Assembly (NCBI RefSeq): GCF_004216535.1
Contig: NZ_SGWX01000001.1
Location: 2,976,001-3,040,000 of the forward strand
From: Xylanimonas ulmi
GTDB lineage: Bacteria; Actinomycetota; Actinomycetes; Actinomycetales; Cellulomonadaceae
Reading direction: 5' to 3'
Length of the DNA stretch: 64,000 bases
In this document: piece after piece, positions 1 through 64,000 of the stretch
Numbering within the stretch: position 1 is the stretch's first letter
Layout: each line of letters opens with the position of its first letter
The notes under the pieces: generated by a model
Databases searched by the model: none
Seen by the model: the letters and a program-made list of their open reading frames with translations, nothing else
What the model was told of the DNA's origin: nothing
Program-made: the position numbers and the translations under genes

Positions 1-1398
1 GGCGACGGTGTTGGCGGCGCCGTGGAGCCGGCCGAGCCCGTCGGCGAGCTCGTGCTGACCGGCCGCGGCCTCCTCCATGCCGTCGGCGACCTTGGTCGCG
101 GCGTCGGAGAGGTCCTTCACGCCCTGCGCGGTCGTCGTGAGCTGCCCGCGCAGATCGCGCACCTTCTCCAGGGCGCCCGAGGCGCCACCCAGGTCCTCGA
201 AGTCCTGCTGGAGTTCGGCGAGGTTGAGGGCGACGAGCTGGGCGCACAGGTCCGCGTCGATCGCCGGCGGCGTGGCGCCGCACGCTGTCACGAGCGCGGT
301 GAGCGCCTGGCCGATCCTGTCGCTCATGCCATCGAGGTCGTCGAGCCACGGCAACGTGTCCGGATCGGGAACCTGGGGGATCGCGACGTTGATCTGTGCG
401 AAGCCCGCGTCGAGCTGCGCGACGCCGTCGGACACGCCGCGCGCGCCCGCGGCGAGCTTGTCGCCGCCCGCCGCGGCGGCCTGCGCGCCCGACGCGCTCT
501 GGCCGATGCCACCCGCGAGCTGCGAGGCGCCGCCCGCGAGCTGGTCCGCGCCTCCCGCGAGCGCCGACGCGCCTCCCGACGCCGACGACGCGCCGTCCGC
601 GAGCTGGCCCGCACCGCCCGCGAGCGCCGACGCGCCGCTCGACGCCGCCCGGGCGCCCGAGGCGAGCCGGCCCGCGCCGTCCGCGAGCTGCGCGGCGCCG
701 CCCGCGGCCGAGGTCGCGCCGTCCGCGACCAGGCCCGCGCCGTCCGCGAGCTGCGAGGCGCCGTCGGCGGCCGAGGTCGCGCCGTCCGCGAGCTGCGAGG
801 CGCCGTCGGCGGCCTGCCCGAGCTGTTCGCCCAGGGTGTTGAAGCCGACCAGCACGTTGTCGACGTACGTCTGGGTGAGCGAGGAGCCCATGACCGTCGT
901 CGCGGTCGAGGCGACGACCCGCGCGAGCACCGCGTCGGCGACGCGGCCCCCCGGCGGGGTCGCCACGTCGATGGTCGCCTGCCGCGCCTGGCTGGGGTCG
1001 TCCCCGCCGAACGAGGTGGCGGCGGCCGAGAAGTCCTTCGGGATCGTCACGACGGCCGCGAACGTGCCATCAGCGAGCCCGGCGGCGGCCTGCTCCTGGT
1101 TGGTGACCTCCCACTGGTAGCTCGCGTCCGAGGCAGGGACCGCCTTGGGCGTCTGCTCGGTCGCCGGCGCCACGCCCGAGACCAGTCCGGCCGCGAGCTG
1201 CCGCCCGAGCGGCACGTACTGGCCGTTCACGGTGACGGGCTCGTCGTTGTTGACGATCGCGGCGCGCACGGTGTCGAGCCGATCCGCCGGGTCCCACAGG
1301 GCCGTGAGCAGCAGCCCGAGCACCGCGAGCGGGAGCAGCGCGACGGCCGCCAGCCGCCAGACCCCGGCGCGGGCGCCGGTACGGGTCAGGGCGTTCAC
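1..1398 (-). CDS. YhgE/Pip family membrane protein, C-terminus cut by window edge
   Basis: The protein opens with a GTG at 1398 and one hydrophobic segment (about residues 12-28, LAAVALLPLAVLGLLLTALW). An extracytoplasmic domain follows, with IVNND and the family-typical pattern of a mid-domain TIPKDFS. About 20 repeats of the form A-S-Q-L-A-D-G-A (about positions 480-830) make the alanine/glycine-rich coiled region seen in YhgE/Pip (phage infection protein) proteins. The C-terminal ABC-2-like membrane domain lies beyond position 1. The GTG overlaps the stop of the upstream MMPL gene by 4 bases (1395-1398), so the two are cotranscribed and probably form one TetR-controlled export unit. The substrate cannot be told from sequence. 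Confidence 0.88.
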   Translation of the reverse strand, partial: MNALTRTGARAGVWRLAAVALLPLAVLGLLLTALWDPADRLDTVRAAIVNNDEPVTVNGQYVPLGRQLAAGLVSGVAPATEQTPKAVPASDASYQWEVTNQEQAAAGLADGTFAAVVTIPKDFSAAATSFGGDDPSQARQATIDVATPPGGRVADAVLARVVASTATTVMGSSLTQTYVDNVLVGFNTLGEQLGQAADGASQLADGATSAADGASQLADGAGLVADGATSAAGGAAQLADGAGRLASGARAASSGASALAGGAGQLADGASSASGGASALAGGADQLAGGASQLAGGIGQSASGAQAAAAGGDKLAAGARGVSDGVAQLDAGFAQINVAIPQVPDPDTLPWLDDLDGMSDRIGQALTALVTACGATPPAIDADLCAQLVALNLAELQQDFEDLGGASGALEKVRDLRGQLTTTAQGVKDLSDAATKVADGMEEAAAGQHELADGLGRLHGAANTVA

Positions 1399-4300
1399 TT
1401 CGACACCTCCGCGTTGTCGTTTCCGGTGTTCGGGGTGGTTTCGACAGGCTCAACCAGCTGGGGCGGGGTTTCGACGGGCTCAACCAGCTGGGGCGGGGTT
1501 TCGGCGGGATGCGCCTGCGACGCCTGCGCGAGGTCGAGCGTGAGCGCGTCCGGCAGCAGGTCGGACGCGTCGGCGCCCGTGGTGCCCACCAGCACGGCGA
1601 CGCCCTGCGCCCGCGCCGCCCGCAACGCCGCGGCGAGCGCGTCACGCCCGTCACGGTCGCCCAGGGCGTGCGCCCGCAGCACGACGACGGCGCGCGGCGC
1701 CCCGCGCAGCGCCTCGACGACGGCCCGCGCGGCCGCGCCGTGCGCACCGGACTGGTGCGCGTCGTCGGACGGCGCCGCGTCGATGACGGCGACGCGGCCG
1801 CGCACCGCGGAGGCCCGCTCGGGCAGCACGTACCCGGCCACCTTGACCGCTCCGGCGTCGGGCTTGAGGCGTCCGGCGAGCGCGAGCAGCAGCGCGTCGG
1901 TCGAGGCGACGGCGTCGGACCAGACCACGAGGGCGCCGCCGTCGGGCACCCGCACGGTGACGGGCCCGACCAGGGGCGCCTCCGACGGGCCGTCCACGAC
2001 CAGGCCGTGCGCGACGACGACGTCGGTGGCGCCCGGCTCGGGCCACTCGGCGAGGGCGAGCTCCTTGGCCAGCCCCTCGCCCTCGACGTCGAAGTGCGGC
2101 AGCATCCGGTCGAGCCAGCGCGGGATGTACCAGGCGCGCTCGCCCAACAGAGCCATGACCGCGGGCACCAGCACCATGCGGACCACGAACGCGTCGACGG
2201 CCACGCCCACGGCCAGGCCCAGCGCGATCGGCTTGAGGTTCATGTCGCCCTCGGGCACGAACGCCACGAAGACGCCGAACATGATGACGGCGGCCGCGGT
2301 GACCACGGGCGCCGAGCCGCGGAATCCCGAGCCCACCGCGCGCCGGGCGCGGTCGGGGCCCTGGCTGTGCACGTAGTCCTCACGCATGCGCGAGACGAGG
2401 AACACCTCGTAGTCCATCGCGAGGCCGAACAGCACGCCCATGAGCACGATGGGCATGAAGCTGATGACCGGCCCCGTGCGCGTGATGTTGAGCGCCTCGG
2501 CGAGCACCCCGTGCTGGAACACGAGCGTGACCACACCGAACGCCGCGCCGACGCTCAGCAGGTAGCCGAGCGACGCCTTGACCGGAACCCACACCGAGCG
2601 GAACACCATGGTCAGCAGCACCAGGCACAGGCCCACGACCACCAGGCCGAACGGCAGCAGCGCGGCGCCCAGCTTGGCCGAGACGTCGATGCCGACGGCG
2701 GTGAAGCCCGTCACCGCGATGTCGACGCCGTACTCCTGCTGGAAGTGGGCGCGCAGCGAGCGGATCTCGTGCACGAGGTCCTCGGTGGCCACCGACGTCG
2801 GGCCGCCCTCGGGGATCACCTGGATGATGCCGGTGTCGGCCGAGGGGTTGGGCGTCGCGAGCGGCACGTCGGCCACGCCCGGCAGGTCGCGGATCTCGTC
2901 GGCCATGGCGTTCATGAGCCCAACCGGGTCGGTGCTCGTGACGATCGACGCCGTCACGATGAGGGGCCCGTTGAAGCCCTCGCCGAACTCGTCGGAGATG
3001 AGGTCGTAGGTGATGCGCGCGCTCGAGTCGCGCGGCAGCACGCCGGCGTCGGGCAGCGCGAGGCGCAGGCCGGTGGCGGGCCAGGTCAGGGCGCCGAGTG
3101 CGGCGACGACGAGCACGATCGTGACGATCGGCCAGCGCGTGACCACACGCACCCACCGCCCGAAGAACCCCTCACGCCCGGCGATCGCACTTCCGTCGCC
3201 GGTCGCGCCCCCCTCGCCGGTCGCACTCCCCTCGCCGACCGAGCCACCCCCGCCGACGGAGCCACCCTCGCCGACCGAGCCACCCTCGCCGACCGAGCCA
3301 CCCTCGCCGACGGAGCCTGTCGAGACCCCGTCCGCGGGACCTTCGGCCGCCGCGACGCGCTGGGCCGCGGCTCGCCCACGGCGCCCACCGCGCCCGCGGC
3401 GAGCACGGCGGGCCTTGGGCGCCTTCGGGCGCAGGCGCTCACCGGCGAATCCGAGCAGCGCGGGCAGCAGCGTCAGCGACACCAGCACCGCGATGCCGAC
3501 GGCCGCCGCGGCCGCGACGCCCATGACCGTGAGGAACGGGATGCCGGCGACGCTCAGGCCCACGAGCGCGATCATCACGGTCAGGCCCGCGAAGACGACG
3601 GCGGAGCCCGCGGTCGCGACCGAGCGCGCGATCGACTCCTCGACGCCGAGCCCGTCGCGCAGCAGGTCACGGTGTCGCGAGACGATGAACAGCGCGTAGT
3701 CGATGCCGACGGCGAGGCCGAGCATGACGGCCAGCATCGGCGTCGTCGACCCGATGGTCGCGACCGACGTCGCCGCGAACAGCAGCCCCATGCTGACGCC
3801 GACGCCCATCAGGGCGTTGACCAGCGGCAGCCCTGCGGCGACGAACGAGCCGAGCGTCAGCACCAGGACGATGAGCGCGACCACCAGGCCGAGGCCCTCG
3901 GTCACGGAGATCGACGGGAACTCGGTGGCGAAGAGCTGACCGCCGAGCTCGGCGCGGGCGCCGTCGGGCAGAGCCGCCTGGAGGCTGCCTGCCTCGTCCT
4001 GGAGCGCCTCCTTGGTCGAGTCGAGGATCGAGCCGAGGTCGCCGTCGAGCTGGACCTGGACGATCGTGGCGGAGCCGTCGTCGTTGACCGACGCCGCGAG
4101 CGTGTCGTCGTAGGGCGAGGTGACCGCGACCACCTGGTCGATGTCGCCGAACGCCTTCACCGCCTGCTCGATCGGCGCGCGCATGTCGGCGTCGGCGATG
4201 GCGCCGCCGTCGGGCGCGACGACGACGACCTGCGCGGACACGCCGCTGACCTGCGGGAAGGTCGCGGCGAGGCGTTCGAGCGCCTGGTTGGCCTCGGTGC

Positions 4301-4445
4301 CGGGGATGGTGACCTCGTTGTCGAGGCCTTGCATCACCAGGCCCGCGACGCCGCCGAGGACGGCGAGGATCACGACCCAGCCGACGACGACGAGGCGGCG
4401 GGCGCGCAGCGCCCAGCGGCCGAGCTGGTAGAGGACGGAGGACAT
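1395..4445 (-). CDS. MMPL/RND-family exporter with a degenerate ABC-ATPase-like C-terminal domain
   Basis: This 1016-residue protein starts at ATG 4445, preceded by GGAGAGG. It has the two-half MMPL layout: an N-terminal membrane helix, an extracytoplasmic domain (about 45-190), then membrane bundles with the duplicated motifs DYALFIVSRHR and MDYEVFLVSRMRED. MMPL proteins export lipids or drugs by proton antiport. Between the halves is a cytoplasmic loop with a GEGGSV tandem repeat (about 3200-3330). After the last membrane helices, residues about 805-975 look like an ABC ATPase fold (ALLLALAGRLKPDAGAV), but a Walker A GxxGxGKS/T motif and the Walker B acid are absent, so it should not hydrolyse ATP. 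The last 40 residues are two VEPVET repeats. A TetR gene is divergent upstream and a YhgE/Pip gene is fused downstream by overlap. Confidence 0.92.
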   Translation of the reverse strand: MSSVLYQLGRWALRARRLVVVGWVVILAVLGGVAGLVMQGLDNEVTIPGTEANQALERLAATFPQVSGVSAQVVVVAPDGGAIADADMRAPIEQAVKAFGDIDQVVAVTSPYDDTLAASVNDDGSATIVQVQLDGDLGSILDSTKEALQDEAGSLQAALPDGARAELGGQLFATEFPSISVTEGLGLVVALIVLVLTLGSFVAAGLPLVNALMGVGVSMGLLFAATSVATIGSTTPMLAVMLGLAVGIDYALFIVSRHRDLLRDGLGVEESIARSVATAGSAVVFAGLTVMIALVGLSVAGIPFLTVMGVAAAAAVGIAVLVSLTLLPALLGFAGERLRPKAPKARRARRGRGGRRGRAAAQRVAAAEGPADGVSTGSVGEGGSVGEGGSVGEGGSVGGGGSVGEGSATGEGGATGDGSAIAGREGFFGRWVRVVTRWPIVTIVLVVAALGALTWPATGLRLALPDAGVLPRDSSARITYDLISDEFGEGFNGPLIVTASIVTSTDPVGLMNAMADEIRDLPGVADVPLATPNPSADTGIIQVIPEGGPTSVATEDLVHEIRSLRAHFQQEYGVDIAVTGFTAVGIDVSAKLGAALLPFGLVVVGLCLVLLTMVFRSVWVPVKASLGYLLSVGAAFGVVTLVFQHGVLAEALNITRTGPVISFMPIVLMGVLFGLAMDYEVFLVSRMREDYVHSQGPDRARRAVGSGFRGSAPVVTAAAVIMFGVFVAFVPEGDMNLKPIALGLAVGVAVDAFVVRMVLVPAVMALLGERAWYIPRWLDRMLPHFDVEGEGLAKELALAEWPEPGATDVVVAHGLVVDGPSEAPLVGPVTVRVPDGGALVVWSDAVASTDALLLALAGRLKPDAGAVKVAGYVLPERASAVRGRVAVIDAAPSDDAHQSGAHGAAARAVVEALRGAPRAVVVLRAHALGDRDGRDALAAALRAARAQGVAVLVGTTGADASDLLPDALTLDLAQASQAHPAETPPQLVEPVETPPQLVEPVETTPNTGNDNAEVSK
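1434..1506. repeat. VEPVET-type repeat, two to three copies inside the MMPL 3' end
   Basis: Two close copies of the GGTTTCGACAGGCTCAACC core (one with an A to G change), followed by a decayed third start, spaced by GGGGC tracts. They lie in frame near the end of the MMPL gene and encode PQLVEPVET twice. The copies are 30 bases apart, so the amplification keeps the reading frame. Confidence 0.85.
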
Positions 4446-4476
4446 ACCTCTCCTGTGGTTGTGGCGTGGCGTCTTT

Positions 4477-4512
4477 CGATACACAACTGTATCCGATACA
4501 GGACTGTATCGG
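4477..4512. promoter_or_regulatory. Palindromic operator between the MMPL and TetR genes
   Basis: The 79-base gap between the two divergent starts carries overlapping palindromes: TGTATCCGATACA at 4488-4500, and CCGATACA, GGAC, TGTATCGG at 4493-4512. A further CGATACA half lies to the left at about 4477. Three to four TGTATC/GATACA half-sites in 36 bases between a TetR gene and its likely target are the usual arrangement for autoregulation and repression of the exporter. Confidence 0.75.
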
Positions 4513-4524
4513 TACACTCGTTGT

Positions 4525-5151
4525 GTGACCCAACCTCCGCCGCTCTCGGCCCGTCGCGCACAGACGCGCGAGCGCCTGCTCGACGCCGCCGCCGCCGTCT
4601 TCACTCACGTCGGCTTCGGGGCCGCGTCGGTCGAGGCCATCGCCGAGGAGGCGGGCTTCACCCGGGGCGCGTTCTACTCCAACTTCGAGAGCAAGGAGGC
4701 GCTGTTCCTCGCGCTCACCGAACGGCAGTCACGCCGCCACCTCGCCGCCCTGGAGGCCGCCGTGGCCGCACTCGACAGCGGCGTGGTGCACGAGCGTCAC
4801 CTGGAGCGCAGCGTCATCCGCTCAGTGCTCGCCGCCGTCACCGAGGGCAAGATGCCCGAGCGCGGCTGGTACCCCATCAACGCCGAGTTCGAGCTGCTGG
4901 CGATGCGCGCGCCCGAGATCGGGGCCGCCTGGACGGCGCAGCAGCGCGCCATGCGCGCCGAGCTCACCGAGGTGCTGGGGCGTCTGCTCGGGGGGCTGGG
5001 CCTGCGCTTCACCACCGACCCGGGCATCGCCATCGACCTGCTGCTCGGCGCGTGGGCCGCGAGCGCGCGCGACGCCGCCGTGGCCGACGCCCCCGACGTC
5101 GCCCCCGCGGCGCTGGAGGCGCTGGTGGACCTGCTGATCACCCAGGAGTAG
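4525..5151 (+). CDS. TetR/AcrR-family transcriptional regulator
   Basis: This 208-residue protein starts at GTG 4525. The longer in-frame reading from 4459 would run through the operator and is not used. The N-terminal helix-turn-helix (about residues 15-60) reads TRERLLDAAAAVFTHVGFG, then SVEAIAEEAGFTRGAFYSNF, the classic TetR pattern. The C-terminal half is a helical ligand and dimer domain. It is divergent from the MMPL and YhgE genes across a palindrome, so it probably represses them and itself. The ligand is unknown. Its 3' end converges on the GntR gene. Confidence 0.9.
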   Translation: MTQPPPLSARRAQTRERLLDAAAAVFTHVGFGAASVEAIAEEAGFTRGAFYSNFESKEALFLALTERQSRRHLAALEAAVAALDSGVVHERHLERSVIRSVLAAVTEGKMPERGWYPINAEFELLAMRAPEIGAAWTAQQRAMRAELTEVLGRLLGGLGLRFTTDPGIAIDLLLGAWAASARDAAVADAPDVAPAALEALVDLLITQE

Positions 5152-5159
5152 CCCGGCGA

Positions 5160-5180
5160 CCCGGTCAGGACCAGACCGGG
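5160..5180. terminator. Short hairpin between convergent TetR and GntR genes
   Basis: CCCGGTC (5160-5166) pairs with GACCGGG (5174-5180) across a 7-base loop. It overlaps the last codons of the GntR gene. There is no U tract, so this is a weak candidate for a shared terminator. Confidence 0.4.
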
Positions 5181-5896
5181 ATATTGCGCCGCACGGGCAC
5201 GGCGTCGTCCTGCGAGCGGAACAGCTGGGGCGACCGCGCCCGAATCTGATCGATGTCCGTGAAGACCGCGCGCAGGTGGGCGCGCATCTGGCGGGCCGCG
5301 CGATCCAGGTCGCCGGCGCATACCGCTTCGAGGATGGCGTCGTGCTCGGCGACGAAGGCCCCGAGAGGTGTCGCCCGCAGGCCGAGCCGGCGCGCTCGAT
5401 CCAGGTGCACCTTGGCCGTGGCCACGGTGTCCCAGACGCCGCCGTTGCCGGCCAGGTCGAGCAGACCTCGGTGGAACTCGTCGTCGAGCCGCAGGAAGTC
5501 CTCGACGCCGTCACGGACCTCGTGCTGCGCCTGGACGTTCCGCCTCAGCGCGGCGACGGCCTCGGCGTCGGGCGGCCCCTGGGTGGCGAGCGAGGCCAGC
5601 GAGGCGAGTTCGACCGCCTCGCGCAGGAACTGTGCGTCCGAGACGCGCTGCGGGTCGATCCGGGAGACGAAGGTCCCGACCTTGGGGAAGACCTGGACCA
5701 AACCCTCGTCGGCGAGCCGGATGAGGCTCTCGCGCACCGGCGTGCGCGAGACGCCCAGCGAGGCCGCGAGCGCGTTGATCGAGATCGGCGAGCCGGGAGC
5801 CAGGTCGAGCGAGACGATCCGTCGCCGCAACTCCTCGCGCACCTCACCGCCGCTCGTGCGCGGTTCGGGGCGGGCGCCCGTCGCGAGGGTCGGCAT
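5165..5896 (-). CDS. GntR-family (FadR/FCD subfamily) transcriptional regulator
   Basis: This 243-residue protein has an N-terminal winged helix (about residues 17-80) with LAASLGVSRTPVRESLIRLADEGLV, the GntR signature. A C-terminal FCD helical domain (about 90-220) carries the metal/ligand-type pattern FLRLDDEFHRGLLDLAGN and AEHDAILEAVCAGD. FCD regulators commonly sense uronates and other sugar acids. It is divergent from the symporter, dehydrogenase and uxuA genes, with a GGTATACC palindrome between them, so it most likely represses that operon and is released by a sugar acid. Confidence 0.92.
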   Translation of the reverse strand: MPTLATGARPEPRTSGGEVREELRRRIVSLDLAPGSPISINALAASLGVSRTPVRESLIRLADEGLVQVFPKVGTFVSRIDPQRVSDAQFLREAVELASLASLATQGPPDAEAVAALRRNVQAQHEVRDGVEDFLRLDDEFHRGLLDLAGNGGVWDTVATAKVHLDRARRLGLRATPLGAFVAEHDAILEAVCAGDLDRAARQMRAHLRAVFTDIDQIRARSPQLFRSQDDAVPVRRNIPVWS

Positions 5897-5932
5897 GGCC
5901 GCAGTCTACGGGATGGAGCGACGCTTATATAT

Positions 5933-5961
5933 TTGGCCTTGCGTACCAGTCCTGGTATACC
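5933..5961 (+). promoter_or_regulatory. Candidate promoter and GntR operator for the sugar-acid operon
   Basis: A -35-like TTGGCC (5933-5938) and a -10-like TATACC (5956-5961) are 17 bases apart. The -10 overlaps two palindromes, TACCAG-TC-CTGGTA (5944-5957) and GGTATACC (5954-5961). TGGTATACC-type sites are known operators for FCD-type GntR regulators of hexuronate genes. On the other strand a TATATA stretch (5924-5932) could be the -10 for the regulator gene, so both directions may be controlled from one site. Confidence 0.65.
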
Positions 5962-6056
5962 TCTAGTCGCGCCGCCCGATGGCGGCGCCGGGTGTCGCGC
6001 TCACGGCGCGGGGACCTCCGACGACCCGGCATCAGGACCGAGCAAGGAGACAGACG

Positions 6057-7460
6057 GTGCAACGAAGCATCAGTGCGACCGACACGGCGTCGGTGACGCA
6101 AGGGCGAGAGCGCAGCACAGGCGACCTCGCCAAGGCCGCGGTGTCGGGCTGGCTGGGCACGGCCATGGAGTTCATGGACTTCCAGCTGTACTCGCTGGCC
6201 GCGGCGATCGTCTTCAACGACGTGTTCTTCCCCGAGATCAACCCCGCCCTCGGACTGATCGCGGCGATGGGCACCTACGGCGCCGGGTACGTGGCCCGAC
6301 TGGCCGGGGCCGTCTACTTCGGGCGCATGGGCGACCGGCTCGGACGCAAGAAGGTCCTCTTCCTGACGATCGCGCTCATGGGCGCCTCGACAACCCTGAT
6401 CGGCGCGCTGCCCACCTACGCGCAGATCGGGATCCTCGCCCCGATGCTGCTGGTGGTCCTGCGTCTCGTGCAGGGCTTCGGCGCCGGCGCCGAGATCGCC
6501 GGGGCGACCACCATGCTCGCCGAGTACGCGCCGCCACGACGGCGCGGCGTGCTCGCCTCACTCGTCAGCCTCGGCACCAACACCGGGACGCTCGCGGCCA
6601 CCGGCGTGTGGGCTCTGCTCGTCGCCGTCCTGCCAGACGAGCAGCTCGTGACCTGGGGATGGCGTCTGCCGTTCCTGATGAGCTTCCTGCTCATGGTCTT
6701 CGCGGTGTGGATCCGGCGGCACCTGAAGGAGAGCCCGGTCTTCGAGAGCCGGGTCGACGTGGACGAGGACGGCGTCGCCCTCGACCACTCCGACCTCGTC
6801 GCGCTCGTCGAGCTCGACGCCGACGTCGAGGGCACGCTCGACGCGGCGATGCGCCAACGCAAGGGCCGCGCGTTCTTCCTCGCGTTGGGCCTGCGGTTCG
6901 GGCAGGCCGGCAACTCGGGCCTGATCCAGACCTTCCTCGTGGGCTACCTCACCGCGACCCTCCTGCTCGACGCGTCGATCGCCACGACCGCCCTGCTGTA
7001 CAGCTCCCTCGTCGGCTTCGCGACCGTCCCGATCGTCGGCTGGATCGGCGACAAGGTCGGACGGCGTCCGGTCTACATCGCGCTCACCGCCGCCGCCGTC
7101 GTCCTGGCGTTCCCGCTGCTGCGGCTCGTGTCCGAGGGCCACACCGTGGCCCTGACGCTCTCGATGATCCTGCTGCACAACATCGCCGTGCTGGGGCTGT
7201 TCTCTCTGGAGAGCGTGACGATGGCCGAGCTGTTCGGCGCGCGCACCCGGTTCACCCAGTTGGCGCTCGCGAAGGAGATCGGCGGCATCGCCGCCACCGC
7301 GATCGGCCCGATCATCGCCGCCGCGCTGACCGTCGCCACCGGCTCCTGGTGGCCGATCGCCGCGATGATCGTGGCGTACAGCGTGATCACGCTCATCTCG
7401 GCGGCGCTTAGCCCCGAGGTGGGCGGACGCGACCTCGTGCGGCTTGAGGACGCGGCATGA
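6057..7460 (+). CDS. MFS transporter, metabolite:H+ symporter (MHS)-like
   Basis: This 467-residue protein starts at GTG 6057, with AAGGAG 7 bases upstream. The reading from 5979 lacks a ribosome site. About 12 membrane segments are visible. The signature loop between helices 2 and 3 reads GRMGDRLGRKKVL and is repeated in the second half as GWIGDKVGRRPVY. The N-terminus (WLGTAMEFMDFQLYSLAAAIVF) matches MHS carriers such as ShiA or ProP relatives. An acidic cytoplasmic loop of about 45 residues sits between the halves. Its stop overlaps the dehydrogenase start (ATGA), and with uxuA downstream the likely cargo is a sugar acid, imported with protons. Confidence 0.88.
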   Translation: MQRSISATDTASVTQGRERSTGDLAKAAVSGWLGTAMEFMDFQLYSLAAAIVFNDVFFPEINPALGLIAAMGTYGAGYVARLAGAVYFGRMGDRLGRKKVLFLTIALMGASTTLIGALPTYAQIGILAPMLLVVLRLVQGFGAGAEIAGATTMLAEYAPPRRRGVLASLVSLGTNTGTLAATGVWALLVAVLPDEQLVTWGWRLPFLMSFLLMVFAVWIRRHLKESPVFESRVDVDEDGVALDHSDLVALVELDADVEGTLDAAMRQRKGRAFFLALGLRFGQAGNSGLIQTFLVGYLTATLLLDASIATTALLYSSLVGFATVPIVGWIGDKVGRRPVYIALTAAAVVLAFPLLRLVSEGHTVALTLSMILLHNIAVLGLFSLESVTMAELFGARTRFTQLALAKEIGGIAATAIGPIIAAALTVATGSWWPIAAMIVAYSVITLISAALSPEVGGRDLVRLEDAA

Positions 7461-8476
7461 GGGCCGTGCTGGTCCACGGACCCGGCGACCTGCGGGTCGA
7501 GGAGCGCCCGGACCCCACCCCCGGCGACGGCGAGGTGCTCGTGGCCATGGAGTGGGGAGGCATCTGCGGCTCCGACCTGTCCTACTGGAAGCACGGACGC
7601 TCCGGCACCGCCCAACTGCGCGATCCCATGGTCCTGGGCCACGAGGTCGCCGGCACGGTCGTGGGCCTCGGCCCGCAGGTGGACGGCGTCGACCTCGGCC
7701 ACAAGGTGACCTTCCACCCGGCCACACCGGAGGGCGACACGGCCCTTCCGGAGCGCCTCGCCGGGCGCACGAACCTCCATGAGCGAGTGCGGTACTTCGG
7801 CTCCGCCGCGTTCTACCCCCACACCGACGGCGGCTTCAGCCAGCTCAAGACGGTGCGCGCCGACCAGGTCCGGACTCTGCCCGAGGGCGTCACCACCTTC
7901 GAGGGAGCGATCGTCGAGCCCTTGGCGGTGGCGATGCACGCGGTGTCCCGGGCCGGAGTCGTCGCCGGACGCGACGTGCTGGTCAACGGCTGCGGCCCGA
8001 TCGGGCTGCTCGCCATCGCAGCGGCCCGTCACGCCGGGGCACGTTTCGTCGTCGCCGCGGACCTCTCCCCCGCCGCGCGACTGATCGCGAAGGCGATGGG
8101 CGCCGACGGCGTGTACGACCCCAGCGTGGGACCGCTTCCCCGGGATGTGGAGGTCGTCATCGAGGCCTCCGGGGTGCCCGGCGCCCTTCAGGGCGTCCTG
8201 CACGCCGCCGCGCGCGGAGGAGTCGTCGTCCAGGTCGGCAACCTGCCCGGGGTCGGCGCGCAGTCCGTGCTCGGCGACCTCGTGACCCGTGAGCTGACCT
8301 GGATCGGGTCCTACCGCTTTGTCGACGAGGTCGACGACGCGATCCAGGCGATTCGGCGCGGGCTCAACGTGCGCCCCCTGGTGGGCGGCGTGTTCGACAT
8401 CGACGACGCCGAGGCCGCGATGCGCGCCGCCGCCGACCCGACGCGCGGCGGAAAGGTCATGCTCCGCCTGAGTTGA
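7457..8476 (+). CDS. Medium-chain zinc-type dehydrogenase, L-idonate 5-dehydrogenase-like
   Basis: This 339-residue protein of the medium-chain dehydrogenase family has catalytic-zinc residues in GGICGSDLSYWKHG, LGHEVAGTV and EPLAVAMHA, and a Rossmann NAD(P) site VNGCGPIGLLAIAAA. The stretch VRYFGSAAFYPHTDGGF is characteristic of IdnD enzymes. The four cysteines of the structural-zinc lobe are missing: the segment after KVTFHPATPEGD has none. It overlaps the transporter by 4 bases and precedes uxuA. It may oxidise L-idonate or, standing in for the absent UxuB, interconvert fructuronate and mannonate; the second idea is inference. Confidence 0.85.
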   Translation: MRAVLVHGPGDLRVEERPDPTPGDGEVLVAMEWGGICGSDLSYWKHGRSGTAQLRDPMVLGHEVAGTVVGLGPQVDGVDLGHKVTFHPATPEGDTALPERLAGRTNLHERVRYFGSAAFYPHTDGGFSQLKTVRADQVRTLPEGVTTFEGAIVEPLAVAMHAVSRAGVVAGRDVLVNGCGPIGLLAIAAARHAGARFVVAADLSPAARLIAKAMGADGVYDPSVGPLPRDVEVVIEASGVPGALQGVLHAAARGGVVVQVGNLPGVGAQSVLGDLVTRELTWIGSYRFVDEVDDAIQAIRRGLNVRPLVGGVFDIDDAEAAMRAAADPTRGGKVMLRLS

Positions 8477-8489
8477 CCGCCCAGCCCCT

Positions 8490-8561
8490 GGTCTCGACGG
8501 GCTCGACCACCGGGTCCGGACCGCGGCGGCCGGACCACCGGCGGTCGAGCCTGTCGAGACC
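8490..8561. repeat. Two inverted VEPVET-type repeats forming a long hairpin
   Basis: GGTCTCGACGGGCTCGACC (8490-8508) and its near-perfect reverse complement at 8543-8561 (one mismatch in 19) lie in the gap between the dehydrogenase and uxuA. On RNA they would form a 19-base-pair stem with a 34-base loop. This could attenuate, process or protect the operon message. Confidence 0.85.
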
Positions 8562-8605
8562 CCCCACCCGCACGCACCCCCCTTTTGAGATGAGAGGCGC
8601 CCCCG

Positions 8606-9727
8606 ATGAAGATGGGCTTTCGCTGGTACGGCGACGGCAACGACACCGTCGCCCTTGACGACATCCGCCAGATCCCCGGCGTCACCACGATCGTGTGGTC
8701 CCTGCACCACAAGCAGGCCGGGCAGGTGTGGACCGAGGACGAGATCGCCGAACAGATCGCCCGGATCGAGGACCTGACCCCCGACCACCACGCCCGCGGG
8801 GTGACCAAGACCCTGCGCGCCGACGTCGTGGAGTCGGTCAACGTGCACGAGTCGATCAAGCTCGGCAAGACCGTCCTGGGCCTGGACCGCGACACCGCGA
8901 TCGACAACTACCGCACCACCATCGCCCGGCTCGGGCGGGCCGGGGTGCGCGTGGTCTGCTACAACTTCATGCCCGTCTTCGACTGGCTGCGCACCGACAT
9001 GTTCCACCCCCTGCCCGACGGCTCCACCGCCCTGTACTACGAGAAGGCGATCGTGGACCAGATGACCCCCGAGTCACTCATCGCCTCGATGAACCTCGAC
9101 GACGGCGGCCTGACCCTGCCCGGCTGGGAGCCCGAGCGCCTCGCGTCCTTCCAGGAGCTCAAGGACGCCTACGTCGGGGTCACCCGCGAGGACATGTACG
9201 CCAACTACCAGTACTTCCTGGACGCCGTGATCCCGGTGTGCGAGGAGTACGACGTCAAGCTCGGCGTCCACCCCGACGACCCCGCCTTCGACATCTTCGG
9301 CTGGCCCCGCGTCGTGTCCCGCAAGGCCGACCTCGCCCGCGTCCTGTCCCTCAACCCCAGCCCCCACCACGGCCTGACCCTGTGCCTGGGCTCGTTCGGC
9401 TCCAACCCCGACTCCGACCCCGTCGACGCCGTCACCACCTTCATGGACCGCATCCACTTCTCCCACGTGCGCAACATCAAGCACTACCCCAACGGCGACT
9501 TCACCGAGGTCGCCCACCGCGCGAACGAGGGCTCCATCGACACCGTCGGCATCATGCGCGCCTACGCCGCGGCCGGATACACCGGCTACATCCGCCCCGA
9601 CCACGGCCGCCACCTATGGGACGAGAACCGCGGCAACACCCCCCGCCCCGGCTACGGCCTCTACGACCGCGCCCTCGGCGTCCAATACCTCCTCGGCTGC
9701 TGGGACACCGCCACCTACCAGGCCTGA
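8606..9727 (+). CDS. uxuA: Mannonate dehydratase
   Basis: UxuA (EC 4.2.1.8) dehydrates D-mannonate to 2-dehydro-3-deoxy-D-gluconate in glucuronate catabolism. The 373-residue length is normal. Diagnostic stretches are VVESVNVHESIKLG, CYNFMPVFDWLRTDM, LGVHPDDP, LCLGSFGSNP, HFSHVRNIK and IRPDHGRHLW, which contain the His, Cys and Asp metal and catalytic residues. The start at 8606 follows a weak GAGAG; ATG 8612 is an alternative. It is the last gene of the operon. No UxaC, KDG kinase or aldolase is in the window, so those steps must be encoded elsewhere. Confidence 0.95.
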   Translation: MKMGFRWYGDGNDTVALDDIRQIPGVTTIVWSLHHKQAGQVWTEDEIAEQIARIEDLTPDHHARGVTKTLRADVVESVNVHESIKLGKTVLGLDRDTAIDNYRTTIARLGRAGVRVVCYNFMPVFDWLRTDMFHPLPDGSTALYYEKAIVDQMTPESLIASMNLDDGGLTLPGWEPERLASFQELKDAYVGVTREDMYANYQYFLDAVIPVCEEYDVKLGVHPDDPAFDIFGWPRVVSRKADLARVLSLNPSPHHGLTLCLGSFGSNPDSDPVDAVTTFMDRIHFSHVRNIKHYPNGDFTEVAHRANEGSIDTVGIMRAYAAAGYTGYIRPDHGRHLWDENRGNTPRPGYGLYDRALGVQYLLGCWDTATYQA

Positions 9728-9758
9728 CCCACCCCGCCCCCAGATCAGAGCACTCCAG

Positions 9759-9807
9759 GTGTGCGGGGGCCCGGCCACGCCCACCGGCGCAACCGGGCCC
9801 CCCACAC
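9759..9807. terminator. Bidirectional hairpin terminator between uxuA and the CopD/CtaG gene
   Basis: The arms are GTGTGCGGGGGCCCGG (9759-9774) and CCGGGCCCCCCACAC (9793-9807), one bulge, 18-base loop. It lies between the 3' ends of two convergent genes. A second small GAGCG/CGCTC hairpin follows at about 9812-9825. Confidence 0.7.
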
Positions 9808-9823
9808 CGACGAGCGTGAGCGC

Positions 9824-12001
9824 TCAGTGACCGGGCCCGTCAGCGGCGTCGCGCTTGGCCATCCGATCCAGCATCGCGTTGTACTCCTCCAGTTCGGCGT
9901 CGCCGTCGCGCTCGGCCTGACGGTCGCGGCGGCGCGCCTCACGCTCGTCCGAGCGCGCCCACAGCACGGCCACGGCGATGGCCAGCGCGAGCGTCGGCAG
10001 CTCGCCGATGCCCCATGCGATGTCGCCGCCACGCTGTTGGTCGGCGATCGCCGAGCCGCCCCACGCGCGGCCCATATTGCCGAACCAGTCGGCGGCCAGC
10101 AGCGTCGTCTGACTCATGAGCGCCACACCGAAGAACGCGTGGAACGCCATCGTGGCGAACAGCAGGATGATCCGCTGCGGGTAGGGCGGACGGCTGGGCC
10201 CCGGGTCGATGCCGATGAGCGCGTTGGCGAACAAGTACCCCGCGAGCGTGAAGTGCACGACCATCCACACGTGCCCGACGTGCGAGCGCAGCGACCAGTC
10301 GAACAACGGTGTGTAGTAGAAGACGATCATCCCGGCCACGAACACCAGCCCGGCGATCAGCGGCTGGGACACCGTGCGACCCCACCGCGAGTGCACGAAC
10401 CCGAGCACCCACTCGCGCGGCCCGCGTGACCCGTCGCGCCGCCCGGGCACCGCACGCAGCAGCAACGTGATGGGCGCGGCGAGCACCAGCAGCAGCGGCA
10501 CCAGCAGCGCGAGCACCATGTGCTGGACCATGTGCGCGCTGAACAGCACCTCGCCGTAGATGGTCGGGCCGCCGTTGGTGTCCCACGCGACGACGGCGAC
10601 GCCCAGGCACCAGGCGATGGTGCGGCCCACCGGCCAGCGGTCGCCACGACGGGCGAGCCGACGCACCCAGGTCAGGTAGACGACGACGGCGGCCGCGCAC
10701 GCGAACGCGAACAGCGGGTCGAGCCTCCACTCCGTGACCCACCGCGCTCCGGTCAGCTCGGGAGGCAGCGGCGATCCCGTGAGCTGGTAGGCGGGGCTGG
10801 TGTCGATCGCGACGTCGTCGCGCACCGGCGGCGCGGAGGCGGCCAGCCCGACGGCGACGCCCATGACGGCGCCCATGACGAGCACCTCGACGGCGGCGAG
10901 CCGTGCGAACAGCCACGCCCGCGCCGGCCCCAGCGCCGCCACGCTCGACCCAGGACGCTGGGTCACGCGGGCCGTCGCATGGACGCCGTCGCGCCCGGCG
11001 GACAGGTCGCGCAGCACCCGACGGCGATGCGCCAGGCCGAGCGCGCCCAGACCCGCGAGCAGCACGGCCTTGGTCACGAGCAGGATTCCGTACCGAGTGC
11101 CCAGATCGCCGAGGTCGCCGACCCGGATCCACGCGGACACCACGCCGGAGAACCCGACGGCGACCAGGCACCACGAGGCGATGATCGAGAAGCGCGGCAC
11201 CGCGGCCTCCCACGCCGTCACGTCCCCGGCATCCCCGGCGCCCCCTGCGCCGCCTCGCCGGGCGTCGCTCCGGGCGCCACGGGCGCCACGGCGGGCGTCA
11301 CGCTGCGCGACGATCACCAGCACCCCGATCGCGCCCAGTCCGCCGACCCACAGCGCCGCGCCCACCAGGTGTAGGAACATCGCGCCGACCGCGAGCGTGT
11401 GGCTCGCGGCGCCCGCAGCGTGGCCGGTCGACGACTGGTAGGCGAACGCAGCGAGCGGCGCCAGGCACGTCCACAGCGCGCCCACCGCCCCGTTGACCGC
11501 GAGCGCCAACGCCGAGGTCACCGCCGCGAGGATCACGATCGTCAGGTTGGTGCGGCCGAGCTCGATCTCGGTCAGGAACTGCCACAGCCCGGGCCCGAAG
11601 CCGGGGGCGTCGAGCCGCGTCGCCGAGATGTCCGCGTACTGCAGCACCAGCTCCGCCAGGCCGGCGAGCGCCCAGACCGACGCGGCGACGCCCGCCGTCG
11701 TCAGCGCTGTGCGCTGCGCTTTGCCCGGGGCGACCAGCGCGGCCGCCGTCACCAGGGCGCCGAGGGTCAGCGCCGAGGCCAGCTCGGCGAGCACGGAGAA
11801 GACCGGCCCACCCCAGCGCACGACGGCGCCCGCGTCAGCGAAACCCTCGAGCGCGGCGAACGCTCCGGTGAGCGCGCCCGCGCCCCACGCCGCCGCCAAC
11901 GCCACCACGACGACGGCCGGGCCGACCGCGACCAGCCACCGCGCGCGATTGCGAGGCTCTACGGCGGAAGTTGCGACGTCGGAGGTGGAGCGCACGGTCA
12001 C
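9824..12001 (-). CDS. CopD/CtaG fusion: copper resistance and cytochrome c oxidase assembly protein
   Basis: This is a 725-residue polytopic membrane protein. Residues about 20-370 form a CopD-like copper-handling domain (LWVGGLGAIGVLVIV, GVVSAWIRVGDL), with a hydrophilic alanine/arginine-rich insert near 245-265. Residues about 430-690 are a caa3-type CtaG domain (FSAHMVQHMVLALLVPLLL, FYYTPLFDWSLRSHVGH, MAFHAFFGVALM). This fusion is usual in actinobacteria and serves copper delivery to cytochrome oxidase. The start is GTG 12001. The arginine-rich C-terminal tail (about 685-725) is cytoplasmic. The upstream gap carries the cruciform repeats. No oxidase subunit genes are nearby. Confidence 0.93.
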   Translation of the reverse strand: MTVRSTSDVATSAVEPRNRARWLVAVGPAVVVVALAAAWGAGALTGAFAALEGFADAGAVVRWGGPVFSVLAELASALTLGALVTAAALVAPGKAQRTALTTAGVAASVWALAGLAELVLQYADISATRLDAPGFGPGLWQFLTEIELGRTNLTIVILAAVTSALALAVNGAVGALWTCLAPLAAFAYQSSTGHAAGAASHTLAVGAMFLHLVGAALWVGGLGAIGVLVIVAQRDARRGARGARSDARRGGAGGAGDAGDVTAWEAAVPRFSIIASWCLVAVGFSGVVSAWIRVGDLGDLGTRYGILLVTKAVLLAGLGALGLAHRRRVLRDLSAGRDGVHATARVTQRPGSSVAALGPARAWLFARLAAVEVLVMGAVMGVAVGLAASAPPVRDDVAIDTSPAYQLTGSPLPPELTGARWVTEWRLDPLFAFACAAAVVVYLTWVRRLARRGDRWPVGRTIAWCLGVAVVAWDTNGGPTIYGEVLFSAHMVQHMVLALLVPLLLVLAAPITLLLRAVPGRRDGSRGPREWVLGFVHSRWGRTVSQPLIAGLVFVAGMIVFYYTPLFDWSLRSHVGHVWMVVHFTLAGYLFANALIGIDPGPSRPPYPQRIILLFATMAFHAFFGVALMSQTTLLAADWFGNMGRAWGGSAIADQQRGGDIAWGIGELPTLALAIAVAVLWARSDEREARRRDRQAERDGDAELEEYNAMLDRMAKRDAADGPGH

Positions 12002-12172
12002 CCACCCAGCCTAGGCGAGCCAATCCCCCAATCCCCCACTCCCCCACCGCCGCCCGGCCCCCACCCGCCCAGGCCCGCCACACCAACCCCCGCCCCCCGC
12101 CAACCCGCGCCCACCCCACCAGCCCCCGCCCCGAACTCCCCGGTCGCCGACCCCGCATCCTCCCCCCACGGT

Positions 12173-12273
12173 GTTCGAGCATCCGCGCGGTGTTCGAGCA
12201 TTCGTCGCGGTGTTCGAGCCCCCGGGCGCTCGAATTGGGCCCAACCACTCGACATTCGCGCGAATGCTCGAAC
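12173..12273. repeat. TTCGAGCA cruciform repeat, unit A
   Basis: This is a 101-base unit with left arm GTTCGAGCATCCGCGCG (12173-12189) and right arm CGCGCGAATGCTCGAAC (12257-12273), complementary except one C/T difference that still allows a G-U pair in one strand. Inside are another GTTCGAGCATTCG copy and a CGAGC...GCTCG hairpin around GCCCCCGGGCG. It lies in the noncoding 12002-12607 gap downstream of the E2 gene. Confidence 0.85.
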
Positions 12274-12309
12274 TCGCCCACCCGGTACCCGAGGGCCCCG
12301 CCACACCGT

Positions 12310-12410
12310 GTTCGAGCATCCGAGCCGTGGTCGAGCAATCGGCGCGGTGTTCGAGCCCCCGGGCGCTCGGATTAGGACCAACCGCTCGAACACGGCTCGG
12401 ATGCTCGAAC
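12310..12410. repeat. TTCGAGCA cruciform repeat, unit B
   Basis: This second 101-base unit has perfectly complementary 20-base arms: GTTCGAGCATCCGAGCCGTG (12310-12329) and its reverse complement at 12391-12410. Its middle repeats unit A (GTTCGAGCCCCCGGGCGCTC) almost exactly. Where unit B differs from A in one arm, the other arm changes to match. Confidence 0.88.
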
Positions 12411-12607
12411 TCGGCGGCGGCCCATCCGGGGGCACGGCGGGCGGGAGCGGGGCGCACGGCGGTCAGCGGGCGCACGCGGGCGCGGGCGCGGGGCAGCGGT
12501 CGGGGCGTCCGGTCGGCCGGGGTGCCCGGACGCGGGGCAGCGGTCGGGCTGGGCGACCGGACGCGGTGGCGGAACGGGCTCGAACCGCGGGGGCGCGGGT
12601 GGGTGGA
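12411..12607. other. GC-rich gap with two direct repeats, no gene
   Basis: The remainder of the gap before the E2 stop has no credible gene. It holds two direct copies of GCGGGGCAGCGGTCGGG (around 12490 and 12532), each followed by related GGTC/GACCGGACG sequence. The stretch 12002-12172 is C-rich and also shows no gene. Confidence 0.5.
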
Positions 12608-14245
12608 TCAGAGCCAGACGAGGCCGCGGGCGGGCTCCTCCAGGACGCGCGCGACGTCGGACAGGAACCGCGAGCCGAGCTCGCCGTCGACGAGGCGGTG
12701 GTCGAAGCTCAGCGCGAGCTGGGTGACCCAGCGCGGCTTGATCTTGCCGTGGTGCACCCACGGCTGCTGGCGGATCGCGCCGAACGCGAGGATGCCAGCC
12801 TCGCCCGGGTTGAGGATCGGTGTGCCGGTGTCGATGCCGAAGACGCCCACGTTGGTGATCGTGATGGTGCCGTCGGACATGTCCGCGGGGGTGGTGCGGC
12901 CGGCGCGCGCGGTGGCCGTGAGGTCGGCGATCGCCCGGGCGAGGTGGAGCAGGTCGAGGCGGTGGGCGTCCTTGATGTTGGGGACCACGAGGCCTCGCGG
13001 GGTCGCGGCGGCGATCCCGAGGTTCACATAGTGCTTGTAGACGATCTCCTGCGCGGCGTCGTCCCAGCTCGCGTTGATCTCCGGGTGTCGGTTGACCGCC
13101 ATGAGCACCGCCTTGGCGGCGATGAGCAACGGCGTGACCCGCACCCCGGTGAACTCGCGGTCCTCCTTGAGCGCCGCGACGAGCTTCATCGTCTTGGTGA
13201 CGTCGACCGTGTGGAACACCGTGACGTGCGGCGCGGTGAACGCGCTGGCGACCATCGCCTCCGCGGTGCGCTTGCGCACGCTCTTGACCGGCACACGCGT
13301 GCGTCGCGCGTCAGGCGAGACCGAGCCCGACGCGAGCCACGGCTGGTCGTCGTCCGGGTAGGTCGCCAACGCCTGCGGCTTGGCGCCCTCCGCGTGCGCG
13401 ACGACGTCCTCACGCGTCACGATGCCGCCTGGGCCCGTGGGGAACACCGAGGCGAGGTCCACGCCCAGGTCCTTGGCGAGCTTGCGCACCGGCGGCTTGG
13501 CGAGCACCCGGCCGAACGACGACGTCGCGCCCGCCGCGGGGACGGAGATCGCTCCGGGGTCCGGCGCGACACGGGCCGGGGCCTGGGCGGCGGCGGCGCG
13601 GGGTGTCTCGACAGGCTCGACCACCGGGGCGGCCGGGCGGCGGGGGGTCTCGACAGGCTCGACCACCGAGGTGGCCGGACGGCGGGGGGTCTCGACAGGC
13701 TCGACCACCGAGGTGGCCGGACGGCGGGGGGTCTCGACAGGCTCGACCACCGAGGTGGCCGGACGGCGGGGGGTCTCGACAGGCTCGACCGCCGAGGTGG
13801 CCGAGGTGGCCGAGGTGGCCGTGGCGGCCTGGGCGGCCGCCGCTGCGGTGCGGCGGCGTCGTCGGGCGGGGGCGGCGCCCTCGGCGGTTCCATAGCCGAC
13901 CAGCACCGAGCCCGAGCCCGAGTCCTGCGCCGTCTCGCTCTGCGCCACGGCGTCGGCGGGCGGCGTCGGCGCCGAGGCCCCCGACGGCGCGGCGGGCGCG
14001 GCGGCGTCGGTCGTGACCTCGATGATCGGCGTGCCGACGTCGATGGTCTCGCCCTCGGCGACCAACAGCGCCGTCACGGTCCCCGCCCAGGGCGAGGGCA
14101 GCTCGACCAGCGACTTGGCGGTCTCGATCTCGACGATCACCTGGTTGACGGCCACGGCGTCGCCGGGCTGGACGCGCCACTCGACGATCTCCGCCTCGGT
14201 CAGGCCCTCCCCGACGTCGGGCAGGGGGAATCGCTGCGTGCTCAC
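12608..14245 (-). CDS. bkdC: 2-oxoacid dehydrogenase complex E2 (dihydrolipoamide acyltransferase)
   Basis: This 545-residue protein starts at GTG 14245, preceded by GAGAGGA. It has an N-terminal lipoyl domain (about residues 3-78, lipoyl lysine in EIETAKS at about 44), a long linker, an E1/E3-binding domain (about 255-290, VRKLAKDLGVDLASV) and a C-terminal acyltransferase domain with the active-site motif SFDHRLVDG near 515. The linker (about 145-215) is built from five VEPVETPR units of the hairpin repeat, with a 42-base period. It transfers acyl groups from E1 to CoA. It is third in the E1 alpha, E1 beta, E2 operon. No E3 (lipoamide dehydrogenase) is present. Pyruvate specificity cannot be excluded. 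Confidence 0.92.
   Translation of the reverse strand: MSTQRFPLPDVGEGLTEAEIVEWRVQPGDAVAVNQVIVEIETAKSLVELPSPWAGTVTALLVAEGETIDVGTPIIEVTTDAAAPAAPSGASAPTPPADAVAQSETAQDSGSGSVLVGYGTAEGAAPARRRRRTAAAAAQAATATSATSATSAVEPVETPRRPATSVVEPVETPRRPATSVVEPVETPRRPATSVVEPVETPRRPAAPVVEPVETPRAAAAQAPARVAPDPGAISVPAAGATSSFGRVLAKPPVRKLAKDLGVDLASVFPTGPGGIVTREDVVAHAEGAKPQALATYPDDDQPWLASGSVSPDARRTRVPVKSVRKRTAEAMVASAFTAPHVTVFHTVDVTKTMKLVAALKEDREFTGVRVTPLLIAAKAVLMAVNRHPEINASWDDAAQEIVYKHYVNLGIAAATPRGLVVPNIKDAHRLDLLHLARAIADLTATARAGRTTPADMSDGTITITNVGVFGIDTGTPILNPGEAGILAFGAIRQQPWVHHGKIKPRWVTQLALSFDHRLVDGELGSRFLSDVARVLEEPARGLVWL
13596..13806. repeat. Five in-frame VEPVET-type repeats in the E2 linker
   Basis: The core GGTCTCGACAGGCTCGACC occurs five times at 42-base spacing, each followed by ACCGAGGTGGCCGGACGGCG or a variant. 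On the coding strand each unit reads VEPVETPRRPATSV. A shorter GAGGTGGCC triplet repeat follows at 13795-13820. The length is a multiple of three and the frame stays open. Confidence 0.93.
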
Positions 14246-14279
14246 GGATGTCCTCTCTGGGGCCTGGTCAGGGGCCTGG

Positions 14280-15362
14280 TCAGTAGGCGAGCGAACGGTC
14301 GACGGCGTCGAGCACGCGCTCCACGCTCGGCAGGTAGTCGTGCTCGAGCTTGGCCACGGGGTAGGGCGCGTGGAAGCCGCCCACACGGATCACGGGCGCC
14401 TCCAGGTGATGGAAGGCCTCCTCGGTCACGCGGGCCGCGACCTCGGCGCCCACGCCGTGCGCCGACGGTGCCTCATGCACGACGACGCAATGGCCCGTGC
14501 GCCGCACGCTCGCCACGACGGCGGGCACGTCGAGCGGCGAGATCGCGCGCAGGTCGACCACCTCGGCGGCCGTGCCCTCGCCGGCGAGCGCGTCGGCGGC
14601 CTTGAGCGCGGTGGCGACCGTGGGGCCGTAGGCGACGATCGTCACGTCCGTGCCGGGGCGGGCGACGCGGGCGGTGTCGAGGATCCCGGCCGCGGGGGCG
14701 GCGTCGAGGTCGACCTCTCCCTTGGACCAGTACCGGCCCTTGGGCTCGAAGAAGATGACCGGGTCGGGGGAGGCGACGGCCGCGCGGATCATGTCGTACG
14801 CGTCCTGGGGCGTCGACGGCGAGACCACGCGCAGGCCCGCGGTGTGCGCGAACAGCGCCTCGGGGCTCTCGGAGTGGTGCTCGACGGCGCCGATGCCGCC
14901 GCCGAACGGGATGCGGATGACGACGGGCACGCGCAGGCGCCCCCGTGAGCGGTAGTGCATCTTCGACAGCTGCGTGGTGATCTGGTCGAACGCCGGGAAC
15001 ACGAACCCGTCGAACTGGATCTCGCAGACCGGCCGGTAGCCGCGCAGCGCCAGGCCGATCGCGGTGCCGACGATGCCCGACTCGGCGAGCGGCGTGTCGA
15101 CCACGCGGTGCTCGCCGAACTCGGCCTGCAGGCCGTCGGTCACGCGGAACACGCCGCCGAGCCGGCCGACGTCCTCGCCCATGATCAGGGCCTTGTCGTC
15201 GTCGGCGAGCGCCGCGCGCAGTCCGAGCGTGATGGCCTTGGCGAACGTGAGGGTCGCCACGCCCGACGGCGCGGGGGGCGCCGCGGGGGCCGGTGCGGTG
15301 GTGGTGGCAGCCGCGGGCGCGGCGGGCGCCGCGGTCGTGGGCTCCAGCGCCTGGGCGGTCAT
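14280..15362 (-). CDS. bkdB: 2-oxoacid dehydrogenase E1 component, beta subunit
   Basis: This 360-residue protein starts at ATG 15362, which overlaps the E1 alpha stop (ATGA). After an alanine/proline-rich N-terminal 35 residues comes the transketolase-type pyrimidine domain (TFAKAITLGLRAAL, MGEDVGRLGGVFRVTDGL, DTPLAESGIVGTAIGLA, QIQFDG-like EIQFDGFVFPAF) and a C-terminal domain (VDLRAISPLDVPAV, VVVHEAPSAHGVGAEVAA). It pairs with E1 alpha in thiamine-diphosphate-dependent decarboxylation of a branched-chain 2-oxoacid (or pyruvate). The Ala/Pro N-terminal extension is unusual but follows a good start position. Confidence 0.93.
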   Translation of the reverse strand: MTAQALEPTTAAPAAPAAATTTAPAPAAPPAPSGVATLTFAKAITLGLRAALADDDKALIMGEDVGRLGGVFRVTDGLQAEFGEHRVVDTPLAESGIVGTAIGLALRGYRPVCEIQFDGFVFPAFDQITTQLSKMHYRSRGRLRVPVVIRIPFGGGIGAVEHHSESPEALFAHTAGLRVVSPSTPQDAYDMIRAAVASPDPVIFFEPKGRYWSKGEVDLDAAPAAGILDTARVARPGTDVTIVAYGPTVATALKAADALAGEGTAAEVVDLRAISPLDVPAVVASVRRTGHCVVVHEAPSAHGVGAEVAARVTEEAFHHLEAPVIRVGGFHAPYPVAKLEHDYLPSVERVLDAVDRSLAY

Positions 15363-16510
15363 CGCGTCGCCTCCGTCAGGGTCGCGTCGTCGTCCTGCAT
15401 CGCCTGCTCGTACTCGGCCTGCCACGCGCGATCGTGCTCGACGGTCGCGTGCGCGGTCGCGTACACGTGCTCGAACATGGCCGAGGTGGGCGGCGCCCCG
15501 AGCGCGCGGACCTCGACGCGCAGCCGCTCGCCGAGCGCCTCGGCCTCGGCCTCGACGCCCGCGGCCCACGCCTCGTCCCACTCGCCCTCGGCCCGCAGCA
15601 GCGCGGCGAGCCGGTCGATCGGGTCGCGACGGCGCCAGTACGCCTCCTCCTCGCGCGATCGGTAGCGCGTCGGGTCGTCCGACGTCGTGTGCGCGCCCAT
15701 GCGGTAGGTGAACGCCTCGATGAGGGTCGGCCCGCCGCCCGAGTGCGCCCGCTCGAGCGCCTCGAGCGTGACGGCGTAGCAGGCGAGCACGTCGTTGCCG
15801 TCGACGCGCACGCTCGGGATGCCGAAGCCCGGGCCGCGGTCGGCGAGCGGCACGCGCGCCTGGCGCGTGGTCGGCTCGGAGATGGCCCACTGGTTGTTCT
15901 GGAGGAAGAACACCTGGGGCGTGTTGTTGACGGCCGCGAACACGAGCGCCTCGTTGACGTCGCCCTGGGCGGTGGCGCCGTCGCCGAAGTAGACGACGAC
16001 GGCGGTGTCGAGGGCCGCGTCGCCCGTGCCGACCAGCCCGTCGCGCTGGACGCCCATGGCGTAGCCCGTCGCGTGCAGCGCGTGCGAGCCGATGACCAGC
16101 GTGTACAGGTGGACGTTGTGCTCGGCCGGGTCCCAGCCGCCGTGGTCCTGGCCGCGGAACAGGCGCAGCCGGTCGACCGGGTCGACGCCGCGCACCTGCA
16201 TCACGCCGTGCTCGCGGTAGCTGGGGAAGACGTAGTCCTGGGGGGCGAGCGCCCGGGCCGAGCCGACCTGGGCGGCCTCCTGGCCGGTCGCCTGGGCGAA
16301 CAGGGCGAGCTCGCCCTGACGCTGCAGGGCGGTGGCCTCGTCGTCGAACCGGCGCGTGAGCGCCATGTCGCGGTACAGCCCGCGCAGGTCGTCCCCCGTG
16401 AGGGTGGCGACCCGGCCGCGGTAGGCCGCGTTCTCGGTGGTGGCGACTCGCGCCCCGTCGGGGTCGAGGAGCTGGACCAGCCCCGCCTCGCCCGTTCCGT
16501 CTCCGCTCAC
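15359..16510 (-). CDS. bkdA: 2-oxoacid dehydrogenase E1 component, alpha subunit
   Basis: This 383-residue protein starts at GTG 16510, preceded by GGAGGGAG. The thiamine-diphosphate motif GDGATAQGDVNEAL...NN is intact (about residues 170-200), as are YREHGVMQVRGVDP and the phosphorylation-loop-like YRMGAHTTSDDPTRYR. The opening (VQLLDPDG, RGLYRDMALTRRFD) resembles actinobacterial enzymes once called PdhA and later shown in mycobacteria to belong to a branched-chain complex, hence the symbol. It is the first gene of the operon, and its promoter region carries two inverted repeats. Confidence 0.93.
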   Translation of the reverse strand: MSGDGTGEAGLVQLLDPDGARVATTENAAYRGRVATLTGDDLRGLYRDMALTRRFDDEATALQRQGELALFAQATGQEAAQVGSARALAPQDYVFPSYREHGVMQVRGVDPVDRLRLFRGQDHGGWDPAEHNVHLYTLVIGSHALHATGYAMGVQRDGLVGTGDAALDTAVVVYFGDGATAQGDVNEALVFAAVNNTPQVFFLQNNQWAISEPTTRQARVPLADRGPGFGIPSVRVDGNDVLACYAVTLEALERAHSGGGPTLIEAFTYRMGAHTTSDDPTRYRSREEEAYWRRRDPIDRLAALLRAEGEWDEAWAAGVEAEAEALGERLRVEVRALGAPPTSAMFEHVYATAHATVEHDRAWQAEYEQAMQDDDATLTEATR

Positions 16511-16524
16511 GCCGACTCCCTCCG

Positions 16525-16559
16525 AACCTACGGTTTCGTAGCCTACGCAAGCGTAGGTT
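16525..16559. promoter_or_regulatory. Nested inverted repeats upstream of bkdA
   Basis: AACCTACG (16525-16532) is the complement of CGTAGGTT (16552-16559). Inside it is a perfect CCTACGC-AA-GCGTAGG (16542-16557), and a third CGTAG half-site lies at 16537-16541. It sits 15-49 bases upstream of the bkdA start, where an operator would be placed. The binding regulator is not in the window. Confidence 0.65.
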
Positions 16560-16611
16560 GGCGAGAGGCGACAGCGCCGTACAACGGGGAGCCAATGTCG
16601 TCGGCGTGTCT

Positions 16612-16628
16612 TTGGAGGTTCCCTCCAA
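16612..16628. promoter_or_regulatory. Second palindrome in the bkdA/hisC gap
   Basis: TTGGAGG-TTC-CCTCCAA is a perfect 7-base inverted repeat with a 3-base centre. CCAATGTC occurs at 16592-16599 and again at 16625-16632. It could be a distal bkd operator or promoter element. It is also 43 bases past the hisC stop, but there is no U tract to make it a terminator. Confidence 0.45.
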
Positions 16629-16670
16629 TGTCTAGGCGCGCGCCACGCTCGACGCAGCGCCCAGCCCGGG

Positions 16671-17831
16671 TCAGCCGGCGTGCCGCCAGCCGCGTGCGAT
16701 CGCGAGGAACGCGTCGTTGGCCTCGACCTCGCCGACGCTCACGCGCAGGCCGTCCCCGGCGAACGGGCGCACCAGCACCCCAGCCTCGCGGGCCTGCGCG
16801 GCGCGCTCCATGGTCGCCTCGCCGAGCGGGAACCAGACGAAGTTCGCCTGTGACTCGGGCAGGTCCCAGCCCTGCTCGCGCAACGCCGCGACCACCCGGG
16901 CCCGCTCGGCGACGAGCGCGTCGACGCGGTCGAGCAGCTCCGCCTGCGCCTGCGGCCGCAGCGACGCGAGCGCCGCCTGCTGGGCCACGTGCGAGACGCC
17001 GAACGGCGTCGACACCGCCCGGATGCCCGCCGCGAGCCGCGGCTCGGCGACGGCGTAACCCACGCGCAGCCCTGCGAGCCCGTAGGCCTTGGACAGCGTG
17101 CGCAGCAGCGCCACGTTCGGGTGGCGGCGCAGCACATCGACGCCGTCGGCGGCCTGCGGGTCGCGCACGAACTCCAGGTAGGCCTCGTCCACCACCACGA
17201 GCACGTGCGGCGGCACGGCCGCCAGCAGCGCGTCGAGCTCGTCGGCGCGCACGGCCGGACCGGTCGGGTTGTTGGGCGTGCACACCAGCAGCGCGCGCGT
17301 GCGCGGCGTGACGGCCGCAGCCATCGCCGGCAGGTCGAGCCGCCCGTCGTCGGCGAGCGGCACGGTCACGGCCACGCCGCCCGCGACGGCCACGGCGATG
17401 GGGTACGCCTCGAACGAGCGCCACGGGAACACGACCTCGTCGCCCGCGTCTACGACGGCGGCCAGCACGTGCGCGAGCACCGCGACCGACCCGTTGCCGA
17501 CCACGACCTGGTCGGCCGGCACGCCGACGTGCTGCGCGAGCGCCTCGACCAGCTCGCTCGCGTACATGTCGGGGTACCGGTTGGTGTCCGCGGCGGCGTC
17601 GGCGATCGCGCGCACGACCGACGGCAGCGGCCCGTACGGGTTCTCGTTCGACGACAGCTTCCACACGCGCGCGCCCGGGTCGGGTCGCGCGCCGGGCACG
17701 TACGGCGGCAGCGCCTCGACGGCCGGGCGCAGCGGGACGCGCGCCAGGCCGGTGGGGCGGTCGGAGGCGGGGCGCTCAGAGGCGGGGCGGTCGGAGGCAG
17801 GGCGTGAGGCGGTCTCCACGGCGCCCAGCAT
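16671..17831 (-). CDS. hisC: Histidinol-phosphate aminotransferase
   Basis: This 386-residue class I/II PLP aminotransferase has the HisC motifs LSSNENPYGP, NRYPDMYASEL, GNGSVAVLAHV, CTPNNPTGP, VVVDEAYLEF and the PLP lysine in LRTLSKAYGLAGLRVGYA. It makes histidinol phosphate, or acts as a phenylalanine/aromatic aminotransferase as some actinobacterial HisC2 paralogs do. It is alone here, without other his genes, which favours the paralog. Residues about 6-25 are a repeat (RPASDRPASERPASDRP); without it the protein would start normally near VPLRPAVEAL. The start is ATG 17831, with no clear ribosome site. Confidence 0.88.
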   Translation of the reverse strand: MLGAVETASRPASDRPASERPASDRPTGLARVPLRPAVEALPPYVPGARPDPGARVWKLSSNENPYGPLPSVVRAIADAAADTNRYPDMYASELVEALAQHVGVPADQVVVGNGSVAVLAHVLAAVVDAGDEVVFPWRSFEAYPIAVAVAGGVAVTVPLADDGRLDLPAMAAAVTPRTRALLVCTPNNPTGPAVRADELDALLAAVPPHVLVVVDEAYLEFVRDPQAADGVDVLRRHPNVALLRTLSKAYGLAGLRVGYAVAEPRLAAGIRAVSTPFGVSHVAQQAALASLRPQAQAELLDRVDALVAERARVVAALREQGWDLPESQANFVWFPLGEATMERAAQAREAGVLVRPFAGDGLRVSVGEVEANDAFLAIARGWRHAG

Positions 17832-17903
17832 GCCACGACAGATGGACTCGCCAGCGCCGTGATCAGCCACGCCGACGCCGCCCGGCGTGCCACGATGGCG
17901 CCT

Positions 17904-18305
17904 ATGAACTTCGTCGTGCGCGTCCTGGTGACCGCCCTCGCCCTGTGGGTGACGAGCCTCGTCATCCCCTCGCACGTCGACATCGTCGACGACGGCACCC
18001 GGGGAGGGACGGTGCTGGCGGTGCTCGCCGTGGCGCTGGTCTTCAACCTGGTCAACCTCGTGGTCAAGCCGGTGGTCAAGGTGCTCTCGCTGCCGCTGTA
18101 CCTGTTGACGCTCGGGCTGTTCACGCTCGTGGTCAACGCGTTCATGCTGTGGCTGACGGTGTGGATCACCGACAAGAGCTGGTTCGGCGACCAACCGTGG
18201 GGCCTCGACATCAACGGCGGCTTCTGGTGGTACGTGCTCGCCGCGCTGGTCATCGCGATCCTCCAGGTGGTCATCGGGGCGTTCGCCCCGAAGCGGCGGC
18301 ACTGA
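17904..18305 (+). CDS. Phage holin family 4 / YvlD-like small membrane protein
   Basis: This 133-residue protein has four hydrophobic segments (VVRVLVTALALWVTSLVI, VLAVLAVALVFNLVNLVV, LPLYLLTLGLFTLVVNAFMLWL, YVLAALVIAILQVVIGAF) and the family-typical NLVVKPVVKVLSLPLYLLTLGLF. Members of this family occur singly in most actinobacterial genomes and are not linked to prophages. The function is unclear. It starts at ATG 17904, 72 bases from the divergent hisC start. Its last 35 bases overlap the convergent hydrolase gene. Confidence 0.85.
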   Translation: MNFVVRVLVTALALWVTSLVIPSHVDIVDDGTRGGTVLAVLAVALVFNLVNLVVKPVVKVLSLPLYLLTLGLFTLVVNAFMLWLTVWITDKSWFGDQPWGLDINGGFWWYVLAALVIAILQVVIGAFAPKRRH

Positions 18306-20241
18306 GGCCGGGCGCCCCCTCCTGCTGCGGCACGGGCGGCACGGGCGGGCCGGGCGACGGCGACGGCGTCGGCCCAGGCGTGGGCCACTCGGGCTCACCC
18401 TCGACGCGCCGGAACGTGTAGAAGGAGGACCGCGCGGACGTCCCGTCCAAGACGGCCTCGATGCGGGTGAGCACGCCGTCGACCGGGACGTTGCCGCTCT
18501 CGGTCGCGATGCGCAGCGTGCGCAAGTGCGTCGCCAACCCGTGGGCCTGGGCGACGCTGCCGGACGCGGCCTGGTCCGCCGCGTCCGACGAGTCCATGAG
18601 CCGCCGCGTGACCGTCACCCGGTCCTTTGTCGTGGGGTTCTCCAGCCCGGAGTGTCCGTCGAGGTTGCTGACCAACTCCTCGTCGTTCTCCAGGTGCAGC
18701 ACCGGCACACCGCGCGGCGCCGCAAAGGTGGCCGTCGGCGCGCCCGCCGTGACCAGCGCCGCGATGGGGTGCCTCGCGGTGAGCTCGGGTGACGAGGCGA
18801 ACGCCATCGCCGCGATGCCGCCGAGGCTGTAGCCGACAAGCGCCACCGGCTCACCGTCCTGCGCCCCGGCCCGCGTGAGCGCCTCACCGATCGCCGCCGT
18901 GAACTGCGCGGCCCGACCGGCCATCAGATCAAGGTCGGTGACACCGTCGAACGGGTTGCCCTCGCTGACCAAGGCCTGCGTCCCCGGGATCAACACGGTC
19001 CACGTGACCGCGCCGTCGTCGTGCGTGACGCGCTCGACCACCATCGTCCCGGCGGGGACGTCAGCCGCCGAGCGCCCCGGCGCCGTCGAGCTCCCGGCGA
19101 GCTCGCTGAGGCGGCCGATCGCCTCCTCGACGCCGCCTGCCGGCGTCCGCGACCATGAGGGGCCGGGGCCCGGTACCTCGGTGACGCGCACGCGCGTCAC
19201 CGGCTGCACGGCGCGGACCAGGGCCCTCAGCGAGCGCGTGCCTCCGCGGACGGACAGGTCACCGCGGGCCCACACAGGCGTGACGACCGCGACCCCGGCG
19301 GCGAACCCGCCGATCAGCTCGTCCGTCACCGGCGCGAACAAGCGGCTCAGGACCGCCGGGCCCTGCGACAGCCAGCCGCTCTCCGGCGACGGCTCGCCCC
19401 CCGCCTTCCCCGCTGGCGGCGCCTCGCCCGTTGCCTGCCGCTCCGGCGGCGCCTCGCCCGCTGCCTGGCCTGCCTTCGGCGCGTCCTGCGCCCCGCTCCC
19501 GGAGCGGGCGCCGCTTCCGTTCGAGGCCCCACCCACCGCCCCGAGACCGGCCGCCGCGCTCGGTGCGCCACTCGGCCACGGCGCCACGGTGTCGAGCCGC
19601 CCGGAGCCGGTCACCGGGGCGAGCACAGGGCCCAGCACGGGGCCCAGCACGGGGCCGAACGGCAAGGTCAGCGACCTCCTCACCGCGGCGCGCAGCCAGC
19701 CGGGCGCCGTCGCGTACGCCGTAAACGACAGCTTCTGAAGGTTCGTCGCCGCCACACCCGCGGTCACGGCGCGCACCGTCGGGGACAGCGAGACCGCAAG
19801 CCCCGCGGCAACGCCCAGGGCGCCGTAGGCGGCGCCGACCGCACGGTCGGCCATCGACTCGCCCTCCTCGTAGAGCCCGGCGGCGCGCAGCAGGCTCTGC
19901 GAGAGCAGGGCGCACCGTTCGGCGTCGCCGTCGAGCTGTCTCGCGACCTGATGCGCGTCGTCGGCGAGCGCGCGCAGTCGCGCCGGCTGCCCCGCATCGC
20001 ACCAGCCCACGGCGCCCACCCCGGCGTCCAGGCTCGTGGGCGCCACGGTCGATCCGTCGAGCGTCTGCTGCCAGGCGGCTCGGTCGAACGCCTCCGCCGC
20101 CCTCGCCGCCCGCAGCGCGGCCGTCTTGAGCTGGTCGTGCGCGGCCCCGGCGTGCGCCGCCGCGCAGCGCACGACGTCGGCGTCGGCGGTCGCGAGCGCG
20201 CTGCCGCCCGTGACGCGCAGCGTGTCACGAGGGTCGCTCAC
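18271..20241 (-). CDS. WXG100-associated alpha/beta hydrolase
   Basis: This 656-residue protein starts at GTG 20241, overlapping the preceding small gene by GTGA. Residues about 15-135 are helical and resemble WXG100/LXG-type secretion domains (AFDRAAWQQTLDGS). A proline/glycine-rich linker follows (about 210-290, with four PPERQATGEA-like units). The C-terminal alpha/beta hydrolase (about 380-610) has the nucleophile elbow GYSLGGIAAM, a candidate Asp/Glu and His (VLHLENDEELV, AQAHGLATHLRT), and ends in a PTPGPTPSPSPGP tail. No transmembrane helix or signal peptide is clear. It may be an exported lipase/esterase-like effector, but no type VII secretion core is nearby. Confidence 0.75.
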   Translation of the reverse strand: MSDPRDTLRVTGGSALATADADVVRCAAAHAGAAHDQLKTAALRAARAAEAFDRAAWQQTLDGSTVAPTSLDAGVGAVGWCDAGQPARLRALADDAHQVARQLDGDAERCALLSQSLLRAAGLYEEGESMADRAVGAAYGALGVAAGLAVSLSPTVRAVTAGVAATNLQKLSFTAYATAPGWLRAAVRRSLTLPFGPVLGPVLGPVLAPVTGSGRLDTVAPWPSGAPSAAAGLGAVGGASNGSGARSGSGAQDAPKAGQAAGEAPPERQATGEAPPAGKAGGEPSPESGWLSQGPAVLSRLFAPVTDELIGGFAAGVAVVTPVWARGDLSVRGGTRSLRALVRAVQPVTRVRVTEVPGPGPSWSRTPAGGVEEAIGRLSELAGSSTAPGRSAADVPAGTMVVERVTHDDGAVTWTVLIPGTQALVSEGNPFDGVTDLDLMAGRAAQFTAAIGEALTRAGAQDGEPVALVGYSLGGIAAMAFASSPELTARHPIAALVTAGAPTATFAAPRGVPVLHLENDEELVSNLDGHSGLENPTTKDRVTVTRRLMDSSDAADQAASGSVAQAHGLATHLRTLRIATESGNVPVDGVLTRIEAVLDGTSARSSFYTFRRVEGEPEWPTPGPTPSPSPGPPVPPVPQQEGAPGLSAAASGRTPR

Positions 20242-20498
20242 CGCGACTCCAGCCGCTGGACGGCGAGGCTGACCGTGTCCAACGCCGTCGCGTCACGCCG
20301 GGCGGCGACGACGACGTCGGCGAGCCGCTCCCGGAACGCGTCGGCCGCGCGCGACCTCCACCCGAGGGCGCCCGCCCGCCCCAACTCGTCGAGCGCGGTC
20401 GCCAGCGCATCGCGCGCCGCGCGCAGTTCCGTGCCGGCGTCACGTCCGAACGCCAACCCCGGCTGCCACCCGGCGCCGCCCCCTGTCATTCCTGCCAC
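20238..20498 (-). CDS. WXG100-like small helical protein
   Basis: This 86-residue protein starts at GTG 20498, preceded by GGAGGGG. It is two predicted helices around a turn, LGWRSRAADAFRERLADVV. The W-x-S...A-x-x-F pattern resembles the WxG turn of ESX-type proteins, although the W-x-G itself is W-R-S here. It is translationally coupled to the hydrolase gene, so the two products probably act together. Confidence 0.7.
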   Translation of the reverse strand: MAGMTGGGAGWQPGLAFGRDAGTELRAARDALATALDELGRAGALGWRSRAADAFRERLADVVVAARRDATALDTVSLAVQRLESR

Positions 20499-20751
20499 GT
20501 GCCCCCTCCACCCCCTGACCGTCCGCGATGCTCGCCGACCTGCGCCCCACGCCAGACCGACGGCGCGACGCTAGGCGGCCGGCGGCAGCCGCCGTCGTGC
20601 GCTGCGGACGGCCTGTGCACAACCCCGGGCCACTGGTCGCTGGGGACCGAACCCGCGACCTGCCCCCTGGCCGGACGCCACCTCATTGAGCGCGCGCCCG
20701 ACCCGCCAGGGGCACGCCGCCCGCCACGGGCGCCGTGGGAGAATTGCGCGC

Positions 20752-22230
20752 GTGACCTCCCCCGTGCCGCCCACGTCGACCACGTCCGCCCGCGTCTCCC
20801 TCGCCGACGTCACCCCGCCCATCGCGCTCGGACCGCTTGATGGGCGCTACCGCGCCGCCGTTGCGCCGCTGGTGGACCACCTGAGCGAGGCCGCGCTCAA
20901 CCGGGCGCGCGTCCACGTCGAGGTCGAGTGGCTCATCACGCTGTGCAACGGCGTTCCGGGGGTCGCCTCGCCCGTGGTGCCCGGGGCGCCCGCGCTCAAC
21001 GACGCCGAGGTCGCCTACCTGCGCACGATCCCCGCGACGTTCGGCGGTGACGAGATCGCCGAGCTCGCCGCCATCGAGCGCGAGACGGTCCACGACGTCA
21101 AGGCCGTCGAGTACTTCATCAAGCGCCGCATCGCTGCGGCGCCCGAGGCCCTGGGCACCACCGCGCTGCCCGCGGCCAGCGAGCTCGTGCACTTCGCCTG
21201 CACCAGCGAGGACATCAACAACCTCTCCTACGCGCTCATGGTCGCCGGGGCCATCCGCGACGTCTGGCTCCCGGCCGCCACCGCGCTGGCCGACCAGGTC
21301 GCCGATCTGGCCCGCGACCTCGCCGACGTCCCCATGCTCAGCCGCACCCACGGCCAGCCGGCCACGCCCACCACGCTCGGCAAGGAGCTCGCGGTGCTGT
21401 CCCACCGCCTGCGCCGCCAGCTGCGCCGCGTCGAGGGAGCCGAGTTCCTGGGCAAGCTCAACGGCGCCACGGGCACCTACGGCGCGCACGTCGTCGCCGT
21501 CCCGGGCGTGGACTGGCCCGCGGTCTCGCGCGCGTTCGTCGAGGGTCTGGGCCTGACGTGGAACCCGCTGACCACGCAGATCGAGTCGCACGACTGGCAG
21601 GCCGAGGTCTATGCCGACGTCGCGCGCTACAACCGCATCCTGCACAACCTCGCGACCGACGTGTGGACGTACATCTCGCTCGGGTTCTTCACGCAGATCC
21701 CCGTCGCCGGCGCCACCGGGTCCTCGACGATGCCGCACAAGGTCAACCCGATCCGGTTCGAGAACGCTGAGGCCAACCTCGAGATCTCGTGCTCGCTGCT
21801 CGACACGCTCGGCGCCACGCTCGTGACCAGCCGCCTGCAGCGCGACCTGACCGACTCGACCACGCAGCGCAACATCGGCCCCGCGTTCGGCCACTCGCTG
21901 CTCGCGATCGACAACGTGCGCCGCGGCCTGACCGCGCTGCACGCCAACGCCGAGCTCATGGCCGCCGACCTCGACCACAACTGGGAGGTGCTCGGCGAGC
22001 CCATCCAGTCCGCCATGCGCGCCGCGTCGGTGGCCGGCGTGCCCGGCATGGAGAACCCGTACGAGCGCCTCAAGGACCTCACGCGCGGCCAGCGCGTCGA
22101 CGCCGCACGCCTGCGCGAGTTCGTCGGCGGCCTCGGCCTGCCCGACGACGTCGCCGAGCGCCTGCAGGCGCTCACCCCGGCGTCGTACACGGGGCTCGCC
22201 GCACGGCTGGTGGCCGACTACCTGGCCTGA
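20752..22230 (+). CDS. purB: Adenylosuccinate lyase
   Basis: This 492-residue protein starts at GTG 20752, preceded by GGGAGAA. It cleaves SAICAR and adenylosuccinate to release fumarate in purine synthesis. The fumarase-superfamily signature GSSTMPHKVNPIRFENAEAN is complete, with catalytic region SRTHGQPATPTTLGKEL and FACTSEDINNLSYALM. PLDGRYR near the N-terminus and the length match the PurB type found in E. coli. It is monocistronic here, and the gap before it (20499-20751) holds no gene. Confidence 0.97.
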   Translation: MTSPVPPTSTTSARVSLADVTPPIALGPLDGRYRAAVAPLVDHLSEAALNRARVHVEVEWLITLCNGVPGVASPVVPGAPALNDAEVAYLRTIPATFGGDEIAELAAIERETVHDVKAVEYFIKRRIAAAPEALGTTALPAASELVHFACTSEDINNLSYALMVAGAIRDVWLPAATALADQVADLARDLADVPMLSRTHGQPATPTTLGKELAVLSHRLRRQLRRVEGAEFLGKLNGATGTYGAHVVAVPGVDWPAVSRAFVEGLGLTWNPLTTQIESHDWQAEVYADVARYNRILHNLATDVWTYISLGFFTQIPVAGATGSSTMPHKVNPIRFENAEANLEISCSLLDTLGATLVTSRLQRDLTDSTTQRNIGPAFGHSLLAIDNVRRGLTALHANAELMAADLDHNWEVLGEPIQSAMRAASVAGVPGMENPYERLKDLTRGQRVDAARLREFVGGLGLPDDVAERLQALTPASYTGLAARLVADYLA

Positions 22231-22246
22231 CCGGGACGCAACGGCG

Positions 22247-22672
22247 TCAGGAGCCGCCGTTGGGCCGCATCGGCATCCGGTAGACGACCTCGACGCCCGG
22301 GCGGCGGGCGAGCACCAGCCCGACGGCGGCGCGGTGCCACGACGCGGGCAGCGGCATCTCGCGCTCGCCCGCCTCGGCGACGTCGGCGTCGGTGCGCCAC
22401 GTGAAGAGCCGCGGCTCGGTCATGCGGTCGAGCCGGGCGTGGAGCCGCTCGACGAGCGCCCCGTGGCGGGCGGCGAGGCGTTCGACCTCGACCCGGACGC
22501 CGTCGGGCACGGGGCGCACGCCGGACTCCCAGCGGTGCACCGAGCGCTCCGTCACGTCCAGGTGCGAGGCGAGCCATCGCGTCGTGAGTCCGAGACGCTC
22601 GCGCGTGCACCGCAGCGCGGCGCCCGACAGGCGCTCGCGTGTGCCCGTCAGCCTTCTCTGCGGCAGCCTCAT
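22247..22672 (-). CDS. Helix-turn-helix DNA-binding protein (YdiL/Aca2-like)
   Basis: This 141-residue protein starts at ATG 22672. Residues about 20-60 are an XRE-type helix-turn-helix: LRCTRERLGLTTRWLASHLD, then VTERSVHRWESGVRPVPDGV. The W-E-x-G-x-x-x-(I/V)-P-x-x-V pattern is that of YdiL/Aca2-type domains, which occur in phages and mobile elements. The C-terminal half has a WRTDADVAEAGEREMPLP segment of unknown role. It lies 16 bases past purB in the opposite direction and opens the accessory stretch. Confidence 0.65.
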   Translation of the reverse strand: MRLPQRRLTGTRERLSGAALRCTRERLGLTTRWLASHLDVTERSVHRWESGVRPVPDGVRVEVERLAARHGALVERLHARLDRMTEPRLFTWRTDADVAEAGEREMPLPASWHRAAVGLVLARRPGVEVVYRMPMRPNGGS

Positions 22673-23200
22673 GACCGGCCCCCGCCCTGGCTCGACACCC
22701 GCACGACGCCGCTGCCCGGCGGTCCCTGTCCCCCACCTGGTGCGTCCCTGGTCGCTGTCGCGCCAGGTGGGCCCAGGTGCGGGCTCCCGCGGAAATGTCG
22801 GGGATTTCGTCTCGTCATCGCGCGCCCTTCCGTCGTCGATCGCTCACGCCCGAGCGCGACGCCGACCACCGACGTCACGCAAGACACGGCTCGCAGCTCA
22901 GACCTGAGGCGGGCGCTCACGGCGCCGGCCCTCGCGGTCCGGGCTTGCGCCGGGACCAGGACGCCACTTCGTCAGGCCGCGTCGATGCGGCCAGTCGTTG
23001 CTCAGTTCGAGCGGTCGTGCGGGCGTCCCCAGACTCACCCCGGGATAGAGCGTCCGAGGCGAGTAGTGCAGGCGTCGATCACAGTACCAGGCACGGTCAT
23101 CAAGACGGCGGGGCCGCTGACCAGGGCAATCGCTCTCGGGCGACGTGACGCAGGCTCGTTCAGCCCGCGCGGCCGCCGGGCTCTCACGCGGCGCTGGCGC
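22673..23200. other. Gap of about 530 bases without a convincing gene
   Basis: Short open frames exist on both strands but none has family resemblance or a good ribosome site. A small minus-strand frame ends by ATGA overlap with the HTH gene (22669), but its product is low complexity. A CCACCTGG/CCAGGTGG inverted repeat (22733-22740, 22763-22770) could be a regulatory hairpin for the HTH gene. Confidence 0.5.
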
Positions 23201-23719
23201 TCAGGCGCGGAGGAACTCCTCGACGCGCGCGATCTGCCAGTCCTCCAATCCGGACGCGGCGAACGGCCGCAGCAGGAGGGCCTCCCCGGGCAGCGCCGCC
23301 AGGATCGCCCCCGAATGGGCGTCCAGCTCGTCGTCCACAAAGACGAACCGGTCGCCGGCCTGCGCTCGGATGACGGCGAGCTTCCACCAGTCCGGCTCCC
23401 ACACCCTGCGGCCCGACCCGTCCGGGGGCGGATCCGCGGCGACCGGGAAGTCGCCCAGCCCGACGGCCGGCGCGAAGCGGGTGCGGGCGTGCCGCCCCCA
23501 TGTCGTCAGCCAGCGCACCTGCGCGAGCCCGTCAGCGTGAACCCGGTTGAGGAAGTCGATCACTGTGGGCCGCACATGGATCGGGTAGACCTCGCGCGCT
23601 CCATCGCCCTCATCGACTGCCACGTCGTAGCGGACGTACTCGTCACGGTTCCTCGCGTTCGACTTCGGGAAGGCGTTGACGACTCCGTCGATGTCGAGGA
23701 ACAGGATCGGCGCCGACAT
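23201..23719 (-). CDS. HAD-superfamily hydrolase-like protein
   Basis: This 172-residue protein starts with ILFLDIDGVVNAF, the HAD nucleophile motif (D-x-D) at about residues 9-11. WLTTWGRHA is the second-motif region (Thr), and FVFVDDELDAHSG supplies the acidic motif near residue 125. It belongs to the small HAD-like group often annotated as HAD domain in Swiss Army Knife RNA repair proteins or secreted-acid-phosphatase relatives; the substrate is unknown. It is a single gene. Confidence 0.8.
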   Translation of the reverse strand: MSAPILFLDIDGVVNAFPKSNARNRDEYVRYDVAVDEGDGAREVYPIHVRPTVIDFLNRVHADGLAQVRWLTTWGRHARTRFAPAVGLGDFPVAADPPPDGSGRRVWEPDWWKLAVIRAQAGDRFVFVDDELDAHSGAILAALPGEALLLRPFAASGLEDWQIARVEEFLRA

Positions 23720-24107
23720 CGGGCCTCCTCGCCTGGGAACTCGTGCTCCTGCTCGGCCAACTCCTCGGCCCGCAGCGCTGCGTGCTTGGGCCCGTAAGCC
23801 TACGACGGCGGGGTGTTGTCACGGCACGCCTTCGACGCACTGCGTGGCTGGCCATGCGACAGCACGCGGCTGCGGACACGCGGGCGTGCTACGGAGCGGT
23901 CGCACAGGTGGTCGCGGTCCACGGCGGCGCCGACATCGGTGTGCGCAGACCTGTGCGTTCGCGATCGACTCAGTGCGATTCGTCGACGCAGCCCCCGGCC
24001 GCACAGTTTGCTGCGTGTCGAGCCCCAGGGTCCGGCAGCGCAGCAACCGGCCCCGTTCATGGATGGCTCGCTCTCACAACTGCTGCCCGACCCAAAGGAG
24101 TATTCGC
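23720..24107. other. Gap upstream of the secreted-protein gene
   Basis: About 390 bases with no supported gene. It must contain promoters for the divergent HAD and secreted-protein genes. The base composition is somewhat less GC-rich than in the housekeeping genes. Confidence 0.5.
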
Positions 24108-25376
24108 ATGGGACAGCTTCGTCGATGCGGACGCGACGGGGGACGAACCACCCTGATCGGCGTCGTCGCAGTATCGGCCCTGCTACTCGCCGGAGTGCCG
24201 ACGGCCACCGCCGCCACACCGGGCACAGCTCCCGCCCCTGTCGCTGCGCAGGGTGAGGAGGTGATCGGCTCTGGACCGTCTGGCGACTCAGAGGCGATCG
24301 CTGCCGCAGCCGAGGGCTACGAATCAGGCGATCTGGCGGCAGCGGCCGAGCTCGCCAACTCGGCGAGCGCCGTCACCGCGGTCCGTCTGGGTGAGTCGGC
24401 TTCGCACGATGAGACGGCGACGGCCGCCACTGACGCCGGGACGGTTCGAGTCTCCGCTGACGGGCGTGTGACCGCTGACGCCGAGACAGGGCTCTCACTC
24501 ACTGTTGACCTGGGCGCATCCGCCACAGACGTCCATTTGGTTGGCGGCGCCGTGGTCGCGTCGGAGGTGGCGCCGTCGACCGACATCGTCACCCGCGCCA
24601 CCGGCGATGGCGTCCAACTCGTGGCGATCCTCGCAGATGCGGACGCCCCGAACGAGGTTGCGTTCCCGCTCGGCCTGCCCGACGACGCCGATTTGGTTCA
24701 GCAAGCCGACGGGTCGATCTCGGTGTTCGCTGACGTTCCGACGCAGGAGGCGTCGCCCGAGGACTTGGAGCGCCTCACCGCGGAGATCGACTCCATCATC
24801 GGTGACGCGGACTCCGAGGATGATCTCAGCGATGCGCAGTGGAAGCAGATCGCCCAACTCGCACCAGCCGAGGTCACGACGACCGTCGCGCGGCGACAAG
24901 TCGCCACGATCGAGCCCGCGTGGGCGCTCGACGCGCACGGCGAACACGTCGAGAGCCACTACGAGGTGACCGCCTCTGGCGTTGTCCAGGTCATCGACAC
25001 CGACGCTCACACCGCATTCCCGGTCACCGCGGATCCCAACTGGGTGTGGTGGACATGGACCTCGGCTCAGTGCGTTGCGAATCTCGCGACGATCGTCTTC
25101 GGAGCCGCGAAGCTCGCAAACGTGGCCGTGAAGATCGGCAGCCTTGTCAAGAAGAGCGCCGCACTGAGCAGGGCAGTGAAGAGGATTGGCGGCGGCGCGG
25201 CGCTGATGAAATCAATCTACTTCGCCGCGAAGGGGTTCGTCGAGGGCAGGATCGGGAAGTACTTGACTCGCACCCAGTACCTCGTCCTCTCTGGAATGGC
25301 CTCGGCAACACTCGATCTCATAGGGGATGCCCTCGGAGTTGGCTCGTGTGTCTCGTTGGTGAAGGAGATGATGTAG
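24108..25376 (+). CDS. Secreted protein with hydrophobic C-terminal region, unknown function
   Basis: This 422-residue protein starts at ATG 24108, with AAAGGAG 7 bases upstream. A signal peptide is clear: basic start MGQLRRCGRDGGR, hydrophobic core LIGVVAVSALLLAGV, cleavage near TATAAT. The mature part is acidic and alanine-rich, with a beta-rich middle (VRVSADGRVTADAETGLSLT). Around residue 305 is TAFPVTADPNWVWWTWTSA, resembling the V-x-A-D-P-x-W boundary of a family of actinobacterial exported proteins. The last 110 residues are amphipathic and hydrophobic, with two cysteines and KK/GG segments (VKKSAALSRAVKRIGGGAAL), resembling a large bacteriocin-like core. Codon choice is less GC-biased than in neighbours. 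The next gene, a small membrane protein, starts 2 bases after its stop. Confidence 0.75.
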   Translation: MGQLRRCGRDGGRTTLIGVVAVSALLLAGVPTATAATPGTAPAPVAAQGEEVIGSGPSGDSEAIAAAAEGYESGDLAAAAELANSASAVTAVRLGESASHDETATAATDAGTVRVSADGRVTADAETGLSLTVDLGASATDVHLVGGAVVASEVAPSTDIVTRATGDGVQLVAILADADAPNEVAFPLGLPDDADLVQQADGSISVFADVPTQEASPEDLERLTAEIDSIIGDADSEDDLSDAQWKQIAQLAPAEVTTTVARRQVATIEPAWALDAHGEHVESHYEVTASGVVQVIDTDAHTAFPVTADPNWVWWTWTSAQCVANLATIVFGAAKLANVAVKIGSLVKKSAALSRAVKRIGGGAALMKSIYFAAKGFVEGRIGKYLTRTQYLVLSGMASATLDLIGDALGVGSCVSLVKEMM

Positions 25377-25378
25377 AC

Positions 25379-25726
25379 ATGTTTGAGCTCACACTCCTCG
25401 TCCTCGGATCAGGTCTCCTGATTGGGACATGGGGAGTGGCGCTCTGGGGCAGCGCCAAGGGCACGTCACTCCTGGCTGACCTTCTCGCGATCGTCCTCGC
25501 ATTCGGGATGCTGGCGTACCTCTGGTCGCCCGCGCCGACGCCGGTGGCCTGGGCACGGTCCCACGGGTGGATTGCCAGTGAGCCCGGGGGGCTCGCGGTG
25601 GCGGCGGGCGTCCTCGCCACGGCTGCGGTGGTCATCTTCATCGCCCGTCGCATTGGCCTGATCGAGGGCCTCGCCAAACGGCTGAGTCGCGCAGCGACGG
25701 GTGAGGAGGAAGAGCCACGACACTGA
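25379..25726 (+). CDS. Small three-helix membrane protein, possible partner or immunity protein
   Basis: This 115-residue protein starts at ATG 25379, two bases after the previous stop, with GGAGATGATG as ribosome site inside the upstream gene. It has three hydrophobic segments: ELTLLVLGSGLLIGTWGVAL, LLADLLAIVLAFGMLAYLW and LAVAAGVLATAAVVIFIARR, and a charged tail. No family is recognised. The tight coupling to a secreted protein with a bacteriocin-like end suggests an immunity or membrane-anchor role, by analogy only. Confidence 0.7.
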   Translation: MFELTLLVLGSGLLIGTWGVALWGSAKGTSLLADLLAIVLAFGMLAYLWSPAPTPVAWARSHGWIASEPGGLAVAAGVLATAAVVIFIARRIGLIEGLAKRLSRAATGEEEEPRH

Positions 25727-25738
25727 GTTGTGATCCGT

Positions 25739-25775
25739 GGGGAGCCGGGTGGTCCGGGGGACCTCCCGGCTCCCC
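25739..25775. terminator. Hairpin terminator after the secreted-protein pair
   Basis: GGGGAGCCGGG (25739-25749) pairs perfectly with CCCGGCTCCCC (25765-25775) around a 15-base loop. It stands 12 bases after the small membrane gene and before the convergent acetyltransferase gene. Confidence 0.7.
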
Positions 25776-25875
25776 CGGAACCGTACGAGGCCGTCTCCCG
25801 TCACACACTTCTTGCCGCCCTGGTCATCCCGGTGTTCCGCGGTGTTTCCGCTCCCGCGGGGCGGGTCGGCTCAGG

Positions 25876-26436
25876 TCAGCGTGCCACCAGACGACGGAGA
25901 ACCTCGTCGTCCAGAACTCGGTCGCCGTAGACGAGCCGCACCGCCTCGGGGTTCGGGTTCCCGGCGTCAGGACCGCGCCAGGCGAGCGAGAGCCCGAGCT
26001 TCTCCGCCGTGCGCCGCGACGCAGTGTTGTGCTCGAGGAGAATCGCCGTGACCGGTGCACTGGGCTTGAGGCGGGCGGCGGCATCGAGCCCGGCCCGGGC
26101 GATCTCGACCGCGAATCCTTGCCCCTGCTGGGCGGGCGAGAGCCTGTAGTAGACGTTCCAGACACCTGTCGGGCGCAACCGGACCCCACCGATCCCCACG
26201 AACGCTCCGTCATCGAGCCGGCGTGCGGTCCAGTACCCCATCTCGTCCCGAGCCCAGTCCGCAAGGTATGCCTCGACGTCGACCGCTGTCCGCTCCCGAG
26301 TGCGGTGCCGTCCGCTCGGAAGGTGGGCCCACACCTCTGGGTCAGCATGGAGGACATGCAACTCGTCGAGATCCTCGGCGCGTACCGGACGCAGGTCGAG
26401 GCGTGATGAGGTCACGGTGGCGCTCGCGTCCGTCAC
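25876..26436 (-). CDS. GNAT-family N-acetyltransferase (RimJ/RimL-like)
   Basis: The chosen start is GTG 26436, giving 186 residues. The longer frame from 26595 adds arginine-rich sequence unlike the family. It has the acetyl-CoA pattern: SSRLDLRPVRAEDLDELHVL at the start, MGYWTARRLDDGAFVGIGGV, then the motif-A region LSPAQQGQGFAVEIARAGLD (Q-x-x-G-x-A) and LEHNTASRRTAEKLG, the typical end motif of RimJ/L enzymes. The acceptor could be a protein N-terminus or a small molecule. Confidence 0.85.
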   Translation of the reverse strand: MTDASATVTSSRLDLRPVRAEDLDELHVLHADPEVWAHLPSGRHRTRERTAVDVEAYLADWARDEMGYWTARRLDDGAFVGIGGVRLRPTGVWNVYYRLSPAQQGQGFAVEIARAGLDAAARLKPSAPVTAILLEHNTASRRTAEKLGLSLAWRGPDAGNPNPEAVRLVYGDRVLDDEVLRRLVAR

Positions 26437-26591
26437 GAGGTGAGCATACGAGACCGCCGCCTCGCGACTGACCGTCGGCTCTGCGGGACTCAACTCAATT
26501 CTCGTCCTCGTCCTCGTGCGGTAATGAGGCAGGCGTGCCCTGTGCACTGGCAGCGAACCGCGTCTCCCATGCCAGCCGCGCTTCCGCGTCG

Positions 26592-27320
26592 TCACGGGAG
26601 CGGGTCGTTCGAGTGCTCGCTCCCGTCCGCCATCTGTGCCCTCCCGGTCAGCCAGTCGCGTAGGGCGTCGTCATCGCGGCACGTGACGACTTGGACGAAA
26701 CCCCGGTTGCCAGCGTGGTTTGGTGCGTGACGCAGGTGGTCGTTCCAGTCGAACGCGCACTGGCGGGCAGCCGAGACCAGGTTGCTGATCGCCTCGTCAC
26801 GCGTAGCACCCGTGCCGACGACCGACGGGATGGTCCCGACGACGGCCACCCACTCGCCCTCGTGAAACACCTCGACGTCCGGATCGATGCTGGCGGCCTC
26901 TGGCTCGTAGACCGCGGCGACGGCTGGCGGGAGCGGGCCGACGGGCTCGGCTCGGTAGTACAGGTGCGAGGTGTGGCCCGCGTCGTCGTACGGGTCCCGC
27001 TGCCGCTCGACCCACACGTACCGGACCATGACGACGTCGCCGGTCTGCGCCACGCACGGAACGGTCAGGCCGACATGGACGTCTGCGGGCGCCGGTGAGG
27101 TCAGCAGGTGAGCCCCGCCCGGCTGGGGCCCTGGGACGTCGTACCTCTCGTCTGCGACCCACGGGCCGGTGACCTGCGCCAGGTAGAGGCCGTCGTCGGC
27201 CCACCCTGTCCGGTCGAACGCCTCGACAGCGTGCCGGTCGCACAGGTCCGCGCTGAACACCGCCCAGGTCTGGCCCAGGCGCCCGCACACCTCGCAGCGG
27301 GGATCGACCTCAAAGCCCAT
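26592..27320 (-). CDS. Hypothetical protein with HicB-like C-terminal segment
   Basis: This 242-residue protein starts at ATG 27320. The N-terminus has a CEVCG...CDRH arrangement that could hold zinc, in a layout like short cysteine-rich proteins. The middle (GDVVMVRYVWVERQRDPYDD) is unrecognised. Residues about 175-215 (EGEWVAVVGTIPSVVGTGAT, then RDEAISNLVSAARQC) match the HicB antitoxin-type fold, in which a partial RNase-H-like strand pattern W-V-A is followed by T-x-x-E-A. No HicA toxin is adjacent. It is divergent from a small gene starting 58 bases away. Confidence 0.6.
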   Translation of the reverse strand: MGFEVDPRCEVCGRLGQTWAVFSADLCDRHAVEAFDRTGWADDGLYLAQVTGPWVADERYDVPGPQPGGAHLLTSPAPADVHVGLTVPCVAQTGDVVMVRYVWVERQRDPYDDAGHTSHLYYRAEPVGPLPPAVAAVYEPEAASIDPDVEVFHEGEWVAVVGTIPSVVGTGATRDEAISNLVSAARQCAFDWNDHLRHAPNHAGNRGFVQVVTCRDDDALRDWLTGRAQMADGSEHSNDPLP

Positions 27321-27378
27321 GACCGCATCCTCCCCGACACCTCGACGCGGCGCCCCGTCGCAGCGCACGGTGGCAGGC

Positions 27379-27666
27379 ATGACCGAGAGGGACGGCCAGT
27401 GGGATTGGGACGCGCTGGCGGCGAAGACCTCCGACCTGAGCGACCCGGCCGTGATGGACGCTGCGTGGAGCGCAGAGGCGGACCGCCAGGCCACACTGCG
27501 CGCCGAAGCCCTCGAAGCGCGCGACGACCCCGCCGACCGAGCCGCGGCCCAGGCTCTCGCGGCCGAGAGGGGCGTCCCAGCCCCGTGGCCCGCGCAGCCG
27601 TCAGGCCCCGCGTACACCAGCGCCGAGGCCGACGAGATGCTCGACGACATGAAGGCCGACCACTGA
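27379..27666 (+). CDS. Hypothetical 95-residue acidic protein
   Basis: The start is ATG 27379; an upstream ATG at 27319 overlaps the divergent gene. The product is helical and charged (DWDALAAKTSDLSDPAVMDA) with no cysteine, signal peptide or membrane segment. No family is recognised. It is supported by codon pattern, divergent placement and a clean stop, but not by similarity. Confidence 0.45.
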   Translation: MTERDGQWDWDALAAKTSDLSDPAVMDAAWSAEADRQATLRAEALEARDDPADRAAAQALAAERGVPAPWPAQPSGPAYTSAEADEMLDDMKADH

Positions 27667-27885
27667 GGGTCGCTGGCGCCTCGACCGGGCCTGCGCCGGG
27701 GAGGTCGCCGCAGGTCACAGCGTGTGTGGCCCACGTTAGGCGCGCCGTCGCCCGGATCGCCCCACTCACCTCACCCCCGCGGATTCTGACCCACGATTAG
27801 TGACGGAATCACAGTTGAGGTCGTCGAGGGTTGGGGCGCCCTGGCGCAGGAGCCAAGGGCAGACTGGGGGCCGACGCGGGGGTCC

Positions 27886-28014
27886 GTGGATGATTCGGGG
27901 TATGGCCGCCGCATCCGCCGCGCCGCCCTGGCCGCGCTGGACGACGACCTGACACGGCTGTGCGACGAGCCGGACGCCGCCGAGGTCGAGGAGGTCAGGG
28001 CGCTGCTGGCGTGA
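27886..28014 (+). pseudogene. Possible gene remnant or 42-residue peptide
   Basis: A plus-strand frame ending at 28014 stays open from about 27796 and reads plausibly (VDDSGYGRRIRRAALAALDD, DLTRLCDEPDAAEVEEVRAL). It has only an internal GTG (27886) as start and no good ribosome site. It may be the 3' end of a decayed gene in this accessory stretch, or a small peptide just upstream of the 28034 gene. Confidence 0.3.
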
Positions 28015-28033
28015 GGTGCGTCAGGATGGACGC

Positions 28034-28255
28034 ATGCCCGAGCCGCGCACCGTCCGCCAGACCGTCACGCTCGACGTCACGTACGACGTCGTCACCGAGG
28101 CCGAGATCGCCGCCGACGTGGACGCGTGGATCGATCGCGTCGAGGAGGGGCACTGGCTGCTCATCGAGCGCCCCTCAGGGCACCACGTCGTCATGCGGCC
28201 GTACATGGTGGCGCTCGACGGGCCGCGGGGGCCGGTCGAGGATCAGACTGGCTGA
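28034..28255 (+). CDS. Hypothetical 73-residue protein
   Basis: ATG 28034 gives a compact, beta-plus-helix protein with RTVRQTVTLDVTYDVVTEAE and IDRVEEGHWLLIERPSGHHV. It has no membrane segment. It resembles small antitoxin-like or regulatory proteins only in size. It converges on the next gene, with 3 bases between the stops. Confidence 0.5.
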   Translation: MPEPRTVRQTVTLDVTYDVVTEAEIAADVDAWIDRVEEGHWLLIERPSGHHVVMRPYMVALDGPRGPVEDQTG

Positions 28256-28258
28256 CGG

Positions 28259-28873
28259 CTACGCGTCCATGCCGAGCAGCGTCACCCGCGCACGCTCACA
28301 GAAGCCACAGCCGCACCGGGCGATCAGGGACCGCACCCGCTCGGCCGCCAGCCGCGCGTGCTCCATGCAGAGATCGGCGCCGCCCCACGGGTCGTCGCGC
28401 AGGTGCAGCATGACCTCGTTCTCGCGGTCACACCCGGTGACGTAGCAGCGGGTCGGGTCCGGCAAGGCCGAGCGCACCAGCACGCGGGCGGCGCGCTCCG
28501 AGACCTGCTCGATCGTGACCACCGGGGTGGTGCGCCACACCGTCGGAATGCCATCGCCGCGCAGGTCGAGCCACAAGACTGCGTCGGCGCCGACGCGCAG
28601 CCCGTCCCCTCGCTCGCCGGTCATCGAGTCGAGCCAGCCCGCCCCCAGCAGCGGCATCCACTCGCTGTCGCGCCGCAGCGTGGCGGCCAAGAACTCTCCG
28701 TCGACCGGGGTGGTGTCCGCGCGGGGTAGCCGCTGCACCCGTGGCGCGGTGTCCGGGTCCTGAGTGTCGATGAGGTGCCGGGAGCCTGACGCGGTCGTGA
28801 CGAGCCACAGCCCCGGCTCGGACGTCGGGTCGAGGGACGTCACCGGGTGCGGGTCGGGCGGCAGGTCGGGCAC
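28259..28873 (-). CDS. Hypothetical protein with cysteine pairs
   Basis: The chosen start is GTG 28873, one base after the preceding gene's stop; GTG 28843 is an alternative. The 204-residue product has WLVTTASGSRHLIDTQDP, where the first beta hairpin suggests a small beta domain. Its cysteine-rich end (CYVTGCDRE...CMEHARLA...CGCGFCERAR) could bind zinc. No known family. It lies in a three-gene minus-strand run (28259-29971). Confidence 0.55.
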   Translation of the reverse strand: MPDLPPDPHPVTSLDPTSEPGLWLVTTASGSRHLIDTQDPDTAPRVQRLPRADTTPVDGEFLAATLRRDSEWMPLLGAGWLDSMTGERGDGLRVGADAVLWLDLRGDGIPTVWRTTPVVTIEQVSERAARVLVRSALPDPTRCYVTGCDRENEVMLHLRDDPWGGADLCMEHARLAAERVRSLIARCGCGFCERARVTLLGMDA

Positions 28874-28874
28874 C

Positions 28875-29330
28875 TCAGCCGTCCTGCCCGGGCTGCCGCG
28901 TCGCTCGGCTCGCCGCCCACGCGCCACGTCTGCGGGTGGCGGCCAGTTGCCAGTCGGCGTGGGCCTCGCGCTCGGCCGCCTCGTACTCGGCGACCTTCTC
29001 CTCGGGCGTGCGTCCGACCGGCGGCTGGTGGACGGGCGCGGCCAGGACGTCGGCGGCCGCCAGCACGGCGTCGACGTAGTGGCGGTCCGTGACGACGTCA
29101 TCCGTGACCATGCTCGCCTTGGTGCGCCCCGAGGCGACCCACACCCTGTCGACGGCCGCTCGCGCCGCAGCGATCAGGGCGCGCAGGTCGTCGTCCGAGA
29201 GCCCCTCGGCGTCGTAGCCGACATGGTGGCGGACGTAGCCGACGCGCCCCTGGTCGTCCTCGCCGCGCAGGTCGTCGAGGATCACCCCGTCGATCGTCTG
29301 CCCCTCCCAGGTCGTCTCGCGCTCGCTCAT
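28875..29330 (-). CDS. Hypothetical 151-residue charged protein
   Basis: It starts at ATG 29330 with MSERETTWEGQTIDGVILDD. It is mostly helical (LSDDDLRALIAAARAAVDRV, EEKVAEYEAAEREAHADWQL) and ends in a basic tail. It has no cysteine, signal or membrane segment. It is almost contiguous with the next gene, indicating an operon. Confidence 0.55.
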   Translation of the reverse strand: MSERETTWEGQTIDGVILDDLRGEDDQGRVGYVRHHVGYDAEGLSDDDLRALIAAARAAVDRVWVASGRTKASMVTDDVVTDRHYVDAVLAAADVLAAPVHQPPVGRTPEEKVAEYEAAEREAHADWQLAATRRRGAWAASRATRQPGQDG

Positions 29331-29365
29331 GCGCACAGCCTGCCGCACCACGCCGACGTGACGCG

Positions 29366-29971
29366 TCACCCGTGCGCCAGCGCCTTCCGACCCCGCGCGG
29401 TCGCGGTCGCCAGGCACCCGAGCCAGATGTCGGTGGTCTGCGCCGTGGCGACGCCATGGCCGTTGAGCCTCACGCCCAGGTCGCGGATCGTGTCGACGAG
29501 CGCCGCCCTCTGCCCCTGGGTCAGGGCGTCCCCGCCGAACGGCAGGAAGAGCGCTCGGTAGGCGGCGGCGAAGTCCTCGTCGGCCTCCATCGCGGGAGTC
29601 CAGCGGGCCGCAAGCCACGCGAAGGGACCAAGCCGCCGCATCGGTCGACGCCCGGCGAGCGCGCCCATGACCCGGCGGGCCTCCCTCGCCGACGCGGCGG
29701 ACACCGCGCCCCTCGCGACCGGCGCGGTCCCGCGGAGCCACGCGGCCTGCTCGAAAAGCGTCGCGACTTTCGCCTGCGGCGAGGTCTTGAACGCGCGTCG
29801 CGGGCGATCGACGGGCAGGTAGTCGTCGTGGCCGACGATGCCGACGGCGAGGTACTTGGCCGCGTACCGAGACCCGGTGTCTACGGCGTCGTCGGCCGTG
29901 TCGTGGACCTCGTCGAGCCACTCGGGGTGGCGCGCCAGATATTCGGCCCGCAGCGCGCTGGCGGAGGCCAC
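29366..29971 (-). CDS. Hypothetical 201-residue helical protein
   Basis: It starts at GTG 29971, and a more upstream start cannot be excluded. The product is rich in helices and aromatic residues (LRAEYLARHPEWLDEVHDTA, RLGPFAWLAARWTPAMEADE, FAAAYRALFLPFGGDALTQG). No known motif. It is the first gene of the minus-strand run and 36 bases from the next. The sequence between it and the tRNA-Arg terminator (29972-30189) has no supported gene. Confidence 0.5.
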   Translation of the reverse strand: MASASALRAEYLARHPEWLDEVHDTADDAVDTGSRYAAKYLAVGIVGHDDYLPVDRPRRAFKTSPQAKVATLFEQAAWLRGTAPVARGAVSAASAREARRVMGALAGRRPMRRLGPFAWLAARWTPAMEADEDFAAAYRALFLPFGGDALTQGQRAALVDTIRDLGVRLNGHGVATAQTTDIWLGCLATATARGRKALAHG

Positions 29972-30189
29972 GTCTCGCGCGCCGCTGCGGGTGCTTTCGC
30001 CGGGTTGGCTGTGCTGGCGATGGGGCGACTGGGACGGGCCATGTCTGCTCTACGGGGCCGTGCAAAAGCCTGCGAACCGGACGCGTTCCGTCGGTTGGCA
30101 GGGGCCGTGCCCGAGTCAAAATGGGGCGCAAAACGGGGCATTCGCGAGGCGCAGCCTCTCTCGCTCGCGAGACCTCAGAACATGAAGAA

Positions 30190-30224
30190 GGCCCCTGACC
30201 TGGGCTTTCGCCTGATCAGGGGCC
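30190..30224 (-). terminator. Rho-independent terminator of tRNA-Arg
   Basis: GGCCCCTGA (30190-30198) pairs perfectly with TCAGGGGCC (30216-30224). On the minus strand the stem is followed by TTCTT. It lies 10 bases past the tRNA 3' end. Confidence 0.85.
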
Positions 30225-30234
30225 TTGCATTCGG

Positions 30235-30307
30235 TGCGCTCGAAGGGATTCGAACCCCCAACCTTCTGATCCGTAGTCAGATGCTCTATCCGTTGAGCTA
30301 CGAGCGC
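30235..30307 (-). tRNA. tRNA-Arg (anticodon ACG)
   Basis: It folds as a 73-nt cloverleaf on the minus strand: acceptor GCGCTCG (complement of 30301-30307) pairs with CGAGCGC, the anticodon loop is CTACGGA with anticodon ACG, the T-loop is GGTTCGAATCC, and the discriminator is A. CCA is not encoded. The plus-strand frame through it giving LEGIRTPNLLIRSQMLYPLS is the well-known false protein over such tRNAs. Confidence 0.96.
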
Positions 30308-30437
30308 GTGGCCGACGATCCGAAGCAGCGCCCCGGGTGACCGGCCGTCGAGAACACTACAACGAGTCGGCGGTGATCCCCAAACTGTGCCCGGGGTTCG
30401 TGACGCAGCACACGGCGCGGGGCGGGCATGGCGGGCT

Positions 30438-30462
30438 GGTGGTTCGACAGGCTCAACCACCG
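30438..30462. repeat. Single VEPVET-type hairpin repeat between the two tRNAs
   Basis: GGTGGTTCGACAGGCTCAAC followed by CACC: a core copy with one T deleted, flanked by GGTGGT/ACCACC arms. It is noncoding, in the 228-base gap between tRNA-Arg and the tRNA-Ser terminator. Confidence 0.85.
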
Positions 30463-30535
30463 GACCGGGCCCACAACCACCGGGCCGGGCGACAACCCCG
30501 GGACCGGGGGCACTCCCACCGCCGGCGGGCAACAG

Positions 30536-30568
30536 AAAAGGCCCCGGGCTCTGGGCTGCCGGGACCTT
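30536..30568 (-). terminator. Terminator of tRNA-Ser
   Basis: On the minus strand AAGGTCCCGG pairs with CCGGGGCCTT and is followed by TTTTC. It lies 6 bases past the tRNA 3' end. Confidence 0.8.
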
Positions 30569-30573
30569 CCTGG

Positions 30574-30662
30574 CGGAGACGGAGGGATTTGAACCCTCGA
30601 ACGGATTGCTCCGTTACCACCTTAGCAGGGTGGCGCACTAGACCTGACTATGCGACGTCTCC
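30574..30662 (-). tRNA. tRNA-Ser (anticodon GCT)
   Basis: This 89-nt minus-strand tRNA has a long variable arm (AACGGAGCAATCCGTT). Acceptor GGAGACG pairs with CGTCTCC, the anticodon loop is CTGCTAA with anticodon GCT, and the discriminator is G. The long variable arm is class II, as expected for serine. Confidence 0.95.
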
Positions 30663-30729
30663 TCGCGAAGGCTGTAGCCACCGCGACCGCCAGGGTACCC
30701 GGAACCGGACGCCGGAACCAAAGCGCTGG

Positions 30730-31611
30730 TCACGCGCGTGCCGTCATGACGATCGCCCCCGACACCAGTGCGAGCCCGACGACCTCTCCCCAGCTCGGCG
30801 CCTGGCGCAGCACCACGGCGCCGACGACGACGGCGGTGGCGGGCAGCAGCGCGGTGAGCACCGCGAAGGTGGCCGTCCCCACGCGGCGCAGCACCACCTG
30901 GTCGAGCACGTACGGCGCCACGGAGGAGCACAGCGCCACGACGAGCAGGAACGCGAGCACGCGCGGGTGCGCGACGACGTCGGGCGCGGTGTGGCCCCAG
31001 ACGGGCGCGAAGGCGAGCGCGCCGGCCACCATGCCGACGGCCAGTGAGTCGATGCCGGCGCCGGCGCCGGCGACCCGCTTGCCCAGCACGATGTATCCCG
31101 CCCAGCAGGCTGCGGCGACCGCGATGGCCGCGAGCCCGGTGACGGCGTCGTCGTGCGGGATGCCTGACTCCAGCGTGACGCCGGCGAGCAGCACGACGCC
31201 GGCCGAGGCGACGAGGATGGCGGCGCGCTCGCGCCAGCCGCGCCCGGTCACGGCGGCGACCGCGACGGGCCCGGAGAACTCGATCGCGACGGCGACTCCC
31301 AGCGGCAGGTGGTCGATGCCGATGTAGAAGGCGACGTTCATCGCGGCAAGCACGACGCCGAAGGCCGCCGCCCAAGCGAGCTCGCGCCCCGTCCAGCGCC
31401 GCCGCCACGGGCGCCGCCACGCGACGAGCACGACGGCGGCCAGCACGATGCGCCACCACCCGACGGCGGGCGCGTCGAGCGTGTCGAACAGTCCGACGGC
31501 CACGGCCGCTCCGACGTAGAGCGTGAGCCCGGAAACCAGGAACAGCGCGGGCGCGGGGACCCGGCCGGCCGTGGCGGCGACCGCCCGGACTCCCGGGCGG
31601 CCCCGGCTCAC
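30730..31611 (-). CDS. EamA/RhtA-family metabolite exporter
   Basis: This 293-residue protein starts at GTG 31611; the reading from 31692 overlaps the Ppx gene. It has ten membrane segments in two EamA repeats (about residues 15-140 and 150-285). RhtA-type features include FDTLDAPAVGWWRIVLAAVV, IEFSGPVAVAA, and LPATAVVVGAVVL. Such proteins export amino acids such as threonine or homoserine, or other metabolites. It starts 14 bases after the Ppx/GppA stop on the same strand, so the two may be cotranscribed. Confidence 0.87.
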   Translation of the reverse strand: MSRGRPGVRAVAATAGRVPAPALFLVSGLTLYVGAAVAVGLFDTLDAPAVGWWRIVLAAVVLVAWRRPWRRRWTGRELAWAAAFGVVLAAMNVAFYIGIDHLPLGVAVAIEFSGPVAVAAVTGRGWRERAAILVASAGVVLLAGVTLESGIPHDDAVTGLAAIAVAAACWAGYIVLGKRVAGAGAGIDSLAVGMVAGALAFAPVWGHTAPDVVAHPRVLAFLLVVALCSSVAPYVLDQVVLRRVGTATFAVLTALLPATAVVVGAVVLRQAPSWGEVVGLALVSGAIVMTARA

Positions 31612-31624
31612 AGGAGGCCCCGGC

Positions 31625-32548
31625 TCACAGGTTCTCAAGGTGCCGCAGGATCGCGCCCTCGCGCAGCGCCCACGGGCAGATCTCGACCTCATCGACCTTG
31701 AGCGCGCGCATGGCCTCCTGGGCGACGACCGCTCCGGCGACGATCTGCCGCGCGCGCCGCGGCCCGATGCCCGGCAGCACGGTGCGGTCGGTCGAGGACA
31801 GGCGCGCCAGGCGCGGCGTCCAGTCCTCCAGGTGGGCCAACCGCATCCGGTAGCGCTGCCCGGCGCCGAGCACCTCGCGAGGCATGCCGGCCAGGCGGGC
31901 GAGCGAGCGGAACGTCTTGGACGTCGCGACGGCGTGGTCGCCGGCGAGCGTCGCCCCGGCGCTGAGCGCCCCGCCGAGCGTGTGGCGCACGTGCTCGCGC
32001 AGTGCGGCGACGTCGGCGCCGGCGGGCGGGTCGGCCTCCCACAGGAACTGGCGCGTCATGCGCCCCGCGCCGAGCGGGACGGACAGCGCGACGTCGGGCT
32101 CCTCGTCGGTGCCCGCGGCGATCTCGAGCGAGCCGCCGCCGATGTCGAGCAGCAGCAGCCGCCCAGCGCCCCAGCCGTACCAGCGGCGCGCGGCGAGGAA
32201 CGTCAGGCGCGCCTCGTCGACGCCCGCGAGCACCTCGATGGGCACACCCACCCGCTCGGTGAGCATGTCGAGCACCTGCGGGCCGTTGGCCGCCTCGCGC
32301 ACCGCCGACGTCGCGATGGCGAGCGTCGCCTCGACGCCCTGCTCGCGCCCGACGGCGGTGGCGCGCGTCACCGCGGTGTCGAGCGCCGCGACGCCCTCGT
32401 CCGAGATGGAGCCGTCGGGCTCGAGGTAGCGCATGAGGCGCACCTCGAACGACTCGGACGCGGCGGGCACGGGGCGGGCCCCGCGCGCGGCGTCGAGCAC
32501 GGCCACGTGGACGGTGTTGGACCCGATGTCGATGACTCCCAGGCGCAC
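31625..32548 (-). CDS. Ppx/GppA-family exopolyphosphatase
   Basis: This 307-residue protein is the compact actinobacterial form of Ppx/GppA, hydrolysing polyphosphate and/or guanosine pentaphosphate. Phosphate-binding motifs of the actin-like ATPase fold are present: GVIDIGSNTVHVAVLD at the start, TSAVREAAN, and LLLLDIGGGSLEIAAGTDEE near residue 145. It lacks the C-terminal HD-type domain of long Ppx enzymes. The start is GTG 32548. Confidence 0.93.
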   Translation of the reverse strand: MRLGVIDIGSNTVHVAVLDAARGARPVPAASESFEVRLMRYLEPDGSISDEGVAALDTAVTRATAVGREQGVEATLAIATSAVREAANGPQVLDMLTERVGVPIEVLAGVDEARLTFLAARRWYGWGAGRLLLLDIGGGSLEIAAGTDEEPDVALSVPLGAGRMTRQFLWEADPPAGADVAALREHVRHTLGGALSAGATLAGDHAVATSKTFRSLARLAGMPREVLGAGQRYRMRLAHLEDWTPRLARLSSTDRTVLPGIGPRRARQIVAGAVVAQEAMRALKVDEVEICPWALREGAILRHLENL

Positions 32549-32692
32549 GGGCCCACGCTAGCGCCGAGATCGCCCCTTGACCTGGTGGTCGTCCGCGCGT
32601 CACGCGCCGCGCGCAGTGCGGCGCCGTGGTCGGCGTCGCGCACGACGACGGTACTTTCCGCCTGCCACTGGCCACGACTCCAAGGAGGGCTC

Positions 32693-33148
32693 ATGTCCCT
32701 GATCAGCGCTGTCACGTCCGTTCTTCGCAACTATGCGACCTTCACCGGTCGCGCCCGTCGCTCCGAGTACTGGTGGTTCGCCCTGGCGTTGGGCGTCGTC
32801 GGCTCGGCGCTCACCGTGGTGCTGACCGGGGTCGCCGCCAAGTCGATCGACCTGGAGGCCGGCACGATCGGCAGTGGCTACTTCGTGGCCATGGTCCCGC
32901 TGTGGATCTGCAGCCTGGGGGTGCTCCTGCCGTCGCTCGCGGTGACCGTGCGCCGTCTGCACGACACCGACCGCGCGGGCTTCTGGATCCTGATCACGCT
33001 CGTCCCGATCGTCGGGGCGCTCGTCCTGCTCGTGATCCTCGCGACGCCGGGCCAGCGCGCGCCGAACCGGTTCGGGCCGGATCCCCAGGCCGAGAGCCTG
33101 GCGGACCTGCCCCCGGTGGGCGACCCGGCCGGCTTCCCGGGCGCCTGA
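32693..33148 (+). CDS. DUF805 membrane protein
   Basis: This 151-residue protein starts at ATG 32693, with AAGGAGGG upstream. DUF805 hallmarks are FTGRARRSEYWWFALA at the start and VRRLHDTDRAGFWILITLVP in the middle, with NRFGPDP near the end and four membrane segments. The family is widespread and of unknown function. A 13-base-pair terminator follows. Confidence 0.92.
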   Translation: MSLISAVTSVLRNYATFTGRARRSEYWWFALALGVVGSALTVVLTGVAAKSIDLEAGTIGSGYFVAMVPLWICSLGVLLPSLAVTVRRLHDTDRAGFWILITLVPIVGALVLLVILATPGQRAPNRFGPDPQAESLADLPPVGDPAGFPGA

Positions 33149-33182
33149 TCCACCCGCCGTTCGGTCGCGCGGACGCGCGACA

Positions 33183-33214
33183 GCGGGGCCGCGCCATCGT
33201 CGGCGCGGCCCCGC
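33183..33214. terminator. Strong bidirectional terminator between DUF805 and ABC permease genes
   Basis: GCGGGGCCGCGCC (33183-33195) and GGCGCGGCCCCGC (33202-33214) pair perfectly over 13 bases with a 6-base loop. It sits between convergent genes. Confidence 0.8.
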
Positions 33215-33235
33215 CGTCGTGCGTCGTGCGTCGCC

Positions 33236-34171
33236 TTACCCCTTGACCGAGCCCGCCAGGAGCCCGCGCACGAAGTAGCGCTGAAGCGACAGGAACACGA
33301 CGAGCGGCACGATCATCATGATGAACGCGCCGGCCGACAGCAGATGCCACGCGCCGCCGCGGGTTCCGGACAACTCGGCGACGCGCACCGTCAGCGGCGC
33401 CACGTCGGGCGAACCGCCGACGAACACCAGCGCCACGAGCAGGTCGTTCCAGACCCACAGGAACTGGAAGATGCCGAACGCCGCGATCGCCGGGATCATC
33501 AGCGGGAACACGACCCGGAAGAAGACCTGAACGTGTCCGGCGCCGTCGACGGTCGCCGCCTCGACCAGCGAACGCGGGATGTCCTTCATGAAATTGTGCA
33601 GCAAGAAGGTCGCCAGCGGCAGCGCGAAGATCGAGTGCGACAGCCACACCGTCCAGAACGACCCGGCCAAGCCCCAGTTCACGAACTGGCGCAGCAGCGG
33701 GATCATCGTGACCTGGATGGGCACCACCTGGAGCGCGAACACGAAGACGAACAGCCAGTCGCGCCCTTTGAAGTCGATCCAGGCGAACGCGTACGCGGCC
33801 AGCAGCGCGACGGCGATCGGAATGACGACGCTCGGCAGCGTGATGACGATCGAGTTGACGAAGAACTGCGCCAGGTTCGTCGAGCTGCCGTGGAGGGCGG
33901 CGTCGTAGTTGTCCCACGTGAACCGGGCGTCACCGGTGAACAGGTCGCCGAAGACGGTCCACCAACCACTGCGTCCGATGTCGATCTGCTTGCGGAACGA
34001 CGTGATGAACAGGCCGGCGGTCGGCAGCGTCCACAGAATCGCCAGGATGATGGCGATACCTGAGGCCCACGGGTTCGACAGGCGGCGGCGGGCCTTTCCC
34101 GCGCGTTGGCCGAGGGTCGAGGCGGCAGATGTCGTGCCCGCTTTCGAGCCGGTTGACGGGATCGCGGTCAT
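33236..34171 (-). CDS. Sugar ABC transporter permease (CUT1, MalG-like)
   Basis: This 311-residue protein starts at ATG 34171, overlapping the other permease by ATGA. Six membrane segments are seen, with the EAA loop EAATVDGAGHVQVFFRVVFP that contacts the ATPase, followed by PLMIPAIAAFGIFQFLWVWN. The N-terminus has about 35 hydrophilic Ser/Thr/Ala residues. It forms the channel with the 34168 permease. The ATPase gene is not here, so a shared MsmK-type ATPase probably energises it. Confidence 0.93.
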   Translation of the reverse strand: MTAIPSTGSKAGTTSAASTLGQRAGKARRRLSNPWASGIAIILAILWTLPTAGLFITSFRKQIDIGRSGWWTVFGDLFTGDARFTWDNYDAALHGSSTNLAQFFVNSIVITLPSVVIPIAVALLAAYAFAWIDFKGRDWLFVFVFALQVVPIQVTMIPLLRQFVNWGLAGSFWTVWLSHSIFALPLATFLLHNFMKDIPRSLVEAATVDGAGHVQVFFRVVFPLMIPAIAAFGIFQFLWVWNDLLVALVFVGGSPDVAPLTVRVAELSGTRGGAWHLLSAGAFIMMIVPLVVFLSLQRYFVRGLLAGSVKG

Positions 34172-35157
34172 CGGACCTCCTCCGACAGGCGTAGCTGGCG
34201 AACGTTGTAGGCGATGATCGGGATCACCAGGACGAACAGCAGCACCGCGAGCGCGGCGCCGAGCCCGGAGTTGAAGGCGCGGAATGACTGGTTGTAGAAC
34301 TCGAGTGCGACCACCGACGTGCCGAAGTTGCCGGCCGTCATGGTGCGCACGATGTCGAAGACCTTGAGCGTCGCGATGGCGATGGTGGTCAGCACGACGA
34401 CGAGCGTCGGGCGGATGCTCGGAATGGTGATGAAGCGGAACATCCCCAGCCCCGAGAGCCCGTCGAGCCGCGCCGCCTCGACGATGTCGTCCGGGATGGC
34501 TTTGATCGCGGCCGACAGCAACGTCATCGCGAAGCCGGTCTGGATCCAGATGAGGACGACGATGAGGAAGAACGTGTTCCAGGGCTGGTCGATGAGGAAC
34601 TGCTGTGGCGGGATGCCGAGCCACACCAGCACTTGGTTGAGCAGCCCGACCTGCTGGATGCCCTGCTGGTCGGGACGGAACTCGTAGACGAACCGCCAGA
34701 TGATCGAGGCGCCCACCATCGAGATCGCCATCGGCAGGAAGATCAGCGCCTTCGCGAACCGCTCGAACCGGCTGCGGTCGACGACGACCGCGTACACGAG
34801 GCCGATGACGGTGGCCAGGACGGGCACGACGATGACCCAGATCGCGGTGTTGCGCAGCACCAACAGGAACTGCGCGTCGGTCAGGGCGGTGACGTAGTTG
34901 TCGAGCCCGACGAACCGAGTGCCGTCGCGGTTCAAGAACGAGTTGCGGATCGTGTCGATGGCCGGGTAGACGAGGCCGAATCCGAGGCCCAGCATCGGCA
35001 GGCCGAGGAACCCGAGGACCAGCATCCATTTGCGGGGGTTCTTCGGCCTGTCGACGAGGAACAGGATCAGGGCGACGACGCCGATGAACAGCACGATCGC
35101 GAACAGCATGAGCGTGAACTTCTGAGCCGGGCTGCCGGCCGCGGTGAGCCAGTCCAT
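34168..35157 (-). CDS. Sugar ABC transporter permease (CUT1, MalF-like)
   Basis: This 329-residue protein has two N-terminal helices, a long periplasmic stretch (NSFLNRDGTRFVGLDNYVTA) and a core with the EAA loop EAARLDGLSGLGMFRFITIP. The pattern FRPDQQGIQQVGLLN, WLGIPPQQFLID resembles alpha-glucoside (AglF-type) permeases. It overlaps the second permease by 4 bases and follows the binding-protein gene by 106 bases. Confidence 0.93.
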   Translation of the reverse strand: MDWLTAAGSPAQKFTLMLFAIVLFIGVVALILFLVDRPKNPRKWMLVLGFLGLPMLGLGFGLVYPAIDTIRNSFLNRDGTRFVGLDNYVTALTDAQFLLVLRNTAIWVIVVPVLATVIGLVYAVVVDRSRFERFAKALIFLPMAISMVGASIIWRFVYEFRPDQQGIQQVGLLNQVLVWLGIPPQQFLIDQPWNTFFLIVVLIWIQTGFAMTLLSAAIKAIPDDIVEAARLDGLSGLGMFRFITIPSIRPTLVVVLTTIAIATLKVFDIVRTMTAGNFGTSVVALEFYNQSFRAFNSGLGAALAVLLFVLVIPIIAYNVRQLRLSEEVR

Positions 35158-35263
35158 GACTCTCCCTCCTGAAGCGCGAACGGGGACACGTGCGGCCGAG
35201 GGCCGCGCCGTCCGGGGATGCTTCTCGGCTCCCCGGACGGCGTCGGCCCTGGTCCCGTGCTGG

Positions 35264-36652
35264 TCAGTCGGAAGGCCAGCCGTTCTCGATCTGGTCGACG
35301 ACCTGCTGCGTGGACTGGCCCGTCAGCCAGTTCACGATGCCGGTCCAGAACGAGCCCGCGCCGACCTCGGAGGGCATCGCGTCAGACGCGTCGTACCCGG
35401 CGACGGTCGTCGGGTCGGTCAGCACCTGGTAGACGTACCGGTCGAAGTCGTTGGCCAGCAGCGACGGGTCGAGGTTCTTGTTCGCGCTGACCCAGCCGCC
35501 GCCCGGCGTGCTCTTGGCCTTGACGTTGGACCAGTCGGTGCTGGCCAGGTAGGTCTGGAACGCCTGGACCTCGGGCTTGTCGTTGAACGCCGCGATGAAC
35601 GGGCCGGCCACCAAGGTGGGCCGCTCGTCCTGCGTCATCGCGGGCAGGTAGAACGCCCACACGTCGCCGTCCTCGGCGACGTTGGTGCCCTCGGGCCACT
35701 GCGCGGCGTAGAAGTTGGCGGCGCGGTGCAGCCAGCAGGTGCCGTTGAGGATGCCCTGACCGGCGTCGGTCCACGGCGTCGTCGCGATCGAGCGCACGTC
35801 GCCCAGCCCGGCGTTGACCAGCTCCGGGTTCTTGAGGATCTTGCCGGCCTCGTCCCACGCCTCGACGATCTTGGGGTCGTTGAACGGGATCTCGTGCTCG
35901 ATCCACTGGTTGTAGACGTCCGGTCCCGCCACGCGCAGCACCATGTCCTCGATGAAGTCGGTGCCCGGCCAACCGGTCGCGTCACCCGACTCGACACCGG
36001 CGCACCACGGCGGGCCGCCGGCGTCGCTCGCGATCTGGTCGCTCAGGGCGAGCAGGTCGTCCCAGGTCTGGGGGACCTCGTACCCGGCGTCGGCGAACGC
36101 CGTGGGGGAGTACCAGACGAACGACTTCACGTTGGCGTCATATGGAGCGGCGTAGAACGTGCCGTCGACCGTGCCGTACTCCTTCCACTCGGGCGAGAAG
36201 TTCGCGTCGACCTCCTCCTCGACGGCCTGGGGCGCTGGGGTGACCGCGTCGAACTGCCGCACGAGCGTGCGCAGCATGCCCGGCTGGTTGATGATCGCGA
36301 TGTCTGGCGGGTTGCCGGCCTGGATGCGCACGGGCAGTTGCGCCTCGAACTCGCGTGACGGCTCGTAGTTGATCTCGACGCCGGTGCACTCGGTGAACGG
36401 CTTGTAGGAGTCGATGTGCGCCTGCGACTCGGGGTCGACGATCGAGGTGTAGACGTGAACGGTCTTGCCGCTGATGTCGCCGAACTGCTCGTACGGCGCG
36501 CAGTCGATCTCGGGGGCTGCGCCGGTCTCCTCGCCTCCACCCCCGCCGTCGTCGCTGCTGCAGGCGGCAAGAGCGAGCGCCACGACGGCGAGGCTCGCAC
36601 CCGCCGCGAGCGTCCGACGACGATGGCGAGCGCTCGTTGCTTTGCGTGTCAT
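35264..36652 (-). CDS. Sugar ABC transporter substrate-binding lipoprotein
   Basis: This 462-residue protein starts at ATG 36652, preceded by AAAGGA; upstream in-frame codons lack a signal. A basic N-terminus (RKATSARHRRR), hydrophobic core and lipobox LALAAC anchor it to the membrane. The fold is of the solute-binding family 1: VHVYTSIVDPESQAHIDSYK, RIQAGNPPDIAIINQPGML, FAAPYDANVKSF-like. Similarity of its permeases suggests an alpha-glucoside or oligosaccharide, uncertain. First gene of the transporter operon. Confidence 0.92.
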   Translation of the reverse strand: MTRKATSARHRRRTLAAGASLAVVALALAACSSDDGGGGGEETGAAPEIDCAPYEQFGDISGKTVHVYTSIVDPESQAHIDSYKPFTECTGVEINYEPSREFEAQLPVRIQAGNPPDIAIINQPGMLRTLVRQFDAVTPAPQAVEEEVDANFSPEWKEYGTVDGTFYAAPYDANVKSFVWYSPTAFADAGYEVPQTWDDLLALSDQIASDAGGPPWCAGVESGDATGWPGTDFIEDMVLRVAGPDVYNQWIEHEIPFNDPKIVEAWDEAGKILKNPELVNAGLGDVRSIATTPWTDAGQGILNGTCWLHRAANFYAAQWPEGTNVAEDGDVWAFYLPAMTQDERPTLVAGPFIAAFNDKPEVQAFQTYLASTDWSNVKAKSTPGGGWVSANKNLDPSLLANDFDRYVYQVLTDPTTVAGYDASDAMPSEVGAGSFWTGIVNWLTGQSTQQVVDQIENGWPSD

Positions 36653-36954
36653 GATCAGTCCTTTCGGTCCGTCTGTAGCCACGGCGATCCTGAGGGCGAC
36701 GTGAGATACACCACCCTCCGGAACCACCTGACCGCTACCTGTGCGGTCGCGCAACCGCACTCCTCCACCAATAGCCGCTTTGTGTGGCTTGCGACCGGTC
36801 TGTGACCGAGTCGCAACCTGTGCGTCCGCTGGGAGTTGCATGTGGCGCGGGGTGTGGCGTGGGCTTGTGGCGCTCGTGGCGCCCTTGCGACGCGCGAACC
36901 GTAGGATCACACCGGCAGACTGGACCCGTGCGCTGGTGGAGGAAGAGGACCCCG
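36653..36954. promoter_or_regulatory. Divergent promoter region between the binding protein and map
   Basis: This 302-base gap must hold promoters in both directions. It is visibly less GC-rich around 36700-36800. No operator palindrome stands out and no LacI gene is adjacent. No gene is seen in it. Confidence 0.4.
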
Positions 36955-37734
36955 ATGATCGAGCTGAGGACCCCGCAGGAGATCGAGCAGATGCGACCTG
37001 CGGGCCGGTTCGTGGCCGACGTCCTGCTCGCCTGCCGCGACGCCGCCAAGCCGGGCATGAACCTGCTCGAACTCGACGCCCTGGCCCATCGGATGATCAA
37101 GGACCGCGGCGCGACGTCCTGCTACATCGACTACCACCCGTCGTTCGGCGCGATGCCGTTCGGCAAGGTCATCTGCACGTCGGTCAACGACGCGGTGCTG
37201 CACGGCCTGCCCCACGACTACGTTCTGCGTGACGGCGACCTGCTCTCGATCGACTTCGCGGCGTCGGTGGACGGGTGGGTCTCGGACTCCGCGCTGTCCG
37301 TCGTCGTCGGACAGGCGCCCGACGCCGACCGCCTGGCCGCCGACCAGAAGCTGATCCGCACCACCGAACAGGCGCTGGAGGCCGGCATCGCGGCGGCGAC
37401 CGTGGGGCACAAGATCGGCGACATCTCCGCGGCGATCGCGCAGGTGGCGCACGCCGCGGGCTACGACATCAACACCGACTTCGGCGGGCACGGCGTCGGA
37501 CGCACCATGCACGGCGACCCGCACGTGCCCAACGACGGGCGCCCCGGGCGCGGGTTCCCGCTCAAGCCGGGCCTGGTCATCGCCGTCGAGCCGTGGTTCC
37601 TGGAGACCACCGACGAGATCTACACCGACCCCGACGGCTGGACGCTGCGCTCGGCCGACGGCTCACGCGGCGCGCACTCCGAGCACACCATCGCCATCAC
37701 CGAGGACGGCCCGGTCATCCTGACCGCCCGCTGA
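36955..37734 (+). CDS. map: Type I methionine aminopeptidase
   Basis: This 259-residue enzyme starts at ATG 36955, with GGAGGAAGAGGA upstream. It removes N-terminal Met from nascent proteins. Metal ligands are visible: SIDFAASVDGWVSDSAL (Asp), FGGHGVGRTMHGDPHVPN (His), IAVEPWFLETTDE (Glu) and the closing Glu in HSEHTIAIT. The upstream frame from 36784 lies in promoter DNA. This is a stand-alone copy not linked to ribosomal genes, so it may be a second Map. Confidence 0.95.
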   Translation: MIELRTPQEIEQMRPAGRFVADVLLACRDAAKPGMNLLELDALAHRMIKDRGATSCYIDYHPSFGAMPFGKVICTSVNDAVLHGLPHDYVLRDGDLLSIDFAASVDGWVSDSALSVVVGQAPDADRLAADQKLIRTTEQALEAGIAAATVGHKIGDISAAIAQVAHAAGYDINTDFGGHGVGRTMHGDPHVPNDGRPGRGFPLKPGLVIAVEPWFLETTDEIYTDPDGWTLRSADGSRGAHSEHTIAITEDGPVILTAR

Positions 37735-37759
37735 CCCGCCCCGGGTGGTTGACCCTCCC

Positions 37760-37897
37760 GGTGGTTGAGCCTGTCGAAACCACCGCTCGCACCTCCCCGG
37801 TGGTTGAGCCCGTCGAAACCACCCACATCCGCCAGCGAGTGGTTTCGACAGGCTCAACCACCGGTGGGGGCCGTGGTTTCGACAGGCTCAACCACCG
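37760..37897. repeat. Cluster of four VEPVET-type hairpin repeats
   Basis: Four copies of the core, each with 7-base GGTGGTT/AACCACC arms: two in one orientation (37760-37784, 37799-37823) and two reversed (37839-37862, 37873-37897). A truncated copy begins at 37744. The alternating orientation allows large alternative hairpins. They lie just past the map stop, and the last one runs into the GIY-YIG remnant. Confidence 0.92.
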
Positions 37898-38195
37898 TCG
37901 GTCTCTCTGCCGTTCGGCAGCCGGGCCGTCCTTGAGCGTGAGAGCGCAGGCAGGTCGCCGAAACGCCCCTCGATCAGGGCCCGTCGCTTGGCGCGCGACC
38001 ATCCCTGGACGCGCTTCTCCCACGCGAACGCCTCGTCGATGCGCTCGAACTCGGCGCTGAAGACGAGCCGCACCGGCAGGCGCCGCCGGGTGTAGACAGC
38101 TCCGAGTCCGCTGCGGTGCTGCTCAAACCGCGCGTCGAGGTGCTGCCAACGTAGTAGCTGCCGTCCGAGCACTCGAGGATGTACATGTGCGCCAT
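37888..38195 (-). pseudogene. Frameshifted GIY-YIG endonuclease-like gene
   Basis: ATG 38195 gives MAHMYILECSDGSYYVGST, the start of a UPF0213/SLX1-type GIY-YIG domain. The rest of the domain (LDARFEQHRSGLGAVYTRRR, then LVFSAEFERIDEAFAWEKRV, GWSRAKRRALIEG) is in another frame ending at 37888. The break is near 38140, consistent with a small deletion that is not a multiple of three. Neither frame alone gives a full domain. The 3' end reaches into a repeat copy. Either a real pseudogene or a base-calling error. Confidence 0.8.
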
Positions 38196-38273
38196 CGGCG
38201 GAGCGTCGCAGATCCGACTCCCGCGCGGGGAAAGCCTGTGGACAACGCGCAGCACCCGGCGGTGGCGCGCGCT

Positions 38274-38339
38274 GGTGGTTGCGCCTGTCGAAACCCCCTG
38301 ACCGCGACCCGTGGGGTGGTTTCGACAGGCTCAACCACC
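38274..38339. repeat. Pair of inverted VEPVET-type hairpin repeats
   Basis: GGTGGTTGCGCCTGTCGAAA (with CC) at 38274-38295 and the opposite-oriented full copy with GGTGGTT/AACCACC arms at 38315-38339. It is noncoding, 25 bases before the convergent HAD gene end. Confidence 0.88.
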
Positions 38340-38364
38340 GAGGCCTGGGGGCGGGGGGTGCGGG

Positions 38365-39252
38365 CTACAGGAGGGTGCGGAGGGTCAACGCGGCGCCGTC
38401 GTGCGCGACCGGCAGCGTGCCCTCGTTCGCGGCCGCGCGCACCGGCTCCTCGGCGTCGCCCATCGCGACGCCGCGTGCGGCCCACCGCAGCATGTCGACG
38501 TCGTTGTAGCCGTCGCCGATCGCCAACGTGCGCTCAGGCGGCACCGCGAGCGCCGCGCGCACCTTCTCCAGCGCCGACGCCTTGGTCACGCCCAGCGGCG
38601 CGATGTCCATCCACGCCGACCAGCCGACCGCGTACGTGACGTCCGCCAGACCCAGGTCGGCGACGGACGTGTGGAACTCCTCGGTGGTGGCCGACGGCGC
38701 ACGCACGACGACGCGAGTCACCTCCTCGTTCCACAGGTCCTCCAGCTCCACGACCCGGTGCTCGCCGTCGAGCTCCCCGTCGGGGAACAGCTCGGTCAGG
38801 CGGAACCCGACGCCGACGTCCTCGACCGCGAACCGCGCGCCCGGCATCTGCTGTGCGAGGCGACGCAGCGCCGGCTCGGGGTCGAAGGTCACCATGTCCT
38901 CGACGGCCCAGCCGTCGGGCATGCCGCCGTCCGCGCGCACCGTCACGGCGCCGTTCGAGCAGACCATGTAGCCCGAGTCGAGCCCGAGCACTCCGGCGAC
39001 CGGCGTCATCGCCACGAGCGAGCGCCCCGAGGCGAGCACCACGTGGTGGCCCGCGGCGGCGACGTCGCGCACCGCGTCACGGACGGCGTCGGACAGCGTC
39101 TGGTCGAAGTGCAGCAGCGTCCCGTCGATGTCGAGGGCGACCAGCCATGGGTCGGGTGCGGGGGTCTCGACAGGCTCGACCAGCGGGGGCGGCTCGACCA
39201 GCGGGGGCGGCTCGACCAGCGGGGGCGGCTCGACCCGTCCGGCGTCGCTCAC
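38365..39252 (-). CDS. HAD-superfamily (Cof/SupH-type) hydrolase
   Basis: This 295-residue protein starts at GTG 39252, overlapping the serS stop (GTGA). It has [18 protein letters not shown] as motif [12 protein letters not shown] as motif [14 protein letters not shown] as motif III lysine, and [16 protein letters not shown] as motif IV, with a Cof-type cap between. Likely a phosphatase of sugar phosphates or flavin-related metabolites. The N-terminal 30 residues, three PPLVE units and VEPVET, are repeat-derived, so the ancestral start was probably near [10 protein letters not shown]. Linkage to serS is common in actinobacteria. Confidence 0.9.
39162..39235. repeat. VEPVET-type core with 18-base tandem extension in the HAD gene
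   Basis: One core copy (about 39163-39181) is followed by three tandem copies of the 18-mer GCGGGGGCGGCTCGACCA. The same 18-mer is tandemly repeated next to a core copy inside hemB, 19 kb away. The tract is in frame at the N-terminus of the HAD protein. Confidence 0.9.
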
Positions 39253-40520
39253 GCGACCGGCTCGAGCACCTCGAGCCCTCCCAGGTATGGCCGCAGTCCC
39301 TCGGGCACGACGACGGAGCCGTCGGCCTGTTGGTGGTTCTCCAGGATCGCGACGATCCACCGTGTGGTGCCCAGCGTGCCGTTGAGCGTGGCGACGTTGC
39401 GGGTCTCGCCCGTCTCGGTGCGCTCGCGCACTCCCAGGCGGCGCGCCTGGAACGTGGTGCAGTTCGACGTCGAGGTGAGCTCCAGCCAGCGACCCTGCGT
39501 CGGCAGCCACGCCTCGCAGTCGAACTTGCGCGCGGCGCTCGTGCCCAGATCGCCCGCGGCGGTGTCGATGACGCGGTAGGGCAGGTCGACCTTGGCGAGC
39601 ATGGCCTCCTCCCAGGCGAGCAGGCGCTGGTGCTCGGCGGCGGCGTCCTCGGGCCGGACGTAGCTGAACATCTCGACCTTGTGGAACTGGTGCACGCGGA
39701 TGATGCCGCGCGTGTCCCGCCCCGCCGAGCCGGCCTCACGGCGGTAGCAGGCGCTCCACCCGGCGTAGCGCGCGGGCCCGTCGGCCAGGTCGATGATCTC
39801 GTCGGCGTGGTAGCCCGCGAGCGCCACCTCGCTCGTGCCGACCAGGTACAGGTCGTCCTTCTCCAGGCGGTAGATCTCGTCGGCGTGCGCCCCGAGGAAC
39901 CCGGTGCCGCGCATCGTCTCGGGCTTGACCAGGGTGGGCGTGATGACGGGCGTGAAGCCCACCTGCACGGCCTGGTCCATCGCGGCGTTGAGCAGCGCGA
40001 GCTCCAGGCGCGCGCCGATGCCGGTCAGGAAGTAGAACCGGGCGCCCGAGACCTTGGCGCCGCGCTGGGTGTCGATCGCGCGCAGCCCCTCACCGAGCGC
40101 CAGGTGGTCGGCCGGCTCGAAGCCCTCCGCGGCGAAGTCGCGCGGCGTGCCGACATGCTTGACGACGACATAGTCCTCCTCGCCGCCGGCGGGAGCGCCC
40201 TCGACGACGTTCGCGATGCGGTAGAGCACCTCGTCGAGCTGGGCGGCGGCGTCGTCGGCGTCCTTGGACAGCGCCTTGACCTCGTCGGCGAGCTGGCGGG
40301 TGCGCACCAGCAGCGCCTGCTTCTCCTCGCCCTGGGCCCGGGCGACCTGCTTGCCCATGGCCTTCTGCTCGGCGCGCAGCGTCTCGAACTCGGACAGCGC
40401 CGACCGTCGCCGCGCGTCGGCGTCGAGCGCGAGGTCGACGAGGGCGGGGTCGTCGCCGCGGGCCACCTGGCTCTCGCGGACGACGTCGGGGTTGTCGCGC
40501 AGCAGACGCAGATCGATCAC
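39249..40520 (-). CDS. serS: Seryl-tRNA synthetase
   Basis: This 423-residue enzyme starts at GTG 40520 ([14 protein letters not shown], the usual SerRS opening). The N-terminal coiled-coil tRNA arm (about residues 30-100) is present. Class II motifs are [43 protein letters not shown] and [16 protein letters not shown], then [20 protein letters not shown]. It is translationally coupled to the HAD gene. Confidence 0.97.
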
Positions 40521-40862
40521 GCGTCGAAGCCTATCCGGGCCGGGCCGGACACGAGGCGGGGCGTGCCGGGCGCGACAGGTGGGCCGCCCACCGCGCTCCA
40601 CGCAGGTGCGGCATGAGCGCCGGACGGCCGCCTGGTCGACTGATCGGTAGGTGACATCGCACGTTCATTTCGACGTCTTTGTGCATGAGGAGATCACTGT
40701 CGGCGCGGGTGGGGCACGACGCGACGGGCGCGAGCCGGACGCGGGGAGGACGCGCTGGCGCCTGCCTACGATCCGGTCGCGGTGGCGCGGCGTGGAGCAT
40801 CCCGTGGCTCCGGACCTCCTCAAGGTGAGCGCTGTGAGAAACGATGCGAAAAGGAGACCAAC
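40521..40862. other. Divergent gap between serS and the lipoprotein genes
   Basis: These 342 bases hold no supported gene; a plus-strand frame at 40651-40893 lacks similarity and overlaps the lipoprotein start. AAGGAGACCAAC at 40851-40862 is the ribosome site of the lipoprotein gene. No T-box leader is evident for serS. Confidence 0.5.
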
Positions 40863-41435
40863 GTGGGCCGATCCGGCACAGCTCGATGGGTGATCGGGGC
40901 TGCCGTCCTCTGCGCGGTCGTCGCGGGCTGCGCGCCGGGCGGAGCCGACGGGCCGGCCGCCGCGCAGGCGGCCGCATCCGACGTTCCCTTCGACCCCGAG
41001 ACGCTGCGGCCCGGCGACCGGATCCCCGCGGGCCAGGCATACCTCGCCCGCGCCGCCGGGAAGCCTGTGTTCACCACCGCCAACACCGACCCCGGCGTGG
41101 TCGTGGTCTTCTCCCCCGACGAGCCACTCCCCCAGGCCATCAAAGACGAGATCGCCAGCGAGACCGACCCTATGAAGCGCCTCGGCATCGTTTATCCGCT
41201 GAGCAAGGCGGGGATGCGGATGATCGTCTTGTCCCGCGCGCGATTCAGCACCGGCCTCACCTACTCATTCATGATTACTGACCCTGATCCGCTTGATGCG
41301 GGCATGGGGTGGACTGCGGACTACAACCCGATCACCGTGCAGGGCATCGGGTTTATGACGCACGAGGAGGCCATGGCGTTCATCGAGCCCTGGCTGGAGG
41401 GCTACCCCGGGCAATTCCTGGACCTGACGCAGTAG
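40863..41435 (+). CDS. Small lipoprotein A (unknown function)
   Basis: This 190-residue protein starts at GTG 40863, after AAGGAGA. VIGAAVLCAVVAGC is a signal sequence with lipobox, so the mature protein is lipid-anchored outside the membrane. It shares with the next gene the block VVVFSPDEPLPQAIKDEIAS and a similar length and order of segments. No family is recognised. It is likely cotranscribed with the next gene, 7 bases on. Confidence 0.75.
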   Translation: MGRSGTARWVIGAAVLCAVVAGCAPGGADGPAAAQAAASDVPFDPETLRPGDRIPAGQAYLARAAGKPVFTTANTDPGVVVVFSPDEPLPQAIKDEIASETDPMKRLGIVYPLSKAGMRMIVLSRARFSTGLTYSFMITDPDPLDAGMGWTADYNPITVQGIGFMTHEEAMAFIEPWLEGYPGQFLDLTQ

Positions 41436-41442
41436 GCCCGAC

Positions 41443-42135
41443 ATGTCCCGCACCCACGCACCTTGGCTCACGGCCGCGTCGCTCGTCGCGGTCGCCGGAC
41501 TCGCCGCCGGATGCTCGGGCGGCGCGGCGATGACCTCGCCAACACCCTCAGAGCCCGCCACTGCGCGGGCCCCCCACTCACCACGGCCCGAGGCGCCGAC
41601 CGAGCCGTCCGAGGCCGCCAGCCTCGACCCCGCCCAGGTCACCGAGGCGCTCGACCCGCTGTTCACCGCCGACGGGCGCGCCTACGCCGCCCTGCGCGCC
41701 GGGGACAGCGTCGCCAAGGCCGACTACCCCGAGGCGATCCGCGCCGGACTCGCCCTGTACCGACACGAGGACGGCTCCGCGCTTGTGGTCGAGCCCGGCC
41801 AGCCCCTGCCCCAGGCGCTGCTCGACGAGGTCGCCGCCATGATGGACACCGACCATGACTTCTGGGCGCTCAATCGATCCATGTCCAAGGTGAAGAGCGC
41901 GCTCTCCGGGACGGGGACCGGCTTGTTCATCGTCGTCCCCCACTTCGACCTCACCCGCAACGCCTTCGTGGGCTACGCGGTCCGAAGCGTTGCCTTCACG
42001 GACAACACCCCCGGACGCTGGGGCGCCGCGACCGTTGAGGAGGCGATCGCCGAGGCGATGCCCGCGCTGCAGGCCCGGCCCGACATCCCACTCATCGGAG
42101 TCGACGGCCAAGTCATCGACGTCCCCCGAGACTGA
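41443..42135 (+). CDS. Small lipoprotein B, related to its neighbour
   Basis: This 230-residue protein starts at ATG 41443. A signal with lipobox (VAVAGLAAGC) is followed by a Pro/Ser/Thr-rich linker of about 35 residues. Its conserved block ALVVEPGQPLPQALLDEVAA aligns with the neighbour's VVVFSPDEPLPQAI. The next segments, GLFIVVPHFDLTRNAF and VEEAIAEAMPALQARPDIPL, also match in order (STGLTYSFMI, EEAMAFIEPWLEG). The two look like diverged tandem duplicates. Confidence 0.75.
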   Translation: MSRTHAPWLTAASLVAVAGLAAGCSGGAAMTSPTPSEPATARAPHSPRPEAPTEPSEAASLDPAQVTEALDPLFTADGRAYAALRAGDSVAKADYPEAIRAGLALYRHEDGSALVVEPGQPLPQALLDEVAAMMDTDHDFWALNRSMSKVKSALSGTGTGLFIVVPHFDLTRNAFVGYAVRSVAFTDNTPGRWGAATVEEAIAEAMPALQARPDIPLIGVDGQVIDVPRD

Positions 42136-42335
42136 CCGGCCGCGACGAGCGCCAGCGGTTGCGCGTGTCGAAGCCGGGGGAACCTTGAGGCCGGACCAGG
42201 GCGGTCGCACGCGCGCTCCTGGGGCCAGCGGAGCCGCCCTGGCGAGCGCGGAGACCGCCGGGTGGCGAACGCCACGACGGGCGCGACTGGCTCACCCACC
42301 GGCGGGGGCGGGCTGGGGCGTCTAGCGTTCCCTGC

Positions 42336-43448
42336 ATGAGCTGGGAGTTGTGGCTGGCGATCACCGCCGCGGTGATCGCTCTCGTCGCGCTCACCCTGGC
42401 GCTGGTGCTGTGGTCGCGCGCGCATCCCCGCGCCCGCGTGGACGCCGTCGCGCTGGTGGGCGACGGCGTCGCGCGCGAGACCGGCCCGCGCATCGCCGTC
42501 GTCGTCAACCCGTCCAAGGAGGGCGCGGCCGCGCTGACCGCGACGGTGCGGCGGCTGTGCGCCAAGGCCGGGCTGCCCGAGCCGATGCTGTACGAGACGA
42601 CCGTCGAGCGGACGGGCGCCGCGCAGGCGCGTGAGGCGGTCGCGGCGGGCGCCGACGTCGTCGCCGCGGCGGGCGGGGACGGCACGGTGCGCGCCGTGGC
42701 GAGCGCCATGGTCGGCGCCGACGTTCCCATGGCCGTGCTGCCCGTGGGCACCGGCAACCTGCTGGCGCGCAACCTCGACGTGCCGCTCACCTCCGTCGAG
42801 GACGCCGTCGCGCTGATGATCTCCGGCCGCGACCGGCACATCGACGTCGGATGGGCGCGCGTGACCGAGACCGACGTCGGCATCGACGGCGAGCCGCGCC
42901 CCGAGGCCGCCACCCTGGGCGACACGCAACTCTTCCTGGTCATCGCGGGCCTGGGCTTCGACGCCGCGATGGTCGCCGACGCCGACGACACGCTCAAGCG
43001 CCGCGTCGGCTGGGTCGCCTACTTCCTCGCCGGGGTGCGCCACCTGCACGGGCGGCGCATGCGCGTGCAGATCGGGCTCGACGACGGCGAGCCGGTCACC
43101 ACGCGCCTGCGCTCGATCATGGTCGGAAACTGCGGCCGCCTGCCCGGCGGCGTCACACTGCTGCCCGACGCCCGGCTCGACGACGGCGTGCTCGACGTCG
43201 CCGCGATCGACACGCGCGGCGGGCTCGCGGGGTGGGCGCAACTGCTGGGAGAGGTGGTCATGCAGGGCGCCGGGCTGCGCAACGACCTGCCCGGCAAGAT
43301 CGGACGCATCGACCACGCCCGCGCGCGCCGCACCCGCATCCGCGTCGACGGCGGCGAGCACGCCCAGGTCGACGGCGACCCCATGGGCCGGGTGATCGAG
43401 CTGGAGGTCTGGGTGGATCCCGGCGCGCTGCTCGTCCGGGCGCCCTGA
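42336..43448 (+). CDS. Diacylglycerol kinase-family lipid kinase
   Basis: This 370-residue protein begins with a membrane helix (about residues 5-27), then a kinase domain. Motifs are AVVVNPSKEG, the nucleotide site AAGGDGTVRAVASAM (GGDGT), LPVGTGNLLARNLDVPL and the C-terminal GLRNDLPGKIGRIDHARAR with DGEHAQVDGDPMG. Family members phosphorylate diacylglycerol or related lipids, some sphingosine-like. It stands next to the serS area, as in many actinobacteria, but is separated by the lipoprotein pair. Confidence 0.92.
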   Translation: MSWELWLAITAAVIALVALTLALVLWSRAHPRARVDAVALVGDGVARETGPRIAVVVNPSKEGAAALTATVRRLCAKAGLPEPMLYETTVERTGAAQAREAVAAGADVVAAAGGDGTVRAVASAMVGADVPMAVLPVGTGNLLARNLDVPLTSVEDAVALMISGRDRHIDVGWARVTETDVGIDGEPRPEAATLGDTQLFLVIAGLGFDAAMVADADDTLKRRVGWVAYFLAGVRHLHGRRMRVQIGLDDGEPVTTRLRSIMVGNCGRLPGGVTLLPDARLDDGVLDVAAIDTRGGLAGWAQLLGEVVMQGAGLRNDLPGKIGRIDHARARRTRIRVDGGEHAQVDGDPMGRVIELEVWVDPGALLVRAP

Positions 43449-43471
43449 CCCGCTTCTCCTAGGCTGGGCCG

Positions 43472-46400
43472 GTGACTTCTCGTGCCCGGGCCGCCCTGAC
43501 CGCCGTGCGCGCCCCGGGACGCGGGGTGGTGCGGGGGCTCGTGCTGGGCTTGGTGGTCATGCTTCTGGGCGCGCCCGTGGCGGCCGCGGCCCCCACCCCG
43601 CCGCCCACCCCCACGCCCGTCGTCGTCGCCGGCGTCTCCGGGCTGGAGTGGTCCGACCTGGACCGCACCCGCACCCCTCACCTGTGGTCGCTCGTCGCGG
43701 GTGGCGACGTCGCCTCGATCTCGGTGCGCACCCCCGCGCAGGAGCGCACCTGCCCACTCGACGGGTGGCTGACGATGTCGGCGGGCAGCCGGGTGACCAG
43801 CACGGCCCCCGACGCGGCCACGGAGCCCGAGGGCGGCGAGCTGCGCTGCCGCACGCGCCCCCAGATCGTGACCGACATCCCCGGCGAGCCCGGACCGCGG
43901 GCGGCCGCCGTCCTCGGCTGGGGCCAGCTCACCGCGTCCGACGCCGCCGCGACCGGCTCGCTGGGCACGCCCGGACGGCTGGGCGACGCGCTCGCCGCCG
44001 CGGGCGTGTGCTCGACAGCGGTCGGCCCGGGCGGCGCCGTCGCGCTGGCCCGCTCGGACGGGAGCGTGGACCGCTACCTGCCCGACCTGACGGACACGGC
44101 GGGCGCCTCCGCGCTCACGTCCGACGACCTCGCCGACGCGCTGACCGCGTGCCCCGTCGGCGTCGTCGACCTCGGGGACCTGCCCGACGGCGCGACCGAG
44201 CGGGTCGAGGCGCTGCGGGAGCTCGACACCGCCGTCGGCGTCCTCGTGCGCTCCCTGCCCGGCCAGACGCGGCTGCTCGTGACCGGCATCGCCGACACGC
44301 CGCTCGGGCCGCGCGGTCTGCAGATCGCCGTCCAGCGCGGCGACAGCCGCGGCGCGCCCGCCTGGCTGCTGTCGGCGTCCTCGCGCCGCGAGGGCGTCGT
44401 GGTCACCAACGACCTCGCCGCGACCATCGCCGTGAGCGCCGGACTCGACACCTCGGGCTTCGACGGGTCCCTGCTGGAGCGCGGGCACGCGCGGCGCCTG
44501 GACACGCGCGCCACAGTCGACAACCGGCAGTACCTGACGACGCTCACCGAGGTCGCCCCGCCCATGAACTGGGCGGTGCTCATCCTCATCGGCCTGGTCG
44601 TGGCCGGATGCGTGCCGGCGCTGACCCGCCGCACGTCGGTGCGGGCGCGGGGCCTGGCGACGTCGGCGCTGACCGTCGTGGCGTGCCTGCCCGCGGCGGC
44701 GTCGCTCGCCACGCTCTCGCGGTGGTGGTCCTCCGCGGCGCCCGGACCCGTGCTCGCGGCCGCGGTCGCCATCCCGGCCACAGTGCTGGCGCTCGTCGCG
44801 TGGGCGCTCGACCGGCCGCTGGGCCGCGCCCTCGGGGGGCCCGCGTGGCGGCGGCCCGTGGCGCTCGCGGCGTTGACGTGGACGGTCCTGACCGTCGACG
44901 GGCTGACCGGCACCACGCTGCAGCAGGGCTCGCCGCTGGGCTCCTCGCTCGCGGACGGCGCACGGTTCTACGGCTTCGGCAACACCGTGTACGCGATCTA
45001 CGCCGTCGCGGGCGTCGTCCTGGCGACCGGCGTCGCCGTCGCGCTACGGGCGCACGGTCGCCGGCGGGGCGCGCTCGTGGGCGCGGCCGCGGTCGCCGCC
45101 GTCACCGTGATCGTCAACGGGCTGCCGTCGTTCGGCGCCGACGTCGGCGGCATCATCTCGCTCGTGCCCGCGTTCGTCGTGCTCCTGCTCGTGCTGTCCG
45201 GGCGGCGCCTGACCGGCAGAACCTGGGCTGGGGTGACCGGGGCGACCGTCGCCGTCGCGGCGGTCATCGCTATCGGCGCCTGGCTCGCCCCGGGCGGGTC
45301 GCACCTGGGCCTGTTCGTGCAGCGCATCGTCGACGGCGACGCCGTCGCGCTGCTCGCCTCGAAGGCCGCGGGCGCCTGGGCCACCGTCTCGCACGTGCCG
45401 GGTGCGCTGGCCGCCGTCGCGGCCGTCGCGCTGTTCTGGGCCGTCGTCGCCCCCCGCCGCCGTCCGTGGCGCGCGGTGGGCGCGCTCGAGGCGCTCGACC
45501 GGCGCTACGCCGAGCACCCCGAGCTGCGGGCCGCGGTGCTCGCGCTCGTCGTCGTGGGCGTGCTCGGCTCGGCGCTCAACGACACGGGCGTCGGCGTCGC
45601 CGTCATCCTCTCGATCCTGGCCGCCGCGACGCTCCTGTCGGGCGTCTGGACTCTCGCCGGCGCCGGCGCCGGCGAGCCGAGCGCGCTCCGGGCGCTCCGG
45701 GCGCCCCGCGAGCCTGCGCGCCTGGCGTCGCTGGGCGGCGGGGCGCTGCTCGTGCTGCTCCTGGTCGCGGGCATGGTCCCCCCCACGTCGGACCACGGCG
45801 TCGCGGGCGCGCAGTCGGGCGCCTCGCCGACCGCCGACGGCGCCGCCGTCGGATCCCCCGGCACGCCGCTCGTCGTCATCGGCACCTCAGGCCTGCGCTG
45901 GCCCGACGTGCGGCCTGACGGCGCCGCGGCCCCCGCACTCGCGCAACTCCTGGCCGACGGCGCCGACGCGGGCGGCGTCGCCCTCCCCGTGGGCCGCGCC
46001 GCGCGCTGCGCGGAGGGAGGCTGGCTCGCGCTGTCGGCGGGTACGCTCGCCGAGGTCGCCACCCAGCGCGGCCCCGACGGGCGGTGGGCGTGCCCCGCGC
46101 TCGACGCGACCCCGACCGCCGACGGCGGGGCGCGCGTGACCGACTGGGACGACCTGGAGGCGCTGCAGGAGGGATCAAGCCTCGGCGCGCGGCTCGGCGA
46201 GCTCGGCGCCGCACTCACGGCGCCCACCGCGGCGCCCGGGAGCACGCCCGTGTGCGCGACCGCCGTCGGGCCCGGCGCCGGCGTCGCGCTCGCCGACCGC
46301 AGCGGAACCGTGGCCCGCTACCGCAGCCTCGACGCCGCGCTCGACCCCGACGGTGACGCGTTCGACTGCCCCGTGACGCTCATCGACGCCGGGGCGGTCG

Positions 46401-47971
46401 ACCGCACGGCGCCCGACCGCGCGACGGCAGTGGCCGCGCTCGACGCCACCGTCGGCGCGCTCGTGGCGCAGGCGCCGCCCGACGCGACCGTCGTCGTCGT
46501 CGACGTCGCCCCCCAGCCCGGCGCGCGGCCCGCGCTCGGCGTCGCGCTCGCGCGGCCCCCGTCGGGCCTGGAGGACCCGCCGCGGTACCTGTCCAGCTCC
46601 GCGACGCGCACCGACGGCGTCGCACGCCTGCTCGACCTGCCCGCGACACTGCTCGCCGCGGCCGGCCTGGAGGTGCCCACGGCGCTCGACACGACCCCGC
46701 TGCTGCGCGCCGGGGTGCGCCCGCCCGGCGCGGACGCGACCGCAGACGCCCTCGCCGACATCACCATGCGCGACCAGGTGCGGCGCTCGACCTACGTGTG
46801 GTTCGTCGACGCCCCGATGTGGACGGGCCTCGGGCTCGCGGCGCTCGTGTGGCTCGTGGGAGCCGTCCCGGCCCTGCGCCGCCGCGTCCCGGCTGCGGTG
46901 CGACGCGTCGTCGAGGTCGTCACCTACGCCCTGGCCACACTGTCCGCCGCGGTGTTCCTCACCGGGCTGACGCAGTGGTGGAAGTTCGGCAACCCGACCC
47001 TCGCCCTGTGGGTCGGCGTCGCGCTGACCGCCGCGATCGTCGCGGGCCTGGCCACGCTCGTTCCCCGCGCCCCCGCCTGGGGACGCACCGGCGCCATCGC
47101 CGGGATCACGTTCCTGGTCCTGACGCTCGACGGCGTGCTCGGCACCCCCCTCAACCGCACCTCTCCGCTCGGCTCGGCGCCGACCTTCGGCGCGCGGTTC
47201 TTCGGCTTCGGCAACCCGACGTTCTCCGTCTACGCCGTGACCGGGCTGCTGTTCGCCGCCGCGGTCGGGCAGGCGCTCCTGTGGCGCGGGAACCGGCGCG
47301 CCGCCGGCATCTGGGTCGCCGTCATCGGCGCCGTCGCCATGATCGTGGACGTGTGGCCCACCTTCGGCGCCGACCTGGGCGGCGGGCTCGTGCTCGTGCC
47401 CGCGTTCGTCGTCGTCGGGCTCGCCGCCGCGGGATCGCGCGTGACGTTCCGGCGGTTCGTGCTCGTCGCGGCCGCGGGCGTGGGCGCCGTCGGGCTCGTG
47501 GGGCTGCTCGACTGGCTGCGCCCCGAGGCCGAGCGCTCGCACCTGGGCTGGTTCGTGGACCAGGTCATCACCGGCGACGCCTGGGTCATCGTGGTCCGCA
47601 AGGCCGCCGCCGCCGCGCAGTCGGTGCTCGGCGGGCCGACCATCTGGGTCACGCTCGCGGTGTTCGCGCTCGCCGCCGTGCCCCTGCTGGGCACGACCCG
47701 CGTCCGCGCCCGATGGACGCCGCGCTGGTTCGCGCGCGCCGAGGAGCAGTGGCCGCTGCTGCGGCCCGCCGTCGTCGGCATCTGGGTCGCGGCCATCGCC
47801 GGGTCGGTCGTCAACGACTTCGGGGCGCGCATCGCGATGATCGCGCTGGTGCCCGCCGTGCCGCTGCTGCTGCTGGCGGCGCTCGACGCCGCCGAGGTCG
47901 ACGCGCTCGACGACGACGCGCTCGACGACGACGCGGCCGACGACGACGAGCCCGCGCGGAGGCCTACCTAG
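43472..47971 (+). CDS. 1499-residue membrane protein made of two homologous halves
   Basis: It starts at GTG 43472 with an N-terminal signal or anchor (VVRGLVLGLVVMLLGAPVAA). Each half has an external domain then about ten membrane helices. External domains: PVVVAGVSGLEWSDL (residue 49) versus PLVVIGTSGLRWPDV (798), and CSTAVGPGGAVALARSDGS versus CATAVGPGAGVALADRSGT. Membrane parts: RFYGFGNTVYAIYAV versus RFFGFGNPTFSVYAV; SFGADVGGIISLVPAFVV versus TFGADLGGGLVLVPAFVV; LGSALNDTG versus AGSVVNDFG. The external domains have the order of an alkaline-phosphatase-like fold, but catalytic residues are unclear. An Asp-rich tail ends it. It may act in the cell envelope; function unknown. Confidence 0.8.
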   Translation: MTSRARAALTAVRAPGRGVVRGLVLGLVVMLLGAPVAAAAPTPPPTPTPVVVAGVSGLEWSDLDRTRTPHLWSLVAGGDVASISVRTPAQERTCPLDGWLTMSAGSRVTSTAPDAATEPEGGELRCRTRPQIVTDIPGEPGPRAAAVLGWGQLTASDAAATGSLGTPGRLGDALAAAGVCSTAVGPGGAVALARSDGSVDRYLPDLTDTAGASALTSDDLADALTACPVGVVDLGDLPDGATERVEALRELDTAVGVLVRSLPGQTRLLVTGIADTPLGPRGLQIAVQRGDSRGAPAWLLSASSRREGVVVTNDLAATIAVSAGLDTSGFDGSLLERGHARRLDTRATVDNRQYLTTLTEVAPPMNWAVLILIGLVVAGCVPALTRRTSVRARGLATSALTVVACLPAAASLATLSRWWSSAAPGPVLAAAVAIPATVLALVAWALDRPLGRALGGPAWRRPVALAALTWTVLTVDGLTGTTLQQGSPLGSSLADGARFYGFGNTVYAIYAVAGVVLATGVAVALRAHGRRRGALVGAAAVAAVTVIVNGLPSFGADVGGIISLVPAFVVLLLVLSGRRLTGRTWAGVTGATVAVAAVIAIGAWLAPGGSHLGLFVQRIVDGDAVALLASKAAGAWATVSHVPGALAAVAAVALFWAVVAPRRRPWRAVGALEALDRRYAEHPELRAAVLALVVVGVLGSALNDTGVGVAVILSILAAATLLSGVWTLAGAGAGEPSALRALRAPREPARLASLGGGALLVLLLVAGMVPPTSDHGVAGAQSGASPTADGAAVGSPGTPLVVIGTSGLRWPDVRPDGAAAPALAQLLADGADAGGVALPVGRAARCAEGGWLALSAGTLAEVATQRGPDGRWACPALDATPTADGGARVTDWDDLEALQEGSSLGARLGELGAALTAPTAAPGSTPVCATAVGPGAGVALADRSGTVARYRSLDAALDPDGDAFDCPVTLIDAGAVDRTAPDRATAVAALDATVGALVAQAPPDATVVVVDVAPQPGARPALGVALARPPSGLEDPPRYLSSSATRTDGVARLLDLPATLLAAAGLEVPTALDTTPLLRAGVRPPGADATADALADITMRDQVRRSTYVWFVDAPMWTGLGLAALVWLVGAVPALRRRVPAAVRRVVEVVTYALATLSAAVFLTGLTQWWKFGNPTLALWVGVALTAAIVAGLATLVPRAPAWGRTGAIAGITFLVLTLDGVLGTPLNRTSPLGSAPTFGARFFGFGNPTFSVYAVTGLLFAAAVGQALLWRGNRRAAGIWVAVIGAVAMIVDVWPTFGADLGGGLVLVPAFVVVGLAAAGSRVTFRRFVLVAAAGVGAVGLVGLLDWLRPEAERSHLGWFVDQVITGDAWVIVVRKAAAAAQSVLGGPTIWVTLAVFALAAVPLLGTTRVRARWTPRWFARAEEQWPLLRPAVVGIWVAAIAGSVVNDFGARIAMIALVPAVPLLLLAALDAAEVDALDDDALDDDAADDDEPARRPT

Positions 47972-47983
47972 GCGGGTCGGCGC

Positions 47984-48865
47984 TCAGTGCCGCACCGAGT
48001 CCGAGCGCACGCCGCGCACCGCGTCGAACGCCCCCCGCATCCGTCGGGCGTTGACCGCGACCATCACGTCGCGGTACTGCGCGGCGCGGTGCATCTGCCC
48101 CTTGAGGTCGTTGCTCGACGGGCGGTGCTTGAGGTCGCACGGCACCTCGACGGCGACGTAACCCTTGCGCAGCAGGTCGATCGTCATCCCCGTCTCGACG
48201 CCCCAGCCACGCGCGAGCGGCGTCGCGGCCTCGAACGCCTCACGGGTCAGACATCGCATGCCGCTCAGGGGCTGCGTCGGCGTCCAGCCGGTCAGCGCGT
48301 GGATCGCGCGGCGCGCGGCGCCGACGACGATGCCGCGCCCGCCCGCGCCCGGCTGCGGCGGCAGCAGCGCGATCGCCAGGTCGGCGACGCCCTCACGCAC
48401 CGGGGTCACGAGCGGCGCAGTGTTGACCGCGGTCTCGCCCAGGTCCCCGTCGACGAACAGCAGCAGGCGCGCGGGCCGTCCGGAGGCGTCGCGCATGGCC
48501 ACGACGGCCGCGCCCGTCTCCATCGCCGCGGCCTTGCCACGGTTGTGCGAGTGCCGCACGACGACGGCGCCGGCCGCGCGCGCGGCGTGCTGCGTGTCGT
48601 CCACCGAGCCGTCGTCGACCACCAGCACGAGGTCGACGTGCGGGATGGCGCGCGCCGATCGCACCGTGGCCGCAATCCGCTCCTGCTCGTCCTTGGCTGG
48701 GATGACGACGGCGACGCGCTGCTGATCGCGGGCGCGGCGACCTCCGTCGGGCCGCCGTGTCTTGGCGATCGGAAGCTCGTCCTGGCCGATGGGCTCGGCC
48801 GAACCAGTCGCTGGCTCCGTCGCCAGGTCAGGGTCGGTCCGGCCCTTCACATGGTCGGCGTTCAC
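47984..48865 (-). CDS. Family 2 glycosyltransferase
   Basis: The chosen start is GTG 48865 (293 residues); the longer frame begins with TTG 48901. The GT-A fold is clear: VAVVIPAKDEQERIAATVRS, LVLVVDDGSVDDT, HNRGKAAAMETGAAV and the metal motif LLLFVDGDLGET. The later part (MRCLTREAFEAATPLARGWG, IDLLRKGYVAVEVPCDLKHR) resembles dolichyl-phosphate mannose/glucosyl-3-phosphoglycerate-type enzymes. It lies next to the DUF5926 gene, as in other actinobacteria. Substrate unknown. Confidence 0.9.
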   Translation of the reverse strand: MNADHVKGRTDPDLATEPATGSAEPIGQDELPIAKTRRPDGGRRARDQQRVAVVIPAKDEQERIAATVRSARAIPHVDLVLVVDDGSVDDTQHAARAAGAVVVRHSHNRGKAAAMETGAAVVAMRDASGRPARLLLFVDGDLGETAVNTAPLVTPVREGVADLAIALLPPQPGAGGRGIVVGAARRAIHALTGWTPTQPLSGMRCLTREAFEAATPLARGWGVETGMTIDLLRKGYVAVEVPCDLKHRPSSNDLKGQMHRAAQYRDVMVAVNARRMRGAFDAVRGVRSDSVRH

Positions 48866-48981
48866 GCGTCCTGCCTGCAGCGTCGATGGGAAGAAATGCA
48901 AAGGATTACCCGCAAAACCCTACTCCCCCGGTAGCGAAATCCCCTGATGCCTAGCGTACCCGCAGGTCGGGGTACGGGGCG

Positions 48982-49815
48982 TCAGCGCAGCGTGACCTGC
49001 CGCGAGACGATCCCGGCCCGGGCGCGGCGCTGGTTCGCGTCGAGCGGGTCGGTCACGGCGAGCGCCTCGTCCAGGCGTGCCGCGAGCGCCGCGGCGGGCG
49101 CCTCGACGTCGGCCGCCTCGGTGCCCGCAGGCAGCTCCCAGACCGGGACCACGAGGCCCGCGGCGCGGAACATGCCCAGGAAGCGGCCCTGTCCGCCGTC
49201 GGCCAGCGCGAGCGCCGACTCGCGGCGTGCGTGCAGGCGGGCCAGCGCGTCCACGACGGCGTCCTCGTCCTCGGTGCGCGCCCAGCGCAGGAACTCCCGG
49301 CTCATCCGGCACCAGTACGCGTGCTCGACCGAGGTCAGGCGCACGGTCGGGATCGTCGCCTCGGCCGCCTCGGCGAGCGAGGCGTCGATCTCTGCGGTGC
49401 GCTCCGCCGTCGCGTCGACCCAGAACTCGTAGTCGTCGCGCACCGTGACCTCGAACGGGACCGTGGGGTCGAGGATGTCCTGCAGGCGCGGGCCGTGGGA
49501 CGGCGTGGCGACGATGGCGGTGCCGGGCTCGGCGTCGATCGCCTCCAGCAGCGCGCCCGCGAGGTCGCGCGACAGGTCACCCGAGCTCAGCGCGCCCTGC
49601 ACCGCGAGCAGCAGCGTGCCGTCGGGGCGGTTCATGGCCGCGTACCCGCCAGGCAGCATCGTCACGACGACGACGTCGCGGGCGCCGTACTGCGCGGTGG
49701 TGCGGGCCGTGCCCGTCGCGGCGGGCACGATCTCACGGAACGCGACCCAGTCGGGCTCACCGGGAAGCCCCTCGAAGGGGCGCAGCACGAAGTCGGTCGC
49801 AGAGGTCTTGGCCAT
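48982..49815 (-). CDS. DUF5926 family protein
   Basis: This 277-residue soluble protein starts at ATG 49815. It has the family pattern FVLRPFEGLPGEPDWVAFRE, TTAQYGARDVVVVTMLPGGY, RDDYEFWVDATAERTAEIDA, and MSREFLRWARTEDEDAVVDA with GRFLGMFRAAGLVVPVWELP. This actinobacterial family has SEC-C-less, cytosolic members of unknown role. It is not preceded by a signal. Upstream 95 bases separate it from the CoA-transferase gene. Confidence 0.88.
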   Translation of the reverse strand: MAKTSATDFVLRPFEGLPGEPDWVAFREIVPAATGTARTTAQYGARDVVVVTMLPGGYAAMNRPDGTLLLAVQGALSSGDLSRDLAGALLEAIDAEPGTAIVATPSHGPRLQDILDPTVPFEVTVRDDYEFWVDATAERTAEIDASLAEAAEATIPTVRLTSVEHAYWCRMSREFLRWARTEDEDAVVDALARLHARRESALALADGGQGRFLGMFRAAGLVVPVWELPAGTEAADVEAPAAALAARLDEALAVTDPLDANQRRARAGIVSRQVTLR

Positions 49816-49910
49816 GGCCGCGATCCTAGTCGCCGCTGGGGGCCCCGGCCGGGCCGATCGGGTGCGTCCGGCCCTGGTGCGCGGCGTCCGATCGTGCCTA
49901 CGGTCGAGGC

Positions 49911-51458
49911 GTGGACGCTCATCCCATCGGGACCGCCCTGGTCGCCGACTACGAGGCGGGCGCGGGCGTCGCGCCGTCGGGCGTCGACCCGGATCGCGGC
50001 GGGGAGCCGGGGCCGTGGCTCGCCGCGACGCTTCCCGTGCTCGACCTGGCCGCCGGGTCGGTGCGCGCGCTGCTGCGCGCGGCCGTGCGCGCGGGCGCCA
50101 CGGGTCCGCTCGCCGAGGCCCCGCTCGACCTGTCCCGCCTGGCGGCGTCGTTCGCCTCCGACCGCCTGCTGCGCCTCGACGGCCACCCGGTCTCGGCCTG
50201 GTCGCCGCTGTCGGGGTTCTTCCGCACGGCCGACGGCTGGGTCCGCACGCACGCCAACTACCCGCACCACAGGCACCGCCTGCTGGCCGCTCTGGGGCTG
50301 CACGGTGGCGGGTCGCGCGCAGACGGCGCTCCCGCTGTGGGTGACCCCGCGGTCCCGCCCACCGTTTCGCGCGGCGACGGGCCGACGGCGCGCGCCCACC
50401 CACTGACCGACATCCGAGCCGAGGACTTCGCGCGGGCTCTGGCGTCGCTCACCGCGCGCGAGGTCGAGGAGTCCGCCACGGCGGCCGGGGCGATCGCCGT
50501 CGCCGTGCGCATGGAGGGCACCTGGCGCGCCTCACCACAGGGCGTCGCCGCGGCCGAGGGACCGCTGGTCCGCCTGACGGTGCGCGAGGACGTCGGGCCG
50601 CCGCGGCCACTCGCCGGGGCCGGCACGCCGCTGCCGCTGGCCGGCGTGCGGGTGCTGGACCTGACGCGCGTCATCGCCGGGCCGATCGCCACGCGCGCGC
50701 TCGCACTGCTGGGCGCCGACGTGCTGCGCGTGGACCCACCCGTGCCCGCCGAGATCCGCTGGCAGCACCTCGACACCGGCCAGGGCAAGCGCAGCACGTT
50801 GCTCGACCTGCACGACGACGGCGACCGCGAGCGCGCGCAAGGGCTGCTCGACGCGGCCGACGTGCTCGTGACCGGCTACCGTCCGGGCTCGCTCGCGCGG
50901 TTCGGGCTGCGCGTACCGCCGGGCGGGGTGCGCGCCCGAGTCAGCGCGTGGGGCGAGTCGGGGCCGTGGGCCACACGCCGCGGGTTCGACTCGATCGTGC
51001 AGGCGGCGACAGGCATCGCGATCATCGAGTCCCCCGGCGGCGAGCCCCTCAGCCCCCCGACCCAGCGCGGCCAGTCCTTGGGCGGCCCATCCCTGGGCGA
51101 CCCATCCCCGGGCGGTGAGGCGCGCGCGGCGCCCCGGCCCGGCGCCCTGCCCGCGCAGGCGCTCGACCACGCGACCGGGTACCTGCTCGCGGCGGGCGTG
51201 CTCGACGCCCTCGCCGCGCGCGCCGCCGACGGGCGGGGCCGCGACGTCGTCGTCTCCCTCGCTCGGACCGCGACCTGGCTGCTCGACGCCCCGGGCCGCG
51301 ACCCAGCGCACCCACCGGCCGCCGACCCGCCGCTCGCGGCATCGGTCAGTCACGGCCACGCCCCCGAGGTCACGACGGCACGCCCCGCCGTCCCCGGCTT
51401 CGACGACTACCCGACCCCAGCCCACCCCTGGGCCACCGACCACGCCACCTGGCGCTGA
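49911..51458 (+). CDS. CaiB/BaiF-type CoA-transferase (class III)
   Basis: This 515-residue protein starts at GTG 49911. The second half contains LPLAGVRVLDLTRVIAGPIA, LALLGADVLRVDPP, DLHDDGDRERAQGLLDAADV, and VSAWGESGPWATRRGFDSIV with ALDHATGYLLAAGVLDALAA, all family III features. The first half (GFFRTADGWVRTHANYPHHR) is a truncated relative of the same fold, as in actinobacterial tandem versions. The catalytic Asp is expected near DSIVQ but cannot be fixed. A Gly/Pro insert (about 385-400, PSLGDPSPGG) is present. The substrate is unknown. Confidence 0.87.
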   Translation: MDAHPIGTALVADYEAGAGVAPSGVDPDRGGEPGPWLAATLPVLDLAAGSVRALLRAAVRAGATGPLAEAPLDLSRLAASFASDRLLRLDGHPVSAWSPLSGFFRTADGWVRTHANYPHHRHRLLAALGLHGGGSRADGAPAVGDPAVPPTVSRGDGPTARAHPLTDIRAEDFARALASLTAREVEESATAAGAIAVAVRMEGTWRASPQGVAAAEGPLVRLTVREDVGPPRPLAGAGTPLPLAGVRVLDLTRVIAGPIATRALALLGADVLRVDPPVPAEIRWQHLDTGQGKRSTLLDLHDDGDRERAQGLLDAADVLVTGYRPGSLARFGLRVPPGGVRARVSAWGESGPWATRRGFDSIVQAATGIAIIESPGGEPLSPPTQRGQSLGGPSLGDPSPGGEARAAPRPGALPAQALDHATGYLLAAGVLDALAARAADGRGRDVVVSLARTATWLLDAPGRDPAHPPAADPPLAASVSHGHAPEVTTARPAVPGFDDYPTPAHPWATDHATWR

Positions 51459-51470
51459 CCCCACCCACGA

Positions 51471-51583
51471 GTTCGAGCATCTGCGGGATGCTCCAGCGGA
51501 GTTCGAGCATCCGTCGAGGTGTTCGAGCAATCGAGCGCTCGAACATCCACCCCATTGCTCGAACACCGCTCAAATGCTCGAAC
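51471..51583. repeat. TTCGAGCA cruciform repeat, relative C
   Basis: Located between convergent genes. GGTGTTCGAGCAAT (51518-51531) pairs perfectly with ATTGCTCGAACACC (51554-51567) around CGAGCGCTCG, and GTTCGAGCAT (51501-51510) with ATGCTCGAAC (51574-51583). An extra GAGCATC/GATGCTC hairpin is at 51475-51493. The rest of the 192-base gap has no gene. Confidence 0.85.
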
Positions 51584-51650
51584 GCGCTGCGGCCAGCGGG
51601 CGGGCAGCGGGCGGCGCCGATGCGCGGCGGGGTGGCGGGGTGGCGGGCGG

Positions 51651-53333
51651 TCAGCGCGGGTCGGGGGTGCGGCGTAGGAGGGTGCGGCGTTGGCGGGCGG
51701 GGTGGGTGGCGGCCTGCGCTGTCGCGGCCTCGGCCTCGGCGGCCACCGCCCGTTCGGCGGCTCGCGCCCGGGCGAGCGCCTCGGCGCGCACCTCCACGAT
51801 CCGCCCGTGCAGCGCTGCGTGGACGCGCTTGCGCACGTCACGGGCGATCTTCTCCAGGTCGTCCTCGTCGGGTTCGGCCGGGCGGCCCCGCTCGTCGACC
51901 TCGCCGTGCGCCGCCAACTCCTCGCGCAACCGGGCCACCGCCTCGTCGATCTCGGCCTGCGCGCGGCGCTCGGCCTCGTCGAGCAGCGCGACCACCGCGG
52001 CGTCCGCTGCGCGCCCCACCTGATGCTCGGCGAACTCGCGCGCCGCGTCGTCCACCAGCCCGCGCGCCTGCTCGACGACGGCGCGGGCCGTGGCAGGCGC
52101 GTGCGCCTTGAGCGCCTGCAGGTCGTAGAGCAGCACACCTTCGACGTCGGCGACGGCGGGGTCGACGTCGCGGTGCAAGGCCAGGTCGAGCACGACGAGC
52201 GGGCGCGGGGCCTCACCGTGTCGCGGGCGAGCGCCCTCGCCGGTGCGGGCCGCGGCGCGCTCGGCGGCGCGCACCCGGGCGCGGGCCACCGCCGCGGCGT
52301 CGAGCACGAACGAGAGCGAGGCCTCGGGCGCGGCCGGCGAGACCGCACCGGGCGCGTCCGCGCCGGCGAGACGACCCGTGTGGGGCAGGTCGGCGGGCAC
52401 GCCTCCCGGCCGCGCCTGGTCTGCGCGCGCGACGTCGGCGCGTGCCGCGTCGTGCGCCGCCTGGCCACCGCCCACCGCATGGCCTCCGCCCACCGCATGG
52501 CCTCCGCCCGCCCGACCGTCCGGGGCGCCGCCGTCACCGGGGCCACGACCCGTGCGGCCGCGAGCGCCCGAGACCGAGACCACCAGGTCCGCCTCCGCGA
52601 GCGCCTCGACCAGGGACTCCTCGTCGTCGCCCAGCGCGACGACGTCGTGCCCGTCGGCGAAGGCCTGCGCGCGGCCCGACTGGGAGTAGACGCGCACGTC
52701 GTCGGCCCCGCGACCGCGCAGCGCCGCGACGCTGGCGCCCGCGTAGGAGCCCGTGCCGATGAGCACGGTGCGCACCGCGCGCCACTCGGGCAGCCAGTCG
52801 GCGGCGAGGTCGAGGGCGAGCTTGACGATCGAGCGGCCCGTGGCGCCCAGTGACGTCGAGGCGCCCACACGCTTGGAGGTGCGCGACGCCGTCTGGAACA
52901 GCAGCTCAAGGGTCTTGGACGTGGTGCGCTCGTCGCGGGCGACCTCGAGCGCGCGCTTGACCTGCCCGGCGATCTCGCGCTCGCCGATGACCATCGAGTC
53001 GAGTCCCGAGGCGACCGTGAACAGGTGCTCGGGCACCTCGGAGCCGGTGCGCACGGTGAACGAGTCCGCGGCGAGCTGCGCCGTCACGCCCGACGCCTGC
53101 GCGACGAGCTCGGCGACGTGCTCGGTGGCGTGCCGCAGTGCGGGCCCGTTCATGGGCGCCTCGACGTCGAGGTAGACCTCGAAGCGGTTGCAGGTGGAGA
53201 CGACGACGGCGCCCTGGACGGGTCCGCAGGCGCCCACGACCGTTCGGCCCACCGACGAGGAGCCGGACGACAGACGCTCGAGTGCGTCGAGGTCCAGCTC
53301 GCGATGGCTGGCGGTCAGGGAGAGCAGTACCAC
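51651..53333 (-). CDS. hemA: Glutamyl-tRNA reductase with an 80-residue insertion
   Basis: This 560-residue protein (usual about 430) starts at GTG 53333. It reduces glutamyl-tRNA to glutamate-1-semialdehyde. The catalytic cysteine is in VVVSTCNRFEVY (residue 48), SGLDSMVIGEREIAGQVKRA is the substrate region, and VLIGTGSYAGASVAALRGRG the NADPH site. Between ADLVVSVSG (256) and the expected LSFVLD/LVVLDLALHRDVDP lies a low-complexity insertion (about 257-338) with three HAVGGG-like units. A C-terminal dimerization domain is followed by an Arg-rich tail. Divergent from hemE with 49 bases between starts. Confidence 0.93.
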   Translation of the reverse strand: MVLLSLTASHRELDLDALERLSSGSSSVGRTVVGACGPVQGAVVVSTCNRFEVYLDVEAPMNGPALRHATEHVAELVAQASGVTAQLAADSFTVRTGSEVPEHLFTVASGLDSMVIGEREIAGQVKRALEVARDERTTSKTLELLFQTASRTSKRVGASTSLGATGRSIVKLALDLAADWLPEWRAVRTVLIGTGSYAGASVAALRGRGADDVRVYSQSGRAQAFADGHDVVALGDDEESLVEALAEADLVVSVSGARGRTGRGPGDGGAPDGRAGGGHAVGGGHAVGGGQAAHDAARADVARADQARPGGVPADLPHTGRLAGADAPGAVSPAAPEASLSFVLDAAAVARARVRAAERAAARTGEGARPRHGEAPRPLVVLDLALHRDVDPAVADVEGVLLYDLQALKAHAPATARAVVEQARGLVDDAAREFAEHQVGRAADAAVVALLDEAERRAQAEIDEAVARLREELAAHGEVDERGRPAEPDEDDLEKIARDVRKRVHAALHGRIVEVRAEALARARAAERAVAAEAEAATAQAATHPARQRRTLLRRTPDPR

Positions 53334-53382
53334 AATCCCTGGACTTTATGCGCCTTGCGTACCCAAGGCAGAATCCTGGTTC

Positions 53383-54624
53383 GTGACCTCACACACTCCC
53401 GCCGTCACCTCGTCAGGCGCCTCCCGCGACGCCTCGACACTCACGGCGCCCCGCTCACTTGCGGCCAACCACCCACTCGTTGACGGCCGGACGACGGCGT
53501 CGCCGCTGGTCAGGGCGCTTCGAGGTGATCGTCCCGAGCGCCTTCCGGTGTGGTTCATGCGCCAGGCGGGACGCTCGCTGCCGGAGTACCGGAGCCTGCG
53601 CGAGGGCATCGGAATGCTCGACTCGTGTCTCAACCCGCCGATTGCGACCGAGATCACATTGCAACCCGTGCGGCGCCACGGGGTCGACGCGGCGATCTTC
53701 TTCTCGGACATCGTGGTGCCGCTGCGGCTCGCAGGCGTCGACGTCGACATCAAGCCGGGCGTCGGTCCCGTCATGGACCAGGCGTACCGCACCCCCGAGG
53801 ACGTCGCGCGACTGGTCGAGCGCACGCTCGACGACGACGCGCTCGCCCCGATCCGCGAGGCCGTGGCGCTGACCGTCGCCGAACTGGGCGGCACGCCGCT
53901 CATCGGGTTCGGCGGCGCCCCGTTCACGCTCGCCGCCTACCTGGTCGAGGGCCGCCCCTCGCGCGACCACCTCGCCGCGCGCACGCTCATGCACGCGGAC
54001 CCACAGACCTGGGACCGGCTGGTGGCCTGGACCGCGGACCTGACCGGCGCGTTCCTGCGGGCGCAGGTGCTCGCGGGGGCGTCGGCCGTGCAGCTCTTCG
54101 ACTCGTGGGCCGGGTCGCTGTCGCTGGCGGACTACCAGGCGCGCGTGGCGCCGTCGTCGGCGCGCGCGCTGTCAGCGGTCGCTGGCCTGCGGGCGGTCGC
54201 AAACGTGCCTGCGGGCGCGGACCTGTCGGCGGGCGGACCCGGCGACGGCGACGGCGACGGCACAGGCGACGGCGCGGGCGTCGGCGTGCCGGCCATCCAC
54301 TTCGGCACCGGCACCGGCCACCTGCTCGGCGCCATGCGCGACGTCCTGACCACGGCGGGCATCGCGGACCGGACGGTCGGGGTCGACTACCGCACGCCGC
54401 TCGATGAGGCGCTGGCGCTGGTGGGCGACGGCGTCAGCCTCCAGGGCAACATCGACCCCGCGCTGCTCGCCGCGCCGTGGGACGTGCTCGAGGCCCATGT
54501 GCGCGACGTCGTCGCCCGTGGCGCCCAGGCACCCGGGCACGTGGTCAACCTGGGGCACGGGGTGCCCCCCGAGACCGATCCCGCGGTGCTGACGCGCGTG
54601 GTCGAGACGGTGCACGCGCTGTGA
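53383..54624 (+). CDS. hemE: Uroporphyrinogen decarboxylase
   Basis: This 413-residue protein starts at GTG 53383. It decarboxylates uroporphyrinogen III to coproporphyrinogen III. Motifs: LPVWFMRQAGRSLPEYR (the signature, with Arg residues), DAAIFFSDIVVPLRLAGVDV, GFGGAPFTLAAYLVEG, LFDSWAGSLS and NLGHGVPPETDPAVL. It has an N-terminal extension and an insertion of Gly/Asp repeats (GDGDGDGTGDGAGVGV, about 285-300), making it 50 residues longer than usual. Its stop overlaps the hemY start (GTGA). Confidence 0.95.
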   Translation: MTSHTPAVTSSGASRDASTLTAPRSLAANHPLVDGRTTASPLVRALRGDRPERLPVWFMRQAGRSLPEYRSLREGIGMLDSCLNPPIATEITLQPVRRHGVDAAIFFSDIVVPLRLAGVDVDIKPGVGPVMDQAYRTPEDVARLVERTLDDDALAPIREAVALTVAELGGTPLIGFGGAPFTLAAYLVEGRPSRDHLAARTLMHADPQTWDRLVAWTADLTGAFLRAQVLAGASAVQLFDSWAGSLSLADYQARVAPSSARALSAVAGLRAVANVPAGADLSAGGPGDGDGDGTGDGAGVGVPAIHFGTGTGHLLGAMRDVLTTAGIADRTVGVDYRTPLDEALALVGDGVSLQGNIDPALLAAPWDVLEAHVRDVVARGAQAPGHVVNLGHGVPPETDPAVLTRVVETVHAL

Positions 54625-56114
54625 GCGGGGACGGGGTGGTTTCGACAGGCTCAACCACCGGAGGCGGGGAGCGGGTTGACGCCGTCGTCGTGGGCGGCGG
54701 GATCGGCGGGCTGACCGCCGCGCGCGCGCTCATGCGCCGCGGCCTGCGCGTCGTCGTCCTGGAGGCCGACGCGCTGCCGGGCGGGCCGGTGCGCGGCGGC
54801 CACTTCGCGACGCTGCCGCAGGTGCCCATCGACGTCGGCGTGGAGTCGTACGCGGCGCGCGGCGCGGCCGTGACCGCGCTGGCCGAGGAGCTCGGGCTCC
54901 AGGTCGTGACGCCTGCCGCGGCCCAGGCCTGGGGATATGCCGCGGGGCGCACGTTCCCACTGCCCAAGGCGGGCATCCTCGGCATCCCGTCGACGCCGTG
55001 GGCCGCCGACGTGCGCCAGGCGATCGGCTGGCCGGGCGTGCTGCGCGCGAGCCTCGACCGCGTGCTGCCCGCGGGCCGCGCGGACACGTCCTCGCTGGGC
55101 GCGCTGGTGCGCTCGCGCCTCGGCGCGCGGGTCGCCGACCGGCTCGTGACGCTCGTCGCGGCGGGCGTGCACTCGGCGACGCTCGACACGCTCGACGTCG
55201 ACGCCGTCGCGCCCGGACTGCTCGACGCCTTCCGCCGCGAGGGCTCGCTCTCGCGCGCGGTCGCCTCGCAGCGGCGCGCGGCGCCCGCCGGGTCGGCCGT
55301 GCGCGGCGTCGACGGCGGCGTCCACGCGATCATCGAGGCGATGGTCGGCGAGCTCAACGCCGACGCCGAGCGCTGGGACGCGCGCCCGTCGGCCGAGCTC
55401 GCGGCGGGCGCCGGGGTGCGCACCGGACGCCGTGTCGTGGCCGTCGAGCGCGAGGACGGCGCCGAGGGCGGCGCGTGGCGCGTGACGGCGTCGGGCGCCG
55501 AGGGGCCCGTCACGCTGCGCGCGCCGCGGCTCGTGGTCGCCACGCCGCAGATCGCCCCGCTGCTGACCCCCGTCGTCGGAGCCGAGGCGCCCACGCCGAC
55601 GCCAGGAGCGCCCATCGCGCTGGTCGCGCTGCTGATCGACGCGCCCGAGCTGGACGCCGCCCCCCGCGGCACGGGAATGCTCATCGCGCCCGACGCCGCC
55701 GGCTCGGGCGGATCGGCCGTGTCCGGGGTCGCGGCCAAGGCGTTCACACATGCGACCGCCAAGTGGCCGTGGCTCGCCGACCGGGTGCGCGCGGCCGCGG
55801 GGCCCGGCGCGCACGTGGTGCGGCTCAGCTACGGGCGCCTGGGCGACGGCGCCGTCGACCCCGACGTCGAGCGCGCGACGCACGACGCCTCGGCGCTGCT
55901 GGGCGTCCCGCTGGCCGGGCGGGTGCGCGATCACCTGGTGCAGCGCTGGGACGGCTCGCTGCCGCCGCCGACCCCCGCCTACCGGGCCGCGCTCGGCGGG
56001 TTCACCGACGCCGTCGGGCGCACCGACGGGCTCGCCGTCGTGGGGGGATGGATCGCGGGCACAGGGCTGGCGTCGATCGTGACGCACGCCCAGACGGCGG
56101 TCGCGGAGCTGTGA
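54621..56114 (+). CDS. hemY: Protoporphyrinogen/coproporphyrinogen oxidase (HemY type)
   Basis: This 497-residue FAD enzyme starts at GTG 54621, overlapping the hemE stop. The FAD site VDAVVVGGGIGGLTAARALM follows a short N-terminal segment encoded by a hairpin repeat ([10 protein letters not shown]). VGVESYAARGAAVTALAEEL, LVVATPQIAPLL, and AVVGGWIAGTGLASIVTHAQ match the family end, where FAD is bound. In actinobacteria this enzyme usually oxidises coproporphyrinogen III to coproporphyrin III, inferred from the phylum, not from sequence here. Confidence 0.93.
   Translation: MSGDGVVSTGSTTGGGERVDAVVVGGGIGGLTAARALMRRGLRVVVLEADALPGGPVRGGHFATLPQVPIDVGVESYAARGAAVTALAEELGLQVVTPAAAQAWGYAAGRTFPLPKAGILGIPSTPWAADVRQAIGWPGVLRASLDRVLPAGRADTSSLGALVRSRLGARVADRLVTLVAAGVHSATLDTLDVDAVAPGLLDAFRREGSLSRAVASQRRAAPAGSAVRGVDGGVHAIIEAMVGELNADAERWDARPSAELAAGAGVRTGRRVVAVEREDGAEGGAWRVTASGAEGPVTLRAPRLVVATPQIAPLLTPVVGAEAPTPTPGAPIALVALLIDAPELDAAPRGTGMLIAPDAAGSGGSAVSGVAAKAFTHATAKWPWLADRVRAAAGPGAHVVRLSYGRLGDGAVDPDVERATHDASALLGVPLAGRVRDHLVQRWDGSLPPPTPAYRAALGGFTDAVGRTDGLAVVGGWIAGTGLASIVTHAQTAVAEL
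54635..54659. repeat. VEPVET-type repeat at the start of hemY
   Basis: A full core copy with GGTGGTT/AACCACC arms, 14 bases after the hemY start codon and read in frame as VVSTGSTT. It forms a hairpin in the early message where it could affect translation. Confidence 0.9.
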
Positions 56115-56178
56115 GGGTGTGACGCATCGCGCCACCGGCGGTTTCCGTCCAGCCCGCGCGGCGCGCGAGACTGTGCGG

Positions 56179-57249
56179 GTGACCTCCCCCAGCGCCCCCC
56201 TCCGGCTCGGCACCCGCGGCAGCGCGCTCGCCACGACGCAGTCGGGGCTCGTCGCCCGGCGGATCGAGGCGCTGACGGGCCGCAGCGTCGAGCTGGTGCG
56301 GATCCGCACCGAGGGCGACGTGCGCACGGGCTCGCTCGCGAGCCTCGGCGGCACGGGCGTGTTCGTGACCGCGCTGCGCGAGGCCCTGCTCGACGGGCGT
56401 TGCGACGTCGCCGTCCACAGCCTCAAGGACCTGCCGACGGCTCCTGTCGACGGCCTGACGATCGTGACGCCCGAGCGTGAGGACCCACGCGACGCCCTGT
56501 GCGCGCGCGACGGGCTCACGCTCGAGACGCTGCCGCGCGGCGCGCGGGTCGGCACCGGCTCGCCGCGCCGGGCCGCGCAGCTGCGCGCCGCCCGCCCCGA
56601 CCTCGACGTCGTCGACATCCGCGGCAACGTCGACACGCGGCTGGCCCGCGCGCTCGGCCCCGACGCCGACCTCGACGCCGTCGTGCTCGCGTGCTCGGGC
56701 CTGGCGCGGCTCGGGCGCTCCGACGCCGTAACACAGGCGCTCGAGCCGGTCGTGGTGACGCCCGCGCCGGGGCAGGGGGCGCTCGCGGTCGAGGCGCGCA
56801 CCGCGGACCTGTCCGAGGGCGGGCCGCTCGCGGCGGCGTTCGCGGCGCTCGACCACCGCCCGACCCGGCTCGCCGTCATCGCCGAGCGCGCGCTGCTGGC
56901 CCGCCTGGAGGCGGGGTGCGCGGCGCCTGTCGGCGCGATCGCGCGCGTCGAGGACGACCAGCTCGCGCTCGGCGCCGTCGTCGCGCGGCTCGACGGCGGC
57001 GAGCGGCTCAAGCACCGGTCGGCCGCGGCGCTGACCGGCGATGACGCGCGTGACGACGACGCCGCCCGCACCCTCGGCGTGCGCGTCGCCGAGGCGCTGC
57101 TGGCCGACGGCGCCGAGCGCATCGCGCCGCTCGCGGGCTCGGGCGCCCGGGAGCCGGGCCGCGAGCCGGCCGCCCGCCCGGCGCCGGACCCGGCGCTCGC
57201 CGACCCGACGGCGTCGGGCGCCCCAGGGCAGGAGTCCGGTCGCCCGTGA
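56179..57249 (+). CDS. hemC: Porphobilinogen deaminase (hydroxymethylbilane synthase)
   Basis: This 356-residue protein starts at GTG 56179 (a GTG at 56119 is possible but adds a non-family N-terminus). It assembles four porphobilinogens. Motifs: LRLGTRGSALATTQSGLVAR, VHSLKDLPTAP, RVGTGSPRRAAQLRAARPD, DIRGNVDTRL, PAPGQGALAVE and LEAGCAAPVGA, whose Cys carries the dipyrromethane cofactor. A Pro/Ala-rich tail of about 40 residues is extra. It overlaps hemD by GTGA. Confidence 0.96.
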   Translation: MTSPSAPLRLGTRGSALATTQSGLVARRIEALTGRSVELVRIRTEGDVRTGSLASLGGTGVFVTALREALLDGRCDVAVHSLKDLPTAPVDGLTIVTPEREDPRDALCARDGLTLETLPRGARVGTGSPRRAAQLRAARPDLDVVDIRGNVDTRLARALGPDADLDAVVLACSGLARLGRSDAVTQALEPVVVTPAPGQGALAVEARTADLSEGGPLAAAFAALDHRPTRLAVIAERALLARLEAGCAAPVGAIARVEDDQLALGAVVARLDGGERLKHRSAAALTGDDARDDDAARTLGVRVAEALLADGAERIAPLAGSGAREPGREPAARPAPDPALADPTASGAPGQESGRP

Positions 57250-58222
57250 CACCTTCTGCGGAGCCGACGCCGCTCGCCGGGCGCACCGTGCTGGTGCCGC
57301 GCGCCCCCGAGCGGGCCGGGGCGCTCGCCGGGCTGCTGCGCGACCTCGGCGCCGAGGTGCTGGTCAGCCCCGTGACGACGACGGCGCCTCCCGCCGAGGC
57401 CGGCCTCGACGCCGCGGTGCGCGCGCTCGACGGCGTCGCCTGGGTGGCCGTGACCAGCGTCAACGGCGTCGAGGCGCTGACCGCCGCCGCGGACCGCGCC
57501 GGGATCGCGCTCGCGCGGGCCGCCACCCGTTGGGCCGCCGTCGGCCCCGCGACGGCGGCCGCTTTGCGGGGCGCGGGCGTCGAGGTCGCACTTGAGGCGG
57601 CGGGCACGGCGGCCGACCTCGCGGCGGCCTTCCCCCCACCGCCCGGCCCGGCCTCGCCGACGGGCCCAGCGCGCCCGCCGAGCCCGGCGTCGCCGTCCGG
57701 CCCGGCGTCGCCACCCGGCCCGGCGAGCGGGCGCGGCGAGCCCACAGAGTCCGAGCCCGCAGAGGCCGGGCCCGACTCGGCCCCACCCGTCTCGCACGAG
57801 CCCGCGCGCCAGGCCGCGACCCCGGACCGCCGCGTGCTGCTGCCGCTCGGCGACCTCGCGCGCACGACGCTGGCCGACGGGCTGCGCGCCCGCGGGTGGG
57901 ACGTGCGCGGCGTCGTCGCCTACCGCACCGTCCCCGCCGCGCTGCCGCACGACGTCGTCGCCGCGGCCCGCGCTCGGCGCCTCGACGCCGCCGTGGTGGC
58001 CGCGGGTTCGGCCGCGCGCGAGCTCGCGCGGCAGCTCGGAGGCGACGCCCCACCCGTCGTCGCGATCGGGCGCCCGTCCGCCGACGCCGCCCGCGCGGCA
58101 GGCCTGCGCGTCGCGGCGGTCGCCGCGGCGCCCACCGACGCGGCGCTCGCCGCCGCCGTCGTCACCGCACTTGCGGCCCCGGCACGACCCTGGGCCACCG
58201 CACCCGAGGAGGAGAACGCACT

Positions 58223-58226
<4 letters not shown>
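57246..58226 (+). CDS. hemD: Uroporphyrinogen-III synthase
   Basis: This 326-residue protein starts at GTG 57246. Family sequence is weak, as usual, but [38 protein letters not shown] and [19 protein letters not shown] show the first domain, and [41 protein letters not shown] and [16 protein letters not shown] the second. A Pro/Gly/Ser-rich insertion of about 65 residues (about 134-195) links the domains. It cyclises hydroxymethylbilane. Overlaps hemB by GTGA. Confidence 0.93.
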
Positions 58227-59332
<1,106 letters not shown>

Positions 59333-59336
59333 GCCT

Positions 59337-60698
59337 GTGAGCACGCCCGCCGCAACCCCCACCGAGTCCGGCGCCGTCGAGGCGAACCACGCCGCGTTCG
59401 TGCGCGCCCAGGCCGCCATCCCCGGCGGCGTCAACTCGCCCGTGCGCGCCTACGGCTCGGTGGGCGGCGACCCCCGCTTCCTGGCGCGCGCCGCCGGACC
59501 GTACGTGTACGACGTCGCCGGGCGCGAGTACGTCGACCTGGTCTGCTCGTGGGGTCCGGCGCTGCTGGGGCACGCGCACCCAGACGTGGTCGAGGCGGTG
59601 CGGTCCGCCGCGGCGCGCGGGCTGTCGTTCGGCGCCCCGACGGTGGCCGAGGTCGAACTGGCCGAGGAGATCCGCCGTCGGGTGCCCGCTGCCGAGCGCG
59701 TGCGCCTGGTCTCGACGGGCACCGAGGCGACCATGACGGCGATCCGGCTGGCGCGCGGCGTCACCGGCCGCCCCCTGATCGTGAAGTTCGCGGGCAACTA
59801 CCACGGGCACGTCGACGCGCTGTTGGCCGAGGCCGGCTCGGGCGTCGCCACGCTCGCGATGCCCGGCACGGCGGGCGTGACGGCGGCGGCCGCCGCCGAG
59901 ACGCTCGTGCTGCCCTACAACGACCTGGCCGCCGTCGAGCGGGCGTTCGCCGAGCGCGGCGCGCAGATCGCGGCCGTCATCGTCGAGGCCTCGGCCGCCA
60001 ACATGGGCGTGGTGCCGCCGCTGCCCGGCTTCAACGCGGGCCTGCGCCGCCTGACGGCCGCGCACGGCGCGCTGCTGATCCTCGACGAGGTGCTCACGGG
60101 CTTCCGCGTGGGTCCGTCGGGCTGGTGGGGGCTGGAGGGCCGGGCCGACGCGGGCGGGTACACGCCTGACCTGTTCACGTTCGGCAAGGTCGTGGGCGGC
60201 GGCATGCCGGTCGCGGCGCTCGGCGGCCCCGCCACGGTGATGTCGCAGCTCGCGCCCGAGGGGCCCGTCTACCAGGCGGGCACGCTGTCGGGGAACCCCG
60301 TCGCGGTCGCCGCGGGCCTGGCGACGCTGCGCCTGGCCGACGACGCCGTCTACGCGCGCGTCGACGCCGCGGCCCGGGCGCTGTCGGACGCCGTCGGCGC
60401 CGCGCTGGACGCGCAGGGTGTGGCGCACCGCGTGCAGCGCGCCGGGTCGCTGTTCAGTGTGTTCTTCGGACCCGCCGCCGCGGCCGACGGCGTGCGCGAC
60501 TACGCCGACGCCCAGGCGCAGGAGGCGTTCCGCTACCGCGCGTTCTTCCACGCGATGCTCGACGCGGGGGTCAACCTGCCGCCGTCGGTGTTCGAGGCGT
60601 GGTTCCTGTCGGCGGCGCACGACGACGACGCGCTGGGCCGCGTGGTCGACGCGCTGCCGGCGGCGGCTCGGGCGGCGGCCGCGGCGACCCCCGAGTGA
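59337..60698 (+). CDS. hemL: Glutamate-1-semialdehyde 2,1-aminomutase
   Basis: This 453-residue PLP enzyme starts at GTG 59337. It converts the HemA product to aminolevulinate. Motifs: [81 protein letters not shown], and the PLP lysine in [19 protein letters not shown]. Last gene of the hem operon, with four bases between it and hemB. An efficient terminator follows. Confidence 0.97.
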
Positions 60699-60706
60699 TC
60701 GACTGA

Positions 60707-60749
60707 CCGGGTCGGTCGGCCCCTGCCGCGACAGGGCCGGCCGACCCGG
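60707..60749. terminator. Strong bidirectional terminator after hemL
   Basis: The arms are CCGGGTCGGTCGGCCCCTG (60707-60725) and CAGGGCCGGCCGACCCGG (60732-60749), 18-19 bases with one bulge and one G-U, loop 6. It lies between the convergent hemL and formaldehyde dehydrogenase genes. Confidence 0.8.
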
Positions 60750-60766
60750 CGAGCGCCGACGGCTCG

Positions 60767-61990
60767 TCAGGCCGCCGCGCCCAGGTAGCCGTTCGGGTCC
60801 AGGATGTACTTGCGGGCCGCTCCCTGGTCGAACTCGGCGTAACCCTGAGGCGCCTGGTCGAGCGGGATCGGCGTCGCGTTGACGGCCTTCGCGATCGCGA
60901 CCTTGTCATGCAGGATCGCCTGCATCAGGCCCCGGTGGTACTTCATCACCGGGCACTGCCCCGTGGTGAACGCGTGAGATTTGGCCCAACCCAGGCCGAG
61001 CCGCAGCGACAGCGATCCCACCTTGGCCTCCTGCGTCGCGGCGCCGGGGTCACCCGTGACGTACAGACCGGGGATGCCGAGCGCGCCTCCCGCGCGGGTC
61101 ACGGTCATGAGCCCGTTGAGCACCGTCGCGGGCATCTCTCGCGCCGCCTCGACGCCATGCCCGCGCGCCTCGAAGCCGACGGCGTCCACACCACAGTCGA
61201 CCTCGGGCACGCCGAGGAGCTGCTCCAGCTGGTCCTCGACCGGACCCGCCGAGACGTCGATGGTCTCGCAGCCGAACGAGCGCGCCTGCGCGAGCCGGTC
61301 CGCGTTGAGGTCGCCCACAACGACGACGGCCGCGCCGAGGAGCTGCGCGGACGCGGCAGCCGCCAGGCCCACCGGGCCCGCCCCGGCGACGTACACCGTC
61401 GAGCCGACGCCGACGCCCGCCGTCGTCGCTCCGTGGAAACCCGTGGGGAAGATGTCCGACAGCATCGTCAGGTCAAGGATCTTCTCCAGCGCTTGGTCCT
61501 TGTCGGGGAACGGCAGCAGGTTGAAGTCGGCGTAGGGCACCAACACGAACTCCGCCTGCCCGCCGACCCATCCGCCCATGTCGACGTACCCGTACGCCGA
61601 GCCGGGCCGGTCGGGGTTGACGTTGAGGCAGATTCCCGTCTGCCGCTCTTTGCAGTTGCGACACCGCCCGCACGCGATGTTGAACGGCACCGAGACGATG
61701 TCGCCCACCTTCACGAACTCGACGTCGGAGCCGGTCTCGACGACCTCGCCGGTGATCTCATGGCCGAGGATGAGTCCCTCGGGCGCGGTGGTGCGGCCGC
61801 GGACCATGTGCTGGTCGGAGCCGCAGATGTTGGTCGCGACGGTGCGCAGGATGGCTCCGTGCGGCACCTTGCGGCCGACGTTCGCCGGGTTGACCCCCGG
61901 CCCATCGGTGAGCTCGAAGGTTGGATAGTCGATGTCGACGACCTCGACGCGTCCCGGTCCCTGGTAGGCGACTGCTTTGTTGCCTGGCAT
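60767..61990 (-). CDS. fdhA: Glutathione-independent formaldehyde dehydrogenase
   Basis: This 407-residue zinc enzyme starts at ATG 61990, after AAGGAG. It matches Pseudomonas-type FDH, an NAD enzyme that holds its cofactor tightly. Catalytic zinc: ATNICGSDQHMVRGRT and LILGHEITGEV. Structural zinc: the four cysteines of CGRCRNCKERQTGIC. Diagnostic GSAYGYVDMGGWVGGQAEFV and the NAD site VYVAGAGPVGLAAAASAQLL. It oxidises formaldehyde to formate, or disproportionates aldehydes. The GAF-domain regulator upstream on the same strand may control it. Confidence 0.93.
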   Translation of the reverse strand: MPGNKAVAYQGPGRVEVVDIDYPTFELTDGPGVNPANVGRKVPHGAILRTVATNICGSDQHMVRGRTTAPEGLILGHEITGEVVETGSDVEFVKVGDIVSVPFNIACGRCRNCKERQTGICLNVNPDRPGSAYGYVDMGGWVGGQAEFVLVPYADFNLLPFPDKDQALEKILDLTMLSDIFPTGFHGATTAGVGVGSTVYVAGAGPVGLAAAASAQLLGAAVVVVGDLNADRLAQARSFGCETIDVSAGPVEDQLEQLLGVPEVDCGVDAVGFEARGHGVEAAREMPATVLNGLMTVTRAGGALGIPGLYVTGDPGAATQEAKVGSLSLRLGLGWAKSHAFTTGQCPVMKYHRGLMQAILHDKVAIAKAVNATPIPLDQAPQGYAEFDQGAARKYILDPNGYLGAAA

Positions 61991-62173
61991 GGGTGCTCCT
62001 TCGGTTGTCAGCCCTGACATGCGGCGCGCGACCGCGCGCCGACCCCGTGACGCCCGGCGAGGTCCGGCGCCGCCGGCTCGTCGGTGAACAGGAGGTACTC
62101 GCGACGCTAAGCGAGCGGGCGTAGCGCGGACGTAGCGCGCCCGACCCCGCCGGCCAGTCGCCCACCGGGACGC

Positions 62174-63385
62174 TCAGTCCCGCAACTCGCTGTCGATGCG
62201 CTCGATGGCCGCGAGCGCCTCCTGCCGAGGCGGTGATCCTGGCGCGAACGCGGCGACCACGGCGCCCCAGAGCGAGGCGTCTTGACGGTTCTCAGGGCAG
62301 CGCGCCAGTTCGAGCAGCAGGTGGGGCTCGCCCGCCTCACCGACGGCGGTGCGCAGGCGCAGTGCGACCTCACGCCGCACCGTCTCGACCCCCGGCGCGG
62401 TCGACCAGGGCAGCACGCCACCGGCATGCGCACGCACCGCCTCTCCGAGCCGCCCCGACCGCACCAGCGACACGACACGAGCCGCGTCCGTCGTCGGCCG
62501 CCGCCGGAACCGGTAGGGCCGGGGCCGCACCGACTCACGACCGGCGAGCGGGGCGAGCGCGGCCCGTAGGCGGCGCATCTCGGCCCGCACGACGGCGGGA
62601 TCGCGCCCGGCGCGCTCGAGTTCGTGCGCGAGGTCGTCGGCGGTCAGGCCCTCGGGGCGCGTCGCAAGCAGCAGCGCGATCTCGCTGTGCCTCGCGCTGA
62701 GGCTGAGCTCGCCGCGCGCCGTGCGCAGCACCGCGTGGCGCCGGGCGATGACGTCGAGTTGACTCGGGCTCTCGTCGTCCGTGGCCGCCGTCGGCTCTGG
62801 GCGGTCGATCGCCACCCGGGCCTCGACGGCGGCCGCCGCCGCAACCAGCAGGGCGAGTTCGTTGCCTCGTTCCGCACTCGGCGACCCGGAGAGGTCGAGC
62901 ACCCCGACGAGGTCGCCGCTGGCGCCCCGCACCGGGACGGCCCAGCACGTCAGCGGCGGATCGAGCCGTGCCCAGTGCTCGGCTCCGCAGACCCGCACCG
63001 GTCGGCCCGCTGCCACCGCAGTGCCCAGCCCGCTGGTGCCCACGACGCGCTCCGACCAGTCGTACCCCGCACGCACCCCGGCGTTCCCCGCGCGACGACG
63101 CGCGTCGCTAGACCCGTGGACGGCGAGCACGCGCCCGCGGGGGTCGGCGACCACGAGCACGAGTCCCTCGTCACGCACCGTGGGCGCCAGCAGTGTCTCG
63201 ATGACCGCCAGGTGGGGGCAGAGCGGTCCCGCCCGCAGTCGGCGAGCGGCCTCGTCGTCGGACAGCGCGCGCCGAGGCGTCGCACGGGTGCGCGGGAGCG
63301 GTCGTGACCGGGCCCATGAGGCGCGCAGGAGCGCCGACAGTTCGGCAGGCGTGGGTGGAGCCTGGACGTGCGGCAGCGTGACCAC
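62174..63385 (-). CDS. GAF-domain transcriptional regulator
   Basis: The chosen start is GTG 63385 (403 residues). The N-terminal part (about 5-60) is Pro/Arg-rich. A GAF-type sensor (about 60-210) reads LVLVVADPRGRVLAVHGSSD, SERVVGTSGLGTAVAAGRPV, CWAVPVRGASGDLVGVLDLS, resembling the sensor of AcoR/FhlA-like regulators. There is no sigma-54 AAA+ domain; a helix-turn-helix-like region follows (ELSLSARHSEIALLLATRPE, GLTADDLAHELERAG). This layout is common for actinobacterial alcohol/aldehyde dehydrogenase regulators. It lies 183 bases upstream of fdhA in the same direction. Confidence 0.83.
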   Translation of the reverse strand: MVTLPHVQAPPTPAELSALLRASWARSRPLPRTRATPRRALSDDEAARRLRAGPLCPHLAVIETLLAPTVRDEGLVLVVADPRGRVLAVHGSSDARRRAGNAGVRAGYDWSERVVGTSGLGTAVAAGRPVRVCGAEHWARLDPPLTCWAVPVRGASGDLVGVLDLSGSPSAERGNELALLVAAAAAVEARVAIDRPEPTAATDDESPSQLDVIARRHAVLRTARGELSLSARHSEIALLLATRPEGLTADDLAHELERAGRDPAVVRAEMRRLRAALAPLAGRESVRPRPYRFRRRPTTDAARVVSLVRSGRLGEAVRAHAGGVLPWSTAPGVETVRREVALRLRTAVGEAGEPHLLLELARCPENRQDASLWGAVVAAFAPGSPPRQEALAAIERIDSELRD

Positions 63386-63517
63386 GTGACACCTCGGCGT
63401 TGAGGGTTCGTCCGCCCACGGTAGGGCAGACGGCGTCGCCCTGAAACCCTCGGCGCCGCCGGTCATCTGGTGGGCCGCGGGTCGGGGGCGGCGACGGCGG
63501 CCGCGGCGACGGCCTGA

Positions 63518-64000
63518 TCAGGGGTGGGCGACGTCGACCGTGAGGCGGAGCGCGGCGGCGTCGAACGCGACGGTGATCGCCGGATCGGCGTCGCCCCTGA
63601 CGCCGAGGAAGACGTTGACGACGCCCCCGAACCACGGGCGGATCGCCACCTGGCCGAGCGCCGGGCCGCCGACGTCGAGGACCTGCGGGTCGAGTTGCGT
63701 CGACTGCCCGTTCTCGTCGATCGGTGGCGCCATTCCGGCCAGGCGCAGCAGGACATACTGGTCTGCGGCCACATCGACGCGGTAGCCGGACTCCTCGTCG
63801 GTCGCGGTCTCCACGTGCTCGACGCTCCACCCGGGCGCGCCGGTTCCCGTGAGGTCGAGGACGAGGCGGTCGACGCCGTCGTGCGTCTCGGCGTGCGCGC
63901 CGATGGGCGTGAGCGCCGCGTCGTCGCTGGGCGCCGAGTCGAGCCACCACCAGGCGTCGGCGTCGGTCTGGAGCGGCGCGATGTCCACCGCGGCGCGTGA
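63518..64000 (-). CDS. AMIN-like domain protein, N-terminus cut by window edge
   Basis: The minus-strand frame runs from the window edge to a stop at 63518 and stays open at position 64000, so the start, probably with a signal peptide or lipobox, is beyond the window. The visible 160 residues match actinobacterial AMIN-like domains: VDRLVLDLTGTGAPGWSVEH, GYRVDVAADQYVLLRLAGMA, VAIRPWFGGVVNVFLGVRGD and TVAFDAAALRLTVDVAHP at the end. Such proteins are exported envelope proteins. Separated from the GAF gene by 132 bases. Confidence 0.75.
   Translation of the reverse strand, partial: SRAAVDIAPLQTDADAWWWLDSAPSDDAALTPIGAHAETHDGVDRLVLDLTGTGAPGWSVEHVETATDEESGYRVDVAADQYVLLRLAGMAPPIDENGQSTQLDPQVLDVGGPALGQVAIRPWFGGVVNVFLGVRGDADPAITVAFDAAALRLTVDVAHP

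Follow-up and report, generated by a model that had tools for sequence, protein, structure and literature searches.

Dispersed palindromic motif arrays in Xylanimonas ulmi and the AbiEi-like gene paired with them: a probable REP/RAYT-like system on an unrelated nuclease-like protein

Two neighbouring inverted repeats in the genome of Xylanimonas ulmi raise the question of what kind of element they are and how they relate to similar elements elsewhere. In the window (the whole 64,000-nt stretch of DNA that was analysed), the initial annotation had described units A and B, each exactly 101 bases from arm to arm, and a further copy at 51471, as cruciforms with a conserved inner hairpin. The length of A and B and the third copy stand (Table 1), as does the conserved inner part, an inner core being common to A and B, but the architecture is not that of a single cruciform: these are arrays of a 13-nt motif, in which the two middle sites of A and B converge and overlap by CG to form the 24-nt core. 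Some sites of the A/B array are degraded, among them the site at offset 74 of A (3 mismatches). The perfect 20-base arms ascribed to B were recovered without mismatch (12310-12329 with 12391-12410), whereas the 17-base arms ascribed to A (12173-12189 and 12257-12273) pair at 16 of 17 positions, the mismatch being position 11. The claim that A has different outer bases that again pair was mistaken, because the first 13 bases of the left arm are identical in A and B; a matched arm change does exist (CGCG in A, AGCCGTG in B), but it is sited further in rather than outermost. We found GTTCGAGC 24 times in the window against a shuffle mean of 3.59, a count reached in 0 of 100 shuffles, and folding as single-stranded DNA gave z values of -4.4 for A, -7.8 for B and -6.0 for the 51471 copy.

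Table 1. Positions of the motif arrays and their parts in the window
Feature	Position	Length	Organisation
Element A	12173..12273	101 nt arm to arm	six sites of the 13-nt motif GTTCGAGCNYYCG
Motif sites of element A	offsets 0, 19, 39 forward; 55, 74, 93 reverse		
Core of element A	12212..12235	24 nt	two converging motif sites
Element B	12310..12410	101 nt arm to arm	plan as in A, perfect 20-nt outer arms
Core of element B	12349..12372	24 nt	
Third element	51471..51583		plan of A and B with 11 extra bases after the first site
Core of third element	51521..51544	24 nt	
Intergenic stretch with A and B	12002..12607		limits inferred from flanking frames

The reading frames adjoining the A/B stretch (9824-12001 and 12608-14386) both lie on the minus strand, and from its sequence we take the second to encode a dihydrolipoamide acyltransferase. 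Another repeat, GGTTTCGACAGGCTCAACCACC-like, has two palindromic copies at about 37830 and 38306 of the window, and this frame contains related 42-nt tandem copies at about 13615-13790; a search with the frame matched many more places in several genomes of the genus. A scan of the window against Rfam at the gathering score returned two tRNAs only and nothing at the repeats, so that a known RNA family was rejected for A and B and the suggested RNA role is unsupported.

The repeat family extends well beyond the window, as the initial annotation had anticipated: the host genome holds 22 elements with the core, in 21 places. With at most one mismatch, GTTCGAGCATYCG occurs 37 times per strand in the genome (3.97 Mb), where its reversed control gives 2 and 2. 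Among 99 genomes (the host and relatives), the close pattern was in excess in the host (34) and in G005 (5) and does not pick up the copies of G007, which read GTTCGAGCATTTG. A sequence model recovered seven distinct places in G005, seven in G007 and five weak ones in G004 (hand counts), together with three weak rows in G001, one of them an element and two resembling coding sequence. A looser core pattern applied to 212 genomes of the family, G007 not included, gave matches in five genomes of the genus and at five single sites outside it. The motif exists in variants, namely GTTCGAGC, GTTCGTGG or GTTCGTGC, and GGTCGAGG, and some of the sister species' copies are variant-motif elements. In other taxa the exact motif was found in 18 single stretches of genome contigs and in 2 of viral contigs, and the core was present at 0 of these 20; the genome-contig scan for the exact repeat may omit records of the host genome or of a very near one. 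We make no claim about gene orientation at the elements, since 10 of 35 sites fell within genes predicted by a simple gene caller. The genes between the close pair e3066/e3068, considered as transposase candidates, look ordinary by eye. A single host copy, e3944 (L036:2368-2431), has fully matching arms; it is a 64-nt hairpin of -44.1 kcal/mol as single-stranded DNA.

The search for a partner protein proved worthwhile. Outside the window, elements e3933 and e3934 bracket a minus-strand gene (G000:C1:3933349-3934533) whose product is AbiEi-like with a PD-(D/E)XK-like C-terminal part. The same gene with same-motif elements is present at the orthologous place in G005, where both flanks are alike, and gene and elements also occur in G007, where one flank is like the host's. 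AbiEi profiles of the PADLOC defence library match 45 of 45 members of the protein family, while Pfam at E up to 0.01 assigns AbiEi_4 to 14 of the 45, AbiEi_1 to 6, MTES_1575 to 5 and DUF559 to 2; NCBIfam gave 0 families for four proteins, and a protein-profile sequence search of solved structures gave 0 matches. Three residues, D257, E268 and K274, are the same in all 45 aligned proteins. A structure model (mean pLDDT 90) had no PDB fold match at E up to 0.001; its best matches are weak, to AbiEi (6y8q, E 0.012) and Rv2827c (E 0.037), with a weak nuclease match to Vsr (1vsr) at rank 25 (E 3.8). In the model, the order of helices and strands in the C-terminal part appears compatible with a PD-(D/E)XK core. 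This part resembles DUF559, REase_MTES_1575 and Vsr-like nucleases in topology as we read it, in the few Pfam matches and in the weak Vsr fold match, and differs from them in its fusion to an AbiEi-like part and its association with a cognate repeat; a link of DUF559 to a cognate repeat was not found in the open-access literature. Plasmid carriage of the protein was set aside as a lead, with just 4 records at 32-35% identity.

We then have to ask whether palindromes accompany this gene generally. The list of paralog loci in the genus had 30 entries; L125, a second piece of the gene at L120, was dropped, and the remaining 29 were scored regardless of motif, with weak and cut-off loci kept. A palindrome of at least 24 of 34 pairs was present on both sides in 17 of 29 and on at least one side in 22 of 29, a level reached by 0.25% of 400 shuffled segments and 3.5% of 400 segments from ordinary loci, some of which hold elements. 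At the level of the order, 16 of 29 loci had such a palindrome on one side and 8 of 29 on both; 8 of 29 genus loci and 13 of 29 order loci got to 24 on neither side or had only one side, below that level, 7 and 13 of them with none. At phylum level a clear left-right pair was found in only 4 of 29 (similarity 0.69 to 0.91), so that at this distance the link between gene and palindrome is either patchy or was missed by the search. As a separate observation, four genomes of family f22 (G483, G515, G536 and G585) carry 5 to 11 copies of the gene each (E up to 1e-25), and the one locus examined in G483, L183, has a left-right palindrome pair.

The motif differs from paralog to paralog, and the palindromes on the two sides of a gene match. 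In the 25 of 54 genus and order units that had a palindrome of at least 22 on both sides within the search windows, left-right similarity was 0.824 against 0.525 when permuted (0 of 5000), and the unit's own partner ranked first in 21, second in 2, and 17th and 19th in the remaining 2. Palindrome similarity also tracks protein similarity (Mantel r 0.463, 0 of 5000 permutations) across the 38 of 54 units with a palindrome of at least 24 on one side. The search windows of the 54-unit set missed some palindromes found in the scoring of genus loci, for example at L105, L116 and L117. We conclude that the gene is paired with the palindromes and that the two diversify together; no report of such a pairing was found in the open-access literature that was searched.

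These correlations bear on one rival account of A and B, namely that the palindromes are only transcription terminators, mRNA stabilisers or chromosome-structuring sites and that the link to a gene is incidental. The A/B pair and the 51471 copy are indeed intergenic, and by eye relatives carry other arrays at the A/B site (G005, G008 and G010; none in G001, with a different gene order in G004 and G002). No T run follows A or B in the sequence, however, and both the left-right matching and the correlation between protein and motif would go unexplained, so we regard this account as highly improbable. In the stretches orthologous to window 12001-12608 (L129, L128 and L131), by eye, these palindromic arrays lie around CAGGTTCGCTGG, TTCGATGTAGTACC and TGTCAGACCCAC.

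The placement of the palindromes around the gene is central to the main rival of a movement reading, in which they are operators: an AbiEi-like regulator would bind the array by its own gene, the dispersed copies would be a regulon or a reservoir of binding sites, and the C-terminal part need not act on palindromes at all. AbiEi of the AbiE system binds to palindromic repeats located in its own promoter, which it represses (PMC3985639), AbiEi profiles match all 45 proteins, and the upstream palindromes lie close before the gene start as we set it. Most two-sided units, however, have a palindrome also just past the stop codon, a place unexpected for an operator, and the nuclease-like residues are invariant; the 51471 element, moreover, lies between frames read as convergent, though by a simple gene caller that is unreliable. 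We consider an operator role unlikely on this balance. The protein shares with AbiE, a type IV toxin-antitoxin system, its AbiEi profile matches, the weak fold matches to 6y8q and Rv2827c and palindromes near the gene (PMC3985639); it differs in the extra C-terminal nuclease-like part, in palindromes that stand on both sides of the gene and are dispersed, and in having no AbiEii neighbour, as none was found by Pfam (E up to 1e-5) among 10 neighbours of 5 units.

Protein and motif can be followed at a single place, since six species hold the gene beside one with a class I tRNA synthetase (E and Q) domain. There the flanking pieces are 78-93% identical in DNA, the identities listed for the proteins range over 52-78%, and the motif comes in four variants; one motif is common to the three closest proteins (L103, L108 and L109). 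At this conserved site the copy L113 (G001:C10:38570-39325) has an internal stop codon, and palindromes are still on both sides. The repeat to which A and B belong also brackets, at another place in the chromosome, a fast-changing nuclease-like gene, which argues for a partnership of gene and repeat. The GGTCGTCGG palindromes of the six-species site form a second family, and a model of them finds flanking copies as well as solo copies, the solo places numbering, by hand count, 4 in G000, 4 in G005, 6 in G004, 8 in G008, 6 in G010 and 1 in G001. In both G010 and G004, solo copies occur of motifs whose own gene was not found there; in G010 this applies to the 6 GGTCGTCGG solo places. In G005 (C1:2646560-2647133), two high-scoring GGTCGTCGG palindromes are separated by about 500 bases, in which partial copies recur every 19 bases. 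The rapid change of protein and motif at the six-species site, like the match of defence-library AbiEi profiles to 45 of 45 members, would suit a defence or toxin-antitoxin protein that acts on foreign DNA, the palindromes being decoys or self-marks. We hold this to be quite improbable, given the lack of an AbiEii-like gene in the neighbourhoods searched and given that decoys are not expected as dispersed chromosomal copies.

The presence and absence of elements were compared between the host and its relatives. Nine host sites were flank-searched and five, picked for flanks matching together, were followed: GTTCGAGC was present in 0 of 20 orthologous stretches in relatives, with both flanks matched in 18 of these and one flank in two (G005 at e3066 and e1635). 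Choosing sites by jointly matching flanks biases the set towards empty sites. Some elements are nonetheless common to species, such as e0547 in the host and G005, and the place of e3068 in G004 holds an element with a variant motif. No insertion boundary or target duplication was recognised at the host sites, where the flanking intergenic DNA is too diverged to read, and by eye no such boundary with target duplication was seen at the G007 copies. The host copies are themselves diverged, which argues against recent movement in the host.

Compensatory change between the arms, which the initial annotation took as the sign of a maintained fold, is clear in G007 but marginal to weak in the host. 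G007 has seven similar 64-nt copies (six distinct), two of which lie next to the gene, and their arm changes are matched: both partners changed in 6 pairs, where 1.5 were expected (0 of 500 shuffles), and arm permutation gave p 0.002 (p 0.04 in G005, n=6). In the 22 host copies, by comparison, 8 pairs of the inner arms changed on both sides against 8.3 in shuffles, the full-stem covariation score was matched or exceeded in 39 of 500 shuffles, and 0 of 14 predicted inner-stem pairs were altered on both sides. Arm permutation in the host gave p 0.087 for the inner arms (n=22; linker part alone 0.050) and p 0.003 for the outer arms (n=7; linker part alone 0.0065), with opposite linkers matching slightly better than permuted ones. 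The host inner stem thus shows mainly conservation of the motif sequence rather than compensation, strict fold conservation in the host is unsupported, and the host copies resemble older versions in partial decay. Template switching in palindromes can also produce matched arm changes, so the two-sided changes in G007 do not by themselves prove a fold kept by selection. Neither outcome that had been named beforehand as refuting, an absence of further copies or of covariation, occurred, with 22 elements in the host and covariation in G007.

The known system closest in plan is REP/RAYT. RAYT genes are described as lying between two inverted REPs, with which they co-evolve, and as changing at a higher rate than the neighbouring genes (PMC2817692). 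The likeness lies in short extragenic palindromes with dispersed solo copies (PMC2817692, PMC3116915, PMC3733652), in a gene between two cognate repeat copies, as the AbiEi-like gene is, in the joint diversification of repeat and protein and in a gene that outpaces its neighbours. Our repeats differ in being arrays of four to six 13-nt sites, in number (22 copies, against usually over 100 per genome in the REP paper) and in orientation, flanking REPs being inverted whereas here, by eye, direct orientation is commoner than inverted. The GT(A/G)G head was not found either: no such conserved block exists at the ends of the 22 aligned host copies. That A and B might be ordinary REPs moved by an HUH tyrosine transposase (RAYT), as extragenic palindromes on both sides of a gene could suggest, is extremely improbable, for PF01797 had 0 matches in the host genome, with control genomes positive in 5 of 14, and the partner gene family is unrelated. 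In place of an HUH/Y1 transposase there is an AbiEi-like protein with a PD-(D/E)XK-like part, and only a very distant HUH gene would be compatible with the PF01797 result.

RAYT transposases are thought to drive the spread and turnover of REPs, and we favour, as the probable reading, that A, B and the 51471 copy belong, as non-autonomous solo copies, to a REP/RAYT-like system that relies on an unrelated, nuclease-like protein. They would be solo palindromes of a family whose other copies bracket the cognate gene G000:C1:3933349-3934533; the N-terminal part of the AbiEi-like protein most likely recognises its own motif array, and the nuclease part would drive the spread and turnover of the palindromes. 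Recognition of the arrays is plausible because AbiEi of AbiE binds promoter palindromic repeats; we infer that the protein would bind, cut and copy the palindromes. More tentatively, such selfish gene-repeat systems may be widespread, an AbiEi-derived nuclease copying or homing multi-site palindromes in convergence with REP/RAYT and by PD-(D/E)XK-type rather than HUH chemistry.

The pairing links a misleadingly labelled type of gene to a definite DNA substrate on which binding and cutting can be assayed, and the many gene-motif pairs would provide a natural series of proteins whose DNA specificity has changed. Copying of palindromes by an AbiEi-derived nuclease, if true, would account for many solitary genes now annotated as AbiEi or DUF559 and classed with defence genes. 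Should this mechanism be borne out, at least two unrelated enzymes would have given rise to short extragenic palindromes that have a gene of their own.
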